Shown: positions 1 through 64,000 of the stretch, piece after piece
How the letters are laid out: each line of letters begins with the position of its first letter
Numbering within the stretch: position 1 is the stretch's first letter
Origin: Arbacia lixula
Taxonomy: Eukaryota; Echinodermata; Echinoidea; Arbacioida; Arbaciidae
Direction: 5' to 3'
NCBI GenBank assembly: GCA_963669155.1
Contig: OZ022596.1
Coordinates: 8,390,302-8,454,301 of the forward strand
DNA length: 64,000 nt
The notes under the pieces: model-generated
Databases searched by the model: none
What the model saw: only the letters and a program-made list of their open reading frames with translations
Told to the model about the DNA's origin: nothing
Position numbers and translations under genes: made by a program

Positions 1-525
1 TCATAATATTATCATGATACTTTTTGGGGGGTTTAAGGCAGACATGATCATGGTACAATATGATGATAATATCATGATATTTTCTGCACGGTATCATGAT
101 AATTTTATCGTGATATGATGATGATGATAATTTGATGATTGGTATCATGATATTTGCTGCATAAAGTATCATGATACTTGTATCATGATACTTGTATCAT
201 GATATTTGCTGCTCAGTATCATGATATTTGCTGCTTAGTATCATGATACTTGTATCATGATATTTGCTGCTCAGTATCATGATACTTGTATCATGATATT
301 TGCTACTTAGTATCATGATACTTGTATCATGATACTTGTATCATGATATTTGCTGCTCAGTATCATGATACTTGTATCATGATATTTGCTGCTTAGTATC
401 ATGATACTTGTATCATGATATTTGCTGCTTGGTATCATGATACTTGTATCATGATATTTGCTGATTGGTATCATGATACTTGTATCATGATATTTGCTGC
501 TTAGTATCATGATACTTGTATCATG
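1..525. repeat. 36-bp minisatellite, first arm of an inverted array
   Basis: The unit is about 36 bp: two copies of the palindromic decamer TATCATGATA, separated alternately by CTTG and by TTTGCTGCTTAG or close variants. Some units have lost one decamer, and the first 150 bp are degenerate. Open frames here in both directions are by-products of a repeat whose unit is a multiple of three, not genes. Confidence 0.9.
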
Positions 526-890
526 ATACCAAGCAGCAAATATCATGATACCTATATCATGATACTCCACAGCAAATATCATGATACAAGTATCATGATA
601 CTCCACAGGAAATATCATGATACAAGTATCATGATACTATGGAGCAAATATCATGATACAAGTATCATGATACTAAGCAGCAAATATCATGATACAAGTA
701 TCATGATACTATGGAGCAAATATCATGATACAAGTATCATGATACTAAGCAGCAAATATCATGATACAAGTATCATGATACCAAGCAGCAAATATCACGA
801 TACAAGTATCCTGATACCAAGCAGCAAATATCATGATACTTGTAATATGATACTATGCAGCAAATAGTGTGATACAAATATCATGAGATC
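526..890. repeat. 36-bp minisatellite, second arm in reverse orientation
   Basis: From about 526 the spacer flips to CCAAGCAGCAAA, the reverse complement of the spacer in 1-525, while the palindromic decamer continues. Together the two arms form a long inverted repeat with its centre near 525. Late units (780-890) carry point changes and fade out. Confidence 0.88.
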
Positions 891-2174
891 AATGTATCCA
901 AGGTTGTACTTTTACAGGATAATACATAATGGGAAGTCCTTTTTGTTTCCTGTAATCCGAGAGTCTAATGGTCAAGTACATGTAGCATTCACTAGCAGAG
1001 GTACATCCATTCATGGCGTGGCAACACTGCTTTAAAAATAAAAGAAGAATAGATGTACATATTAGAATAGCAATACATGTACAATACAACATTGAACCTC
1101 TCACTTTTCACAGGGAATCTTACAAAAAACTCTCATGGACAATCTGTGAAGTAAAATATTAAACATTTTATTAAGGAACAATAGTTATGGGAACTACAAA
1201 ACCCACTGACATCATGATATTTACGTTTAAAAATAAAACAATGGAACATAAAAAAACAAACCTAGCAAGTCATAATTAAAGGTTCTTACATGTGCTACAC
1301 TGTACATGCACATAATTGAATAATTCAAAGGGTTACAATGCAAAGTTATTCTAAAACTGAACAGCAAATTTACTTTGTGGATTAAAGGAGTGCTCATGGC
1401 TCTATTCAATGAAAGCTGGAATAGAGGGGAAAACTTTTAAAAAATGAGGAAAAGAGAGTTATAAATTATTCAATAAAACGAACAATCACTGCCAGTAACA
1501 TAAATACAACATGATCTCATGCAAAACGTTCAATTCAACCAAGACACTGACTTACTTGTGCCCTCGCACAAGAATCTACATGTACATTAGCATGTTTTTG
1601 CATGTATGAACTACCGGTAATACAAAAGTCCCTCTCTTTCAGAAAAGAATTTTTTTTTGATGAAAATGTGTATATTAACTAAGTGTATCATGACTATACT
1701 TCATGATACATGTAGACAAAATAAAATGTAGAGTGTATAGCAAGCTTGGTGCATGGTTGCACGACAGTGCAACCTCGGGTTTCAATTCACATGGATTGGC
1801 AAATTGCATTAATTTCTTTATACATATGTACATGTGTTTTCCATTCCATTCAATAAAAAAGTAAAATTTGAAAATGTTTCAAGGACTGGATAGCGTGTAT
1901 GGGTGCTAATCACACAAAGCTACATGTATAACACAATGTGTACTACAGTACATATGCCTTGAGCATGGTAGACCCTTTAGTTACACATACTACACATGTA
2001 TGTATGTAGATTACTGTAAAATATATACAGTGCATTAATCTATAGATTCTGAGCAAGCAAATAAGAACATGTACATATGGCAAACTTATAACCATGCAGA
2101 TTTGGTCATGATATGGTCATGAGCACTTATATTTGAGCCAAAGACTGTGGCTTAATTACATTTTGTATTTTGTT
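891..2174. other. No gene recognised
   Basis: AT-rich sequence with scattered ACATGTA words. A short open frame on the minus strand (889-1104) shows no domain, signal or splice context that I recognise. Confidence 0.5.
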
Positions 2175-2511
2175 TACTGTATAAGCTGTTATTTTCGCGT
2201 ACATATATTTTCGCGAATGGCGGCTTCTGCCACATATTCGCGTGTTGTTAAATTCGCGTTCACGTACACTCATCGGGCGGCCGGGTCGTGCTCATGCTTA
2301 GTAGTCAGTACGTACTACTAGTACTACATGTGTGTGAGGCATGCGCTGTATGCTGCTGCATTTGTTCGCCATGCGTGTTAGTACTTAGTATAATCTCGTA
2401 ATGTTGCAAGTTGATATGAGAATATTTTCGCGTTGTTAAATTCGCGTTTGCTCGTTCATTCGCGAAATTCGCGAAAATAAAACCCTCGCGAAAATAACAG
2501 CTTATACAGTA
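2175..2511. mobile_element. Short TIR element (MITE-like) with TTTTCGCG ends
   Basis: The ends are inverted copies reading TACTGTATAAGCTGTTATTT then TTCGCG, about 26 bp each. The inside holds further TTCGCG(A/T) words and no coding capacity. About 337 bp long. Small size and TIRs fit a non-autonomous DNA transposon; the superfamily is not assigned. Confidence 0.75.
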
Positions 2512-5016
2512 TTCTTTTGAAAATAACACTTTATGGCCCGTCCTTTTTATAAACATCTGCAAACTTCATGAAAGTTTGCACATATCACGTTTCTTTGGGA
2601 TACCAACTGTGAAATTTTAAAGTCAGAGGTACTACAGGTATAACTCTTGTAGAATAAATGAAAATCTAACTACATGTAGTTTTCACTGAGATTTGATTAT
2701 TTTTGTGGTACATGTGTATGCAAAAAGAAATTAAGCTTGATCAATTATCAAAGATTATATCCTCAAAACCAAATATTACGCTTTGTCGAGTCAAGGGAAA
2801 GGTTATATAGCCACTCTGCAAAAGGGACGGGCTACCTTTAAACTGCTTAGATAGCTTTACCGGTACATAACAACAAGTATCAAGGAAAATCAGGAACTCA
2901 AAATCACTCTACAAAGCCTGAACACACACAAACCAGATAGTGTATTGCACATTGATACATTCGAACAGACCAGTGCATTGCAGCTTTGGTTCAGACTTTC
3001 GCATGATTACATTATTTTCCCGAATATACAAGAGATAGTCTTACATGTGATAGCAAATAAAATTAGATGTATAAAGCTTATAGTAAGCCTGTGATGAATA
3101 GTCTCCAGAAATACTAACTGGTTGATAATCTGTTTATTCAGAAAATGATAATTAAGACTAGAGCATTTTGACTGCCACACAGACGATAAATGGGTCTCTG
3201 CCTTTATGTTAGTTAACTGCACCTAATTTAAATTAGTACTCATCTTCATTCAGAAAACTTATGTTTGGTAGAAATTGGACCACTAAATCAATAATTTTGC
3301 CAAAGTCCATTGATCCTTGACCTCTAAGGAATTTGACCTCTAATCTCCACAGTCTATCTCTGTTATATTAATACACTTTGGATCAAGATTGCTGAAAAAT
3401 AGATAATCATATTTCTAGATATTTGGAGAAAGATCACATTTTGGGCTGTAAAAAAAAAAAGGCAAATTTTGACTACGTTAAATGATCTTTCAGGCATTAG
3501 CCCCACCTATAGTAGAGGGCTACGGAAATTTTTGCCAGTGTGAAAAGCATTTACATGTACTAAGTCTGAAGCAAACCTGTAACGTGGTTCTATTTTGCGT
3601 AAAAAGGTTAAAAACTGACAAATTGGGCAATATTTCACAACGTTCATTGGGCGTGTTTATCATCTTTTCAGAATTTGAAACGCGTTTCCAAAGGCCTTTG
3701 CGAACGTGTTTAAAAAAGACGGTGCATTTATCAACTCAATCGCTCAAGTCGAAAACCGACCTTGTCACTGCGCAGCTCTACTGTGCTGTTACACGTGCAC
3801 TGTAGTACAAGAGTGTGCGATCGATGTGTTTACAGAAACACACGGTTTCAAGTCGTTTCAAAACAGTTTTGCGTTTATCTCGCTTCTCTAAACGCGTTTC
3901 TGGCTCAAACGCGTTTAGGATAGCACAAATTTGTGTGTTTCAAAACAGCTTACTGAACGTACCCATAATCAAAACACCTTTGCATTTATCAACTCCATGA
4001 AACACGCTTAAAAAAAATTAAAGGCGTTTGGAAACCTTAATTCAACCAAAGAAAGAGTGGATATACACGCCCATTGACCGTTTTATTGACAATTTTACAC
4101 AGGTCATTAGTTTTTATAAATTACATACTGTACAGGTACCAAGTTTGATGCCAATTCATTGAACCTTTCTCAAGATATTGCAGAAATGATTTCGGAACGG
4201 ATGGACTGACAACCCGAAAACATAATGTAATGCCTCCTTCCACTTTGTGGCAGAGACATAAAATGCATTACAGTTCACATTTTTCAAAATATAAGAACTT
4301 TCTAAATGATACCAGTACATGTATCTACTTCCTAAAATCTTAAATGAATAGTACAAGGTGTACAAATATTTTCTTTTCTGAGAATTGAGGGTGCATGCAC
4401 TGTATGTACAATGTATAAACCAACGTCGTATTACATCAAGATAGTCATGGTCGTTATTAGGTAATATTCTGCAGCAATATTCTTAAAAAGGAAGTCCATG
4501 CTGATATAAAATTGTTTGTAAAGGGACAGTAAACCAGAAATCCCATGTTTAGTAGAATGTTGTGAAGAGTAGCAGACAAATTTGTTATCATTCAAGTGGG
4601 CATACATCACTATATTCTTCTACATGATGGGAATGTTGTATACTGGGTAGGAAACTGGACAGTTTGAGATTGCAGGACTCAATGTGATGCTATTTAAGGC
4701 ATAGCTGATTTTGCTTGTAATGAAAGAAAAAAAAAAACTTCAATAAATCAATGGAGCTTCTGAGCAGCTTCTCCATTTCAATTTTCTAAAAAAGAATCAG
4801 ATTCATACAACTGAAGTTGATACAGTATTAAACACATGTATTCATACATACATGTACATTCCTATACAAAATATATCATTCATTCAACAAGAATTTGCAT
4901 TTGATTCATTGCAAGTTTTAAACAATCATTACTGTCTTATCCTGCATCTAACTGTGGACTTCCCCAGAAAGAAATATCATTAATTGCTCAACCCTACACT
5001 GTGTACAATACTAACA
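2512..5016. other. No gene recognised; possible decayed inverted-end element at 3640-4075
   Basis: Mostly AT-rich unique-looking sequence. Between about 3640 and 4075, CATTGGGCGTGT near the left matches in inverted form ACACGCCCATTG near the right, and the interior has several AACGCGTTT words. This may be an old TIR element, but the ends are poorly matched. Confidence 0.35.
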
Positions 5017-5584
5017 CTTACTTCTTCCCTGCCTTAGCCTTTCTCTGATTGGTTTGTTTGTTCCTGCGTCGGCTGAAATCTCTGTGTACATACCGTGGGT
5101 AGGAGAGCTGAAAATAGTGTGTTGAGAAAGCATAAAAAATAATTACAATAAAATTGACTTGAATATATGCCACCTACTTAAACTACTTCTACTTAAACTA
5201 GTAGGGATTCAAAGCTTTCAATGATATCAAGCATATTAAGTCAACTGTTCAAAGCACAACCAATATAATATATTATCATAGAAGAAATCAATGATATCTT
5301 ATGCAGAGAAAGATGTGTCCCCTGCTGTCTGCTCTGTTGTCATATTTTTAAGTTAGTGATGCCTGTTGAACATAACTCCACATAATACAGATTACAGGTA
5401 CACTCATAGCAATAAAGAGGCATAATTCTCTCCTTTTCCCATTAAGAATTTCCTAAGTAACGCTATGGCACATATAGCAAATCTTACTCGGACAAATCTG
5501 TGATCGATTTCTAAATCTAAAATGGGGAGTAGAAATCTTTTTGATATGAATCTTTTTTGCACCAATATAAACTTGTGATTAAGC

Positions 5585-6860
5585 GCCTGAGTCATATCCA
5601 TTTTTTTGTAAGCCGGGGCTCGTTGGCATTGTTCCGGTCGAGCTTCGGTGCATCAATAAATTCGGGGCGAAGTCGGCACAGTGACAAATTGTGTACAACG
5701 GATAGCGGAGCGTGAACGCTAGCGGTCGTGTACATTTTTGCTTATTACATGACGTCATCCAGCCACTGCCGAGAGCCAATTTATGAATGAAAATATAGTA
5801 AGCATGCACAGTGCAAGCCTTCCATTTCCCCACACAGTATTCCACCAAAACAAGCGTGCAATTCTCTATCACCTCGTACCAAAATGGACCTAGAATTTCA
5901 CTTTTCTATATTTGACATGAATTATGAAAGGTATCTATTTTCTCACTGATACTGCACAGGTAAGCATATTTCGATTACTTCTTGCTTTTCCGTCAAAATC
6001 TTACGAATTAGTATCGATATGGCATCGTGTTCGTTGGAATTTGTGAGTCTATCGTAACATGCACAAAGTCAATTGGCTTCCGGGTTCGGAGCGTCGCGTG
6101 AATACGCATGAAATTGCAGAGTTTCTATAATTTTTGATCGATACCGGAGCAATCCGATCACGAGCCAAGACCATTTCTCGTGTACGCAACGTGACTGGAT
6201 ATCGTTATCGCTATTGATACTTCCGCACGCAGTCCGAAGGAATTATTTTGACAACCACGTGGTGTGAAAAGAAGTAGCGCATTAAATGAGGTTGCTTACC
6301 TTAATTATATATTAACGTACAGAAACTTGCTTGTGCTTTTCTATGGGAAAAAATCTCGTTCTTGCCAGCCATAAATTGAAGCTAGCGATTATTTCCGATC
6401 GTATTTACCGCATACGCGAGAACGAAACTTGGTCAGTTGGAACAATAGCTGCCATTGAGAACGAGATTATTTTATGTCATACCACTGGAACATAATATAC
6501 CGTATATCGTCGATACCGGAATAAGTGGTACCGAGAACCTCGAGTCAAGCTAGCTTGCTAGCTCCCAGCTTGGCACGCGCGCGCGGCATGCATCACTCGT
6601 ACTTTTCATTGATTCTGATCAATGCACCGGTTTCTACAAAACGGCTCCAGGGCTCGAAAGCTTCGATCGAGGCCCGGCTTACAAATCGAATCGACTCAGG
6701 CTTACTTGTGATGCCAAACTTCTTTATCTGTGATCATTGGAGTTCACCGCATGCATATGCTTGACATGTTAACCGCATAGATTTACTGCTTGTTTTTCAA
6801 CTTGGAAAAGGCCAGTACTTGTCTTTGAGATTTCAGAAGAGAGACAGATTGAGCTTTCAT
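5585..6860. other. Relatively GC- and CpG-rich block, no gene recognised
   Basis: CpG is clearly more frequent here (for example 5615-5740, 6000-6260 and 6370-6700) than in the surrounding AT-rich DNA. An open frame at 6525-6764 gives no recognisable domain. It could be a promoter-like block or an old element; the sequence does not decide. Confidence 0.35.
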
Positions 6861-6864
6861 CATA

Positions 6865-6940
6865 TTCTGTCGCTCTGCAGCTACATGTATATAGGTACGA
6901 GCTCAATCTCGTACCTACATGTAGCTGCAGAGCGACAGAA
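6865..6940. repeat. Near-perfect inverted repeat (hairpin)
   Basis: The arms start TTCTGTCGCTCTGCAGCTAC and end with its reverse complement, and continue inward to CTCGTACC/GGTACGAG around a short CTCAAT loop. The left arm has one extra TATA. Arms are about 33-37 bp. Confidence 0.8.
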
Positions 6941-9348
6941 CACATTAGAACACATCTAAATGTGGTAACTTAATCTGAGATGACATGCAAGGTATGAGAG
7001 TGCTTTCTGCAAACATTAGAAACATTGAAGAATTCATACCTTTTGATGGCGCTGACCTTGCCAGGATGTAGTACGGGCCGGTTGATGGTTTCTGCACCAT
7101 GTAGATTGCGCTTCTTCCCTGTCAATGATAAGCAGTCCGCACTTCAATGCCGAACACAGCAACAGTCAAGTCCCTTGACCAAGACCACCTGATCCCTGGT
7201 GAGAATCATCCTCTCCTGAGGACATTTGGAGCTGAAAAAGCACACACACAACAAAAAACATAATTAATAAATGTATCTTGATTACCACAGCAGTATCAAT
7301 TTGTGTGATGTGCTAAATGTAATGTAAAAATGTAACATTTCACAACCTGCAATAATATAGAATGGTTGCTAACTAGCTTAACGTTCAGTCCTGCAGGTCA
7401 ATCTTATTTTTGGTAATTTCTATTCATGCGTACAGTTCACATTTAAAAACAAATGGGACGTCATGGTTATCATCACTCCAATTACAGCAATAAAATGTCA
7501 TATCAATGGAAATAAATTCATGGTGGATCAATGCACCATTTAATAGCTTGGCTCAAGATTTGAAGTAAACATGCCATAATTTAATGCAAAAAGTACTGCA
7601 TTGCAATTACAATAAACAACATCTATGACACTTACTCTCTTGATGTGTTGTTTGATGCCAATTGTAGCATACAGGAACACAAGTAGGCCTGCCTTCCTAC
7701 GCCTTCCTTCATTTGGACAAGAAGAGTATGTAGCTTTGAAATCCTAAAAAGAAAATAAAGTATCACAAATATGCTTGGAAGTCATGGGAATCTACTTTTA
7801 AATCAAAATAGTCTAAATTACTATGTACATAGTTGCGTGTCCTATAAAAGTCCAAAGATATAGTGTACATGTATTCTTACTTTTCTGGCACGCAGATGCT
7901 AAAAATACCATTTATTTTTAAGCATGAATATTTTTTTATAACCTTTAATAGATAGTCTAGTCGATTGTTATTTCATTTAAAAGTAGACAATACATTAAAT
8001 AAAGATATAAACTCGAGTTCTGATTACCACCAAAGCCAGATGATCAGGTATACGGTACTATCTATTAATACATACATGATAATAAGCATTGCATACGTAA
8101 GAATTCTTCAATTAATCATGATTGGGACTAAAATTAATGATCTGGCCAAGGGGCCATGCATGCTTACTACGTTTGTAATTTTCAGTCATTCATTCTTTCA
8201 ATTGCCCTCAATATGTTAAAACAATGTAATTATCATATGGTAACAATTCACCAAACTTTTAAAGACCTGATCTCAAACCGATTGCTTACGAGCTCTTTAA
8301 TTTAGTAGCTTTAAATTATGATTTCATATCTTTGACAAAGCATCAAGTATGGAAAGTGAACTATAAATTATTACAAACCTGTGTTCATCCAGGGCATCCA
8401 TGCCAGACTGCTATGGACATTCCAGGGGGTAATAGTACAGGCATGCTTCATTTGTCTTGGTAGTGTCTAGCCTCCCTCCTCGCACAAATCTGAAGAAATT
8501 AAAAAGGGAATAAAATTATATCAGTATTTTGGACAGCAGTCACAGCACAATTTGATGTATTCGCAATAAGTTACATGTAGTTAAACGAGTCACATCACAT
8601 ATGAAATGGCTTTCCATGTTGAAGAAGTTTGGGGTTAATCTTAGTTCTTGCCTATCATGCGTAACTACAACTCAATAACAGTTATAACTGTACGAGGTGA
8701 ATCGTATAACCACCATCGGTCAGCAGCCCATTCTCACAGCAGACTCCTTACTCCTAGTCCTAGCCCTATGAGGAACCCCACGGCTATGGCATAGGGTACT
8801 ACATCAAGCTTTTAAAATTTATAAAAATCGCATCGTTTTGGTTTGCTAAGCTGCTTGGAAAAACGGCTGCATAGAAATCACAAAAATCCTCTTACTGAGT
8901 TTTAAAGTATAATCCTTAAGCCAGCATGACAGGCATTTTTTATGTCTAGTTGACGTTGCTTTCTGTGTCAAAATCAGCGATTTAGACGGATAGGGTATAT
9001 TTTTGGACGCAGCACGGTTACTCTTGCCGGCTTCAAAAAATTGCATCCTTTATCGACATCAGACGCTCGTAATACATTTTCAATGAGGCTTGATATTGAT
9101 ACCAACTGGGCTTAATATCGAGAGCAATGGGCTTCATATCGATAATTGATGTTTTGAAACTAGCAAAAGATAGCGTGCAAAAATATCACTGATTTAGGCA
9201 CAGAAAGCAACCTCAAAAAGATACCCTTCTAACCCTACTAACTTGGCCTGACTTGGTAAGAGTATTTTTGTGACTTCTACCGAGCCGTTTTACCAAACGC
9301 TTACCAAACCAAAATGTTGATGCGTTTTCAATAGTTCAACATACATGT
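6941..9348. other. No gene recognised apart from the minus-strand exon-like blocks
   Basis: AT-rich sequence holding only the exon-like blocks at 7040-7231, 7636-7743 and 8379-8489. No protein domain was recognised on either strand. Confidence 0.4.
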
Positions 9349-10184
9349 GGCGCTAGTTCATTAGTGTATCCAGCCACCAATTTCCTTGAATGTTGGGTTC
9401 GACTACTAATAAATCGACCCGTACACATGAATGCATTCAAGTACATTGATCACATGTGAATGGCTAAATGTATTGAATGTATAATTGCACTATATGTTTG
9501 AAATTTTTATCAATGTTAGATATTCCCTCTTCACATTTCTAATAAATTATACGTTCTGTCAAGGCTGCCATCTTGGCTGTTCGAGAATGTACACGAATAA
9601 ATAGGAATTGATGCATGTGCATAAGCTTTAATCTTCACCATCACAGCTGCCGTCGCGCAATGAAATTATCAACCACTTTAGTTTGTAAACAATAAAAAAA
9701 AATACAACATGGATAAATATCATCTTTAAACCAGCCACGAGACAATTCAGGTATATATTCTGCGTAAATGTAAGTTTTGAGCAAAGAGAATTGTTAAAAT
9801 TTACTGATCTAATCACGACTTTGTTGCTCCAAAGCCTCCAAAGCTCAGTGCTACGAAGCCCGCTCACTGCGTGACTATTTTCTATATTTTGAGGATTATT
9901 TTGTCCGCAGTTGTCCGCGGACATTGCTTGAAATTGACCCCTTTTTCCTTGTTTTTGGTAACGATCATGCAGTCCCTAATTCACATTGAGTGACCGCACC
10001 GGGCTCCAAAGCGTTTTACCAAACACTTACCAAACCACTGGTCGCAGTAAGCCAGGGTCAGGGTTAGGTTTAGATCTATGTTTAGGGTTAGGTCTCTTAC
10101 CAGGATTATGTTCAGGGTTAGGTTTAGGGTTCAAATTCATAAAATAATTGCCAAAGTATATGGATACACTTATGAACTAGCGCC
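9349..10184. mobile_element. TIR element with GGCGCTAGTTCAT ends
   Basis: The left end GGCGCTAGTTCATTAGTGTA is matched inverted at the right end (10161-10184, TACACTTATGAACTAGCGCC). Near each end is a TTACCAAAC(G/A)CTTACCAAACC motif. The inside has an uncharacterised open frame (9628-9924, minus) and a degenerate TTAGGG-like run (10045-10135). A lone copy of the same end lies at 62131-62152. Confidence 0.65.
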
Positions 10185-10784
10185 CATACTATGTAGGACC
10201 CCACGCTAGGCAGGAGCGAAAGGGCTACCTTATTCCCAGTAAGACAAGATTCAGGCTAGCACCTCTCCCCAAATTAACTTGAGTCAAGATCAGTTTGATT
10301 TTTATCTTATAAATTAGGATCTAGAGTCTCATAAAACTTACTTGAATAGCAATTTACATTAGAATATCACGGAAGAGTAGATTAATTAGCACCTAAAACA
10401 GTACATACAAATTCAAAGAGTAGAGAAACGTTGACACTAACGACAGGAAAACTTGCAGGTATATTACTAATACTAACACCATTGTTTATACATTGGAACA
10501 GTATGTATGCTTATGTACAGCTAACTAGTAATGTGAGTGTGAATGTGACAATAATTATGTAAGAAACATGGTATCTTCAACTTCACAAATCCTACAGTAA
10601 ATACCATAAGGTCTTACCTGATGTGACAGAGATGATGATGATGACACATTTTGCCCCAAAATTAACTGCTATTCTGATCCTTCATGCCCCAACCGCTCAA
10701 CACTGCAGCCGCTCAAAATGAACTGGCGCTCAATTCAAGCTGCATGGCTCGCGCTCTGATTGGACGCCAACAATAGCTCAACGG

Positions 10785-10793
10785 ACACACACA

Positions 10794-10837
<44 letters not shown>

Positions 10838-11540
10838 GCACACACACACTCACACATACACGCACATCACACTTTAAAAAAAAATATATTTTTTTTTTTA
10901 TTATTTTTTATCACACACACGCACACACACACTCACACACACACACACAATCACACACACACACACACACACACTTACACATACACACACACATACACAC
11001 ACACTCACACACATGCACTTACACACACACCCACACGCACACACACAATCACACACACACATACACGAACATACAAACACACTCACACACACTTACACAC
11101 ACACACACACACACACAATCACACACACACGCACATACACACACACGCACACACACGCACATACACACACACGCACACACACACACACTCACGCACACAC
11201 TCACACACACACTCACACACACACGCACACACACATTTACACATACACGCACATAAACACACTAACACACACTTACACACACACCCACACACACAATCAC
11301 ACACACGCACATATACACACACGTAAACACACTCACACATACGCACGCACACACACATCCGCTCACGCACCTACTCACACACACACATACACGCACACAC
11401 ACAGACGTACACACACGTAGGCCTACACACACACATAGACACACACATATATGCACACACAAACACACAGACAGACACACACATACGCGCAGACAGACAT
11501 ACAGATACACAGACAGACAGACACACACACATACAGACAC
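10785..11540. repeat. Long CA/TG microsatellite
   Basis: About 750 bp of (CA)n on the plus strand, broken by CATA, CACG, CACT and CAGA variants and one AT-rich interruption (10874-10912). A smaller CA run continues at 11608-11643. Long His/Thr and Cys/Val open frames in this stretch are repeat artefacts. Confidence 0.97.
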
Positions 11541-11562
11541 ATATCACAATATTTATCAAGTA

Positions 11563-12155
11563 TCATCATTCATATCATGATATTTGCTGAATTTTATCAT
11601 GATGGAAACACACAAACACATACACACAGACACACACACACACAACTTAGTAAATGTAAATGTCATGACAAATGCTAGCATCATGCATGGTATTGTGAAA
11701 ATATCATGATCACATCATAATCTGATAATATCATGATATCTTGGTTCTTCTGTAAATGGTATCTTTGGAAATATCATGATATAACTGCCAATATCATAGT
11801 ATTCTAACAAATATCATGGTAACATGATAATACTTCTGTTAATATCATGATAACATCATGGTACTCCTGCGCATATCATGAAAATATCATAGTATCTCTG
11901 CAACTGTCATGATACTTTTGCGAATATCATGGTAAAATCATAATATTTCGGTGAATATCATGATAATATCATAGTATTTCTGCAACTATCGTGATACTTT
12001 GGCGAATATCATGATACAATCATAATATTTTGGTAAATATCATGATAATATCATAGTATTTCTGCAACTATCATGATACTTTTGCGAATATCATGATAAA
12101 ATCATAATATTTTGGTGAATATCATGATAATATCATGATAATAGTATAATACTTT
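11563..12155. repeat. Second TATCATGATA-type array with an 82-bp higher-order unit
   Basis: ATATCATGATA words recur throughout. From about 11880 the array shows a higher-order unit of about 82 bp (AATCATAATATTT near 11936, 12018 and 12100), each holding a series of ATCATGAT or ATCATAGT palindromes. It shares the core word of the array at 1-890 but has different spacers. Confidence 0.85.
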
Positions 12156-12359
12156 TTTGTAAGGGTACATTTTATGTCAAATTTTTTTTTGGAAAATGAT
12201 AGTTTTTCTCAAAAGGATACATGTATTTACCATTTCACCTGTTCACATGTTTTTACACACATATTGCTATGAAAAAAATGTATTCCGTCATTAAAGAACA
12301 TGAAGGCAAATTTATGGGAAAATTGATACACAATATATATGTATTGCCTTTCTTTGCAG

Positions 12360-12441
12360 CTCTACTTTGCAGGAGTCATTGGCTCGGATAAATCAGATAT
12401 GGCCATTGATGATATCTACATCGCTGAAATGACTTGTAACG
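12360..12441 (+). CDS. Exon 1 in window: end of MAM domain A
   Basis: Acceptor TTTGCAG, donor GGTAAGA, phase 0 in and phase 1 out. It reads LYFAGVIGSDKSDMAIDDIY and ends in the domain's last Cys (MTCN). The earlier exons of this domain are not found in the 12.3 kb to the left, so the preceding intron is very long or begins outside the window. Confidence 0.88.
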
Positions 12442-15400
12442 GTAAGAATGCATTGAAGTCATAATCACTAAGCGTCATTGATGCTAATTGCATAATGATC
12501 TGAAGTATACATGTGAAGAACTCATTTGCAAAAGGGGTTAGATCCATTTTTTATCAAATTTGATTTTTTTTTTGTCTCAATGTATAGATTTGAAGTAGCT
12601 CCATAAGAGGATGCCAAAGAAAGGTTGAAATTCCCATTAAAAATTGAACAAAAATGGCAGTGAAAAATCACTCCTTTTTAAAAAGGGTTTAGATCCATTT
12701 AAGTTTGTTTGCAACATTTTTTGGAAACAAATATTTTAAAAATATGAAGACAGGTAGATTTCTTTTATGCCCAATTTTATGTTCACATGATAGGGTAGTA
12801 CTGTATATTTCGCATAAGAATTTTGCCATATGGGAGAAGAAAAAAAGTAGATTTTCTCAGAATGGTCTAAAGTGGATCTAACCCCTTTTGCAAACCAGCT
12901 CTTCTTGTATACATGCATCATGACAAAGTGTATATACACTTCGAAAGTCAATACTAGATGGTAGAAAAAAATGTTGACACTTTTGAACAATTATTTTCAA
13001 AACGTTACAACTCTAATCAAGCTGAAATTTACACATCATAAAGTCATAAGTTGTCACATTTTTAAAAACAGGGTTTTATACATTTGATCAATTATCATGT
13101 CTGTATAAAATAATCCTTAGAATCTTTCATGAAATGTTCAATTTTTGAGAAATTTAGACAAATTAGAGGATGTGAGTTCCTATCATTGTAGTCTTATGGT
13201 TTGTTTTTTATCATTCTCTTGCACAGTTGTCAGGCACAGACATTTAGTTTTTGTGATGTGACTTTGATGATGACAAAACTCTGTCATTATTTCTTTGTAT
13301 TTTTACTTTTATGTTATCGTTCTTTTTCATAGTTCTCCCAGTATTAAGGTAGCGCCAGGCACAGGCATCAAATCTTTGTCATGTGACTTTGATGAAGACA
13401 GAACTCTGTCATTTTTTTTTTGTATTTCTCCTTTTGTTCTTGATTGTCTCTCAAAGTTCTCCCAGCCAAGGCAGCTCTAGGCACAGACATCAAATCTTTG
13501 TCATGTGACTTTGATGAAGACAGAACTCTGTCATTTTTTTTTGTATTTCTCCTTTTTTTTTATTGTCTCTCAAAGTTCTCCCAGCCAAGGCAGCTCCAGG
13601 CACGGGCATTGAATCCTTGTCATGTGATTTTGACGATGACAACGTCTGCAGCTGGCGGCAGGACAGAGCGGATGATTTCAATTGGCTGACCGGGCAGGGA
13701 GAGACGGAGACGGAAGACACAGGTCCTGAGCAGGATCACTCTGGAGATGGTGAGAAAAAAATATATATTTTAATACCTCAATTAACCCGTTGCTCACAGT
13801 TAGATTTTCTGGCATTATGAACCCTTGTCCAGTAATAATGACAAATATTGCCAGGGAACTGCAGTCACCAAAAGCGTGTGGATTGATTTGAAGGTTTATT
13901 CATAGCCTGTCATTTATTTTCCATGCAGCAGATTGAGTGGGAGTTGAGTTGCTCATTATCTAAGTGGAGAAAGGCAAGGCCGCAAATATACAGGGGTTCA
14001 GTAAAGAGCAGGTTAACAGCTTTGAAGGTATGATTGGCTTAGCAGAATTAGGAGCCTGGTATAACTTGTCCCCCAAAAGACATCAAACTTCACTTTTTTA
14101 ACCCTAAGTGAAGTACTCTGTGATGATATTTTGATGAAAGATGAATATATTTATTTATCAAGTCTTTTGTAAACAGGGTAGCCCCATCAGTGAGCACTGT
14201 TCTCCCTAGAGGCCCTGTGTACAAATAACACAATAATACATAGTAACATGAAGATAGATCTTACAAGCAAATGCTGTAAACCAAAATGCAACATAGATCA
14301 ACCAATGTAGAACATAACAAAAGAAGAAGGTGGACCAATGCTTCCACATGCATCACACAAGCAAAACCTCATAAATTGATGACTGCAAATCCTGTGTACC
14401 TTTTAAGAGATTGTAGTTCTCTAAGCACAAAGTCCTAATCTACATTAACAAAAGCAAAGCACAACTGTGTAATCTCTGGCAGATTATGTGAGGAAAGTGT
14501 CGATTCTGTACTTTGAAATCCGGCTGCATGTTCACTTCCAATAGACGCAAAGAACTGATTAAAAGCATTTTGAATGAAATCCCGGGAGGCAGAGTCCTGT
14601 GATGTTGGCAGAATGGTTGTGTCCTAATCATGGCACTCATAATCCTGACCACTACTTATTTTTATTATGATGTGTGACATCTGCAGTTTGAACATTAACT
14701 GCGATGTGTTTGAATAGGAATGATAAAACCGTTGTGTGCATTATAATGACAAAAAAGAAATGTACGAAAGCAGAGGGCATGAGTGACATAGCCTACCAGC
14801 ACACTACGGAATAGAACGTTTTGAAACTGACCCTTGTAATTAGATGACACATATCCGGAGCACAATCCACATAAACATGATAATAGGATTGTGAGTTATA
14901 TGGGGCTCTTATGTCATAATGCAACGTCGAAGCTGTGATGTGTTTAAAATATTTCAAACTCTTCATCAAAATCTACATTATCATTCATTACTGAATTTAA
15001 TGACATCCAACTCTCTTCAGGCTACTATGCCTACATCAAGGCCGCAGACCAGGCCCCGGGAGACGTCGCCAGGCTGCTGTCGCCCTCTGTTGACACACGC
15101 AACACAACCAACCTCTGCGTGACGTTCTACTACCACATGCGGGGCAGCGGGATGGGTAGGCTCAATGTGAGATGGGAGACGGAGTCGGGATCACAGGAGC
15201 TTATCTACACCGTTGGAGAGAGAGATATGGGTGATGTCTGGAATGAGGCATCAGCTAGCGTTGCTGTACCTGATGACACAATCTACTGGGTAGGTTAACC
15301 CTATTAGTACCAAGCCAGGAAAAGCCTATTGACTTATTACACCTTACATTCACCTTTGATACTGATGGGGTTAACCCTCTCAATACCAAGCCAGGAAAAG

Positions 15401-18400
15401 CCCATTCATTCATTACACATTCCATGCACCTATGGTACTGATGGGGTTAACCCTCTCAGTACCAAGCCAGGAAAAGCCCATTGACTAATTACACCTTACA
15501 TGCACCTTTGGTACTGAAATGTGTAGGAGACAACAATGAAACCTCTGTGGAGAGACCACTTTATTTCTGTTTTCACATAGTGGGAGTTTATTTCCAACAA
15601 TCCTAATCAAATTTGACAAATGATTGAACCTGTATTCAGACGCTAGTTAACAATCAGAATTTTGATTTACAAAGATAAGATTTCAACTTTAGCTGATGGG
15701 AATCAAACTCATTGAGAATCTCATTTAGCACATGAACAGGTCACGAGTTATGCGTTAAGTCGTTCGTAACTTACGAACAGCTTTGTGAAACATCTCGTAG
15801 GTGATTAATTGTGTCTCATTTACTGAGTATTACAATTGTGACATTTTTCCAGTCATATTTTCTGCCAAGCTATAATCATACAATGTACATCTAATCTGAC
15901 ATAACTACAACTAACACTATTCTAACTTCAACCTAGTAAACATACAAATAAAACAAAGCTGTGGAGGCGCATTGTTGGTCAAGTACGCAGATACGCCGGC
16001 TTTTAGTATTGGTCCATTTATGAGCAGATTTCGGTTAGTGCGCTGCACTGACCATAGGGTATTTAAAACCCCCACTACATTTTTGTATCACACCTGACGA
16101 AGTGTTGCCACGGCGCATGAAACGTTGTGATCTTTTCGATTCCATTTACCATATATTGCGAGACAAACGATTATCAGTAGCCATTTATCCGCAATGAGTA
16201 ACATATTTAGCATTAATGTTTATATATTATTCATAAGTTTCTTGCAGTACATTATCATATAATCTCAACTATAACATCCCTATATTAATGAGTTGATTGC
16301 CTTCTTTCAACGTCCAGGTTGTGTTTGAAGGCATACGTGGACAGACTGAATATGGTGACCTTGCCATCGATGACATTCTTGTTTTTGATGGATATTGCCT
16401 CCCGTCAAGTAAGTCTAATTTACTGTACTTCTTCTTTGTGGAACAAGTATAGGTTTTTTGTGTATTTATGATGCTAAATTGGAACAATGGTGTATATAAA
16501 GTTAATTTTAAATTAAATTTTAATAATGAATATATAATATTAAAATTAATTTTCATTTGTTGTTTTTATCATTGTAGTGACTTTACTGCAATATTATTAT
16601 AATAAATAAAAAAATGATACAAGAGAATTAGGATGGATAAAAAGTAGTTAGATAAGGTGTTATCTGAAGCCTGAATCCATATATCTTATCATCAATGACA
16701 AGAATAGAACATGAGGTATATGTGTTTGAAGCGCTACAATTACGCACCAGGCATATGTTTAAAAATCTATGATTAAGCGCTAGGCATATGTTTATTCAAC
16801 ACTGAATAAAAACATGGGCATTGTGTATTAGGCACTCTAACTAAACAATAGACATATAAGAGTTAAACACTAGAATGTAGCATATGTGCCATATACAGGG
16901 TATGCATTTTCTCTCTACAGGAACATGTGACTTTGAGCTTGGTTTCTGTGCGTGGCAACAAGCCACGACGGATGATTTTGATTGGTCGAGAGACATGGGG
17001 TCCGATGTGCCGCATGGGGATACTGACTTCATAGACCACACTACAGGCACTGTGTCAGGTGAGATTAGCATCAGTGTTAGCCATGGGATTACTGACTTCA
17101 TAGACCACACTACAGGCACTGTGTCAGGTGAGATTAGCATCAGTATTAGCCATGGGATTACTGACTTCATAGACCACACTACAGGCACTGTGTCAGGTGA
17201 GATTAGCATCAGTATTAGCCATGGGATTACTGACTTCATAGACCACACTACAGGCACTGTGTCAGGTGAGATTAGAATCAGTATTAGCCATGGGAATACT
17301 GACTTTATAGACCACACTACAGGCACTGTGTCAGGTGAGATTAGCATCAGTATTAGCCATGGGATTACTGACTTCATAGACCACACTACAGGCACTGTGT
17401 CAGGTGAGATTAGAATCAGTGTTAGCCATGGGGATACTGACTTCATAGACCACACTACAGGCACTGTGTCAGGTGAGATTAGCATCAGTGTTAGTCATGG
17501 GGATACTGACTTCATAGACCACACTACAGGCACTGTGTCAGGTGAGATTAGCATCAGTATTAGCCATGGGGATACTGACTTCATAGACCACACTACAGGC
17601 ACTGTGTCAGGTGAGATTAGCATCAATATTAGCCATGGGATTACTGACTTTATAGACCACACTACAGGTACTGTGTCAGGTGAGATTAGAATCAGTGTTA
17701 GCCATGGGATTACTGACTTTATAGACCACACTACAGGCACTGTGTCAGGTGAGATTAGCATCAGTGATAGCCATGGGGATACTGACTTCATAGACCACAC
17801 TACAGGCACTGTGTCAGGTGAGATTAGCATTGGTATTAGCCATGGGATTACTGACTTCATAGACCACACTACTGGCACTGTGTCAGGTGAGATTAGAATC
17901 AGTATTAGCCATGGGGATACTGACTTCATTGACCACACTACAGGCACTGTGTCAGGTGAGATTAGCATCAGTGTTAGCCATGGGGATACTGACTTTATAG
18001 ACCACACTACTGGCACTGTGTCAGGTGAGATTAACATCAGTGTTAGCCATGGGGACACTGACTTTATAGACCACACTACAGGCACTGTGTCAGGTGAGAT
18101 TAGAATCAGTATTAGCCATGGGATTACTGACTTCATAGACCACACTACTGGCACTGTGTCAGGTGAGATTAGCATCAGTGTTAGCCATGGGATTACTGAC
18201 TTTATAGACCACACTACAGGCACTGTGTCAGGTGAGATTAGAATCAGTATTGGCCATGGGATTACTGACATCATAGACCACACTACAGGCACTGTGTCAG
18301 GTGAGATTAGAATCAGTATTAGCCATGGGATTACTGACATCATAGACCACACTACAGGCACTGTGTCAGGTGAGATTAGAATCAGTGTTACCCCTTTCAG

Positions 18401-21400
18401 TGCCAAGAAAAAATCCCTCTGTATTGTAAAAGTGTGTGTATTACTTGTGGATATTTGCATTGATAGCACATGAAGAGTTAACCAATTCAGGACCAGGGCC
18501 CATGAATATATGTTCTGGAGTTTTAACTTTTGTATATTGTATGTATTACGTGTGGACATTTGACTTGATGGTGTATAAAGGGTTTATTGCCATATGGTAC
18601 AATCCCAGTTGGTCCACTCACCATTTCGTCTACAAGGAACCCCTGAAAAATGCTCTTTTAGATTAAAATACTGGGTTAACTTATCAACAACTCTAATCTA
18701 CACCATAACCTCAACCGTTAACCCCATCCAGACCCCCTACCCTAACCCCTAACCCATACATATCAGCAAGTGATGGTAGACAAAATGGTGAGTGGACCAA
18801 ATGGGATAGGACCAAATGGCAAATCAACGTATAAAGAGCTAACCAATTTGGGACCCACAACAACAAATAGATGTTCGGGGGTTATAACTTTTGTAGTAAT
18901 TTTGAAATAAAGGTTCATAACAAATATATCTTCAAAATGGCATTGTGCTAGAAAGATTGAAATCATGCTTTCATTGTACATGTAGCTCTTAATTATGTAT
19001 GTTGTATTACTTTATCTTCATATACAACAAAATGTATGTTTTGTTTTATGAAAAAATATCTGATTTAATAAAAAACGGCCTTTTTTCGTCCAGGTCACTT
19101 CATCTATGCGGACCACTCGTTGCCCCGGCAACCCGGAGACAGGGCCCTCCTCTATAGCAGTTCCTTTGATGCCACGCCCACCGGCGACTGCATGAGCTTC
19201 TGGTACCACCTTGCCAGTGAGGGCGCTGTAGGCACGCTGCGTGTCTGGGAGCGGATTAACGGGACTCTGGTCGGACCCTACTGGACGTCATCTCCTGGCA
19301 TGCAGCCAAGTTTCTGGATGAATGCTGCCCTCACAGTTAAGGCTGAGTCCAGCTTTGAGGTGAGCCAGTATATGACATATACGTTATCTGTATAGAGATA
19401 AGCACAATTTCTGTGGGGTTTGGAATGATACTAGTGTGAACGCACGGATTGCCATCCCACAAATAAGGAAAAGTCACCCCTGATGTAGCACGCAGTCACA
19501 ATTGTTTGCAGCCTGCGTCCACTTTTGGTCTTGTGTGCTAGTGTATATGAGAACGAAAGCAGACGTAACTGCGAACGAAATCGAAATGCTACATGTACAG
19601 TAAAGCCTGAGATCAAATGCACAGTGATTGCAATCAAATGCAATCAGCTCCATACATTGAATGCTGTCTGACTGCAATACACTGCAAACAGCTCCATACA
19701 TTGACTGCAGTCTGACTGCAATAAACTGCAATCAGCTCCATACATTGACTGCAGTCTGACTGCAATAGACTGCAATCAGCTCCATACATTGACTGCAGTC
19801 TGACTGCAATAGACTGCAATCCACTCCATACACTGACTGCAAGCTGACTGCAATAGATTGCAATCAGCTGTGATGTTGATCTCAGGCCACACTGTACTAT
19901 CCTGTCCCTTTGATAATTATGATATTTACATGTACAGTGAAATCGTCTGTAGTGGCCACCCAAGGGAAACACAAATTGCGGCCTTTACAGACAAGTGGCT
20001 GCTATAAACAGGTTCTTTAACACTTGATCTCTCTCCGGGGGAATTGTTTTAGCGGCCACTATAGACAGGTTGGCTGCTATAGACAGGTGGCCACTAAGAC
20101 AGGTTTGACTGTACATGCCTATATCTCTATACTGCTACATGTCATGTCTGTCTGAAGGTGGTGCTGGAGGCAACAACAGGTGCTACTCCAGCATCTTGGC
20201 TGGCTGTGGATGACATCTCCTTTGACCGGACCCCATGCAAGCATCCAGGTAAGATGCTCACAGTGACTGCACACATCAGCAACTTTCTGTGAATTCTGAG
20301 GGTAGCTTGCTTATTTATTATATGCATTATGTTTTGTATTGATTTATTATTGTTGTTATGTATTGTACATGTTTATCTGAGGGTAGTTTTCTTATTTATT
20401 ATATGCATATTGTTTTGTATTGATTTATTATTGTTGTTATCTATTGTAATGTATTTTTTTATCCTTCAGGGCCCTCGGTGACAGCAGTTTTACAACTGGA
20501 GAGGCCACCCTGCTTAAATAAAAATGGAAATAAATAAATAAATAAATAAATAGTAGGAGGAAGACAACTGCTTATTGGGTTGATGTTAAATACATTTAGT
20601 TACCTTGTTTTATAAACATTTGTTAATAAGTGATAATTATGAAATAACCTTGCAAATCAAATTATTTATTTGATTTAATGTATTTCTGGAATGAAGCACA
20701 ACTCCTAGATAATCATCATAGATTATTGGCTCACACACAGTGCCTAACTATATCATTAGCAGCTCTCTACAAATATGCAGTGGTTAATGTTAAAGATTGT
20801 TACTGGTCAGCATATCTCATTGCCAAGACAGATTTCTCTACAGAAGCATTTTTAGTCAGATTGATGGAGCACGTCAATTTTTGTGTAAAAATTTTAAAAA
20901 TAGTATGGTACATTTTCTCCAGGGAACGTATTGATATGGTGACCATTAATCCTGCAGTCAACTTTTTTCTTTTTTTTTTAAATATGATTTTTTTAATGCA
21001 TATTTGTAATCTGAAATGTTTGTGTTGAGAAGCAACTAGCACAAATATGATTTTTTTTTTGTCAAGTGTTTTTTGTAATTAGTCTAAAATATGAACATTT
21101 TTGGGAAAAAAAATGACACCTTAATATTTTTCAGCAATGTGATAAAGGGGCATGACATGCTCATTTGTTTGATATCAAATTCGTCATGAAAGCACAAATA
21201 TTTTATAAGATGCAGTAAATTTTATGATGTTTGGGAAGTGTCAACTTTTCTTTGAATTTCCTGGGTGTATGTAAACTTATGGCCTCAACTGTATGATCTT
21301 GCAATTGGCTACATATCATGGCTTTATTTGTCAGCATTTAGCTGAAGTGAACCCACAAGCATGACATCATTGCATTATACAGTGAAACATGTCTATAGTG

Positions 21401-24400
21401 GCCACCCAAGGGAAACAAAAATTGTGGCCTTTATAGACAGGTGGCTGCTATAGACAGGTTCTTTAACACATGATCTCTTTCCAGGGGAATCATTTTAGTG
21501 GCCACTATAGACAGGTTGGCTGCTATAGACAGGTGGCCACTAAGGCAGGTTTGGCTGTATTGTCATGTGATTCCATTGAGGCCCTGAGGGTTATGGGACT
21601 TGTAAAAAAAGGAATGTATAATAGTGTTCTGGGAACCACTAAAGGCAGAGCTTGTTACATTTTAACCTAATTTGATTATCCAATCAATCTGAGTTTCTTT
21701 AAGTGTATTAATTTTTAATTAATTAAAATTAATATATTTCGACATTTTGATTTGACATACTGTTTACACTGTTGATTATTGTCTTAGCTGTTAAACATTC
21801 GTTTTGTGTTTGTTTTTGTTTTGTCTTTGTTTTTTTTGTGTTTTTTTTACTTTGTTTGTATTTGCTTGTATTAGTCTTTCTTTGATGTATTTGTATGTAA
21901 TTTATGTACTGGGGTTCATCTTACTGTATGTCATTTAAATAATCGACTTTATACTTCTGTGTTTTGAACCACATGTTAAAGGTTATCACACCTCACAAGC
22001 CATCGGCTTTCTGGTGATGCCTTATATTCATTGTTCCTGAAAGTTGTTTATTCTTGTTTGTTAAATGAATAAGGAATTGAATAAGAATTGAATAATATTT
22101 TGCCCTCAGGATTATGCGACTTTGAGGATGGGTATTGCTCTTGGCTAAACACCAATGATGGTGATGATGCTGACTGGGCCCTGGTGGACGGAGACACCAC
22201 GTCAGCCAGACCAAAGAAAGACCACACGCTGGGCACCTCAGATGGTGAGTGCCAAGTTTCGATGTCTCAATAGGTCTCGAAATCTTGAATATACAATTCA
22301 ACATAATTTCCACCTTGTGGCTTGTCATACCCACTTCAGTCGAAAATTGATTGAAAACTTTTTTTTTTGGAAATAGAGGATTGTTCTCTTTGTGCTGTAC
22401 AATCTTGTAGTTACAAGGATTTCATAACGGATTAACATTGATGTAATTATACAATTGAAGGACAACTATTATTCAGCAAAATATTCGTAAATTTTCATTT
22501 TATATCACATTCAGTCCTTATGAACTCTTCTGACTAAGTTAAGTCCTTGCATCATATCCCTTCAGTATTAAGTATGGTATGAAAATTTTCCATCGCGATG
22601 GATATACAATGCTTAGCAAAATCTGTAAACAAGAGTTCTGCAAGCCAGTGCTACATATGAACCTGAATGGTAGCAAACCTATTAAACAACTGATTGCACA
22701 CATCACTGCCATGCATATATCATGAATACTTAAAATTGAGCAAAACAAGCTAAGGTTGATACATTCCTGGGCAATGGGCATACTGGTTTCAATAGTAAAC
22801 AATTAGATACACATCTTAAAGTGTCCTCTAAAATGACATTTACACTTTGGGGTTCTTCTGTTTTAAAGGTGATATTCATAGAAAATCCAAAAATATGAAG
22901 ATATTCATCTACAGAAAGCTTATAAGCCATACAATGAGCTTGGATGACATTCAAACAATATATCATTTTCCAAAAAGCGAAATTAGGGTCAAACAATCAC
23001 TGTATTCTCGGGGACAAATTTGCCGTACTGTCATCCGAAACGGCCTTTTGGTCTAACGTAAGAAAAGGGATGCGTTATTGTGCATCAAACATGCCAATCC
23101 GCAGCTTCTTTTCCGCCAGAAGCATCATGCATTGTTAATGAAACTGTGATGGCAGTTGCTAGTGGATTAACAGGTGTGATACACAATGGTCATTGTGAAG
23201 CGTATCACGGCTGTGACGTACACACAACGCCACTTTCTCTGAGGCAATTTTGTAGGTCAGGAAGAGAGTAAATTTAGTAAAATTTTACTTTCATTAAACA
23301 CAAAATTGAACACTTTCATGGCATGTTAGCTGCATAAATTTCTTTAATAACTCATTCAATTATGAAATAAACTATATTTATTTGATTTTATTTCCTATGA
23401 ATATCACCTTTAACTAATTTCAGAATGCATTTAATGTGTTTTTCTGTTGCTCTTTTCATTTGTTTCAGGTCACTATGTCTATGTAGACCCTACCTCTCTA
23501 TCCGACGGACAAACAGCTTGGCTCCTGAGTGACATTTTCCCTCCAACGGATACTTGTTTTAAGTTTTGGTATTACATCAGTGGAGCAGGTGTGCTACAGT
23601 CTTAGAATTAATTGTTATGGTATTTAGTGTGTTTTGTCAGGTCATTTTTTAGTCGTTTCACAAAGCCATTTGCAAATATTAATAGCCGTCTGTTTGTTAC
23701 CGAGATGAGGAACCTCAAAATGTATTAGCAAACTATGTTTCATAATTTTTTATGTGCTTCTTTCAAATTGCTTTTTTGCTTAAAGTGGGAATAGTAATTA
23801 ACGATTCAAAAGATCTCGCCAAATTGTCCTTACGGCTGAAATTTTAATGTAAGTGAGTCAGAATGAATCAGATTCTTTGGTATTTGTTACTTTGTCATCA
23901 TGTCTTTTCCGTCGACCATAAATGGCCGGGTGGTTAAGTCACTGCCTGGTAAGCATGAGATGCAAGTTTGAATCCTTATGGTTCTAAGATGAGTTCTTCT
24001 GACTTAATTGTTTTGCATTTGTTTACAAGATAGAATATGCTATCATTACTACTTGTGTGTATGCCTGTACAGTGTATTTATCAAATTAACCAAAAAAAGC
24101 TTGAAGTTCCTGTACTATTTTTGTGAATGTGTGTGTATGTGCAATGTGTCCAATTGCCAAGTCTGAAATATGTTATGGCGTAACCTTCATGGTGTTGAAT
24201 AAAGCTCTATTTTAGTAGCAGATAACATTACATGTCGTTGTGTTATGTTACAGGTTAAGGCCAAATAAAATCAAAAAGGTTTCAACAAGTTTTGTATTGC
24301 AAATGTCTCTTTTCAAGGTGGAGCACTGAATATCTATGTGCAGGACCAAGCCAGTCAAGCCAGAGCTCTGGAGTGGATGAGAGACGATCACCATGACAAC

Positions 24401-27400
24401 CGCTGGGTCGAAGGTCAACTCTCGGTGTCCACATCTAACTCTTTCCTCCTTGTTCTTGAGGCCACGGATGGGACATCAGGAACCATCGCCATTGATGATA
24501 CCTTTATAACGCAGACTGGATTATGCAATGGTATGTCATCCAGTGAAAAAAACTACAGTACTCTGGGGGATGTATCCCTGGCTGTGCTTGAATATCTTCC
24601 TCCACCCCTCCCTTACCCCTTCCTCTAAACCACAAAAGAATCACACTTTCTCTTTCTTAGACCACCTAGCTTCTTCTTTTTCATTATATGTATTTAAAGG
24701 GTTACTAAATTAGAAAAATAAGTTCCCACTAATCTATGTAAAATTATCCACTAAAAACGAATTTCACTTTTGTTTCCCGCAATAAAGTCTCATTTTGATA
24801 AAAATTTGAAAAAGCACACACCTCCAAGTGACGTCAGAAAAGTCAGTGTCAAATGCATCAAAATGCCATAAAAGACTCCGCTGGTTAACTTTGATTGTAC
24901 GGACGTCAACAGTAATTTCTAATAGCCTTTTTTTGTTTTGTATGCAAATTTTAATTACGCCGTTCAAACAATACGCTACCATGGGGAACCCCAAAGCTTG
25001 CCCGAGGTTTAGCTGCGTAGCAACAACTAATTGATTCAAAGTGCATTCCATCCATTGAATCTGAATGGCATGATACAGGTAAATGCAATAACGCGTTGCT
25101 ATGCAATTAGGGGGAAAGTTATGAATACATTACGAAAATGGTATATTGTTGACTTCCATCCAATCTAACTTTAACAGCCGAGTTTTTTAGATATAACTTA
25201 TGATGAAAGACAATGCATCTATTGCAACACATTTACTACGGGAACCTGGTATACCCGGCTCCCAAGTGTCCTACTTAGAAACGGGAACATACATGTAAGT
25301 CTTCATATGTATTAACATTTGTCTTGCTTGAGATACGAGTACAATGGCATGTGACTTTGAAGATGGTTGGTGCTTGTATGAGCTTGTGAGACAATGCGTC
25401 TATTCTAATTACACATTTGTGGTCTGTGATTCCTGGGATTGCTTCACAAATAAGTTATATTCTAATTACACATTTACTCTGGGAACCAGGTATACCCGGC
25501 TCCCAAGTGTCCTACTCGGAAACAGGAACATAAGTCCTCACATGTACATGTATTTATTTGTTTTGTCCCAGATACGAGTACTTTGGCGTGTGACTTTGAA
25601 GATGGTTGGTGCTTGTATGAGCTTGTCAGACAATGCGTCTATTCTAATTACACATTTACTCTGGGAACCAGTTGTACCCGGTTTCCAAGTGTCCTACTCA
25701 GACACAGGAACATACGTCCTCATGTGTACAATGTATTAACGTTTGTTTTGTCCCAGATACGAGTACATTGGCGTGTGGCTTTGAAGATGGTTTGTGCTTG
25801 TATGAGCTTGTAAGACAATGCGTCTATTCTAATTACACATTTACTCTGGGAACCAGGTAAAGCCAGCTCCCATGTGTCCTACTCAGAAACAGGAACAAAA
25901 GTCCTCATATATACATGTATTAACATTTGTTTTGTCCCAGATACGAGTACTTTGGCGTGTGACTTTGAAGATGGTTGGTGCTTGTATGACCAGGACAATG
26001 AAGATGATTTGGATTGGGAGCGAGACCGTGCTAGTGATGCTTCCAGATTGACCCTCATCAACACAGATCATACCACAGGAACAGGTGAATAGGATTGACT
26101 CCTCCTGTGCCTGACAAACTGCTAGGCCCCATTGCATTAAGCTTACTATTAATGGTAACTACCGTGGAAACATCACTTGACAGCCAATGAAATGCAAGGT
26201 TTCCACATGAATTGCCATCGGTAGCAAAGTTACCATCAATGGTCAGTTTTATGGTACAGGACCCTGGTCTATAGACTTAACATTTATTGGTTGTGCCAAA
26301 GTGACACAAAAAGTTTTCATAATAATCATAATGGTAGTATGGTTTAGTATAGCAAATATTCTAACATTATGTATATGTGCTTCAAAATGTTATGGGCGAT
26401 TCCATGGTTACTCACGTTACAAATCATGAAACATGAGTAACCGACACATTTCAACGATTTTCTAGGAGCGTAACAAAATTTCCCAAGTTTTGTTTTTATA
26501 CCAAAATTTGTATTCAGACTGCGTACTTTGTTGTGATAAAGAGATGTTTAGTTCCTATCAGTAATAATGGAGTTACAGCTCCAAGTATGAGTCAAAGTGT
26601 CTCCAAATGTAACGAGAGTAACCGTGGAATAGCCCTCATACAAAAATGATATCATTAATGATATACATGGAGTATTTATGTGTCTGCTTAATTGCAATTA
26701 GTTGGGAGAATAAAACTCGACAATGAAGAAGTGTCCCAAATAGCTGTTAGAGAGAAAGAGAGAGACAGATAGAGAGATGGAGAGAGAGAGAGATAGATAG
26801 AGAGAGAGAGAAAGAGAGCTATAGATTTAAATCAGACATATGCCAGACATATGTTATAAAAAGAGATCTCCAGAGACTGTTACTTGAAGAAAAGTGCAAC
26901 ACGCTTTGATAATATCAATAACAATAATAATAATACATAGACTTTATATAGCGCACTTTCCATCTTAATCAGATGCTCAAGGCGCTTCAGAGCAACTGAA
27001 AGAGAGAGAAAGAAAATACAATACAGGTATGAACTTGTATGTCAAAAGCACCATTATACAGGTATGTTGTTAGGTTGCCCTTGAAGGTGGTCACTGACGT
27101 CAGGGTTTTCAAACTCTGTGGAAGAGAATTCCACAGGGCTGGCCCTGCATGAGCAAAGGCCTGTTCTCCCCACGATCAAGCAGTAGATGTGTCTTTGTTA
27201 TGCACTTAATGGATAAAGATAACATCTAAAAATTATACATTTCTTCTTTTGTATCTGCGCAAATCAGCCGATGGCTACTACATCCACATCGGTACCACCT
27301 CCGCAACTCTCGGAAGCACTGCGCGTCTCAACAGCCCCCTCGCTCAGCCGTCGGCGAGACAGTGCCTGACGTTCTGGTACTTTGCGGTCAATCAGCCAAA

Positions 27401-30400
27401 GGGCACCCTCAACGTCTACTCACACCGGTCTGATGTCATGAACATGGAGGTTCTGGAGTGGAGGCTAAGCCAGAGCCAGTCCTATCAGTGGCTTCAAGGG
27501 ATGGTGGAGCTAACGCAAGTTCTGGATTACAGCGTAAGTTTTTATGCAATGGTGCCAAGAGTCTTTCCCATTTTACAGCCCGAGGCCAAATTGCATATAG
27601 GCTATCAAGTATTGTAACTTACCATCAATGGTGACTACCATGGCAACAGCTGCAATGGTGAGAGTTCATTGGCTGTTGCCATGGTAATTACCATTGATGG
27701 TAGGTTACAATAATCGAAAACCTACATGCAACATGACCCAGAGATGTAACAATCAGGTTCTGGTCGCTGGATACAACAACTTGCTTTACGCTGTTAATGA
27801 TATTTGGTCATACAGGAATGGTAGAAAGGAGAGGTTTTCATACATCAATGACCATTTATCTTAAATCAGTCATCAAAGATTATGACTGCTAACTTTCTCA
27901 ATATTTTCTTTTTGGTGCAAAGTGGAGATTTATCAGTCAAAAGTGAAAAAAAAATGTTTTCATCAAGTGCTTTTTAGCTCTAATTAGAATCGACAGGCTT
28001 TCTCAAAAGCATTTCTAAGGACTGGGACATAGATTTCCTATGAATTCAGAACTTATAACCATATTTGGCATGAATTATTACTACTTAACATTTGTGTATA
28101 AGATTGTCATTCCATCAATGATGTCTTCCCTCTTGTTTCTGTGACAGCTATAATTTATAGATAAAACAATTGATGAACAATTGATGAACAATTTTCTCAT
28201 TATTTGGTCTTCACAGCTGATATTTGAAGGTGTCTATGGTATAGACTCCGGCACCATTGCAATAGATGACATAGGACTGATTGATGGGTCATGTCCAGGT
28301 AAGCTTGGTTTCCCTTCTTCATTTGCATCTTATCGTAACAAACAAAATATTCTCCTTTTTTCTCTGTCTTCTTTGTAATATGTTACCCTCCTCCTGTTTC
28401 TTCTTAATCTTCCTACATCATTTCATACTTTATATCGCACTTTTCTTCTCCTCCTCTAGCTTCTTATTTTTGTCTAACTTTAAAACAAATATTATCATTC
28501 TCCTGTTCCTCCTCCCCTTCCTCTTCTTTCCCTCTTCATGCTTTTCACGGTTGTTTCTTTTCTTGAAAAAATTTCCCCTCATGCCTTTCTGCAATTAGAT
28601 TCATGTACACTGCTGTACACTGCTGTGTCTAGTATTGAATATGCTATTGTGCATAGCATCAAGCTAATAAGATCATTATTATGTTATAGATCCTTGCAAA
28701 CTGCTTTTGTGTTCATTAACTGCAATTAAGTGTCATGATTTATTGTCTCGCCCACCGGAGGTGAAGGCGAGACTAAGGGATCCAAATGGCGTCCGTCCGT
28801 CGTCCGTCCGTCGTCCGTCCGTCGTCCGTCCGTCGTCCGTCCGTCGTCCGTCGTCCGTCCGTCGTCCGTCGTCCGTCGTCCGTCGTCCGTCACAAATGTT
28901 AAAGTTTACCTGCAAGACTCTCTTATGATCCATAACTTCACATGGGTTGCTTGGATTACAACCTAACTTGGGTCATAGATGCACTGGGGGTACCTTCATG
29001 TTATGGTGGCGTTGGAGGTCACAGGATAAGGTCAAAGGTCATTTGAGGTCATACGTTAAAGTTTACCTGCAAGACTCTCTTTTGACAAATAACTTCACAT
29101 AGGTTGCTTGGATTACAACCTAACTTGGGTCATAGATGCACTGGGGGTACCTTCATGTTATGGTGCTGTTGGAGGTCACAGGATAAGGTCAAAGGTCATT
29201 TGAGGTCATACGTTAAAGTTTACCTGCAAGACTCTCTTTTGACAAATAACTTCACATTGGTTGCTTGGATTACAACCTAACTTGGGTCATAGATGCACTG
29301 GGGGTACCTACATGTTATGGTGCTGTTGGAGGTCACAGGATAAGGTCAAAGGTCATTTGAGGTCATACGTTAAAGTTTACCTGCAAGACTCTCTTTTGAC
29401 AAATAACTTCACATAGGTTGCTTGGATTACAACCTAACTTGGGTCATAGATGCACTGGGGGTACCTTCATGTTATGGTACCGTTGGAGGTCACAGGATAA
29501 GGTCAAAGGTCATTTGAGGTCATACGTTAAAGTTTACTTGCAAGACTCTCTTATCACACATAACTCATCACATGTTGCTACAATGGCAATCAAACTTGGA
29601 TGATGGATGCACTGGGGGCACCTGCATGTTATTGTGCTGTAAGAGGTCACATGATAAGGTCAAAGGTCATTTGAGGTCATACATTAAAGTTTACTTGCAA
29701 GACTATTGGTGAAGGCTTCCTAACTTGTGCACAGAATTGTGTGAGCATGTGTGAGCATTACTGATGTAGATTTAGGCAAACATTACTCATGCACATTTAT
29801 GCAAATTTATTCAAAGTCACTATTTTGCACCTGATTTTGATGTTGTCTGTTTAAAGTTGCTTATTTGTTTGTTTCAGTTCTCTTTTGCGTAGCAACGGAG
29901 ATCGCGATATTTCTGGTTATTTTCGCAAGTGGGCGAGACACAATATTGCTAATGCCTTGTTAATACAGTCAAACCTGTCTTAGTGCCACCTGTCTATAGC
30001 AGCCAACCTGTCTATGTAGCCACTAAAATAATTCCCCTGGAGAGAGATCATGTGTTAAAGAACCTGTCTATAGCAGCCACTTGTCTATAAAGGCCACAAT
30101 TCTTGTTTCCCTTGGGTGGCCACTGTATACAGGTTTCACTGTATTTCTTTTTCCCTACATCCAGCTACTTCAACCTGTGAGTTTGAGAGCCCCCTGCTCT
30201 GTGGGTAACTGTGATTAAGTGTCATGATTTATTAATAGTTCTTTTCCCTATATCCAGCTACTTCAACCTGTGAGTTTGAGAGCCCCCTGCTCTGTGGGTA
30301 ACTGTGATTAAGTGTCATGATTTATTCATGTTTCTTTTCCCCTACATCCAGCTACATCAACCTGTGAGTTTGAGAGCCCCCTGCTCTGTGGGTAACTGTG

Positions 30401-33400
30401 ATTAAGTGTCATGATTTATTAATAGTTCTTTTCCCCTTCATCCAGCTACTTCAACCTGTGAGTTTGAGAGCCCCCTGCTCTGTGGGTACAGGCAGGATGA
30501 AGCTGGTGATGATTTCAACTGGGACTGGGGCACGGGACCGACCCTGACACCAAACACCGGCCCCTTAGTTGACGTGACGTATGGCACCTCACAAGGTTTG
30601 TCCTCTCACTCGTACTTATCACCAACATCATCATCACTACCAAATCTGAGGGGTATTTCACCAAGCTGTTCGTAAGTTACGAACGACTTTACAAACGACT
30701 GGTGATCCCTTCTTGTGCTAAATGCAATACCACACTCTGTTCACTGAGAATCTGACTTAGCACAAGAGGGGATAACCAGTCGTTTGTAAAGTCGTTCGTA
30801 ACTTACGAACAGCTTGGTGAAACACCACCCTGCACAGATCCACCTAAGTCTTTTATGTGCAAGTTAGAGTAGAGGAACGTCAATAATATAACAATTCATT
30901 GAATTCATTGAAATGAGGGATTACTGTCCCCAGAGCGGTCACCTCCTGCTTATTGTGTGTGAGGTCTTATTTAATGAGTAGAACACTTTCTTACAAACTC
31001 AAGTTTGCTTCCCTTTTGTCTGACTGAGAATGGTGTGTATGATTTCAATGTAATGCTTATCATGACCTAAACAACTTAAATTACAAGTGGAATAGGTATG
31101 GCAAGTTATACCCTACAAGAAGAATGATAATGTAATATCATAAGTTAAACCTTTCACTATGCAAGCCATGATAAATAATGTCAATGTTGGCTAATTAATC
31201 ATTTTAAATTTGAAACAAATTACATGATTCAAAAGAGGATTTATTTTTTGTTGAACTTTTCTGCATGACATTTTCAGAAATAACAATCTCATAGAAAGTT
31301 ACAGCCATTGATATGCAACACATGTGTTCAGCCCAGATAAAAACTGCACCCTCCGAATTAACACCCCGCAGAGGGGTGTGTGGCCTACCATATACATGGT
31401 GATACATGTTTCAACGAACCAAGCCTGCCATCAATGTGATATATGAAATATTGGCAAATTTGTTGCAAAGATGTATGTTTGGCACTTAAAGAGCTAACAT
31501 TCTTTCATCATGTGTCATTAACTCTTAACTTGCCGGGGGGGGGGGGGGGGGTGGACACCTCTTGACGGAAAAAGAAACAGAGACAGACAAAGAAAGAGAT
31601 GGAGAGATGAGATTCTGGCATGTCGCCAACTGGTATAAATATGCGATGGAAAGAGAGAAGTGGAGAGACCATGCTGAAGCCTTCATCCAGCAGTGGATCG
31701 ACAATGGCTGAAGAAGACAAGAGACCATCTGCTTATTCTCCCTGTCATCTTTTGTACAAACTCTCTAATATGTCTCTTTCTCCTGACCATTTAAACCTCT
31801 CCACTGATTGTTAAGTTGGGGACAATATGGGCTCCTCTATCTTCTTACATTTTTCTCCTCTAAAAACATTGAATTTTTTTTACCTAGGCCACTTCATGTT
31901 CATTGAATCGTCGAGGCCTAATGAGAGGGGTGATACGGCTCGTCTGATTAGTCCACACATGTCACATGATCAAGACACCATCACCTGCTGGTCGTTCTAC
32001 TACCACATGCACGGACGGACCATGGGGCAGTTGGAAATTATTGTAAGTAGATATCATCAATTTTAAATCATAATGGATCACAATTATGTGACAACCGAAA
32101 GGTGGTTAATTGCAGTTGTACCTGTTAACCCGTTACTCACAAGTAGATTTTTAGCTTTGTGAACCTTGGTCCAGATAGAATGTTAAATTTGGCCATGGAG
32201 ATGCTTTGATAGGCATCACACTGAGAAGACATTTGCTAAACCTGTTTGTGGACAGATCGTTGTTGATGGTATTGCTTTTATAGCCCACTTTGGCTTGTAC
32301 CTGAACTGTCAACATCATATTCCATCATTTTTACACATGAATGACATCCAAGGCCTTGAGAGAAATCTAGCCACAATTTATGGTGATTAAGAAAATGTAT
32401 GGTTGTTTTACAAATGACAACAGATTTGTGCTTCTTGTGTTCCTTTTCCAGCCCAGTTTGGATTTTTCCTGACTGACAAATTGATTCTGTAATTACCTGC
32501 ACATAAATGACAGCCAGGGCTTTGAGAGGAATCTCGCCACAATATCTGGCATTCAGAGGAGTGTATGTACCTGCATCAATGGCTACAGGATTGCACTACA
32601 GTATTAACCTTTTCCAGCCCAATTTGGCTTATTTCTAACTACCATCATCATTATTGCATCAATATTTCAGATAAATGACAACCAGGGCTTTGAGAGAAAC
32701 CTAGCCACAATAGCTGGCGACCAAGGGAACGACTGGCTACAGACTGCCATCGAGGTCTACGGCAACGGCTATGAGCTCATCTTCAAGGGCGTGGTCGGGG
32801 ATGGGGAGGAGAGCGACATCGCAATCGACTCTGTTCAGGTCGTGGATAGAAGCTGCTGTAAGTACAGAATCAACCTTACACCATGCACATACAGTTGGCC
32901 TGAGATCAACGTCACAGCTGATTGCAATCTATTGCAGTCAGACTGCAGTCAATGTATGGAGCTGATTGCAATCTATTGCAGTCAGACTGCAGTCAATGTA
33001 TGGAGCTGATTGCAATCTATTGCAGTCAGACTGCAGTCAATGTATGGAGCTGATTGCAGTCTGCAGTCAAACTGCAGTCAATGTATGGAGCTGATTGCAA
33101 TCTATTGCAGTCAGACTGCAGTCAATGTATCGAGCTGATTGCAGTCTGCAGTCAAACTGCAGTCAATGTATGGAGCTGATTGCAATCTATATATTGCAGT
33201 CAGACTGCAGTCAAGGTACGGAGCGGATTGCATTTGGTTGCAATCACTGTGCATTTGATCTCAGGCTCAACTGTACATAGCAAAAATCTTGTTCTTCCGT
33301 ATGACCCTTGTACCTTAAACAGGGCCTTTTTACAGTAAAATTGAACAATATTTTGATTTCAAGTTTGCAACTTTTTTCTTTTTGTCATGTTTTCATTATA

Positions 33401-36400
33401 AGACGGAACATAAACTCAACATGTCATCAATAAATACAATTTAGAGCCATAATTGTGCCAATTTGACGAGGAAAACTGGAACTTAAATCTTTCCAACACA
33501 TTTTCAATTGGAGATTAAGTGATTATTTCACCTTTTTGTTATTTAGAAAATTCATTACCAAGGTGACACATACCAGTATAACTTATCAAAAAATATTGTA
33601 TACCTCATATCAAAAGATTTAGCCTATACATGCTGGATACAACAATAAAGTAGCAACCATCAAACTGTTTGTGTATTGTTACTTTTGCATTATAATGTGT
33701 GAACTTAGCAGGAAATTAAAACAACAAAATATACCACATTTACAGTAAATACATGTAGAGAGATGGAGCATTACTAATACAGTGAAACCTGTCTATAGAG
33801 GCCACCCAAGGGAAACACAAACTGTGGCCTTTATAGACAGGTGGCTGCTATAGACAGGTTCTTTAACACATGACCTCTCTCCTGGGGAATTATTTCAGTG
33901 GCCACTATAGACAGGTTTGACTGTACTTTGTGTCTGCCTTGTTTGTTTGTAGTGGGTTGTGACTTTGAGGATGACTGGTGCAGCTGGGAGAACAGTCAGG
34001 ATGATACCTTCAACTGGGTGAGGCAGATGGGACCCACGCCATCACCAGGGACGGGACCACTGCATGACCACACCCGGCAACACACTAGTGGTATGATAAC
34101 GGGATATGTTTGAGTGATATTGGTGATGATGTTGGAGGTGTAGGTGATGGTGCTGGTGATGGCGACAGTAATACGTATTGATGATGGTGAGGCAGATGGG
34201 ACCCACGCCGTCACCAGGGACGGGACCATTACATGACCACACCCGGCAACACACTAGTGGTATGATTAAAGGGATATGTGTGAGAGGTATTGATGTTTCT
34301 GGTGGTGATGGTGATGGTGATGATGTCAATGGTGATAAGTAATGACGATTGTAAGGCAGACAGGACTCGCTGCTACCAGGGACTGGACCATTACATGACC
34401 ACACCCGGCAACACGCTGATGGTATGATGATGATGATGATGGTGAGGTTGTTGGTAATGGTGGTGATGGTGATGGTGATGATGTCAATGGTGATAAGTAA
34501 GAATGATGAATGTAAGGCAGACAGGACCCGCTGCTTCCAGGGACTAGACTGCTTCATGACCGCACCCAGCAACATGTTGATGGGATGATGATGATGGTGA
34601 TGTTGTTGGTAATATGAAATGATTATAGTGATTTTGATGATGGTAGTGATGATGATGGTAATGGTGGTGATGGTGATGGTAGTGATAATGATGGTGATGA
34701 TGGTAATGGTGATGATGGTGATGATGATGGTGATGGTGATGATGATGATGGTGATGGTAGTGATGATGATGATGGAAGTGATGGTGATAATAATTGTGAT
34801 GATGGAAGTAATGGTGGGGTTGATGATAATCTTGGTGATATGTCAGAATTATGATGATTATGCTTATGATAGTAATTATAGTTATTATGGTGATTGTAAT
34901 AAATAATGATGAAACATGTAACATCATTGCTGTCTTCATGTTCTGGTTTTGCAATGCATGTACTAAAAATCAAATCATGATTTTCAGGCTACTACGTCTA
35001 CATAGAAGGTGACTCGCCACAATCGCCTGGTGATGTAGCCAAGCTCTATACAACTTTCTACTCCTCCTCATCAGCCAGCGAGATGTGCTTCTCTTTCTGG
35101 TACCACATGTTCGGCAGTGAAATGGGTACCCTTGAGCTATACAAGTAAGTCTCATTTTAACCAGTTTCTAACTGGGCTTTTTGACTACAAATTTTGACTG
35201 GGAAGTCATTTTGACAAAAGAATCAGATCATTGAAAGTCCGAACAAATTTGGGTAATTGATGAAGGAGTAATGGCTATTTGAAATTTGACCACTCCTTAA
35301 ATTGGCAACACATGTGAGCTGTCACAGGCTAAATCTCAAAGGGGAGGTTCACCAAAGAAACCTACAAATTGGTAAAGCACTTCATTTAAGTTATAAAGAA
35401 TTAGTAGAGAGCTCTAACACAGCACCACAGCCTTGTACCATAACACATTACTCATGGTCTGATTTTCTGATTTCTGAATCCTGGTCCAGTTAAGGTGTCA
35501 AAAAACTGCCATGAAACTGCAGGAAACAAAGAGCTATGGCTTAATGTGTCCTATATTTGATCTTTATTCATAGCCTGCTGTCTATTATCTGAACAGCAGA
35601 TTTTATGGGAGTCATGCTGCTCAGTATCTAAGTTTAAAAAAAAAGCCAGCTCGCATGTATGCATGCTCGGTTAACAACCGTTTGAAAACATTACACTTTC
35701 AATAATTCTTGTTCTCGCCTGACTTTACCTTTGCAAAGGTGTATGAAAGGTTGAAAAAAAAAATATTCAAAGTGCTTCTCTTTCAATCTTGTGTTGTTGT
35801 CTCCCAGGAACGAGAATGTGATTGGCACCGACGATGTGATTGGCATTGAGTCCTTAGAGCTTGTCTGGAGTCTGACCGGTCAGCAGAGCTCTGGTCAGTC
35901 ACAGTGGCTGGAGGGTAGGGTACCCTACACTAAGTCTGCACAGGTAGGTTGCTCAATGGTTAGTGTCCTCAATATTCTAGCAAGATACATTGAATTATAC
36001 CTAACTGTATAATAGAGTGCTGGTCTTGAGTCTAATTGGTCAGCAGCGCTCCGGTCAGTCACAGTGGCTGGAGGGCAGGGTACCCTACACTAAGTCTGCA
36101 CAGGTAGGGAGCTCAATGGTCAATGTAATCAAGATTCCAGTATGATGTATTCACTCATACCCATGTAAGACTACTGGTCTGGAGTCTGACCGGTCAGGAG
36201 AGCTCTGGTCAAACTGATTGGCTGCACGGCAAGGTACCATATACCACGTCTGCACAGGTAGGTAGCTCAATGGTTAGTGTCCTCAATATTCTAGTATGAA
36301 AGATTCACTTGGACATATGTTATACCACTGGTGTGGAGTGACCGGTCAGCAGAGCTGCGGTCAGTCTGAGTGGCTGAAAGTACCCAGACTACACAGGTGG

Positions 36401-39400
36401 ATGGCTCAGTGGTAATGTGTCCTCAAATATTCTAGTATACAAAAATACACTGCTCTAAGGTTAGAACTGGTTAGAACTGTGCATACGAGGTGTTCTCAAA
36501 ACTATATTGTCATCAAGGAGCCAGCCGAGGGGTATAAGCATTTTTTTTAGATCACTGCAGGCCTATAGCTTAATAATTTCCTGAATATCAGAGCAGCAGA
36601 TATTTGTTTTATATACCGAATGGAGACTCTTTAAGCCCACCACCACCAGCTTGACAAATTTTTACTAGCTCCTTGTTGATGTGTTCTTGTTTTATATTTG
36701 TCTTTCTTTATTCTAGTTTGAGTTCTGGGGGATCATTGGGTCTGGACCGGCGAGTGACATAGCTTTGGATGATCTGCATCCTATCAGTGGAGACTGTGCT
36801 AGTAAGTAGCCAACTTTGTCATCAGGTTCCGGAATGTGTGCATGATTAATTTTGCCTTGGCCACAAAATGACCATCCCTCCTGATCTCATTCATGCAATA
36901 ACTCAAGAAATATTCAGCCAAATTTCCCCAAGCTAGGTTAAATGATGGCATGTATGATCAATATAAATATATGATATGAAATGTGATTATATAAACAAAG
37001 TATTCCCTTGCACTCGTTCACAAGTAAGACACACAAATATCATAGAGCAGATATTGACCTGCCGGTCAATATGTCACCAAACTAGTCACAATGATCATAT
37101 ATGATGAAACATTCAAGTGATTGGATTGATTAGGCTTAGATTAGTTTTGCTTTTCCCTTGCAGTTAAAGGGCATATACTGTACTGAGAAGGCAAAAAAAC
37201 CTTCAAAATGTAATTGTTAGCAATCTTCTTGCCAATGGTCTTAAATTCATGTATTGTCTATTTTAAAAGCTTGCTAAAAGTTATTTGCCCTCAAATGATG
37301 TACATTTGGAGTAATGAGTGATTAAATCACAAATCCTCAAAATGTGTGAGGGCAAATAACTTTCAGCAAGCTTCTAAAATGGTCAATACATGAATTTAAG
37401 ACCATTGGCAAGAAGGCTTTTTTTCCTTCCCAGTACAGTATATGCCCTTCAAACTTCCTTTGGTAGTGACAGGTAACAATTGACAACCCCCTACAATCAT
37501 TAACATTGCCCAACATCCAACTTTAACTCTTTGTGTGTCACATGTGCCGTTTTTGCTCAAGTAATACACACAAATCCTATACAGCAGCAATTAACCTGGC
37601 ATAAAGAGTTAACTCTCATTTGTGTGTGTTCCCCCCTGCAGTCAAGCCACCCTCAGCAGTGATCGGTACCACTGTAGCACCCCCTATAATGTCTACCACC
37701 GGCAAGCCTTCACCACGTACCACCAAACCAACTCCTGAGACAACATCCAAGCGACAGACAGACGGTGTCACCATGGGGACAAAGATGCAATCAGGTGGAG
37801 ACAGATGGCATTCAAACTAGATATAAACTTATTAATAATAAAAGTATTGCACAATCAATTTATCTCTTTTTTATCAAAGTATTATAAAATCAATGCTTAA
37901 AAGCAAAGTCTGATCATTGCACAATATTCAACAAGCTCATTAGTTCAGTCTTCATACAAGTATTAATGTGTTAATATCTATGATGCATTTTGTTCACCCT
38001 TTGTTCTTGTATAGATTCAACCACATCTGCCGGTCGAAGCGGGCCTGGTAAGTTAATTGTTCCACATCTTAAAGAATGTGTAGATGAAAGGAAGTGTAGC
38101 CCTCCTGCTGGTCAGCATTACGAGATTGCTGCTTTAAAATCATACCCCACCTCTTAGCACATGATCCTTTGCAGTTTGTACATCTGTTAAAGGAGGTAGA
38201 AGGTGGGGTATCCCAACCCGCTATCTGACCCATTAAAAGTTTTATCAGTGACTATCACCATTGCTTGTGAGGTGGTGGTATTGGATTACACCTGCGGGAT
38301 CCTTACCGTCTTGCTTAACAGTGTCAACAGACTCTTACCAGGGCAAGAAATGGGAAATAGGAAATATGCATTTTAGTTGTGTTAACATATCAAAATGTCC
38401 AGAAGTACTCTGGTAGGGGATTACAGCTCAGCGCTTTTGTTTACTTCGGCTGTCCGCGATCTCAGATAACGATAAGTTATAAAATACATTTTCCGAGTTC
38501 CAGGTTTAAATGAGCGATTGCCACTATGAGAAATCTAAGATTTAGTGAATATCACAAAAAATGGACAAAAATACTTCTCTGATTGTATTAGCTCGGCAGA
38601 CTGACTTAAAGCGGAATAGCATGGAGCTCTGGATTTCAAAAAGATTTCAAAAGGTTAGACGGGTCGGCCAAATGCTGCTGGTTCCTTAAGCATAGAGACG
38701 GAGACTGTGGCAGTGCACATTGCAATTCCCTGCTCTGTTGTGACGTGTTGATGCAAGCCATGCTCCAGTGACCGCTGCTATCTGACATAAGAATGTAGAC
38801 AATGGTCGCTACGAAACGCAGTGTTTCAAAATGTAGACAAGGATATTTTTTTCGCGTTTTCTGCAAATGTTTGCAAAACTTTGACTGTGATGTCACACAT
38901 GCTATTGCTAGGTTATGCTACTGATCCATGCTGCGTTCCATGACTTTTCTTAAAGGGCTCCCCCAGTCTTTGAATCCACAGTAGGAGAGCTGTTACATGC
39001 AACATGTTTAACAAGTGGTAAATGTGATTATGATAGTTTTAACTTTTTCTGAGCCATCAAGGAATTTTGTATGTCTGTGTGTTTATATGTGCATATTTAA
39101 TCATATTCATGTGCATGTATATATATATATATATATATGGACATATTTGCCTATTGCATACAATGAGAGTATGTATGTCGTCTAAGGAAAAGAAACATAA
39201 GATGTCAGTAATGATGAATGTATATCAACAATGAGCACAATTTGTATACTTTGCATATACTTTTCCTGTAAAATAGGTTAAATGTATTACAAAACCTATT
39301 TTATGCAAAAGTTAACGGCACAACTGAATTGCCGGTTGTCAAATTATTTTGTGACTCTTCAACCTTTCAAAGATTACCAGGAGGCTACAGCCTTTCTTGA

Positions 39401-42400
39401 ATAGTGGGAATGCAGTGGGCCTAAAAGTCAAAATCTGAATGTTTTTGATTTTTTAAGATGATCTTTCAGTGTGCATTGAATGGATAGATGACGTTATATT
39501 CCACATATTAAGAATGTTGCTATATGATTGGTCAAGAGTTGATCACGTGATGAGGCGTAATTTTTCCTATCAGATCACCTGAGAATAAAAGTTCGTTACA
39601 CTCTAGATGATAGTACTTTTTGGTTTCGCTGATCTCTTCACTCCTCACAGTCCTAACGCGTGATCAATTTTTTGAGTATGCGCGAAATAAAAGTGCGTTA
39701 CACTCGGACTATCAGCTCCCACTAACGCGTCCAAACACGCGTCATAATGCGCGTCCTAATTAAACGCGCGTCCTAATGCGCGTCCTAATTAACGCGCATC
39801 CTAACGCGTGTTCCCCATGGCAGCGGCTTGGGGTTAGGTAGAGATGTAAAGATTACTTTTGTACGTCAAATTGTCATTTTTGGTATAGATAGTTGGTTTC
39901 AGATGTGGAATATAAATCAAATAATCAACTTTTGGTTTCAGGCAATGAGATGAACTATTACTTCCTCGGCGATCTGAATGTATACGCTATCTTTCCTCAG
40001 CTGCGCTTCGGAAAGATAGCTACATCTAGATCGCCTCGGAAGTGATAGTTCATCCCATCACCTTCACCAACATTGATTATTTGTTTACTATTTATATCAT
40101 TTTCTCTCTATTCTGCAGATCCTCTTGTGATCTCCCTAAGTGTCATCGCTGCAGTGATAGTTGTTTTTGCCGCCATAGCCGCAACATTATTCTACCTCAA
40201 GTACAGTAGTCGGTATGTCACAAACTCTGTCATTTTATATCAACATTAGAGCTTTCCTTTGCGTAGTAAGAGTGTATTAAGCTTAACATGACAAATGTCC
40301 ACAAATGTGGACATACGTTGTAGAATCTTTCCAGAACCAATGTTTCGTTTTGTGCGCATCTTGAATACCTATTGACATATTGCAATTTTTGTTTGTAAGG
40401 TACGATGTCAGAACAAAGTATAAACAATAGGTTATATTATTGTATTACAAATGTGAGTTTCTTTGATAATTTTCTGGAGTATTCCTTAACTCTTTGCCCG
40501 CGACGCACACTATCTCCCCTGCGCCACATTAATTTCAAGGTGCCACACTCAGAGCGGTTTTGCATGCACTGTCTTATTCAACTTCCAATAACTTTTTATT
40601 GGTTTGTCGTGATGAAAAAAATGTGTAGCTAAGTCTAAGAAAAACGTATACTCATGCCAATGGTATCATTTTTTTTCATGTATAATATCATAGATTCTGA
40701 GAATTATAACTTTACATTCTGTCTCCAAATTATTGTTTTGGAGGCTATTTTATACCTCTTATATTCAATATTTCCTAATAAGGGTTATTCTCTAACTTAG
40801 TTCATAGAAAAGATGTGTTCTTAAGCTTTCATTACATACCAAACCCATGTCTTTATGGGAATAATGAGCCAAGCAATTTAGGATTTAAATGGGGCATTCA
40901 AAAAGAGTAAGCTAACAATGAACTAAACTTCTCTATTGAAATTGACCCTGGGTACTTCTTAATAGACTTCCTGTCCTGGGAGACTTCCTGCCTATTGATA
41001 CTTTAATCCCCTTACTGTTATATACGATGCAATACAAGCGTCGCTTTTGTATGTGATTGCGCACAATACAATTAAATGCGTTGCGTATGCATTGTGCGAG
41101 AAATGTGACTTGAGTCGAACTTGGCAGCCCGCTGTATGTGCCGCGAGTCGAACGAAGCGGGCAAAGAGTTAATGCTAATATATTTCACAACACTGCAATT
41201 TCATAATTGATGAACCTAGAAAGATTTTACCCTAACTCTAGCCAAATTGTCAATACTGAAATACTGATAATTCAGAATAAATCAGATAGTTCAATATGTG
41301 TTACCATGTAATATTCCTTAATGCGAATATATTTCACAACACTGCAATTTCATAATTGATGAAACTCGAAAGATTTTACCCTAACTCTAGCCAAATTGTC
41401 CATAATGAAATACCGATGATTCAGAATAAATCAAATAGTTCAATATGTGTTACCATGTAATATTCCTTAATGCGAATATATTTCACAACACTGCAATTTC
41501 ATAATTGATGAAACTCGAAAGATTTTACCCTAACTCTAGCCAAATTGTCCATACTGAAATACCGATAATTCAAAATAAATCAGATATTTCAATATGTGTT
41601 ACCATGCCGTCATTTGTTATCCATCAGCTAGAAATGGCTTGGTGGTTAAGTTACTACCCAGGAAGCAGAAGATGGAGGTTCAGATCCCTCAGGCTCTAAC
41701 AAAACATTCTATCTCGTTCCTCATTCATTTACAGAATGGAGCGCATGATCTTTAATACTAGATGTATACTTCACAATTTTTGTTTTTTGAAAAAAATTCA
41801 CTCAGAAAGCCCTTTCACTAAATGTTAAAAGTCATGTTTGTTTGTTTTTTTCTGTGCAGAAATAAATTTGAATTGCAGAATCTGAGTAGACACATGGAGA
41901 ACCCTGCATATGATCCTGATAAACCTGTGGAGGTAAGATATAGATTTTACATTCTCTAAACAGCACATTACAAGATACAAAATTATATTTTGAAATGATT
42001 AACCCCTTATGCAGCAGATTAAATGCGGCTCTATGGGATTTATGTGTATTAGAAGTGCAAAAAGACTTAATAACCAAGTATTTCAATGTGAGAATGATGA
42101 GTTAGACACTCATCTAAAACAATAACCCCCCACCCTCTTAGCAATTTTTTGTGTTTTTCTCAACAAATATTTGACAAGTTTTGATCATTCAAGAGGTAAT
42201 GGATATGACATTTTCTTACCAAAAAAACGGAATGGTATCTGTCTGCCAATTGATGGCATTGTTGGTGTGAAATCATGCATTTTATAACAAAAAGCTGTGA
42301 AAACGAGTCTTGTTTGATGCTTAGCTCTTTTACTTGCCATGTTTGAATTTGATAAGTACTACTCACAGATCCCACAGAGCACACAAGGTGTGAAAGTGAA

Positions 42401-44248
42401 ATATTACTTTATACGCCGTATATTTCGTGATTTTTTTTTTCTCACAAATTTGGCGAGTCGGGTGCCATTCGCGAATTCAATAACACTCGAAAATATGCAT
42501 ACGACATGCACGAGCACATATACTACTGGTACTAGTACTCCATGATCGCGAATTTAACCACTCACGAAATTGTCGGGAAGTCCTGATTCACAAAAAGATT
42601 AGACTCGCGAAATATATAGTGTATACATCATGTAGAAGTAGTCTATAGACTGTGAAGAAGACGTTTGTTTACTACATAAACGTCAGCAACAACATTTATT
42701 TTTTCTACTATTACCGTTATCTTTTAGTCAAATCTATACAGTAACATTTGGTTCTAACGTTACAATTCACTGTAGATCACCCTTTTCCCTATAGATGCAC
42801 ATAACAGGCATGTATATTAATAAATATGTGGAATCAAATAACAATTTTGAAAAAAAATTTTAGAAATAATAGGACCTTTCGTGGGTTTCTTGGTATGTTT
42901 AGAATTATGTGTATATGTTGCCAAAATATTCAGTTTTGTCTCAGAAGAGACCACAATATCTCATTTTACATCTGGAGTAGACATGTTTATATCATATCAT
43001 TTGGTTGTTCTTGTGATTATCAAATTCAACACTCTGTTTGTATTATGTTTTAGCTTGCTATGACGGACATCGAGCCACAGCTTCAAAAGGTAAGTGAGAT
43101 TTGAAATTGAAAGTGATTTGAGATGATACTGGTTTGAATTAACTTAAATCCCCTTTACCGGAAAAAGGAAGATTGAGTGGGATTAAAGGGAATGTACTGT
43201 ACTGGGAAGACAAAAAAGCTGTCAAAGGGTGATCGTGAGCAATCTTCTTGCCAATAGTCTTAAATTCATGTATTGTCCATTTTAGAAACTTGCTGAAAGT
43301 TATTTGCCCTTAAATTATTCACATTTGAAGTAATTAGTCAAAATTTGTGAAATCCTCAAAATGTTCCGGCCGAACATTTTGAGGATTTATGATTTAATCA
43401 CTAATTACTCCAAATGTTGATCATTTAAGGGCAAATAACTTTCAGCGAGTTTCTAAAATGGACAATACATGAATTTAATACCATTGGCAGGAAGATTGCT
43501 GACGATCACCTTTTGACAGCTTTTTTGTCTCCCCAGTACAGTATATGCCCTTTAAGAGATCTCTCACACCCTGAGTAAAGCAAACTCACTCATAAGAGTA
43601 GTAGCACTGGCACTGTAAATAGATCTGTGAACATTTCTTTGAAAATGATTGTTCTCAAATTATGGCTGATAGGCGATGTTTTTGACATGCTAGTGCAGTA
43701 ACCCAGGTGATTGCACCCTCTCAGGATTTTCAAGTTAGTTCAAGCAGATTATAGGGTGGTTATGCTGAGTGGAGAAAAACCAGCAGCTAATTTGCCGGCT
43801 CAGTGAAGAATGGGTTAACTCTTAACTTGCTGGGGGTAAAACCCCTCTGTGCCAGAGGTTTTCTCTATTACAGTTTGGTCGCAAATTTGCGACAGCGGCA
43901 CGTTATCCCTCAGTTGCAAAAATGCGACAGTGGCAGGTTAAGAGTTAAAGGTTTGCATCATCCAACTATAAAGAATTTATTTCAAATGAAAGAGAAGTAT
44001 CTCAGACAATGGATACAATTGTATCAATCTCTAAGTTCAATTTCAGCTACATATATGGTCAGTATTTACTTTTTTGTTGATGATGATTCAATGATGTAAA
44101 ATGATGTTGTATTCCTTCATCTTTCCTGTCATCTTGCTCGGTTTTGTTTCTCTTTCAGTCACCGCTGGAGGATGGGTTTGAGAACCCTAGTTACGTCAGG
44201 ATGGATCAAGACTTCCAAACCAACGGGGGTGCAAACGGATTCGACTAA
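12360..44248 (+). CDS. MAM-domain type I membrane protein gene, 3' part (26 exons)
   Basis: The exons encode the end of one MAM domain, six complete MAM domains, a Thr/Pro-rich stalk, one transmembrane helix and a 62-residue cytoplasmic tail. MAM domains are extracellular adhesion modules of about 160 residues with four conserved cysteines, known from meprins, neuropilins and receptor tyrosine phosphatases. Each domain here shows the expected series: CDFE-type start, C-W, a GYY(V/A)Y(I/V) strand, C-x-FWYHM, and AIDDI before the last Cys. The 26 exons total 3549 bp and read in one frame to TAA at 44246-44248. Domain boundaries lie at phase-1 introns. The 5' end and signal peptide lie left of the window. 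Seven exons have tandemly copied edges. I infer a cell-surface adhesion or receptor protein; the ligand is unknown. The gene's name cannot be given. Confidence 0.92.
12442..13209 (+). other. Intron, mostly a palindromic element
   Basis: About 12505-12912 is a TIR element: TTTGCAAAAGGGGTTAGATC near the left (12525) recurs inverted at 12873-12892, with the similarity reaching outward to GTATACATG. The rest is AT-rich. Confidence 0.7.
13210..13584 (+). repeat. Tandem copies of the acceptor side of exon 2 (about 120-bp unit)
   Basis: Three upstream copies of the sequence from the intron end into the first part of exon 2, with CATGTGACTTTGA near 13257, 13380 and 13502 and the true exon at 13621. 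Each has a CAG acceptor-like end, the SCDFDED coding stretch and then a T-rich tract. Copies diverge with distance; the farthest (13210-13330) is the most decayed. None contains the rest of the exon. Confidence 0.88.
13585..13749 (+). CDS. Exon 2: MAM domain B, first part
   Basis: Acceptor TCTCCCAG, donor G/GTGAGA, phase 1 on both sides. It reads AKAAPGTGIESLSCDFDDDN, then VCSWRQDRADDFNWLTG and an acidic TETEDTGPEQDHSGD end. It holds the first two domain cysteines. The acceptor region has been copied three times upstream, so other starts could compete. Confidence 0.9.
13750..15020 (+). other. Intron holding a minus-strand LINE remnant
   Basis: The intron between exons 2 and 3. A LINE fragment occupies about 14145-14640. 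Other parts are AT-rich, with a CATAGCCTG stretch near 13900 that resembles one near 35575. Confidence 0.6.
14145..14640 (-). mobile_element. Internally deleted LINE fragment (CR1/L2/Jockey-like)
   Basis: Read on the minus strand, 14440-14640 encodes DFIQNAFNQFFASIGSEHA and then SSHNLPEITQLCFAFVNVD, an in-frame TAG, and DFVLRELQSLK. This resembles the segment between endonuclease and reverse transcriptase in CR1/L2/Jockey-group LINEs. A GGGCCTCTAGGG...GGGGCTACCCTG 3'-end motif and an (AAAT)-like tail follow at 14145-14215. The reverse transcriptase itself is absent, so the copy is internally deleted and dead. Confidence 0.7.
15021..15289 (+). CDS. Exon 3: MAM domain B, middle part
   Basis: Acceptor CTCTTCAG, donor TGG/GTAGGT, phase 1 in and phase 0 out. 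It reads GYYAYIKAADQAPGDVARLL and contains CVTFYYHMRGSGMGRLNV, the third cysteine and central strands of the domain. Confidence 0.93.
15293..15520 (+). repeat. 76-bp tandem repeat, three copies, next to a splice donor
   Basis: GGTTAACCCT(A/C)T starts units at about 15293, 15369 and 15446, each with CCAAGCCAGGAAAAGCC. It starts four bases after exon 3 ends but contains no exon sequence. Confidence 0.85.
15521..16317 (+). other. Rest of intron, with half of a palindromic element
   Basis: 15700-15805 matches the right half of the palindromic element at 30649-30830 (AGTCGTTCGTAACTTACGAA core). A CTGACGA...GAAAC stretch at 16095-16125 is discussed under rejected items. The remainder is AT-rich without a recognised feature. 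Confidence 0.5.
16318..16408 (+). CDS. Exon 4: MAM domain B, last part
   Basis: Acceptor CGTCCAG, donor A/GTAAGT, phase 0 in and phase 1 out. It reads VVFEGIRGQTEYGDLAIDDI and ends with the last Cys in DGYCLPS. Confidence 0.92.
16409..16920 (+). other. Intron, nothing recognised
   Basis: AT-rich, with a weak repeated GCGC(T/C)A(C/G)GCATATG word near 16745-16790. No gene or mobile element identified. Confidence 0.5.
16921..17058 (+). CDS. Exon 5: MAM domain C, first part (shortest form)
   Basis: Acceptor CTCTACAG, first donor TCAG/GTGAGA at 17059, phase 1 on both sides. It reads RTCDFELGFCAWQQATTDDF, then DWSRDMGSDVPHGDTDFIDH and TTGTVS. Nineteen further in-frame copies of the last 69 bp follow, each ending in the same donor, so the exon could extend as far as 18369 in 23-residue steps. 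Confidence 0.9.
16990..18369 (+). repeat. 20-copy, exact 69-bp array of exon 5 end plus splice donor
   Basis: From the first donor (17059) to the last (18370) is 1311 bp, exactly 19 x 69 bp with no net indel. Each unit ends in GGCACTGTGTCAG/GTGAGA or a one-base variant, so 20 equivalent donors exist. Because 69 is 23 codons, the frame stays open throughout and encodes repeats of TDFIDHTTGTVSGEI. Variation is confined to a few sites (GAT/ATT/AAT, AGC/AGA/AAC, GTT/ATT). If no donor is used, the frame ends near 18471. It is in frame with exon 5 and is not a separate gene. The open frames on the opposite strand are its shadow. Confidence 0.95.
18370..19093 (+). other. Intron with a palindromic element
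   Basis: 18598-18822 is an inverted-repeat element: TGCCATATGGTAC...GGTCCACTCACCATTT on the left pairs with AAATGGTGAGTGGACC...CAAATGGCA on the right. A short stretch near 18478 (TTAACCAATT...) resembles one near 18838. The rest is unassigned. Confidence 0.6.
19094..19359 (+). CDS. Exon 6: MAM domain C, middle part
   Basis: Acceptor CGTCCAG, donor GAG/GTGAGC, phase 1 in and phase 0 out, 266 bp, the common length for this exon class here. It reads GHFIYADHSLPRQPGDRALL and CMSFWYHLASEGAVGTLRV. Confidence 0.92.
19596..19896. mobile_element. TIR element with internal 44-bp minisatellite, copy 1
   Basis: The ends are inverted matches: TACAGTAAAGCCTGAGATC on the left and GATCTCAGGCCACACTGTA on the right. 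The inside is a tandem repeat of about 44 bp (GCTCCATACATTGACTGCAG then TCTGACTGCAATAGACTGCA). A second copy in opposite orientation lies at 32890-33275 in the same gene. Confidence 0.85.
19932..20113 (+). mobile_element. TACAGTGAAA palindromic element, copy 1
   Basis: TACAGTGAAATCGTCTGTAG at the left and AGACAGGTTTGACTGTA at the right are imperfect inverted ends. The inside has repeated CTATAGACAGG(T) words. The same element occurs at 21378-21559, 29964-30143 (reversed) and 33779-33925. Confidence 0.85.
20158..20248 (+). CDS. Exon 7: MAM domain C, last part
   Basis: Acceptor GTCTGAAG, donor CAG/GTAAGA, phase 0 in and phase 1 out. It reads VVLEATTGATPASWLAVDDI and ends with the last Cys in DRTPCKHP. 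Confidence 0.92.
20270..20560 (+). mobile_element. LINE 3' end with AAAT-type tail
   Basis: A GGGCCCTCGGTGACAGCAG...GGCCACCCTGCTTAAATAAA motif followed by (AAAT/AAATA)n is the usual 3' end of LINEs of the CR1/L2 kind. It matches the 3' end of the minus-strand fragment at 14145-14640. Just before it, a 100-bp block (TTATTTATTATATGCAT...) occurs twice. Confidence 0.65.
20561..21377 (+). other. Intron with a Tc1-type terminal remnant
   Basis: 21262-21293 ends TGTAAACTTATGGCCTCAAC then TGTA, a typical Tc1-family right terminal repeat of the Sleeping Beauty kind. No matching left end or transposase was found, so only a remnant is present. The rest is AT-rich. Confidence 0.5.
21378..21559 (+). mobile_element. 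TACAGTGAAA palindromic element, copy 2
   Basis: Same family and orientation as 19932-20113, with ends TACAGTGAAACATGTCTATA and AGGCAGGTTTGGCTGTA. Full length. Confidence 0.85.
21700..22085 (+). mobile_element. Retroposon 3' end (family A), copy 1
   Basis: The block 21985-22080 (CATCGGCTTTCTGGTGATGC then CTTATATTCATTGTTC) recurs on the minus strand at 49795-49895. Both end in a short repeated tail of the GAATTG or GATT type, which suggests the 3' end of a LINE or SINE. The left limit is a guess. It lies directly before the exon 8 acceptor. Confidence 0.55.
22110..22244 (+). CDS. Exon 8: MAM domain D, first part
   Basis: Acceptor GCCCTCAG, donor ATG/GTGAGT, phase 1 on both sides. It reads GLCDFEDGYCSWLNTNDGDD and then ADWALVDGDTTSARPKKDHT. 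It shows no edge copies. Confidence 0.92.
22863..23413. mobile_element. 550-bp TIR element with AAAGGTGATATTCATAG ends
   Basis: TTAAAGGTGATATTCATAG at the left matches inverted CTATGAATATCACCTTTAA at the right, a near-perfect 19-bp TIR with TTAA at the outer edge. Interior about 510 bp with no protein recognised. Probably a non-autonomous DNA transposon. Confidence 0.8.
23469..23588 (+). CDS. Exon 9: MAM domain D, middle part 1
   Basis: Acceptor TGTTTCAG, donor CAG/GTGTGC, phase 1 on both sides. It reads GHYVYVDPTSLSDGQTAWLL and CFKFWYYISGAG. The usual 266-bp middle exon is split here by an extra intron. Confidence 0.9.
23589..24317 (+). other. Intron with a tRNA-related SINE-like piece
   Basis: 23921-23990 holds GGCCGGGTGGTTAAGTC and AGTTTGAATCC, resembling the A and B boxes of a tRNA promoter about 45 bp apart. 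A related copy is at 41632-41700. Otherwise AT-rich. Confidence 0.6.
23921..23990 (+). mobile_element. tRNA-derived SINE-like fragment, copy 1
   Basis: A-box-like GGCCGGGTGGTTAAGTC and B-box-like AGTTTGAATCC. No acceptor stem closes it, so it is not a functional tRNA. The relative at 41632-41700 supports a dispersed family. Confidence 0.55.
24318..24530 (+). CDS. Exon 10: MAM domain D, rest of domain
   Basis: Acceptor TTTCAAG, donor ATG/GTATGT, phase 1 on both sides. It reads GALNIYVQDQASQARALEWM and later LLVLEATDGTSGTIAIDDTF, with the last Cys in TGLCN. It combines parts that are separate exons in domains B, C, E and G. Confidence 0.92.
24531..25190 (+). other. Intron, nothing firmly identified
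   Basis: 24690-25080 is AT-rich with a GGGTTACTAAATT start and may be a dispersed repeat, but no second copy was found. No coding evidence. Confidence 0.4.
25191..25940 (+). repeat. Tandem copies of the acceptor side of exon 11 (about 185-bp unit)
   Basis: Partial exon copies begin at about 25333, 25573 and 25757, and the full exon at 25941. A further decayed unit tail lies at 25191-25330. Each copy carries the acceptor (TGTCCCAG in the later ones), the STLACDFEDGWCLYE coding stretch, then a shared CAATGCGTCTATTCTAATTA block. It then has a GGAACCAG/GT(A)-type donor-like end in most copies. Copies lack the rest of the exon. Confidence 0.9.
25941..26084 (+). CDS. Exon 11: MAM domain E, first part
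   Basis: Acceptor TGTCCCAG, donor CAG/GTGAAT, phase 1 on both sides. It reads DTSTLACDFEDGWCLYDQDN, then EDDLDWERDRASDASRLTL and DHTTGTG. It is the only complete copy in the array. Confidence 0.9.
26124..26267. mobile_element. Palindromic element with ATTAATGGTAAC core, copy 1
   Basis: ACTATTAATGGTAACTACCG near the left and AGTTACCATCAATGGTCAGT near the right are inverted relatives. Outer ends are GGCCCC and GGACCC-like. A second copy is at 63168-63333, and a related palindrome is at 27617-27712. Confidence 0.65.
26391..26640. mobile_element. 250-bp TIR element
   Basis: TATGGGCGATTCCATGGTTA then CTC at the left pairs with GAGTAACCGTGGAATAGCCC then TCATA at the right, about 30 bp of imperfect inverted ends. 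No coding capacity. Confidence 0.75.
26752..26822. repeat. GA-rich microsatellite
   Basis: Runs of AGAG interspersed with AGATAG. Confidence 0.85.
26920..27190. mobile_element. Dispersed repeat fragment (TATATAGCGCAC type)
   Basis: ATAATAATA followed by ACTTTATATAGCGCACTTTC and ATGCTCAAGGCGCTT, then a GTGGAAGAGAATTCCACAGGG block and GGCCTGTTCTCCCC. This wording is typical of dispersed retroposon-like repeats in animal genomes; I cannot give the family. A weaker relative (AGCGCTTGATATGAAGC) is at 56840-56935. Confidence 0.45.
27268..27533 (+). CDS. Exon 12: MAM domain E, middle part
   Basis: Acceptor AAATCAG, donor AGC/GTAAGT, 266 bp, phase 1 in and phase 0 out. It reads ADGYYIHIGTTSATLGSTAR and CLTFWYFAVNQPKGTLNVY. 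Confidence 0.92.
27534..28216 (+). other. Intron with one palindrome
   Basis: 27617-27712 is a palindrome: AACTTACCATCAATGGTGAC on the left, TTACCATTGATGGTAGGTTA on the right. The remainder is AT-rich and unassigned. Confidence 0.6.
28217..28298 (+). CDS. Exon 13: MAM domain E, last part
   Basis: Acceptor CTTCACAG, donor CAG/GTAAGC, phase 0 in and phase 1 out. It reads LIFEGVYGIDSGTIAIDDIG and DGSCP. Confidence 0.92.
28299..28743 (+). other. Intron start, pyrimidine-rich
   Basis: 28330-28600 is strongly C/T-rich. 28720-28743 (AATTAAGTGTCATGATTTAT) matches the tail of the exon 14 duplication units at 30210-30430, which marks the pre-insertion sequence of the element that follows. Confidence 0.7.
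28744..29940. mobile_element. TGTCTCGCCCAC TIR element with two internal satellites
   Basis: A perfect 12-bp inverted end TGTCTCGCCCAC lies at 28744-28755 and 29929-29940. Inside is a GTCCGTC/GTC minisatellite (28791-28890). It is followed by at least five units of about 157 bp (28898-29690) carrying GTTAAAGTTTACCTGCAAGA and GGTCAAAGGTCATTTGAGGT. No open frame of note. It fits a non-autonomous DNA transposon; no clear target-site duplication was seen. Confidence 0.82.
29964..30143 (-). mobile_element. TACAGTGAAA palindromic element, copy 3 (reversed)
   Basis: TACAGTCAAACCTGTCTTAG at the left and TACAGGTTTCACTGTA at the right: the same family as 19932-20113 in reverse orientation, about 180 bp. 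Confidence 0.85.
30150..30445 (+). repeat. Tandem copies of the acceptor side of exon 14 (94-bp unit)
   Basis: Partial exons begin at 30165, 30258 and 30352, and the full exon at 30446, with periods of 93-94 bp. Each partial copy has an acceptor (CATCCAG or TATCCAG) and 40 bp of exon (TSTCEFESPLLC). It then switches after CTCTGTGGGTA into the intron tail AAGTGTCATGATTTATTAAT. GTGG/GTAACT could act as a donor, giving 40-bp microexons that would shift the frame. Confidence 0.92.
30446..30595 (+). CDS. Exon 14: MAM domain F, first part
   Basis: Acceptor CATCCAG, donor AAG/GTTTGT, phase 1 on both sides. It reads ATSTCEFESPLLCGYRQDEA, then GDDFNWDWGTGPTLTPNTGP. The only full copy in its array. 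Confidence 0.9.
30649..30830. mobile_element. Long-armed palindromic element
   Basis: Inverted arms of more than 45 bp: CACCAAGCTGTTCGTAAGTT leading to ACTTTACAAACGACTGG on the left, and the reverse complement on the right, around a loop of about 75 bp. Half a copy sits at 15700-15805. Confidence 0.85.
30831..31887 (+). other. Rest of intron; poly-G tract
   Basis: A 20-base poly-G run at 31532-31552 follows TTAACTCTTAACTTGCC, which resembles the left end of the element at 43815-43948. Nothing else was recognised. Confidence 0.5.
31888..32042 (+). CDS. Exon 15: MAM domain F, middle part 1
   Basis: Acceptor TACCTAG, donor ATT/GTAAGT, phase 1 in and phase 0 out. It reads GHFMFIESSRPNERGDTARL and CWSFYYHMHGRTMGQLEII. 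Confidence 0.91.
32336..32670 (+). repeat. Tandem copies of the acceptor side of exon 16 (about 167-bp unit)
   Basis: Decayed copies of the exon start (AATGACA(T/G)CCA(A/G)GGC then TTGAGAG) begin at 32337 and 32503; the true exon begins at 32671. The spacers also match (CCTTTTCCAGCCCA(G/A)TTTGG). The AG acceptor of the real exon is not conserved in the copies, so these are probably silent. Confidence 0.85.
32671..32857 (+). CDS. Exon 16: MAM domain F, rest of domain
   Basis: Acceptor ATTTCAG, donor GCT/GTAAGT, phase 0 in and phase 1 out. It reads INDNQGFERNLATIAGDQGN, then LIFKGVVGDGEESDIAIDSV and the last Cys in DRSC. Confidence 0.92.
32890..33275. mobile_element. TIR element with internal 44-bp minisatellite, copy 2
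   Basis: Ends TACAGTTGGCCTGAGATCAA and TTGATCTCAGGCTCAACTGT then A. The inside has about six units of GCAGTCAATGTATGGAGCTG and the linked TATTGCAGTCAGACT. Opposite orientation to the copy at 19596-19896. Confidence 0.87.
33276..33952 (+). other. Rest of intron, with a shortened palindromic element
   Basis: 33779-33925 is a fourth copy of the TACAGTGAAA element, lacking about 35 bp of its interior and ending TTTGACTGTA 27 bp before the exon 17 acceptor. 33276-33778 is AT-rich and unassigned. Confidence 0.75.
33953..34090 (+). CDS. Exon 17: MAM domain G, first part
   Basis: Acceptor GTTTGTAG, donor GTG/GTATGA, phase 1 on both sides. It reads LGCDFEDDWCSWENSQDDTF and then NWVRQMGPTPSPGTGPLHDH. 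Donor-side copies follow in the intron. Confidence 0.9.
34091..34590 (+). repeat. Tandem copies of the donor side of exon 17 (about 165-bp unit)
   Basis: Three further copies of the last 70 bp of exon 17 plus its donor start at about 34187, 34351 and 34512. They carry CCAGGGAC(G/T)GGACCA and TGACC(A/G)CACCC(G/A)GCAACA. The first two end G/GTATGA; in the last the GT is changed to GG. Between them lies TGATGG-rich sequence. Confidence 0.9.
34591..34900. repeat. TGA/TGG-rich low-complexity tract
   Basis: Irregular (GATGAT/GGTGAT)n. It appears to be an outgrowth of the spacer of the exon 17 donor array. Met/Val and His-rich open frames here are artefacts. Confidence 0.85.
34988..35144 (+). CDS. 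Exon 18: MAM domain G, middle part 1
   Basis: Acceptor TTTTCAG, donor AA/GTAAGT, phase 1 in and phase 2 out. It reads GYYVYIEGDSPQSPGDVAKL and CFSFWYHMFGSEMGTLELY. Confidence 0.92.
35145..35807 (+). other. Intron, nothing firmly identified
   Basis: 35555-35690 resembles a block near 13900 (CATAGCCTG, CAGCAGATT), which suggests a diffuse dispersed repeat. No coding evidence. Confidence 0.4.
35808..35943 (+). CDS. Exon 19: MAM domain G, middle part 2
   Basis: Acceptor TCTCCCAG, donor CAG/GTAGGT, phase 2 in and phase 0 out. It reads NENVIGTDDVIGIESLELVW and SGQSQWLEGRVPYTKSAQ. Donor-side copies follow downstream. Confidence 0.9.
35944..36400 (+). repeat. Tandem copies of the donor side of exon 19 (137-159-bp unit)
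   Basis: Three further copies of the exon end plus donor stop at about 36102 (G/GTAGGG), 36257 (G/GTAGGT) and 36394 (G/GTGGAT). Each has TCTGCACAG/GTAGG or a decayed form, and TCAATGGT...TCCTCAATATTCTAGTAT in the intron part. Similarity falls with distance from the exon. Confidence 0.92.
36717..36801 (+). CDS. Exon 20: MAM domain G, last part
   Basis: Acceptor TATTCTAG, donor A/GTAAGT, phase 0 in and phase 1 out. It reads FEFWGIIGSGPASDIALDDL and the last Cys in SGDCA. Confidence 0.91.
37164..37450. mobile_element. Palindromic element with AAAGGGCATATACTGTACTG ends, copy 1
   Basis: The two halves are near inverted copies (arms about 130 bp): GCCAATGGTCTTAAATTCAT on the left, ATGAATTTAAGACCATTGGC on the right. 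A relative lies at 43193-43555. Confidence 0.87.
37516..37613. mobile_element. Small TTAACTCTTTG element
   Basis: TTTAACTCTTTGTGTG at the left and ATAAAGAGTTAACT at the right, with a TACACACAAATCC interior. It lies directly before the exon 21 acceptor. Confidence 0.5.
37642..37794 (+). CDS. Exon 21: Thr/Pro-rich stalk
   Basis: Acceptor CCCTGCAG, donor CAG/GTGGAG, phase 1 on both sides. It reads IKPPSAVIGTTVAPPIMSTT, then GKPSPRTTKPTPETTSK. Such segments are usually O-glycosylated spacers between extracellular domains and the membrane. Confidence 0.88.
38015..38047 (+). CDS. Exon 22: short stalk exon
   Basis: A 33-bp exon: acceptor TTGTATAG, donor CCTG/GTAAGT, phase 1 on both sides, reading DSTTSAGRSGP. 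Skipping it would keep the frame. Confidence 0.8.
38048..40118 (+). other. Long intron with minor repeats
   Basis: It holds a short (TA)n at 39119-39138 and an ACGCG-rich minisatellite at 39720-39815 (units around GCGTCCTAAT). A palindrome lies at 39949-40062 (GATGAACTATTACTTCCTCG and its inverted partner). GTTATATTCCACAT (39492) and ATGTGGAATATAA (39903) may bracket an element. No exon evidence. Confidence 0.55.
40119..40212 (+). CDS. Exon 23: transmembrane helix
   Basis: Acceptor TTCTGCAG, donor CG/GTATGT, phase 1 in and phase 2 out. It reads DPLVISLSVIAAVIVVFAAI then AATLFYLKYSSR: about 24 hydrophobic residues followed by a basic stop-transfer signal, as in type I membrane proteins. Confidence 0.9.
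40486..41172. mobile_element. TIR element with TTAACTCTTTGCCCGC ends
   Basis: TTAACTCTTTGCCCGCGACG at the left is matched inverted by AGCGGGCAAAGAGTTAA at the right. About 690 bp, no coding capacity recognised, interior AT-rich. TTAA at each edge. Confidence 0.75.
41173..41620. repeat. 150-bp tandem repeat, three copies
   Basis: TATTTCACAACACTGCAATT begins units near 41179, 41329 and 41479. They share GAAAGATTTTACCCTAACTC. Located inside the intron before exon 24; not exon-derived. Confidence 0.9.
41632..41700 (+). mobile_element. tRNA-derived SINE-like fragment, copy 2
   Basis: GGCTTGGTGGTTAAGTTACT and GGTTCAGATCCCTCAGG resemble A and B boxes. Related to 23921-23990. It adjoins the end of the 150-bp tandem repeat. 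Confidence 0.55.
41860..41932 (+). CDS. Exon 24: cytoplasmic tail part 1, NPAY
   Basis: Acceptor TGTGCAG, donor GAG/GTAAGA, phase 2 in and phase 0 out. It reads RNKFELQNLSRHMENPAYDP then DKPVE. NPAY fits the NPxY class that binds PTB-domain and endocytic adaptors; its use here is inferred. Confidence 0.87.
42410..42627. mobile_element. TIR element with ATATTTCG ends, copy 1
   Basis: ATACGCCGTATATTTCGTGA at the left and TCGCGAAATATATAGTGTAT at the right are inverted matches. Interior has GCGAGTCGGGTGCCATTCGC and ACCACTCACGAAATTGTC. A second copy lies at 45172-45387. Confidence 0.75.
42628..43053 (+). other. Rest of intron, nothing recognised
   Basis: AT-rich sequence up to the exon 25 acceptor; no repeat or coding signal identified. 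Confidence 0.5.
43054..43089 (+). CDS. Exon 25: cytoplasmic tail part 2
   Basis: A 36-bp exon: acceptor GTTTTAG, donor AAG/GTAAGT, phase 0 on both sides, reading LAMTDIEPQLQK. Skipping would keep the frame. Confidence 0.82.
43193..43555. mobile_element. Palindromic element with AAAGGGCATATACTGTACTG ends, copy 2
   Basis: TTAAAGGGAATGTACTGTAC at the left and GTACAGTATATGCCCTTTAA at the right; long inverted arms as in 37164-37450, with TTAA at both edges. Confidence 0.87.
43815..43948. mobile_element. Small TTAACTCTTAACTTGC element, copy 1
   Basis: TTAACTCTTAACTTGCTGGG at the left, GGCAGGTTAAGAGTTAA at the right, with GGTCGCAAATTTGCGAC inside. A second copy is at 63678-63827. Confidence 0.8.
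44159..44248 (+). CDS. Exon 26: cytoplasmic tail end, NPSY and stop
   Basis: Acceptor CTTTCAG, phase 0 in, stop TAA at 44246-44248. It reads SPLEDGFENPSYVRMDQDFQ then TNGGANGFD. A second NPxY motif (NPSY) about 40 residues after the first. Confidence 0.9.
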   Translation, partial: SPLEDGFENPSYVRMDQDFQTNGGANGFD

Positions 44249-45171
44249 GACATTCTGATGTTTTAGAATTCGCCCTATCGCATATAGCTCTCCAAATCTG
44301 AGCGTGTGTGGTGCTCTAACTTTTTTTTAATTTGATTCTTGGGATATGCACTTCTGGCTCACAAACATTCTATAGCCATCGTCTTGCTTGTGTCTTTTTT
44401 TTCTTTCATCAGTCTATTCGCAATCAATGTTGAGGTAGGCAAAAACATCGCCGTGAGTGATTGTTGTTATTTTTTTCAATTTCGTTGTCCATGTAACAAC
44501 CCTTCCATTTAGGTATTTAGGTATTAATATTACAAGGTTCACGAGGGTCAAAATTACAGAATCTGTGCGTTAATGTATGAATTGAATACATACCAAACTC
44601 TTACCGGATGTATAAGTCTGAAGAGCAATTGATCAGCTATCGGAATCGCGAGGCAATATCGCTTGATATCGGCTATATGTGATAGGGAGAATTGAAAGCT
44701 GCATTTTTACAGTCTTGTTTTCCCGAGAGGTGAAACTCATTAGTATTGTTATAGTGATGTAGTTTTGTTTTTTGATTTCTAGCAATTCATGCAAGTCATG
44801 CATAGTGCCAAAGATACCGTACACATTCATATAGTTAAAATGTTATTGACCTGAAGTACACATGTTTATTGTACTGTTTTACAAAGCTGATATAGCAGAT
44901 ATATTTACATTAATAGTCATATACTGCAACATACAATTCATTATATCTAACTGATATTGATCAAAATATTGAATTGTATAATTCATTGAACTGTATTCTT
45001 TTAACAGCGCTGATGTAATACTGCACAGCATCTTTCTAGGTTGGGGTTCTACTAAAATAGTACATTTATAGATACAACTCAATCTACATTTACAGTTGTC
45101 ATCACAGCTGCCTCTGCAACTATTATCAAACTAATACTGCTTTTTTATGTGTTGCCCACATGACTACTCTA

Positions 45172-45387
45172 TATGCCATATATTTCGCAGGTTTTTTATT
45201 TTCGCGAATTTCACGAGTCGGGTGCTATCCGCATATTTAACAACTCATGAATATATGAATGCAATGTGCACATGCACATGCACTCCTAGTACAAGTACTG
45301 CGCATTTGTGCATTTAACCACTCGTGAAATTGTCTAGAAGTCTTGATTCTCAAAAAAAGTAGATCTGTTCAATATATGGCGTATACA
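45172..45387. mobile_element. TIR element with ATATTTCG ends, copy 2
   Basis: ATATGCCATATATTTCGCAG at the left and TTCAATATATGGCGTATACA at the right. Interior ACGAGTCGGGTGCTATCCGC matches the copy at 42410-42627. Confidence 0.75.
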
Positions 45388-45639
45388 GTATATTCTCTTA
45401 TGTATGGGCTCCTAATTATGTATGACTTTGTGTAAACTTTAGATACAGCGTGTACCACTTATGTTACTTGTGTATTTCATGTATGTCATGTACATGTATG
45501 TGTTTATGATACATTGATGTTGAAGACAATGTTGTAAGCCTGAATTTGCTATATAAGAGCTATTGAAGGGAACTTCTGCAATATTTCAAACATTTCAAGT
45601 AATTTGAGACATTTGTGTAATTTTGTTTACATGCTTTAA

Positions 45640-46060
45640 AGGGTGCTGAAATCCTGACAGGTGCAGCTTGCTATGACTCTAATCATGGTGCAATATGAAC
45701 CCTTGCTCTGTCTCCATGGAAATCTTAATGCTTGGGACATTGTTGAACTTAAGATCACATCACAACTTTATGTTAGTTTGTTCACACTCATGAATTTTGG
45801 CTGAAAAAACAGCTTCCAAAACAGCTAAAGAAATATGAGCCCTAGCTCTATCTTCATATAAACTCTGAATGCGCCGGACGTTGTTGAACTTAAGATCACA
45901 TCATAACTGTATGTTAGTTTTTTACAATCTTGAATTTTGGCTGAAAAAGCAGCCTTTAAAACAGCTGAAAAAATATGAGCCCTAGCTCTGTCTCCATGCA
46001 AACTCTGAATGCTCGGGACGTTGCTGAACTTTATATCACATCATAACTGTATTGTAGTTT
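45640..46060. repeat. 140-bp tandem repeat, about three units
   Basis: CCCT(A/T)GCTCT(G/A)TCT(C/T)CATG recurs at about 45700, 45840 and 45980, with GAATTTTGGCTGAAAAA between. A broken continuation is at 46310-46420, beyond the inserted palindrome. Confidence 0.85.
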
Positions 46061-46263
46061 GAGAAAACATTCTTTTCTCCACAATCAAAAAAAATTTACC
46101 AGTTGCTTTTTAAGCTTTTGCTTGCTAGGCTGCAAGCTTCGTCAGACCGTCGTAGCTGTAGTAGCTGTCGTAGCTGTTATAGCTGACGCTGCTGCTGCGA
46201 AAGCAAAAGCTTACTAAACAGCAAGTAAATTTTCATGATTGCAGAAAAAAAGAATGTTTTCTC
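46061..46263. mobile_element. Palindromic element inserted in the 140-bp repeat
   Basis: GAGAAAACATTCTTTT at the left and AAAAGAATGTTTTCTC at the right, with AAGCTTTTGCTTGC/GCAAAAGCTT inner arms and a CGTAGCTGT-rich centre. It splits a unit of the surrounding tandem repeat. Confidence 0.75.
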
Positions 46264-46389
46264 TTGTATACACACCAATCAGATGAACATTTTCAGTGCA
46301 CATGTATTATAGTCTGTTCACACTCGTGAATTTTGGCTGAAAAAAAACAGCCCGAAAAAAATCTTTAAAAATAGATCTGCTTCCATGGA

Positions 46390-46755
46390 AACCCTGAATG
46401 TTCTTAACATTTGCAGACAAAATATTCCATAAATTGCTTTTTTCTGTTTTTTTTCAACAGAATGATTCCTATTTTCGTACAGGTATGGTTGTGAAAATGT
46501 ATTTCTAATGATGTATTAAATGCAGAAGTGAAAGGATACATATAAAAAATGCATATTTTGGAGAAAAAAAATTGTACACAACATATGGGAGTGCACCTCG
46601 TATGTGACCTCACAAAATCAAAACTTAAAAATCAAATCACTTTCTTTTCCTTTGGCTGATTTTCGTCAAAACTTTACTGATACTAGTGTATGTGCTTCTT
46701 TCATGTGTCTCCTTTTATTGAAACCAAAATGATTTCCGGGTGAACTATCCCTTTA
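46390..46755. mobile_element. Dispersed repeat ending ACTATCCCTTTAAG, copy 1
   Basis: Shares CTCCCATATG or its inverse, GTGACCTCACAAAATCAAAA, TTTTATTGAAACCAA and the end GGGTGAACTATCCCTTTAAG with 61090-61415. Probably a decayed non-autonomous element. Confidence 0.55.
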
Positions 46756-47025
46756 AGATAAAAACATACCTCCGTTATAGTTTGTTGATCTTTGTTGATC
46801 AAACAATCATATTCCCTTTGTCGTGAAAAGTTGATGTTTCTCTAGCATGAGGCCCTGGATCTTACCTTGAAGACCATAAAACACATTGATTTTACTAGGC
46901 TTTTTCCAAGCATTCATGGTATTGATTTGTAGACCATATCAAATTTCATGCTTCAAGCACGTAGAGTTGACTTTTCTTAGATTTATGTGGCAATCTATAG
47001 TAATGCTGTTTTAAAAGTACATGTA

Positions 47026-48719
47026 CAGTTGTCCTCAAAATTATTCATACCCTTGTTAATTTTTATGATTTTTTATTTTTGTTATGAAATGAATGCATTT
47101 TGTCAAGTGTGTATATCAGTTATATGTGACCAACATGTGAAAGAATAACAACAATACATAATTCAAGAAATTCATCATTTCAGGGGTATTTTATTCATGG
47201 ATTTTCAAAAAAATGCCATGTTCAAAATTATTCATACCCTAGGTTTACTGAGTCCAATGTCTTTCTTTAATAGTCAATAGCATAGCCTTTGTTTCTTATG
47301 ACTGCTTCTAGACGGTTCTTGTACGTGTCCACAAGCTTCCTGCATGTCTTCTGGGGGATGTTGGCCCACTCCTCCTTGGCAAAAGCCTCAAGCTGGGACA
47401 GGTTGGTCGGTTTCCTAGCCAACACTCTGGTCTTCAAGTCTCGCCACAAGTTCTCAATTGGATTCAGGTCAGGATTCTGACTTGGCCATTCGAGGACGTT
47501 GACATCATATTCCTTGAACCATTTCTTCACTACCTTGACGGTATGTTTTGGATCATTGTCCTGCTGGTACTTCCAATTAGGGCCAAGCTGGAGTTTCTCA
47601 GCGGATTCCTTCACATTTTCATCAAGGATCGTGATGTAATCCTCCTTTCTCATGATTCCTTGGACCTTGACGAGGTTGCCTGTGCCACTGGAAGAGAAGC
47701 ATCTCCATAGCATTATGTTTCCTCCACCATGCTTGACGGTGGGCACAGTTTTCTTTGGAGTGTATGCTTCTCCTTTTTTCCTCCAGACGTATTCAACATC
47801 CATATGGCCAAATAACTCCAACTTTGTCTCATCAGACCACAGGATGGTTGACCAAAAGCTGGAATCTTGCTTTAGATGACCTTTAGCAAAGGCTAGGCGA
47901 GCCTCCAGATGCTTCTTCCTGAGCAGCGGGGTCTTCCAAGGCCTACGTCCATGGAGACCTCCTCTGTGCAAGACTCGCTCAATAGTGGACCGTGACACCT
48001 TCGTCCCTGCCTGGTCAAGCGTTCGAAGTAGGGCCTTGGTTGTGGTCCGGGGGTTGTTGTTGACCTCTCGGCAGATTTTCCTGGCAAGTTTGGGGGACAC
48101 CTTTCTCTTCCTGCCACGCCCACAGAGGTTTTTAACAGTATTGAACTTCTTGTGCTTGTTGATAATGCTCTGCACGGTTGCCACAGGGACATCATATTGC
48201 TTCGAAATGGCCTTTCCTTCAATGTGGGCACGCACAAGACGTTGCCGTAGGTCCTCACTGAGCTCCTTCTTCTTGGCCATGATGATCAGAAACTGAGAAT
48301 GACCAGAACACGTTTCCTCTATTTAAAGTCTTATGGAAAGATGCTATGTGTTTGACAATAGTTTAACATTTGGTCAACAAAAAAGGTATTTAATCCATTG
48401 GAACATCTTGAAATAACTATAGGACAAAGATTAACACATTCTCAGGAAAGGAAAACAATGGATACTATGAAGAAAGAACATTTTTGTTGAGGTATTGTCA
48501 GGGGTATGAATAATTCTGAACATGAGGGGAAAATAACTTTTGGACTTATCTATTATTGCCCAAATGAAGTTTAGCCAACTCATATGTGGATTTGTGCATA
48601 GCAACAAGTAGACAAAAGATACACAGGAAGTACCAACATAATACTGTAGCTTTTACAAAGGAAGAATCTAACAAAGACTGTTATTTTCAATGGGGTATGA
48701 ATAATTTTGAGGACAACTG
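47026..48719 (-). mobile_element. Tc1-like DNA transposon with double terminal repeats
   Basis: TA target sites lie at 47024-47025 and 48720-48721. The outer inverted ends (47026-47053 and 48692-48719) begin CAGTTGTCCTCAAAATTATT. A second pair of related sites sits inside, at 47221-47240 and 48500-48520. That gives the IR/DR layout of Sleeping Beauty-type Tc1 elements. The element is 1694 bp, normal for the family, and encodes one uninterrupted transposase. Confidence 0.95.
47267..48280 (-). CDS. Tc1-family DD34E transposase
   Basis: A 337-residue open frame that cuts and pastes its own element at TA sites. Residues about 1-110 form the paired-like helix-turn-helix DNA-binding part, with a basic GRGRKRKV motif at 54-61 that may serve in nuclear import. 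The catalytic triad is visible: D150 in WSDETK, D241 in QQDNDPKH and E276 in NPIENLW, with 34 residues between the last two. Compared with common Tc1 transposases, the stretch HIEGKAISKQYDVP lacks about three residues (usually a GYK-like step before ISKQ), possibly a 9-bp in-frame deletion that could weaken DNA binding. No stop or frameshift is present. A young copy is likely. Confidence 0.95.
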   Translation of the reverse strand: MAKKKELSEDLRQRLVRAHIEGKAISKQYDVPVATVQSIINKHKKFNTVKNLCGRGRKRKVSPKLARKICREVNNNPRTTTKALLRTLDQAGTKVSRSTIERVLHRGGLHGRRPWKTPLLRKKHLEARLAFAKGHLKQDSSFWSTILWSDETKLELFGHMDVEYVWRKKGEAYTPKKTVPTVKHGGGNIMLWRCFSSSGTGNLVKVQGIMRKEDYITILDENVKESAEKLQLGPNWKYQQDNDPKHTVKVVKKWFKEYDVNVLEWPSQNPDLNPIENLWRDLKTRVLARKPTNLSQLEAFAKEEWANIPQKTCRKLVDTYKNRLEAVIRNKGYAIDY

Positions 48720-48798
48720 TACATGTATTTCAAAAGTGCACCATATTGACCTGATGGTTATAAGCTGACTGTATCATGTATAAAAACTACATGTCTTG

Positions 48799-48804
48799 AA
48801 TAAA
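48799..48804 (+). promoter_or_regulatory. Candidate poly(A) signal AATAAA
   Basis: First canonical AATAAA found downstream of the stop codon at 44248, which lies beyond the Tc1 insertion. Further AATAAA hexamers are at 49287 and nearby. If used, the 3' UTR would be over 4.5 kb and include the transposon; a variant signal nearer the stop is equally possible. Confidence 0.3.
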
Positions 48805-49363
48805 GATTGTTAAATATGTACATGCTATTAGTTCTATGTGATGCATTATAAGAGCATTATACATGAATGGTTATATGTCATATCTATATACATGCAGTAT
48901 CTGTTTAGAATATATCCTGGATTCCTTATGTCGACATTTATATACTTTGACATAATTTAATATATATTCCAATGAGTTGGCGTCAACATATGATAGGTAC
49001 ATTACATGGCATTGCAAATACAGCTTTACATGGTATGGTATATTTTTCAGGCATCATACAGTATATATAACAGCGTATATGTGTCGTCAGAGTATGATTC
49101 TCTGTACATTGTATTTATCGTGTTTTTGTAAAAGATAACATCCAATTACATATGAAGTTATCTTTTTTTAGGGGGAATAACTAATGTACATTTTATGGAC
49201 TCGTTATGAAATCAACTTGTTCTCAGATGAATGTTCACCCATTTAAGTTGCATTGAAATTAATTGTTCAGATTGTTGGTTTTTCCAAATAAAATGAAATA
49301 AAATCAAGTTGTCACATATTCTTCACTCTTTTGTTGTTGTTACTAGTACATGTATTTGGTAAT

Positions 49364-49546
49364 AGAGTACCGAAGTGTGACGTCATTTGAGCATTATTGT
49401 CAAGACAATTGGTTCTAAACAATGCGGGTAGAGCAAGCAGCGGTGATCACAGCAGGGACTGTAAGTAGGAATGCCACAGTAGTGAGTTTGTTTAGAGCCA
49501 ATGGCCTTGACAACATGCTCATATGACGACACCACTTCGGTACTCT
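49364..49546. mobile_element. Short TIR element with AGAGTACCGAAGTG ends
   Basis: AGAGTACCGAAGTGTGACGT at the left and CACTTCGGTACTCT at the right, 183 bp. A lone relative of the right end (CACCTCGGTACTTTT) is at 56796-56812. Confidence 0.8.
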
Positions 49547-49786
49547 TTATAATGTTTTTCAGGCATATCAATCGATGGCCTGCTATCCAGGCTTTTGAAG
49601 TTTCCTAACTTAACCCTATATAGCCCAGGCTATTTTGAGATTGCATAGCCCGGGGGGATGATCTCGGCCATTGATTGCGAGATCGCGACGGAAATTGGCA
49701 CGTACGTCACTCATGACATAATCTCATAATTTGGTGACATAATTTTGTCACCAAACTTATTCAAATTTATGTTTATAAAATCGTAT

Positions 49787-49905
49787 ACAATCAATCAATC
49801 CAATTCTTTATTCATTTAACAAACAAGAATAAACAACTTTCATGAACAATGAATATAAGGCATCACCAGAAAGCCCATGGCCTGTGAGGTATTTAAATAA
49901 TTAAT
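49787..49905 (-). mobile_element. Retroposon 3' end (family A), copy 2
   Basis: On the minus strand this matches 21985-22085, including CTTTCTGGTGATGCCTTATA, and ends in a (GATT)n tail. That pattern fits the 3' end of a LINE or SINE inserted in minus orientation. Confidence 0.7.
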
Positions 49906-52888
49906 CATGGTAATTAAAGCATAGAATCATATTTTGGCTGTAAATCTTTAAATATAGCCCCAAGACTGCTAAATTTTAGTCCAGACGCTCTTAGGATATT
50001 TATCAAATAAGGATTTTCAAAAAAAATGGCAATATCATTTTTTTTTCTTTTGTATTTTGTTGTTTTTTAATTTCTTTTATATTTCTTTTTCTTTTGCTTA
50101 ATGTTTTCCATTTTTTTTTCAACGGAAATCGTTGGCATTACTATTTCAGTAATAAATTACATCAAATCTATTTCATCAGTAAAAAATAAAAATAATGATA
50201 CGTTTATGAATTTGGGCTAGATGCAGAATTTGCATTGGATTTGTACATGAAATCAAGTTTTTGAGCAATTTTTTGTCTGACATGCATGTACATAATGTTA
50301 CGTAACTTTAAAACCACGTCCCCCCGCATCGCAATTTTGGTCTTAAAAGTTGCGTGAGACTTGAAGGGAAAAGGTCATGAAGCGCCGCGGCGCGATCTTT
50401 TCGCGTTACAAATTTATCGCGAAAAATGTCGAGGGGGGGGGGGGGGCTGTTTTTGCCCCCCCCCCCCCCCTCGGCTAGATAGTCTAGTACTCCTGCGACC
50501 CTGATTTTGATATCCTCCTCCCCCCCCCCCCCCCCACCCTTTTTTTTTGCCCAGCAGAGAGGGAATGGAGAACGAGTACCCTACTGCAACCCTACTCATT
50601 TGTAGTCAAGGAATACGATTGTCATCACAGCGCTTCAAATTTGCTGACATCAGAGAAAATTATGCATGATTTCGGTTATTGACCATGCTAACGTAGGTTT
50701 CAATGGGATATGCATGTATTAGTACATGTATCTTGATTAGGATTTTAGCAGTATTTAATGATTTCCACCGTTTGGATGATTGCCATTTTGGGATATGTTT
50801 TAAAGGACATAACACAAGTCAAAACCATTAAAAAAAATTCTGTTGAAATATGTGGGAGGTAATTTCGTATATTGACTGAATTATTATGGAAAAATGAAGT
50901 TTGGGTTGAAAATGGCCAAAAAGTCTTGAAGCCAAACTAGGTTATAAGAGGATTAAATTTTAATTGGATTTTTCTGCAAACCTGAACATGTGCAACATTA
51001 ATTTGGGAGTTACATTTATATCTTCACTGCGTCATTGGTATATGTAAAATGCATGTGGAAGGGGTAGATTATGTAAAGCTCAAAAGCATGTTTTATGGGG
51101 GAAATAATCAACAAGATCCTTGTGTTATACAATATTTTGTAATACAAATATATTACAATCCACAGGATACAAAAAAAATCACTGAATTCAAACTGCAACT
51201 GATTCCTTTACTAGCGCTTCTGAAACTCCCAGTAAGGGTCATAAGCCGCTTGTACGTACGGATCCACTATTGTCTTCTATAAATTGGGGGTCGTTTCCCA
51301 AAGAGATTTGTGGACATTTTATTCTGCAATGTTTATGTAGTCCCTCCAAAACAAAATTACTTCCAGTATCTTTTGAAGAGAAAAAATCATGTACTCTGTT
51401 TACATTAACAATTGGAAGTTTAAATGTGTTATACTTCACTTAGTTTCTCACGCTAACTTATTATGGCCCCGTCGTTTGGAATTCAAAAGAACGAAATTAA
51501 AAAAGAGACCTTCTGTTTAACATAAAAATTCATATGAAGCTGATCTTTTCAATAGATCAATATAAAACTCAAGTATCAGCCCGTGACGGTAACAGTCATT
51601 CCCTCCGTAATGATTTTCAAAGCAAAAAAGTGTCTTTATGATCATTACATTTTCGAATTGGCAACGCGCTGAAAAAGTTGTTATCGCAAATATGCCACTT
51701 GTCAAGGTACGGCCTTGCACAAGCAAATACGTGTATAAAGGTGGGGGGCAACATAGATACGGATTCGGTTATGAAAATGTAATGTAATTTACGACGTAGA
51801 TAAGATAATTCGATAAGATGAGCAAAGATCGTTAATGTCAATTCTGAGGTCATTCAACGTATGGTGACACGTATGTTTAATTAACGTATGCAATGTAGGT
51901 ACTCGTTTAGCGTGTAAAGGCTACATCAGACGACCCGATGTAGCCACGATTCTGCAGTCGTAACGGGCCTGCGACTGTAAACGTGACGTCACTCTCTTGC
52001 ACAAATGCAATGGTGGTTCATGCGATTCAGCCTGTTGCAGGGTCGCACGACCGATCGGATCCGTCGTCTGTAGTGGCTTTAAGGATGGAATATTTACCCC
52101 ATCTCTAATCAAAATTAGTGCGGGTAAATTTCAGAGTAGAATGTATAGTTTCGCTCTAAGGATGGAAATATTTTAAAATCCAAACGAAAACAAGAATGCG
52201 AGGCGAATACATGTATACAAGAGTCGGGCGTGATACTGGTTAATCACATCAAATTACATTAAATGTATAACAAATATATGTTTAATCAACATTTCTTGAA
52301 CATGCTAAACGTATTCATGTGAAATGTACTCTTCAAACCGATGATATTTCTACATAAAACGAAAGAAATTAGGTTCATATTACTCCCCGCTTATTGCACA
52401 TGATTTTTGTTAATGTTCTCTGCACATTGCATTCACGATCTTTTGGTATAATTTCATCACATGCACACACCCAAAGCAACCACAGACCACGTGACTTTGC
52501 AAATATTTAGCAGTCATAAGGGCCTATTACTGGAAATATGACGTCACCATCTTGTATTAAACCCATGACCGGGTCATGTGATTCAGCCAATCGCAGAGTC
52601 GTACGACTAATTGGCTCGTGTCATCTTCTGTGGGCTTTTAAGATGTCATAATCGTGAACGTGAGACATGTCAACGTACTCTGATGTAACTACAAGTTGCT
52701 TATCTTTTCAGTCCCTACGTAGTGTAAAAACAAACAAAAAAAGTTGGAACACCATACATGCATGGCACCGTTAATTCACTCATGGCACGGGCATGCAAAC
52801 AGTTAATATACTCGTGCTTTCCACCAAATAAATGCACACGTATAATGCGAGTATAAATACAAGTGTAACCATTATCCCCTCTCAAGTC
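49906..52888. other. Intergenic, no gene recognised
   Basis: Contains opposed poly-G and poly-C tracts (50433-50535). An element-like block at 51915-52085 has inverted ends TACATCAGACGAC and GTCGTCTGTAGTG. A weaker relative lies at 52500-52645. The remainder is AT-rich with no splice or protein evidence. Confidence 0.5.
50430..50536. repeat. Poly-G and poly-C tracts
   Basis: GAGGGGG(G)n then a poly-C run ending CCTCGGC forms a hairpin-prone unit, and a second poly-C run follows at 50517-50535. Confidence 0.85.
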
Positions 52889-52979
52889 CACACACACACA
52901 CATACACACACACACATACACACAGACACACACGCGCGCGCGCGCGCATATATACATACATACATACACACACATACAC
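52889..52979. repeat. CA/CG/CATA microsatellite
   Basis: (CA)n with CATA, then (CG)n, then (CATA)n, then CA again. Confidence 0.95.
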
Positions 52980-53789
52980 TTTCCGGGTTTTTTAATGGTT
53001 AACTCCCTCATTATCAAAGACGTGCAGCTGTGTAGTAAGCCAATGGGGTTTTCACGCCTGGCAATGCGGGGGTTAGTTCTCACATTACCAATTGCATGAA
53101 AATGTGCAGGAAGCCAATGGAGATTTAAGGGTTAATCATAATGTCACATTCTAACACGTACGTATAATGCCGTGTACTTGGCGGTGATAATGATGTATAA
53201 TGATCTCTTTATTTACAAACAACCCTGGTAGCAAGCACATAAAAATCATGATAAAACCACTTGGGAACAGTCTACACCGGCATATGTGATAAGGCTATCG
53301 CATATTTCTATACTAGGTTTACATTGACAATACTTCGACGATGCCATTACCAACGCGATGTCGTTAACTCATGGCGTGTCAAGCAATCTGACGCTCTTTG
53401 TTCTTTATGTGGATTAATCATGAACAAAATACACGCTTGGCACGTAATGCATTAACGCAAGGTTGGAAGCGATTTCGTGTCTGGTTCGAGACTCGTAAAG
53501 CAATAAGCAAAGTTCAGTTCAAAAACAATAAACACAGTGCGGTGTGTTGATAACTCGCTTGTGCAAACACATCTGCAAACTCATTCTGGTCGGATTTATC
53601 GAATTATGGCCCTCGCAGTGGTAATACAGGGCAAACAAGATGAGTGGAAGATTGAAAAGGATGATAAATCATAAATTAGAGTCATGAGATAGTCGGGTTT
53701 TAGTATGCATGCGAATTTAAAGGGAGGGTACAGCCGTTTTACAAACGTCATGAAACTTGGCATGGATCAAAAGTATGCTTTTTACTTGG
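52980..53789. other. Intergenic, nothing recognised
   Basis: No protein domain, splice pattern or repeat family identified. Confidence 0.5.
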
Positions 53790-53951
53790 TTAAGGCAGCT
53801 TCTGCCGGTATTTCACATGGGATTTCACATGGGTCCTCCACACATCCCTGTATCCCATCAAGGTCGCTAGCTCGCTGGTACTTGTCACTCCCGTGTCCCT
53901 CTTCAGCACGTCCACGTAGGTCGCCTGTGGCCTTCCTCTTCCTCTTGTCAT
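53790..53951 (-). mobile_element. LINE fragment: C-terminal end of ORF2
   Basis: On the minus strand one frame reads MTRGRGRPQATYVDVLKRDT then GVTSTSE, and a shifted frame continues ELATLMGYRDVWRTHVKSHV to a stop at 53790-53792. The pattern GRP..T..DVLK.D.GV...ELA.LM.DR..W is the usual C-terminal tail of reverse transcriptase ORFs in Jockey/CR1-group LINEs. One frameshift separates the two parts. No other part of the LINE was found beside it. Confidence 0.7.
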
Positions 53952-56376
53952 AGACCAGATCAGAGGTAAACCCTGACGAAAAAGTCAACTCCTTACGAAG
54001 CGTTTCTGGAAAAGTAAAACAATCAGCATTTCTGTTAATTGAAACACCCTGTTTCTGACAGACCATAGTCTACATCCCTATAATGTACTGCCCCTGCCAA
54101 TGTACGATACTTGTGTCAGCGGGCATTGATCGATCAACGCCATGCACTGCTTGTGCTTACACTAGATCACTATGCTACATGAACCGGTAGGTTTTTAACG
54201 ACCTGTCTAAAACTTCCTCGGAATCTAGTGATCGCTATAATTCTACTTGAATGTCGGTTTACAGATTTCATCTTGGAAGGAAAGCTCATAAAAACAGTAT
54301 TTTCTTACCTTTCCCGTGGTGTTTATATTTATAATGATCTTTTGAACTGCTTTCCTTTCTACAAAAGCCCATACCCGCGTTCACCAAATTATCCATCTAA
54401 TGAGCTCTGAATCGACCATAATTTGTTGACCCGGACCTTCGATAATGGATTGGTAATGAATGATCCCTTTTCTTTTGTTTGTTTCATGACATTTCTCTCT
54501 CAAAAACCCCGTTGATCGAAAAGCGCGCAGCGAAAAGAAGTAAGGACAAAAAATAAAAAAATCATTTTTAATGTCATTAGTTATGGTTAGCCATGACCAG
54601 ACATAACCATGTGTCAAGTGTGCTGAAATTGACCTTTAGTTGCTCAACAAAATATTATAACATCTCAATCAAACTGCCCTTCTAAACTTACGAAATGTCA
54701 TATTAACACAAGACCCATGCAGTACTAGATTTTGGGGCAGATTTTTTTATCATCGTTATTATTGTTTCAATTTAATAACTCTTAAAAATAAGACATACAC
54801 AACTTGATACACATACATGAAATGAATTATGAGAAAAAAAGTGAGTTACACACATATGTAGGCTATCCCCACGGAATACCTGGCACACGGTATGACTTTT
54901 CACAGCATACCTCAGCTATCATATTCTGCGTGAACTTAGGAAACGCATGGTTTTATAAACGAGCTTTGCTCATCCTTATCAAGATAACAAGTTATCTTAT
55001 CTACGTCGTAATTTGCGCTGTGATTTTCATACCTTAGTCCATATTAATTTTACCCTCGACTATATTTGCTTGTGCAAGGCCGTGCCTTGGCTTAGTGGCG
55101 TAGACCTATGATTGGGGCGGTAGGGAAGAGGAACCCATTCTCTCCCTGCTTTCATCCTAGTTAAATTTTAAAGGGATATTATGTTTCAACACGGCATCAC
55201 ATCAAAATTCCAAAATGCCTGCTAACGATATATCCCGGCATTTTGATATCCACGATATCAATATTGCTTTACACAATGATTGGGCAAGAATTTTCACACA
55301 TTCATTTGTATTTTACTCATGGATGCGAACCAGCATGTGGTTAAGGTGTCTTGCATTTTTTTAAAGTGTCCGCTTAAGGAATTAATGTTCTAAAACTGTA
55401 AAATGAACTTCGGTGAAGCGAAGGAGAAAAGCCGCTAGACTTCCATCTATTTACACCACCTGTACACCACTAAAGTTACTCTTTCTCTCCTGAGTACTGA
55501 GTGGAAATATGATGAAAGTATCTAGGTGACGTAGTTAGTGTCACTCATGGAATGAATCCCCCAAAACTCATATTGATTTAAATCTCTGTGTGCTAGGTGT
55601 GGATTCTGACACAATTATAATGCACGAGAATCCCACCGAGCAGCATTGTACGTGACGGAGAAAGAGTTAATTGGTGTATTGACGCATTAAGCGACATGAC
55701 CTCTTTAAGAAATGACACTCTGTCTCGAAATCCTCATCTTTTTGTACTACACCCGCCCAGACTGCACCAACGCCTTCTTAGGTTGTAGACCTTGACATCT
55801 ACACTGGTCACGTGATGAAACGGTTTTAAGATATTATTTTATCATCGAAGAAGCCCTACTGACTATTTTGGTGCGGGGATTGATCTTGCAGCTGTCTTGT
55901 AGCAGGCACTTTTAAGTCACAGAAAAGTGGCTTGAAAAACCTGGACAAGGACTTGGGCAAGGAAAAAAATCTTCAGGAAACTTACTCTGACTGCCATCCA
56001 TATGTCATGCATATTGTGAGGATTACTACGCGGACTGTATTTAAACCTTCTTTCTGAGCACTGGATGAGCGGATCAAAGCGAATCAATTCATTTGAACTC
56101 TATAGTTGTAGCTCGTTTAAAGCTCTATAGGACGACAATTGTAACCCATAATCCGTCAAAAAAGGTATCCTTTGCTACGCATAATGTAATTCTGCTTCAT
56201 TTCAATAGAGCACAATAACATACTTTCCGACAATATCTTGGACGCATTTATAGGGTAAGCAGCGTGGAGCCCGCTCCGGCGGCCCTGTGGTCTGGACATC
56301 GCGGCTTCGACCAACAAGGTCACGGACGCGAACCCCACCGGGTATCAATCTCTCGAGCTGGACCAATGCTAGGACA
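53952..56376 (+). other. Intergenic and 5' flank of the second MAM gene
   Basis: No coding exon recognised. A TATTTAAA word at 56038-56045 lies about 330 bp before the start codon but is weak promoter evidence. The leader upstream of 56377 is more GC-rich (56230-56376). Confidence 0.4.
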
Positions 56377-56602
56377 ATGATGACGATTACTAACTCCAGA
56401 GGGTTGGTTCGGACCCTTCTGCTCATCATGGGAGCAGTACTGGTTGCCTGTGATGATTCTGTTCCAGATTTTGACTGTGATTTTGAACAGAATACATGTG
56501 GGTGGGCCAACGATGCCTCCCAAAGCATCACGTGGGACAGGCTTTCTGGTCCGACACCCACCCCGAGTACAGGACCAACGGGGGACCTGACCTCTGGATC
56601 AG
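56377..56602 (+). CDS. Gene 2 exon 1: signal peptide and start of MAM domain
   Basis: It reads MMTITNSRGLVRTLLLIMGA then VLVACDD, a typical signal peptide. FDCDFEQNTCGWANDASQSI and TWDRLSGPTPTPSTGP follow. Donor CAG/GTGAGA, phase 1 out. A purine sits at -3 of the start codon. Confidence 0.9.
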
Positions 56603-59600
56603 GTGAGATACGATTAATTCCTTGTTTCCAAAATACTATTTCTTGTAAAACCATTTTTTTATATATACAACGCATAATATTAAACTCTCACTCGGAGTAC
56701 CTGACACTAGCCCATTAGACAATGTCGGACCAGTAAATGTCCCAATTGAGTAACTTTGCTTTGACATAGAAGCCTGTACAATAGTAATTATGACGACACC
56801 ACCTCGGTACTTTTTAGTTATAACAGTAATTTTAATAATAATATACTATTATAGGCAGCGCTTGATATGAAGCAGTATAATCTCTAAGCGCTGTACAAAA
56901 TTATTGCTCGGGTCATCGGATGCTTGTAAGTCTTACTAACGCCTTTCAAATCGCAAGATATCATTTTTTTATGTGAAATATTAGGAGAAGAGACAAGTTA
57001 TTCACATATTTCTACAGAAAACTTAAAAATTAAGGTACGAATATGAATCAGAGATAAGTCCGTGTATTAGTGCTAGTGTGGTGAATAGATTTATGTCGTA
57101 GTATAAAGTCGTGTGATTGTTTATACTCACATAAACATATTGCCCCCTACAGAAGTAAAGCTCTTTTATCAATTCAAATCAAATCACGATTACGCAAAAA
57201 TCACACTTTTCTGAACGTGACTTTATGGAACGTGTGATTGGTAAGAAAGATGTCAGCAGAAACTTCATCTGTCAGGATGACGGGTCACGTGATGTTTATG
57301 TTTGAAAATGAACAATTTTCTGCTCGAGAGAGGAAACAGGCGTCAAGCAATTGGATATTTTAGAAATGAATGAAAGAGCTATTCCATACAGATAGCGCAC
57401 AGATAGTGTACAAACTATTTTGTTCCCAAAGAGAGTTAGTGGGGTGACCATGAGGCATCATATAGACTAAAACCTATTGTCCGATGATCAGATAGGCCGA
57501 GGGTTGTATAGACCGAAGGTCAGATGGAAGGTTACAAACAATGCAGCAATCTTTGCATATTAAAGACGGGGTGGAGCTTTTGCAGGTCCCACAAAACACA
57601 ATTTTGTAAGAAAAAAAAAAAAAAAAAAACACCCCCCCCAAAAAAAAAAAAAACACGGAAATGGAAGAAAAAATGTGTCAGAACTCCCCCCCCCAAAAAA
57701 AAAAAAAAAAAAAAAAGGAAACTGAAATTAAGCGAAATTATGGCAGTCAGAAGATTTTGAGGAGGTTTTAAGCTGGTCGTCTAAACTAAATAGCCTAGAT
57801 ACCGGTGACCGCTATACGCTGCAATCCACCCTGCATGCGTTTAATGGGAGAAATGCGCGCAAAAAGCGGTCACATTCGCCGGCCGGTGGCAGGACGTCAG
57901 GGGTAATATATAGTGAAATAATCCACAGGTCGCACGATATGTTTTAAGAATCAAACCTTTTGGTTACTGTAGCTCCATGACAAATTTTGACAGCTTAACT
58001 GGAGCAGGGTTCACATGCAAAGCCCAGAAATATCTAACAGTAATCAGGAGGTTAAAATGACCAATATTCTGATAGCGGCAAACAGATTTAAGTTTTAGAG
58101 CACACTGTGCCCGATGCCCCACCCTAGGTTCCCCATACGAACTACTAGATTACCCCCCCCCCCCCCTCCACACACACACACACACCCTCCTCCCCTCCCC
58201 AGGTTCCTCATACGAACTAGTACCAGATTACCACATCGACTCTTCACATGGGATTACTATAGTTTCATCAGTTTTCACGGAGGTAAGCAAGAACAAATAC
58301 ATGCACCTCCACCCTCCCCCCTTTCATTAAACTCTATAGGTGCTATATCAATGTATGTTGCCTCAGATCGAATGTCGGCGTAAGAAACAGATAATACAAC
58401 ATTGTGTGTTTTTTTGTTACTATAGTCTCAAGTCTTAACGTATGATAATTAATATATATCAAACGTATAAATGCCTCTGTCTTTATTCAAAATGAATGAT
58501 AATTGAAGGATCGAGCTATGAATTGCTTGTGTATATTTTTCGTATCATTGTTATTCTGCATAAACCAACATTTTGGACCACGCGGAACACGCCAAAATAG
58601 GTTAAACACGATTTGAATGGGAATCTGCATGATTTGTGTTTAAGGACAGTTCGCTGCTTTAAGCTATAAATGTTAAATAATCATCCCTTTGTCGATTTTT
58701 CCCCTAGAACGTTTTGATTTTTGACCATCTTTTAGGGGGCCATATAGCCCATCACTAAAAGCCATATGTGATTTTGTTCCAAATTAATCACTGTTAATAC
58801 TCATAATTGAGCTCTAATTGAGCTCTAATTGAGCAGCACTTTGTCAAGCACGCACAGTGTGTGAGATCCATTTGACCAAAAATGTGATATATTTGCATTC
58901 TATGCAGGATACTACCTCTATGTCGAAGCCGAAAAGTTCGACACCGGTACGTCAGCCAGCGTGATCTCGCCAGACATCCCGGCGGCAGTCAGCCAGACGG
59001 CCTGCGTCATGTTCGGCTATCACATGCTAGGAAGCACGATGGGAGACCTGGTCGTGTATCAACGTGTAGAGGGCGCCAGCACGGACGTACAGCTCTGGCG
59101 AAAGTCCGGTAACCAAGGCAACCTGTGGATTATTGGCATGGTGACACTAGCGGCGCAAACGGTCTCTTCAAAGGTTAGATGAGATATACAATTACTTTAA
59201 GACACTTACATTGGAAAAAAAACCTAAAAGCACTCTTAACCCTAATACTCCAGTGGTATTTTAAAGCTTGTTATTACCGGGGAGGGGGGGGGGGGGCGGT
59301 GTCTCGACCATGGGTCGCCCGATTACCTCAAAATTTGGCACAAGGGTCAGGAATTATGTAATCTACAAACGTGTAAAGCTAAATTTACGAAAAATACTTA
59401 TTTTAATCAATTAATTTATGCTAATTTATGCGAGAAATCATAGACTTTGGTGTTTCTTACTAGATAAAGCCTCAGAAAAGAGCAATGTTGGTACAAATGT
59501 CTTTCATAACTCCCTCATCAATTCCTGGAAGAAAAAAATATAGATTGTGGCAATTATTTCTTATGTATTTTTTATTTTTAATTTTCTTATGTATTTCTTT

Positions 59601-62600
59601 GTTTTTCGTCCAACTTTTTTGCTAACTAGGTGTGGGTGTTTGTGAATGTGAGTGTGTGTGTGGGTTGTAATTGATTACACTACACTGTATTTGAAATAAT
59701 GATACTTACGAGAAAAGTATTTACATAAAATGGAAAAGCTCCTGATTTTGTAATCTGGCACCCGCACGGTAGGTCCGATCGCCATAAATTTTGTATCAAA
59801 ATGTGCGGGAAGGATCGGAAAAAAAATCAAGAAATTTTGTTCCGAAATATTGAGGCGTGCGGAAGTACCGAAAAAAAAAATGACAAGGGGGGGGGGGGGG
59901 GGGGGGGAGGAGGGCATAATGCCCCCCCCTCCCCCCCGGAGTATTAGGGTTAACCCATACACATAGTTGGATTTACTGCCCACTTCATTTCACAGTTTAT
60001 TCCTTATTGCGCCATAGAAACTTAATAAATAAATCTTGTAGTATTTACAAATCGTTGTGCCTATTACTTTACGTTAAACATTATGATTGATATAGCTATT
60101 TGATTTTGTAACAGTTTTCAATTGCTTCATTATTCTATGTTAATTTTATCGAGAGAGTGATATTTACTTCATATCTATCGAGTTGATGTACAATACCGTA
60201 ATTTAAGCCCAATGTGAGATTATTTGCGGCAATGAAGTAGAATGATTCAGGTTGCAATATGTATAAAAACATAAACTACATCTTTCGTTCTCTGATCTGT
60301 CAACGTGATCAAGAAATCGTGATTTGTAACCACAATTTGGTGTAACGTACAACTCAATTAAACGCTGTTTGTTTGAATGACGGAGCCTCGTAATGATATT
60401 TGATTATACAGGCAAAATTTGCAATATAATTCATAACTTCAACCTCTTTTCGCTAATAAAAATCTGCGGTAGACTACAAGGTGATGTGTCAATACATGGA
60501 TGTCACATGTATTTCATTATATGTGTTGTCATGTTTCAGCTCATATTCTCTGCCGAGCTGGGAGGACCTGTCTATTCCGATATTGCAATCGATGACATCT
60601 CGATACTCAGAGGTATACAGTGTCCTGAAAGTAAGTGAATGTTGCTCATATGTTACCACACAGTGCCGTCACCAGCTTTTTTTCAAGGACGGGGGGGGGG
60701 GGGTGCTTTTGGGGGAAAAAGGGCACAAAAATTACCAATTCCGATGTCAGTCAGTGCTGGCCCATCCAAAAGACATATAACCCGCCTCCCCCCCCCCCCC
60801 TCACACCCCCCCCCCCCCCCCCCGGCGATGCCCCCATCCCCCCCCCCCAAAAAAAAAAAATCTTTCTCGCCCCCTTCACTTTCTTTTGATTGTGTTCTGG
60901 TGAGGGGGGGGGGGGGGGGTCGCACACTCCGCCCCCCCCCCCCACCTCTGGCGACGGCTATGCCATATATTTCTTCCCTCTTGTACTCAAAACATTCATT
61001 GAGAATGTAGTTTGACTTAGACCGCGTTCTGGTTGTAAATTTACATTATGGGGCGCAAAAACATTAAAAGAACATAGTAGTGGAGGTTTGACAAAAATTC
61101 CATAAGGGTTTAGAAAGTTATGATCCTTTTAAATTTCAATTGTGTGACCTCACATGCGAGGTGCTCTCCCATATGTGTACGAAATAATGTCATCAATTGC
61201 TCTTTTTCTGTTTTTTGAAAACGGAATGTTTTAAAATGCACATTTTCGAAAACAAAAATCACACAACACATTTTGGGCAAGCACCTAGCACGTGACGTTA
61301 CAAAATCAAAACTGTAAACGATCATAACTTTCATCTAACCTTCACTAATGTGTTTTTTTACGTATATCGTTTTATTGAAACCAACATAAGTTTTGGGTGT
61401 ACTATCCCTTTAAGTAAAAAAAAGTTACTGGTCCGGATTTTTCTAGCGGGTTAGCCAAGACAAGGCACTCTGATCACTGCTGCTTGCTTTGCTAAAATGC
61501 TGCGTGTCGCACGTGAGGGTCAAGGAGGGCTAATTGCTCTGGAGAAATTTTGGTTATGAAGATTGATAAAATAATTTATTTTAAGGCAGTGTCTCAATTA
61601 AGGAGTCTTTTTATTTGGCAAAAGAGCTGATACAGTATTTTGTTAATGCTGCTCAATGTGTTTTATGTGCATTTCAGGAGCAAAAAGGCACAATCGGTGC
61701 ATAGAGAGTGAATGGATTATTAAGATAAATTTACATAGTTTTGATGTTTCATTAAAAAAATTGGTAGGCATGCATCGTAGATGCATCGTAAATGATAGCT
61801 TATGTTCAATATATCAATTTGTTACTGATTTTAAGTGTTCAGTATTATTAGACATAAACGTGCATTTTTATAGCGCGATATTATGATGTCTAGTTGTGTC
61901 GATTACAGGTTTAGAACGTAGAGGGCGACATATCATAAACAGCATGACGGTGCCACTGATCTCCCCACTAACGAGATCAGTGGACGGTGCACGTAGGTTG
62001 TCCACAAAATTGATTTCTAGATCTGCCTTTTATAGCGCCCGTAGTTTAGCTAAACCCTCGCGTAGCCGTCCTAGCCTCGCGGGACTGCTACGCAGCTAGC
62101 TAGCCGTGACTAGTCGCGTAGGCTGCCGTAGATACACTTATGAACTAGCGCCGTTAAATGCAGGTATGTGATTAGACAAAAAGAAAACTATCAAGTGCTA
62201 ATGCAATTATTCCGTAGATAAGCTGTTACTTTATATTTTTGCGATGATACTGTAAGTATAATATTCTCTAAAGATGTGTAACTTTACTTCTTCTTTGTGC
62301 ATTGCTCACTGAGCCGGGAGATGCGGATTGTCCCGGCCCAGTATGCAGTAGCAATGGGTACGTTGCCCTGGTTGTACGTTTGTCGAACTTGAAGCTGCAG
62401 TAAACTGCAGCCGCAAGTTAGGCACATACGTGGTACTGATACTTGCAACCTAGCTGGGGTGTTGTAGCAGTCTTTAAAACGTTTGTGTTTAAAAATCTTT
62501 TTCATATTTTTGATACTGTTTATCCACCATCCTATACAATTGGGTTGCCTAATTATGCACTGTAATTTGGAGCACCTCGACTATCACAACACAATTTAAG

Positions 62601-63590
62601 CTACATCTTAGAACTTTATCTGTTGTATTATTGTTTTGTATAATTTTGTAGGCCCTTGTGTTGGGCCTGGGTCCTGGGATTCATATCTGCAAGTGCTAAC
62701 AAAATGGTCAGCATTGTCAAAATTTGTGAAAGTATCTGTATGCAAAATATAGCGTGTTTAATTGTACATCAGCAATGCGCATTTGCTCTTACATATAGGT
62801 TAATGGTATGAGAATGGTATCACAAGGGTATGGCATTGGGAATGCCAGTAGGTAAATTTGTGTTGCTTTGGATTTTTAAAGTATTTTTTCTCCAGTGTAC
62901 ATCCAGAGTGTGTAAGAGACCCTCTGGGATCGATGCTTTGTATGTGATTTGTAATGACATGCAAAATATAAGCATAAGTTCTGACTGCATGACAGCACAC
63001 AATATATTATGTTCCTGGCAATATTCTATCTGCCATATAAGGAAAACTGATCCCATGATGCAACTCGCAGCCACATTCAGAGTTTGTTTGCATTCACATC
63101 CGCTTCCGGTCTACTATGCTCGTAATGGCCTACTGGGTTGGAAGCGGAGTGCCCAAAGAAAATCTAGACCCCGTTGCATAAACCTACCATTAATGGTAAC
63201 TCTGCCATTAATGGTAACTATATACCATGGTAACATCACTTGACGGGCAATCAAATTCAAGGTTTACATACAGGTTGACATTGGTAGGAAAGTTACCATC
63301 AATGGTAAGTTTTATGCGACAATGCAGGGCCCTGGTTGTCATTATGCAATGCATTATGAGACAACTTCCCCCTATGATTTATCAAACCAAATGCAAGAAC
63401 TCATGCTATTGCGCATTGTAATTAAACTGTCGTTCAATAGATCCAGATCCTAATGACTGTGACTTTGAGGCTGGGCTGTGCCAGTGGACTCAGGGAGCCG
63501 AGAATGACATGCCCTGGACCAGAGCATCAGGAGCTACAGACAGTGCTGGGACTGGACCGGCAACAGACCACACAATAGGAGATGAAACAG
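56377..63590 (+). CDS. Second MAM-domain secreted or membrane protein gene, 5' part (4 exons)
   Basis: Exons 56377-56602, 58908-59173, 60540-60630 and 63441-63590 read in one frame (733 bp). They give a signal peptide, one complete MAM domain, and the first part of a second. Exon classes, lengths (266 and 91 bp) and phases (1, 0, 1) match domains B, C and E of the first gene, so the two genes are probably tandem paralogues. The Met at 56377 is chosen because it puts the hydrophobic TLLLIMGAVLVA core about 12 residues from the start; an in-frame Met at 56287 would bury it. The 3' part lies right of the window. Confidence 0.9.
56603..58907 (+). other. Gene 2 intron 1 with A/C tracts
   Basis: Poly-A and poly-C runs at 57610-57716 and a poly-C/CA run at 58146-58186. 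A weak AGCGCTT...TAAGCGCT dispersed-repeat fragment lies at 56840-56935. No further exons recognised. Confidence 0.6.
58908..59173 (+). CDS. Gene 2 exon 2: MAM domain middle part
   Basis: Acceptor TATGCAG, donor AAG/GTTAGA, 266 bp, phase 1 in and phase 0 out. It reads GYYLYVEAEKFDTGTSASVI, then CVMFGYHMLGSTMGDLVVYQ and LWRKSGNQGNLW. Confidence 0.92.
59236..59953. mobile_element. TIR element with TTAACCCTAATACTCC ends and poly-G arms
   Basis: TTAACCCTAATACTCC at the left and GGAGTATTAGGGTTAA at the right, 16-bp inverted ends, each followed inward by G-rich or C-rich homopolymer. Interior is AT-rich with a (TG)n patch near 59640. No coding capacity. Confidence 0.8.
60540..60630 (+). CDS. Gene 2 exon 3: MAM domain last part
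   Basis: Acceptor GTTTCAG, donor A/GTAAGT, phase 0 in and phase 1 out, 91 bp. It reads LIFSAELGGPVYSDIAIDDI and the last Cys in GIQCPE. Confidence 0.92.
60658..60962. mobile_element. Element with GCCGTC(A/G)CCAG ends and poly-G/poly-C interior
   Basis: CAGTGCCGTCACCAGC at the left and CTCTGGCGACGGCTATG at the right are inverted relatives. Between them lie several opposed G and C homopolymer runs of 10-18 bases. Pro-rich and Gly-rich open frames here are artefacts. Confidence 0.6.
60963..63440 (+). other. Gene 2 intron 3 with several repeats
   Basis: 61090-61415 is a second copy of the ACTATCCCTTTAAG repeat. 61950-61990 holds a small palindrome (CACTGATCTCC/GAGATCAGTG). A TIR end related to 9349-10184 is at 62131-62152. 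63168-63333 is the second ATTAATGGTAAC element. No exon was recognised. Confidence 0.6.
63168..63333. mobile_element. Palindromic element with ATTAATGGTAAC core, copy 2
   Basis: Matches 26124-26267, including CATCACTTGAC and GTTACCATCAATGGTAAG. Outer ends CCCCGTTGCATA and TGCAGGGCCCTGG. Confidence 0.65.
63441..63590 (+). CDS. Gene 2 exon 4: start of second MAM domain
   Basis: Acceptor TTCAATAG, phase 1 in. It reads NPDPNDCDFEAGLCQWTQGA, then ENDMPWTRASGATDSAGTGP and ATDHTIGDET. The donor appears to be ACAG/GCAAGG, a GC-type donor; no GT donor is nearby before an in-frame TGA. Confidence 0.88.
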
Positions 63591-63677
63591 GCAAGGGGAC
63601 CTGATTGAACAATTCTGTATCCTTTATCTCATGTTTGTTGTCTTTTATCACATCTTGTCTCTCTTCTCCTTCTTGAT

Positions 63678-63827
63678 TTAAGTCATAACTTGCCAGGAGA
63701 AAAACCCCTTTGTGCTAGAGGTTTTCTCTATTACAGTTTTCTCTATTACAGTTTGGTCACAAATTTGCGAAAGCAGCATGTTACCCCTTAGTCGCAAAAA
63801 TGCGACAGAGACAGGTTAAGAGTTAGA
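63678..63827. mobile_element. Small TTAACTCTTAACTTGC element, copy 2
   Basis: Relative of 43815-43948, with TTAAGTCATAACTTGCCAGG at the left and CAGGTTAAGAGTTAG at the right. An internal TTTTCTCTATTACAG is duplicated. Confidence 0.75.
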
Positions 63828-64000
63828 GCTGTATGCTGTACAAGACGTATAAAGCCTTATCAATACTATGTCTAATACCTATCAGTACTATGATGACGAC
63901 ATAATGATGGACTCTCTTCTGTCTATTATAATTCCACATCTACATTGAAGTGCCAATCTTATAAATGCTTTGTGTTATACTTTTCAATATCATGAAATTG

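Follow-up and report, generated by a model that had tools for sequence, protein, structure and literature searches.

A minisatellite over a MAM exon edge in Arbacia lixula carries 20 in-frame splice donors and is most likely passive

In what is predicted to be a very large MAM-repeat gene of the sea urchin Arbacia lixula, a tandem array lies over the 3′ edge of one MAM exon, and each of its 20 units carries an identical copy of the splice donor of that exon. The array is a real and striking repeat: most probably a minisatellite that lies passively over an exon edge, and one that serves well as a natural experiment on how donors are chosen. On the reading that we prefer, and hold to be probable, donor 1 is the one used and copies 2–20 are removed within the intron. 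We infer both the identity of the donor in use and the rarity of any use beyond it from position and from comparison with homologous junctions in the same region.

The window, that is the whole stretch of DNA analysed, is 64,000 nucleotides long (C21:8390302-8454301), and the features discussed are collected in Table 1. Tandem Repeats Finder reports 20.0 copies of a unit of exactly 69 bp at 17013-18392, with 94% matches and 0% indels; minisatellites are tandem arrays of nearly identical units of roughly 10–100 bp, and this array is one of them. A 20-fold repeat with a mean identity to the consensus of 96% is not a product of chance. Mean pairwise difference between units is ~6%, and variants are common to distant units. 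The sequence CAGGTGAGA is present 20 times in the array, with the G of its GT at 17059 + 69k (k = 0–19; the last at 18370), and CAG/GTGAGA (the stroke marking the splice position) is found in each of the 20 units. The preliminary description of this DNA had counted 20 donors spaced exactly 69 bp apart, which is borne out, and had taken the unit to be the last 69 bp of the exon, which is not: the unit consists of 46 bp of exon end and 23 bp of intron start, and thus straddles the exon–intron border. Its statement that all donors are equivalent and in frame, with a readable protein from each, holds good, there being no stop in any of the 460 codons that the array spans when read in the frame of the exon. 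It had also placed the acceptor at 19093; the AG indeed occupies 19092-19093, so that the next exon begins at 19094, and the exon set by donor 1 is 16921-17058. When the 607-Mb genome was searched with the unit, by a DNA search that skips simple repeats and very common words, one candidate place was scored, with 20 matches, all within the array.

Table 1. Features of the array and of the exons and introns around it (window positions).
Feature	Position	Strand	Details and basis
Upstream intron, 512 bp	16409..16920	+	Its donor read by eye; acceptor of exon 16921 scores 14.77
MAM N-half exon as set by donor 1	16921..17058	+	138 nt, phase 1-1
Minisatellite, 20 units of 69 bp	17013..18392	+	Unit of 46 bp exon end and 23 bp intron start
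Donor 1, GT of CAG/GTGAGA, predicted main donor	17059..17060	+	133 nt from Cys codon
19 further identical donors	17128..18371	+	G of GT at 17128 + 69k, last 18370
Predicted intron (2035 bp with donor 1, 724 bp with donor 20)	17059..19093	+	Acceptor of exon 19094 scores 12.6
Next MAM exon (HFIYADHSLP...)	19094..19359	+	MAM profile match, acceptor score

MAM halves recur along the + strand of the 264 kb around the array, as judged by a profile search in which the profile was grown from MAM pieces of the Arbacia lixula genome itself and 96 matches, with E values up to 0.05, were used. These matches make the gene, or cluster of genes, a MAM repeat of great length. Outside the window, C21:8.48-8.60 Mb and 9.80-9.92 Mb hold paired MAM matches that lie on opposite strands and score equally or nearly so, an arrangement that suggests a large inverted duplication. 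On the mitochondrial contig of the genome the genes run cox1, tRNA-Arg, nad4L, cox2, tRNA-Lys (nad4L and cox2 named by eye), which is the echinoderm arrangement. An amphioxus origin had been considered; no GFP-family match was obtained, and, as the control gave no signal anywhere, this carries little weight.

The homologous exons of this region indicate which donor is canonical. In 40 kept N-half exons, the array exon included, the donor lies 124–145 nt from the Cys codon, a range that contains donor 1; by arithmetic, donors 2–20 lie 202 to 1444 nt from it. A phase-1 GT near the end of the match was imposed in assembling these 40, and matches without such a GT were dropped, uncounted; the acceptor analysis used slightly different criteria and kept 42 N-half matches. 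The protein predicted from donor 1 (16921-17058 + 19094-19359 + the next exon) matches the Pfam MAM domain (PF00629) over positions 1-158 of 158 with 115.7 bits, against a curated cut-off of 26.4. With one extra unit the score is 108.8 bits (~7 bits lost), and with two it is 108.3 bits and the match is split into two stretches. The donor-1 product also aligns across the junction with the MAM domains of MDGA1 and enteropeptidase in solved structures. The canonical product, as predicted from these exons, is therefore that of donor 1, with a full MAM domain. Pfam THB and Arginosuc_syn_C were also matched on the read-through of the array; they were taken as repeat noise, as no stretch passes by itself.

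The array is not the only one of its kind. Tandem copies of the homologous donor are found near six of the 40 junctions (this one included), with 6, 2, 19, 2, 11 and 1 extra copies, respectively. At the five others a stop or a frameshift precedes each of the extra donors listed, some of which keep the same donor letters; of the six, only the 17013-18392 array can be read through. Since read-through of the five sister arrays meets stops or frameshifts, donor 1 must win there if the exons make protein, and this would imply, as the strongest internal argument available, that extra donors are ignored. One of the sister arrays (L040:784-1782, C21:8475085 onward) repeats a 78-bp unit across the end of a different MAM exon; each in-frame unit adds a stop to the read-through, and GT has become AT in 6 of the 11 extra donors. 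At 33958-34613, the end of a MAM exon is copied with its donor at +169 and +331 bp, out of frame.

Repeats on exon edges are, indeed, not rare in this gene region. Besides the six donors, copies occur near 9 of 80 acceptors, these having been chosen by a simple score and several of the copies being weak (69–76% identity) or lacking the AG. It follows that splicing must usually ignore such repeats. The background is of similar size: a copy within 4 kb exists for 244 (16.3%) of 1500 random 45-mers drawn from the region, and in 154 (10.3%) the nearest copy is at least 40 bp away, a distance that all six donors meet. Arrays with a period of 30 or more make up 11.6% of the region and hold four of the 40 donor edges. 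Because the rates of copies at donors and acceptors are near background, exon edges are not clearly favoured by repeats; that the present array sits on such an edge is roughly what would be expected by chance here. The divergence of copies from copy 1, compared between exon side and intron side, is 0.019 versus 0.062 in the array and 0.172/0.123, 0.200/0.000, 0.083/0.543 and 0.127/0.052 in four sister arrays (the 0.127 is inflated, since the 30 bp compared are more than the 23 bp of exon in the 78-bp unit, and is ~0.03 by eye); these five arrays show no consistent pattern.

Several further arrays are found in the window. At 30145-30488, a MAM exon start and its acceptor are repeated in a 94-bp unit, giving three nearly identical extra acceptors 94, 188 and 281 bp upstream, out of frame. 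Arrays at 25458-25989 and 13231-13641, with periods of 185 and 119 bp, also lie over MAM exon starts. A 157-bp tandem array occupies 28898-29704, and two others of that period begin at C21 8349352 and 8462338; judged by period alone, the three are perhaps one dispersed repeat family.

Exon definition is expected where introns exceed about 200–250 nt, and the donor nearest to the upstream acceptor is then preferred. The introns flanking this exon are of 512 bp and at least 724 bp, and recognition by exon definition would thus be expected. The 20 donor 9-mers are identical, with a score of 11.97 each (above 37 of the 40 sister donors, the array donor itself being among the 40), so that donors of comparable strength compete; since all score alike, position decides, and donor 1 is expected, any leakage being confined to donors 2 and 3. 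We thus envisage that a 69-bp segment across the 3′ edge of the MAM exon and the start of the intron was duplicated in tandem, giving, within a giant MAM-repeat gene, a minisatellite with a perfect donor in each copy. The acceptor whose last base is 16920 would pair with the nearest donor, at 17059, to give the 138-nt exon and an intact MAM domain, and copies 2–20 would leave with the 2-kb intron. Occasional use of donor 2 or 3 would insert 23 or 46 residues, in frame, after DHTTGTVSG and before HFIYAD, which could be tolerated as the unit happens to be 3n long and free of stops. In the available text of PMC9225289, only the upstream donor was used in minigenes that combine two identical strong donors with flanking introns of 365 nt, and 60% of human alternative-donor events of near-equal strength favour the upstream donor; these minigenes had two donors rather than 20 and are not from an echinoderm. 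Thus, of the two outcomes that the preliminary description had offered, a single winning donor with the rest passive is the better supported, by the sister junctions, the fit of the donor-1 product to the MAM domain and, as far as that text goes, the minigenes. Two observations count, suggestively, against pure passivity. All 20 donors are intact, whereas the 78-bp sister array has lost the GT in 6 of 11 extra copies, and changes between units avoid exon-side nonsynonymous and donor positions.

The other outcome was a graded splice rheostat, in which several donors are used, MAM proteins with 0–19 extra 23-residue repeats are made, and the exon side and donors are under selection. We consider this unlikely. 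It can equally be put as a working length dial, and is then just as doubtful: a declining series of donors would lengthen the protein in 23-residue steps at one place in the MAM domain, with the exon half and donor selected while the 23-nt linker drifts. The open frame and the 20 intact donors fit such a scheme, and the equivalence of the in-frame donors stands. The argument that an open frame without indels indicates selection does not. A stop results from only 0.7–1.4% of the single changes that the unit can undergo, and the probability of no stop among the 18 changes observed is 0.77–0.88. Indels are at 0% in 16 of the 38 arrays in the 264 kb (this array included), whose periods include 3n, 3n+1 and 3n+2, and a period of 3n has a prior chance of 1 in 3. 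As the absence of stops and of indels is expected, the frame is no evidence of selection, and that argument was rejected.

There is, nevertheless, a hint of constraint on the exon side, and it is for this reason that a rheostat remains among the readings. Variable columns are fewer in the exon half than in the intron half (8 of 46 versus 10 of 23; Fisher P 0.039). The preliminary description had proposed to compare synonymous and nonsynonymous change between units; five of the eight exon-half changes are synonymous (P 0.02–0.04), as constraint would have it, and two of the ten in the intron half, as expected by chance. No unit differs in a stretch of 19 bp around the donor (P 0.008; the stretch was picked post hoc), nor in the donor 9-mer (P 0.054). 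Exon-side residues or donors are damaged by 3 of the 18 changes, against an expectation of about 60% (P 1.6e-4 to 3.3e-4, on a crude null, as units share ancestry and the partition including the donor was partly chosen after seeing the data), and by 0 of the 11 singletons. Together these counts are suggestive of exon-side residues and donors being spared. Against use of many donors, units that are translated should be constrained in their intron-derived 23 nt also, where synonymous changes are at chance level, and a whole-unit test of constraint gives P 0.04–0.10; exon definition, moreover, favours donor 1.

The clustering of variable columns was set aside as evidence for selection, since control arrays cluster too. 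In a first permutation the array gave P 0.006, and two 157-bp arrays 0.006 and 0.012, the 89-bp and 94-bp controls being out of register. In a position-only scan with end units trimmed, P was 0.070 for the array and 0.162 for units 2–19; one of the nine control arrays (89 bp, P 0.005) fell below 0.05 and clusters more strongly. The controls kept 6/7, 4/5, 7/8, 4/4, 4/5, 10/10, 7/9 and 124/134 units, the 89-bp array was represented by 23 in-register units of ~33 copies, and the 94-bp and 122-bp arrays were left out. Regulated RNA structure was likewise rejected, as folding was hardly better than that of shuffled sequence: three units gave z −1.12, with 24 of 200 shuffles as good, and the exon with the first two donors gave z −0.78, with 46 of 200 as good.

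If U1 were bound at all donors and the intron-proximal one used, the last donor would win, giving a 1449-nt exon and an insertion of 437 residues. The donors are identical and strong, a downstream preference was found in vitro (Reed and Maniatis 1986, as cited in PMC9225289), and, in the available text of PMC9225289, about 60% of human alternative-donor events without a strength filter favour the downstream donor, in all four intron classes. However, this rule would lead to stops or frameshifts if applied to the sister arrays, the length of the exon would be far outside the sister range, the MAM match splits already at two extra units, and the minigenes described there used the upstream donor; we regard this outcome as improbable.

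An assembly artefact in the number of units, of which one assembly was examined, is more improbable still, given that private variants (11 singletons) follow no periodic order along the units and that 1.4 kb is short for long reads. Least probable of all is stepwise (recursive) or micro-exon splicing within the array, with CAG/GT serving as acceptor and donor, or ACAG/G giving 57-nt introns and 12-nt exons: CAG/GTGAG has the letters of a recursive splice site, and the ACAG/G of the units (17082-18392) are moderate acceptors (best 6.67–7.78, among the highest in the intron, where 4.32 marks the 5% point for 80 gene acceptors), but a recursive site joins a good 3′ splice site directly to a donor, and CAG/GT scores as an acceptor only 1.74 (first six units), above just 2 of the 80 gene acceptors, while a 57-nt intron would be short.

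A literature search of open-licence papers returned none showing a repeat array that multiplies a splice donor, and nothing on such sea urchin MAM genes. In its head-to-tail units, their modest divergence and the sharing of variants between distant units, the array resembles intronic or exon-edge minisatellites (VNTRs); it differs from them in that the unit carries the exon end and the donor, so that a donor is multiplied in frame. In the model of intron gain by tandem duplication, the copied segment holds AG/GT and comes to be spliced as a new intron within an exon. The AG/GT duplicated here is a strong donor (11.97) and a weak acceptor (CAG, 1.74). Tandem duplication is common to the array and to intron gain as presented in the available text of PMC4974935; unlike the latter, the array copies an existing exon edge. 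Exons 16921-17058 and 19094-19359, with the next, give a full MAM domain (PF00629), although extra units would depart from that domain by inserting 23n residues at one place. A further parallel is with alternative 5′ splice sites under exon definition, as in the minigenes of PMC9225289, so far as they are described in its available text: identical donors compete, with flanking introns of more than 250 nt. The array has 20 donors instead of two, is natural and in frame, and its donor use is predicted. It is a natural 20-fold version of the two-donor minigene test, with identical donors at fixed 69-nt steps, and the junctions in its transcripts would reveal directly, for an animal, how donor choice declines as the exon lengthens.
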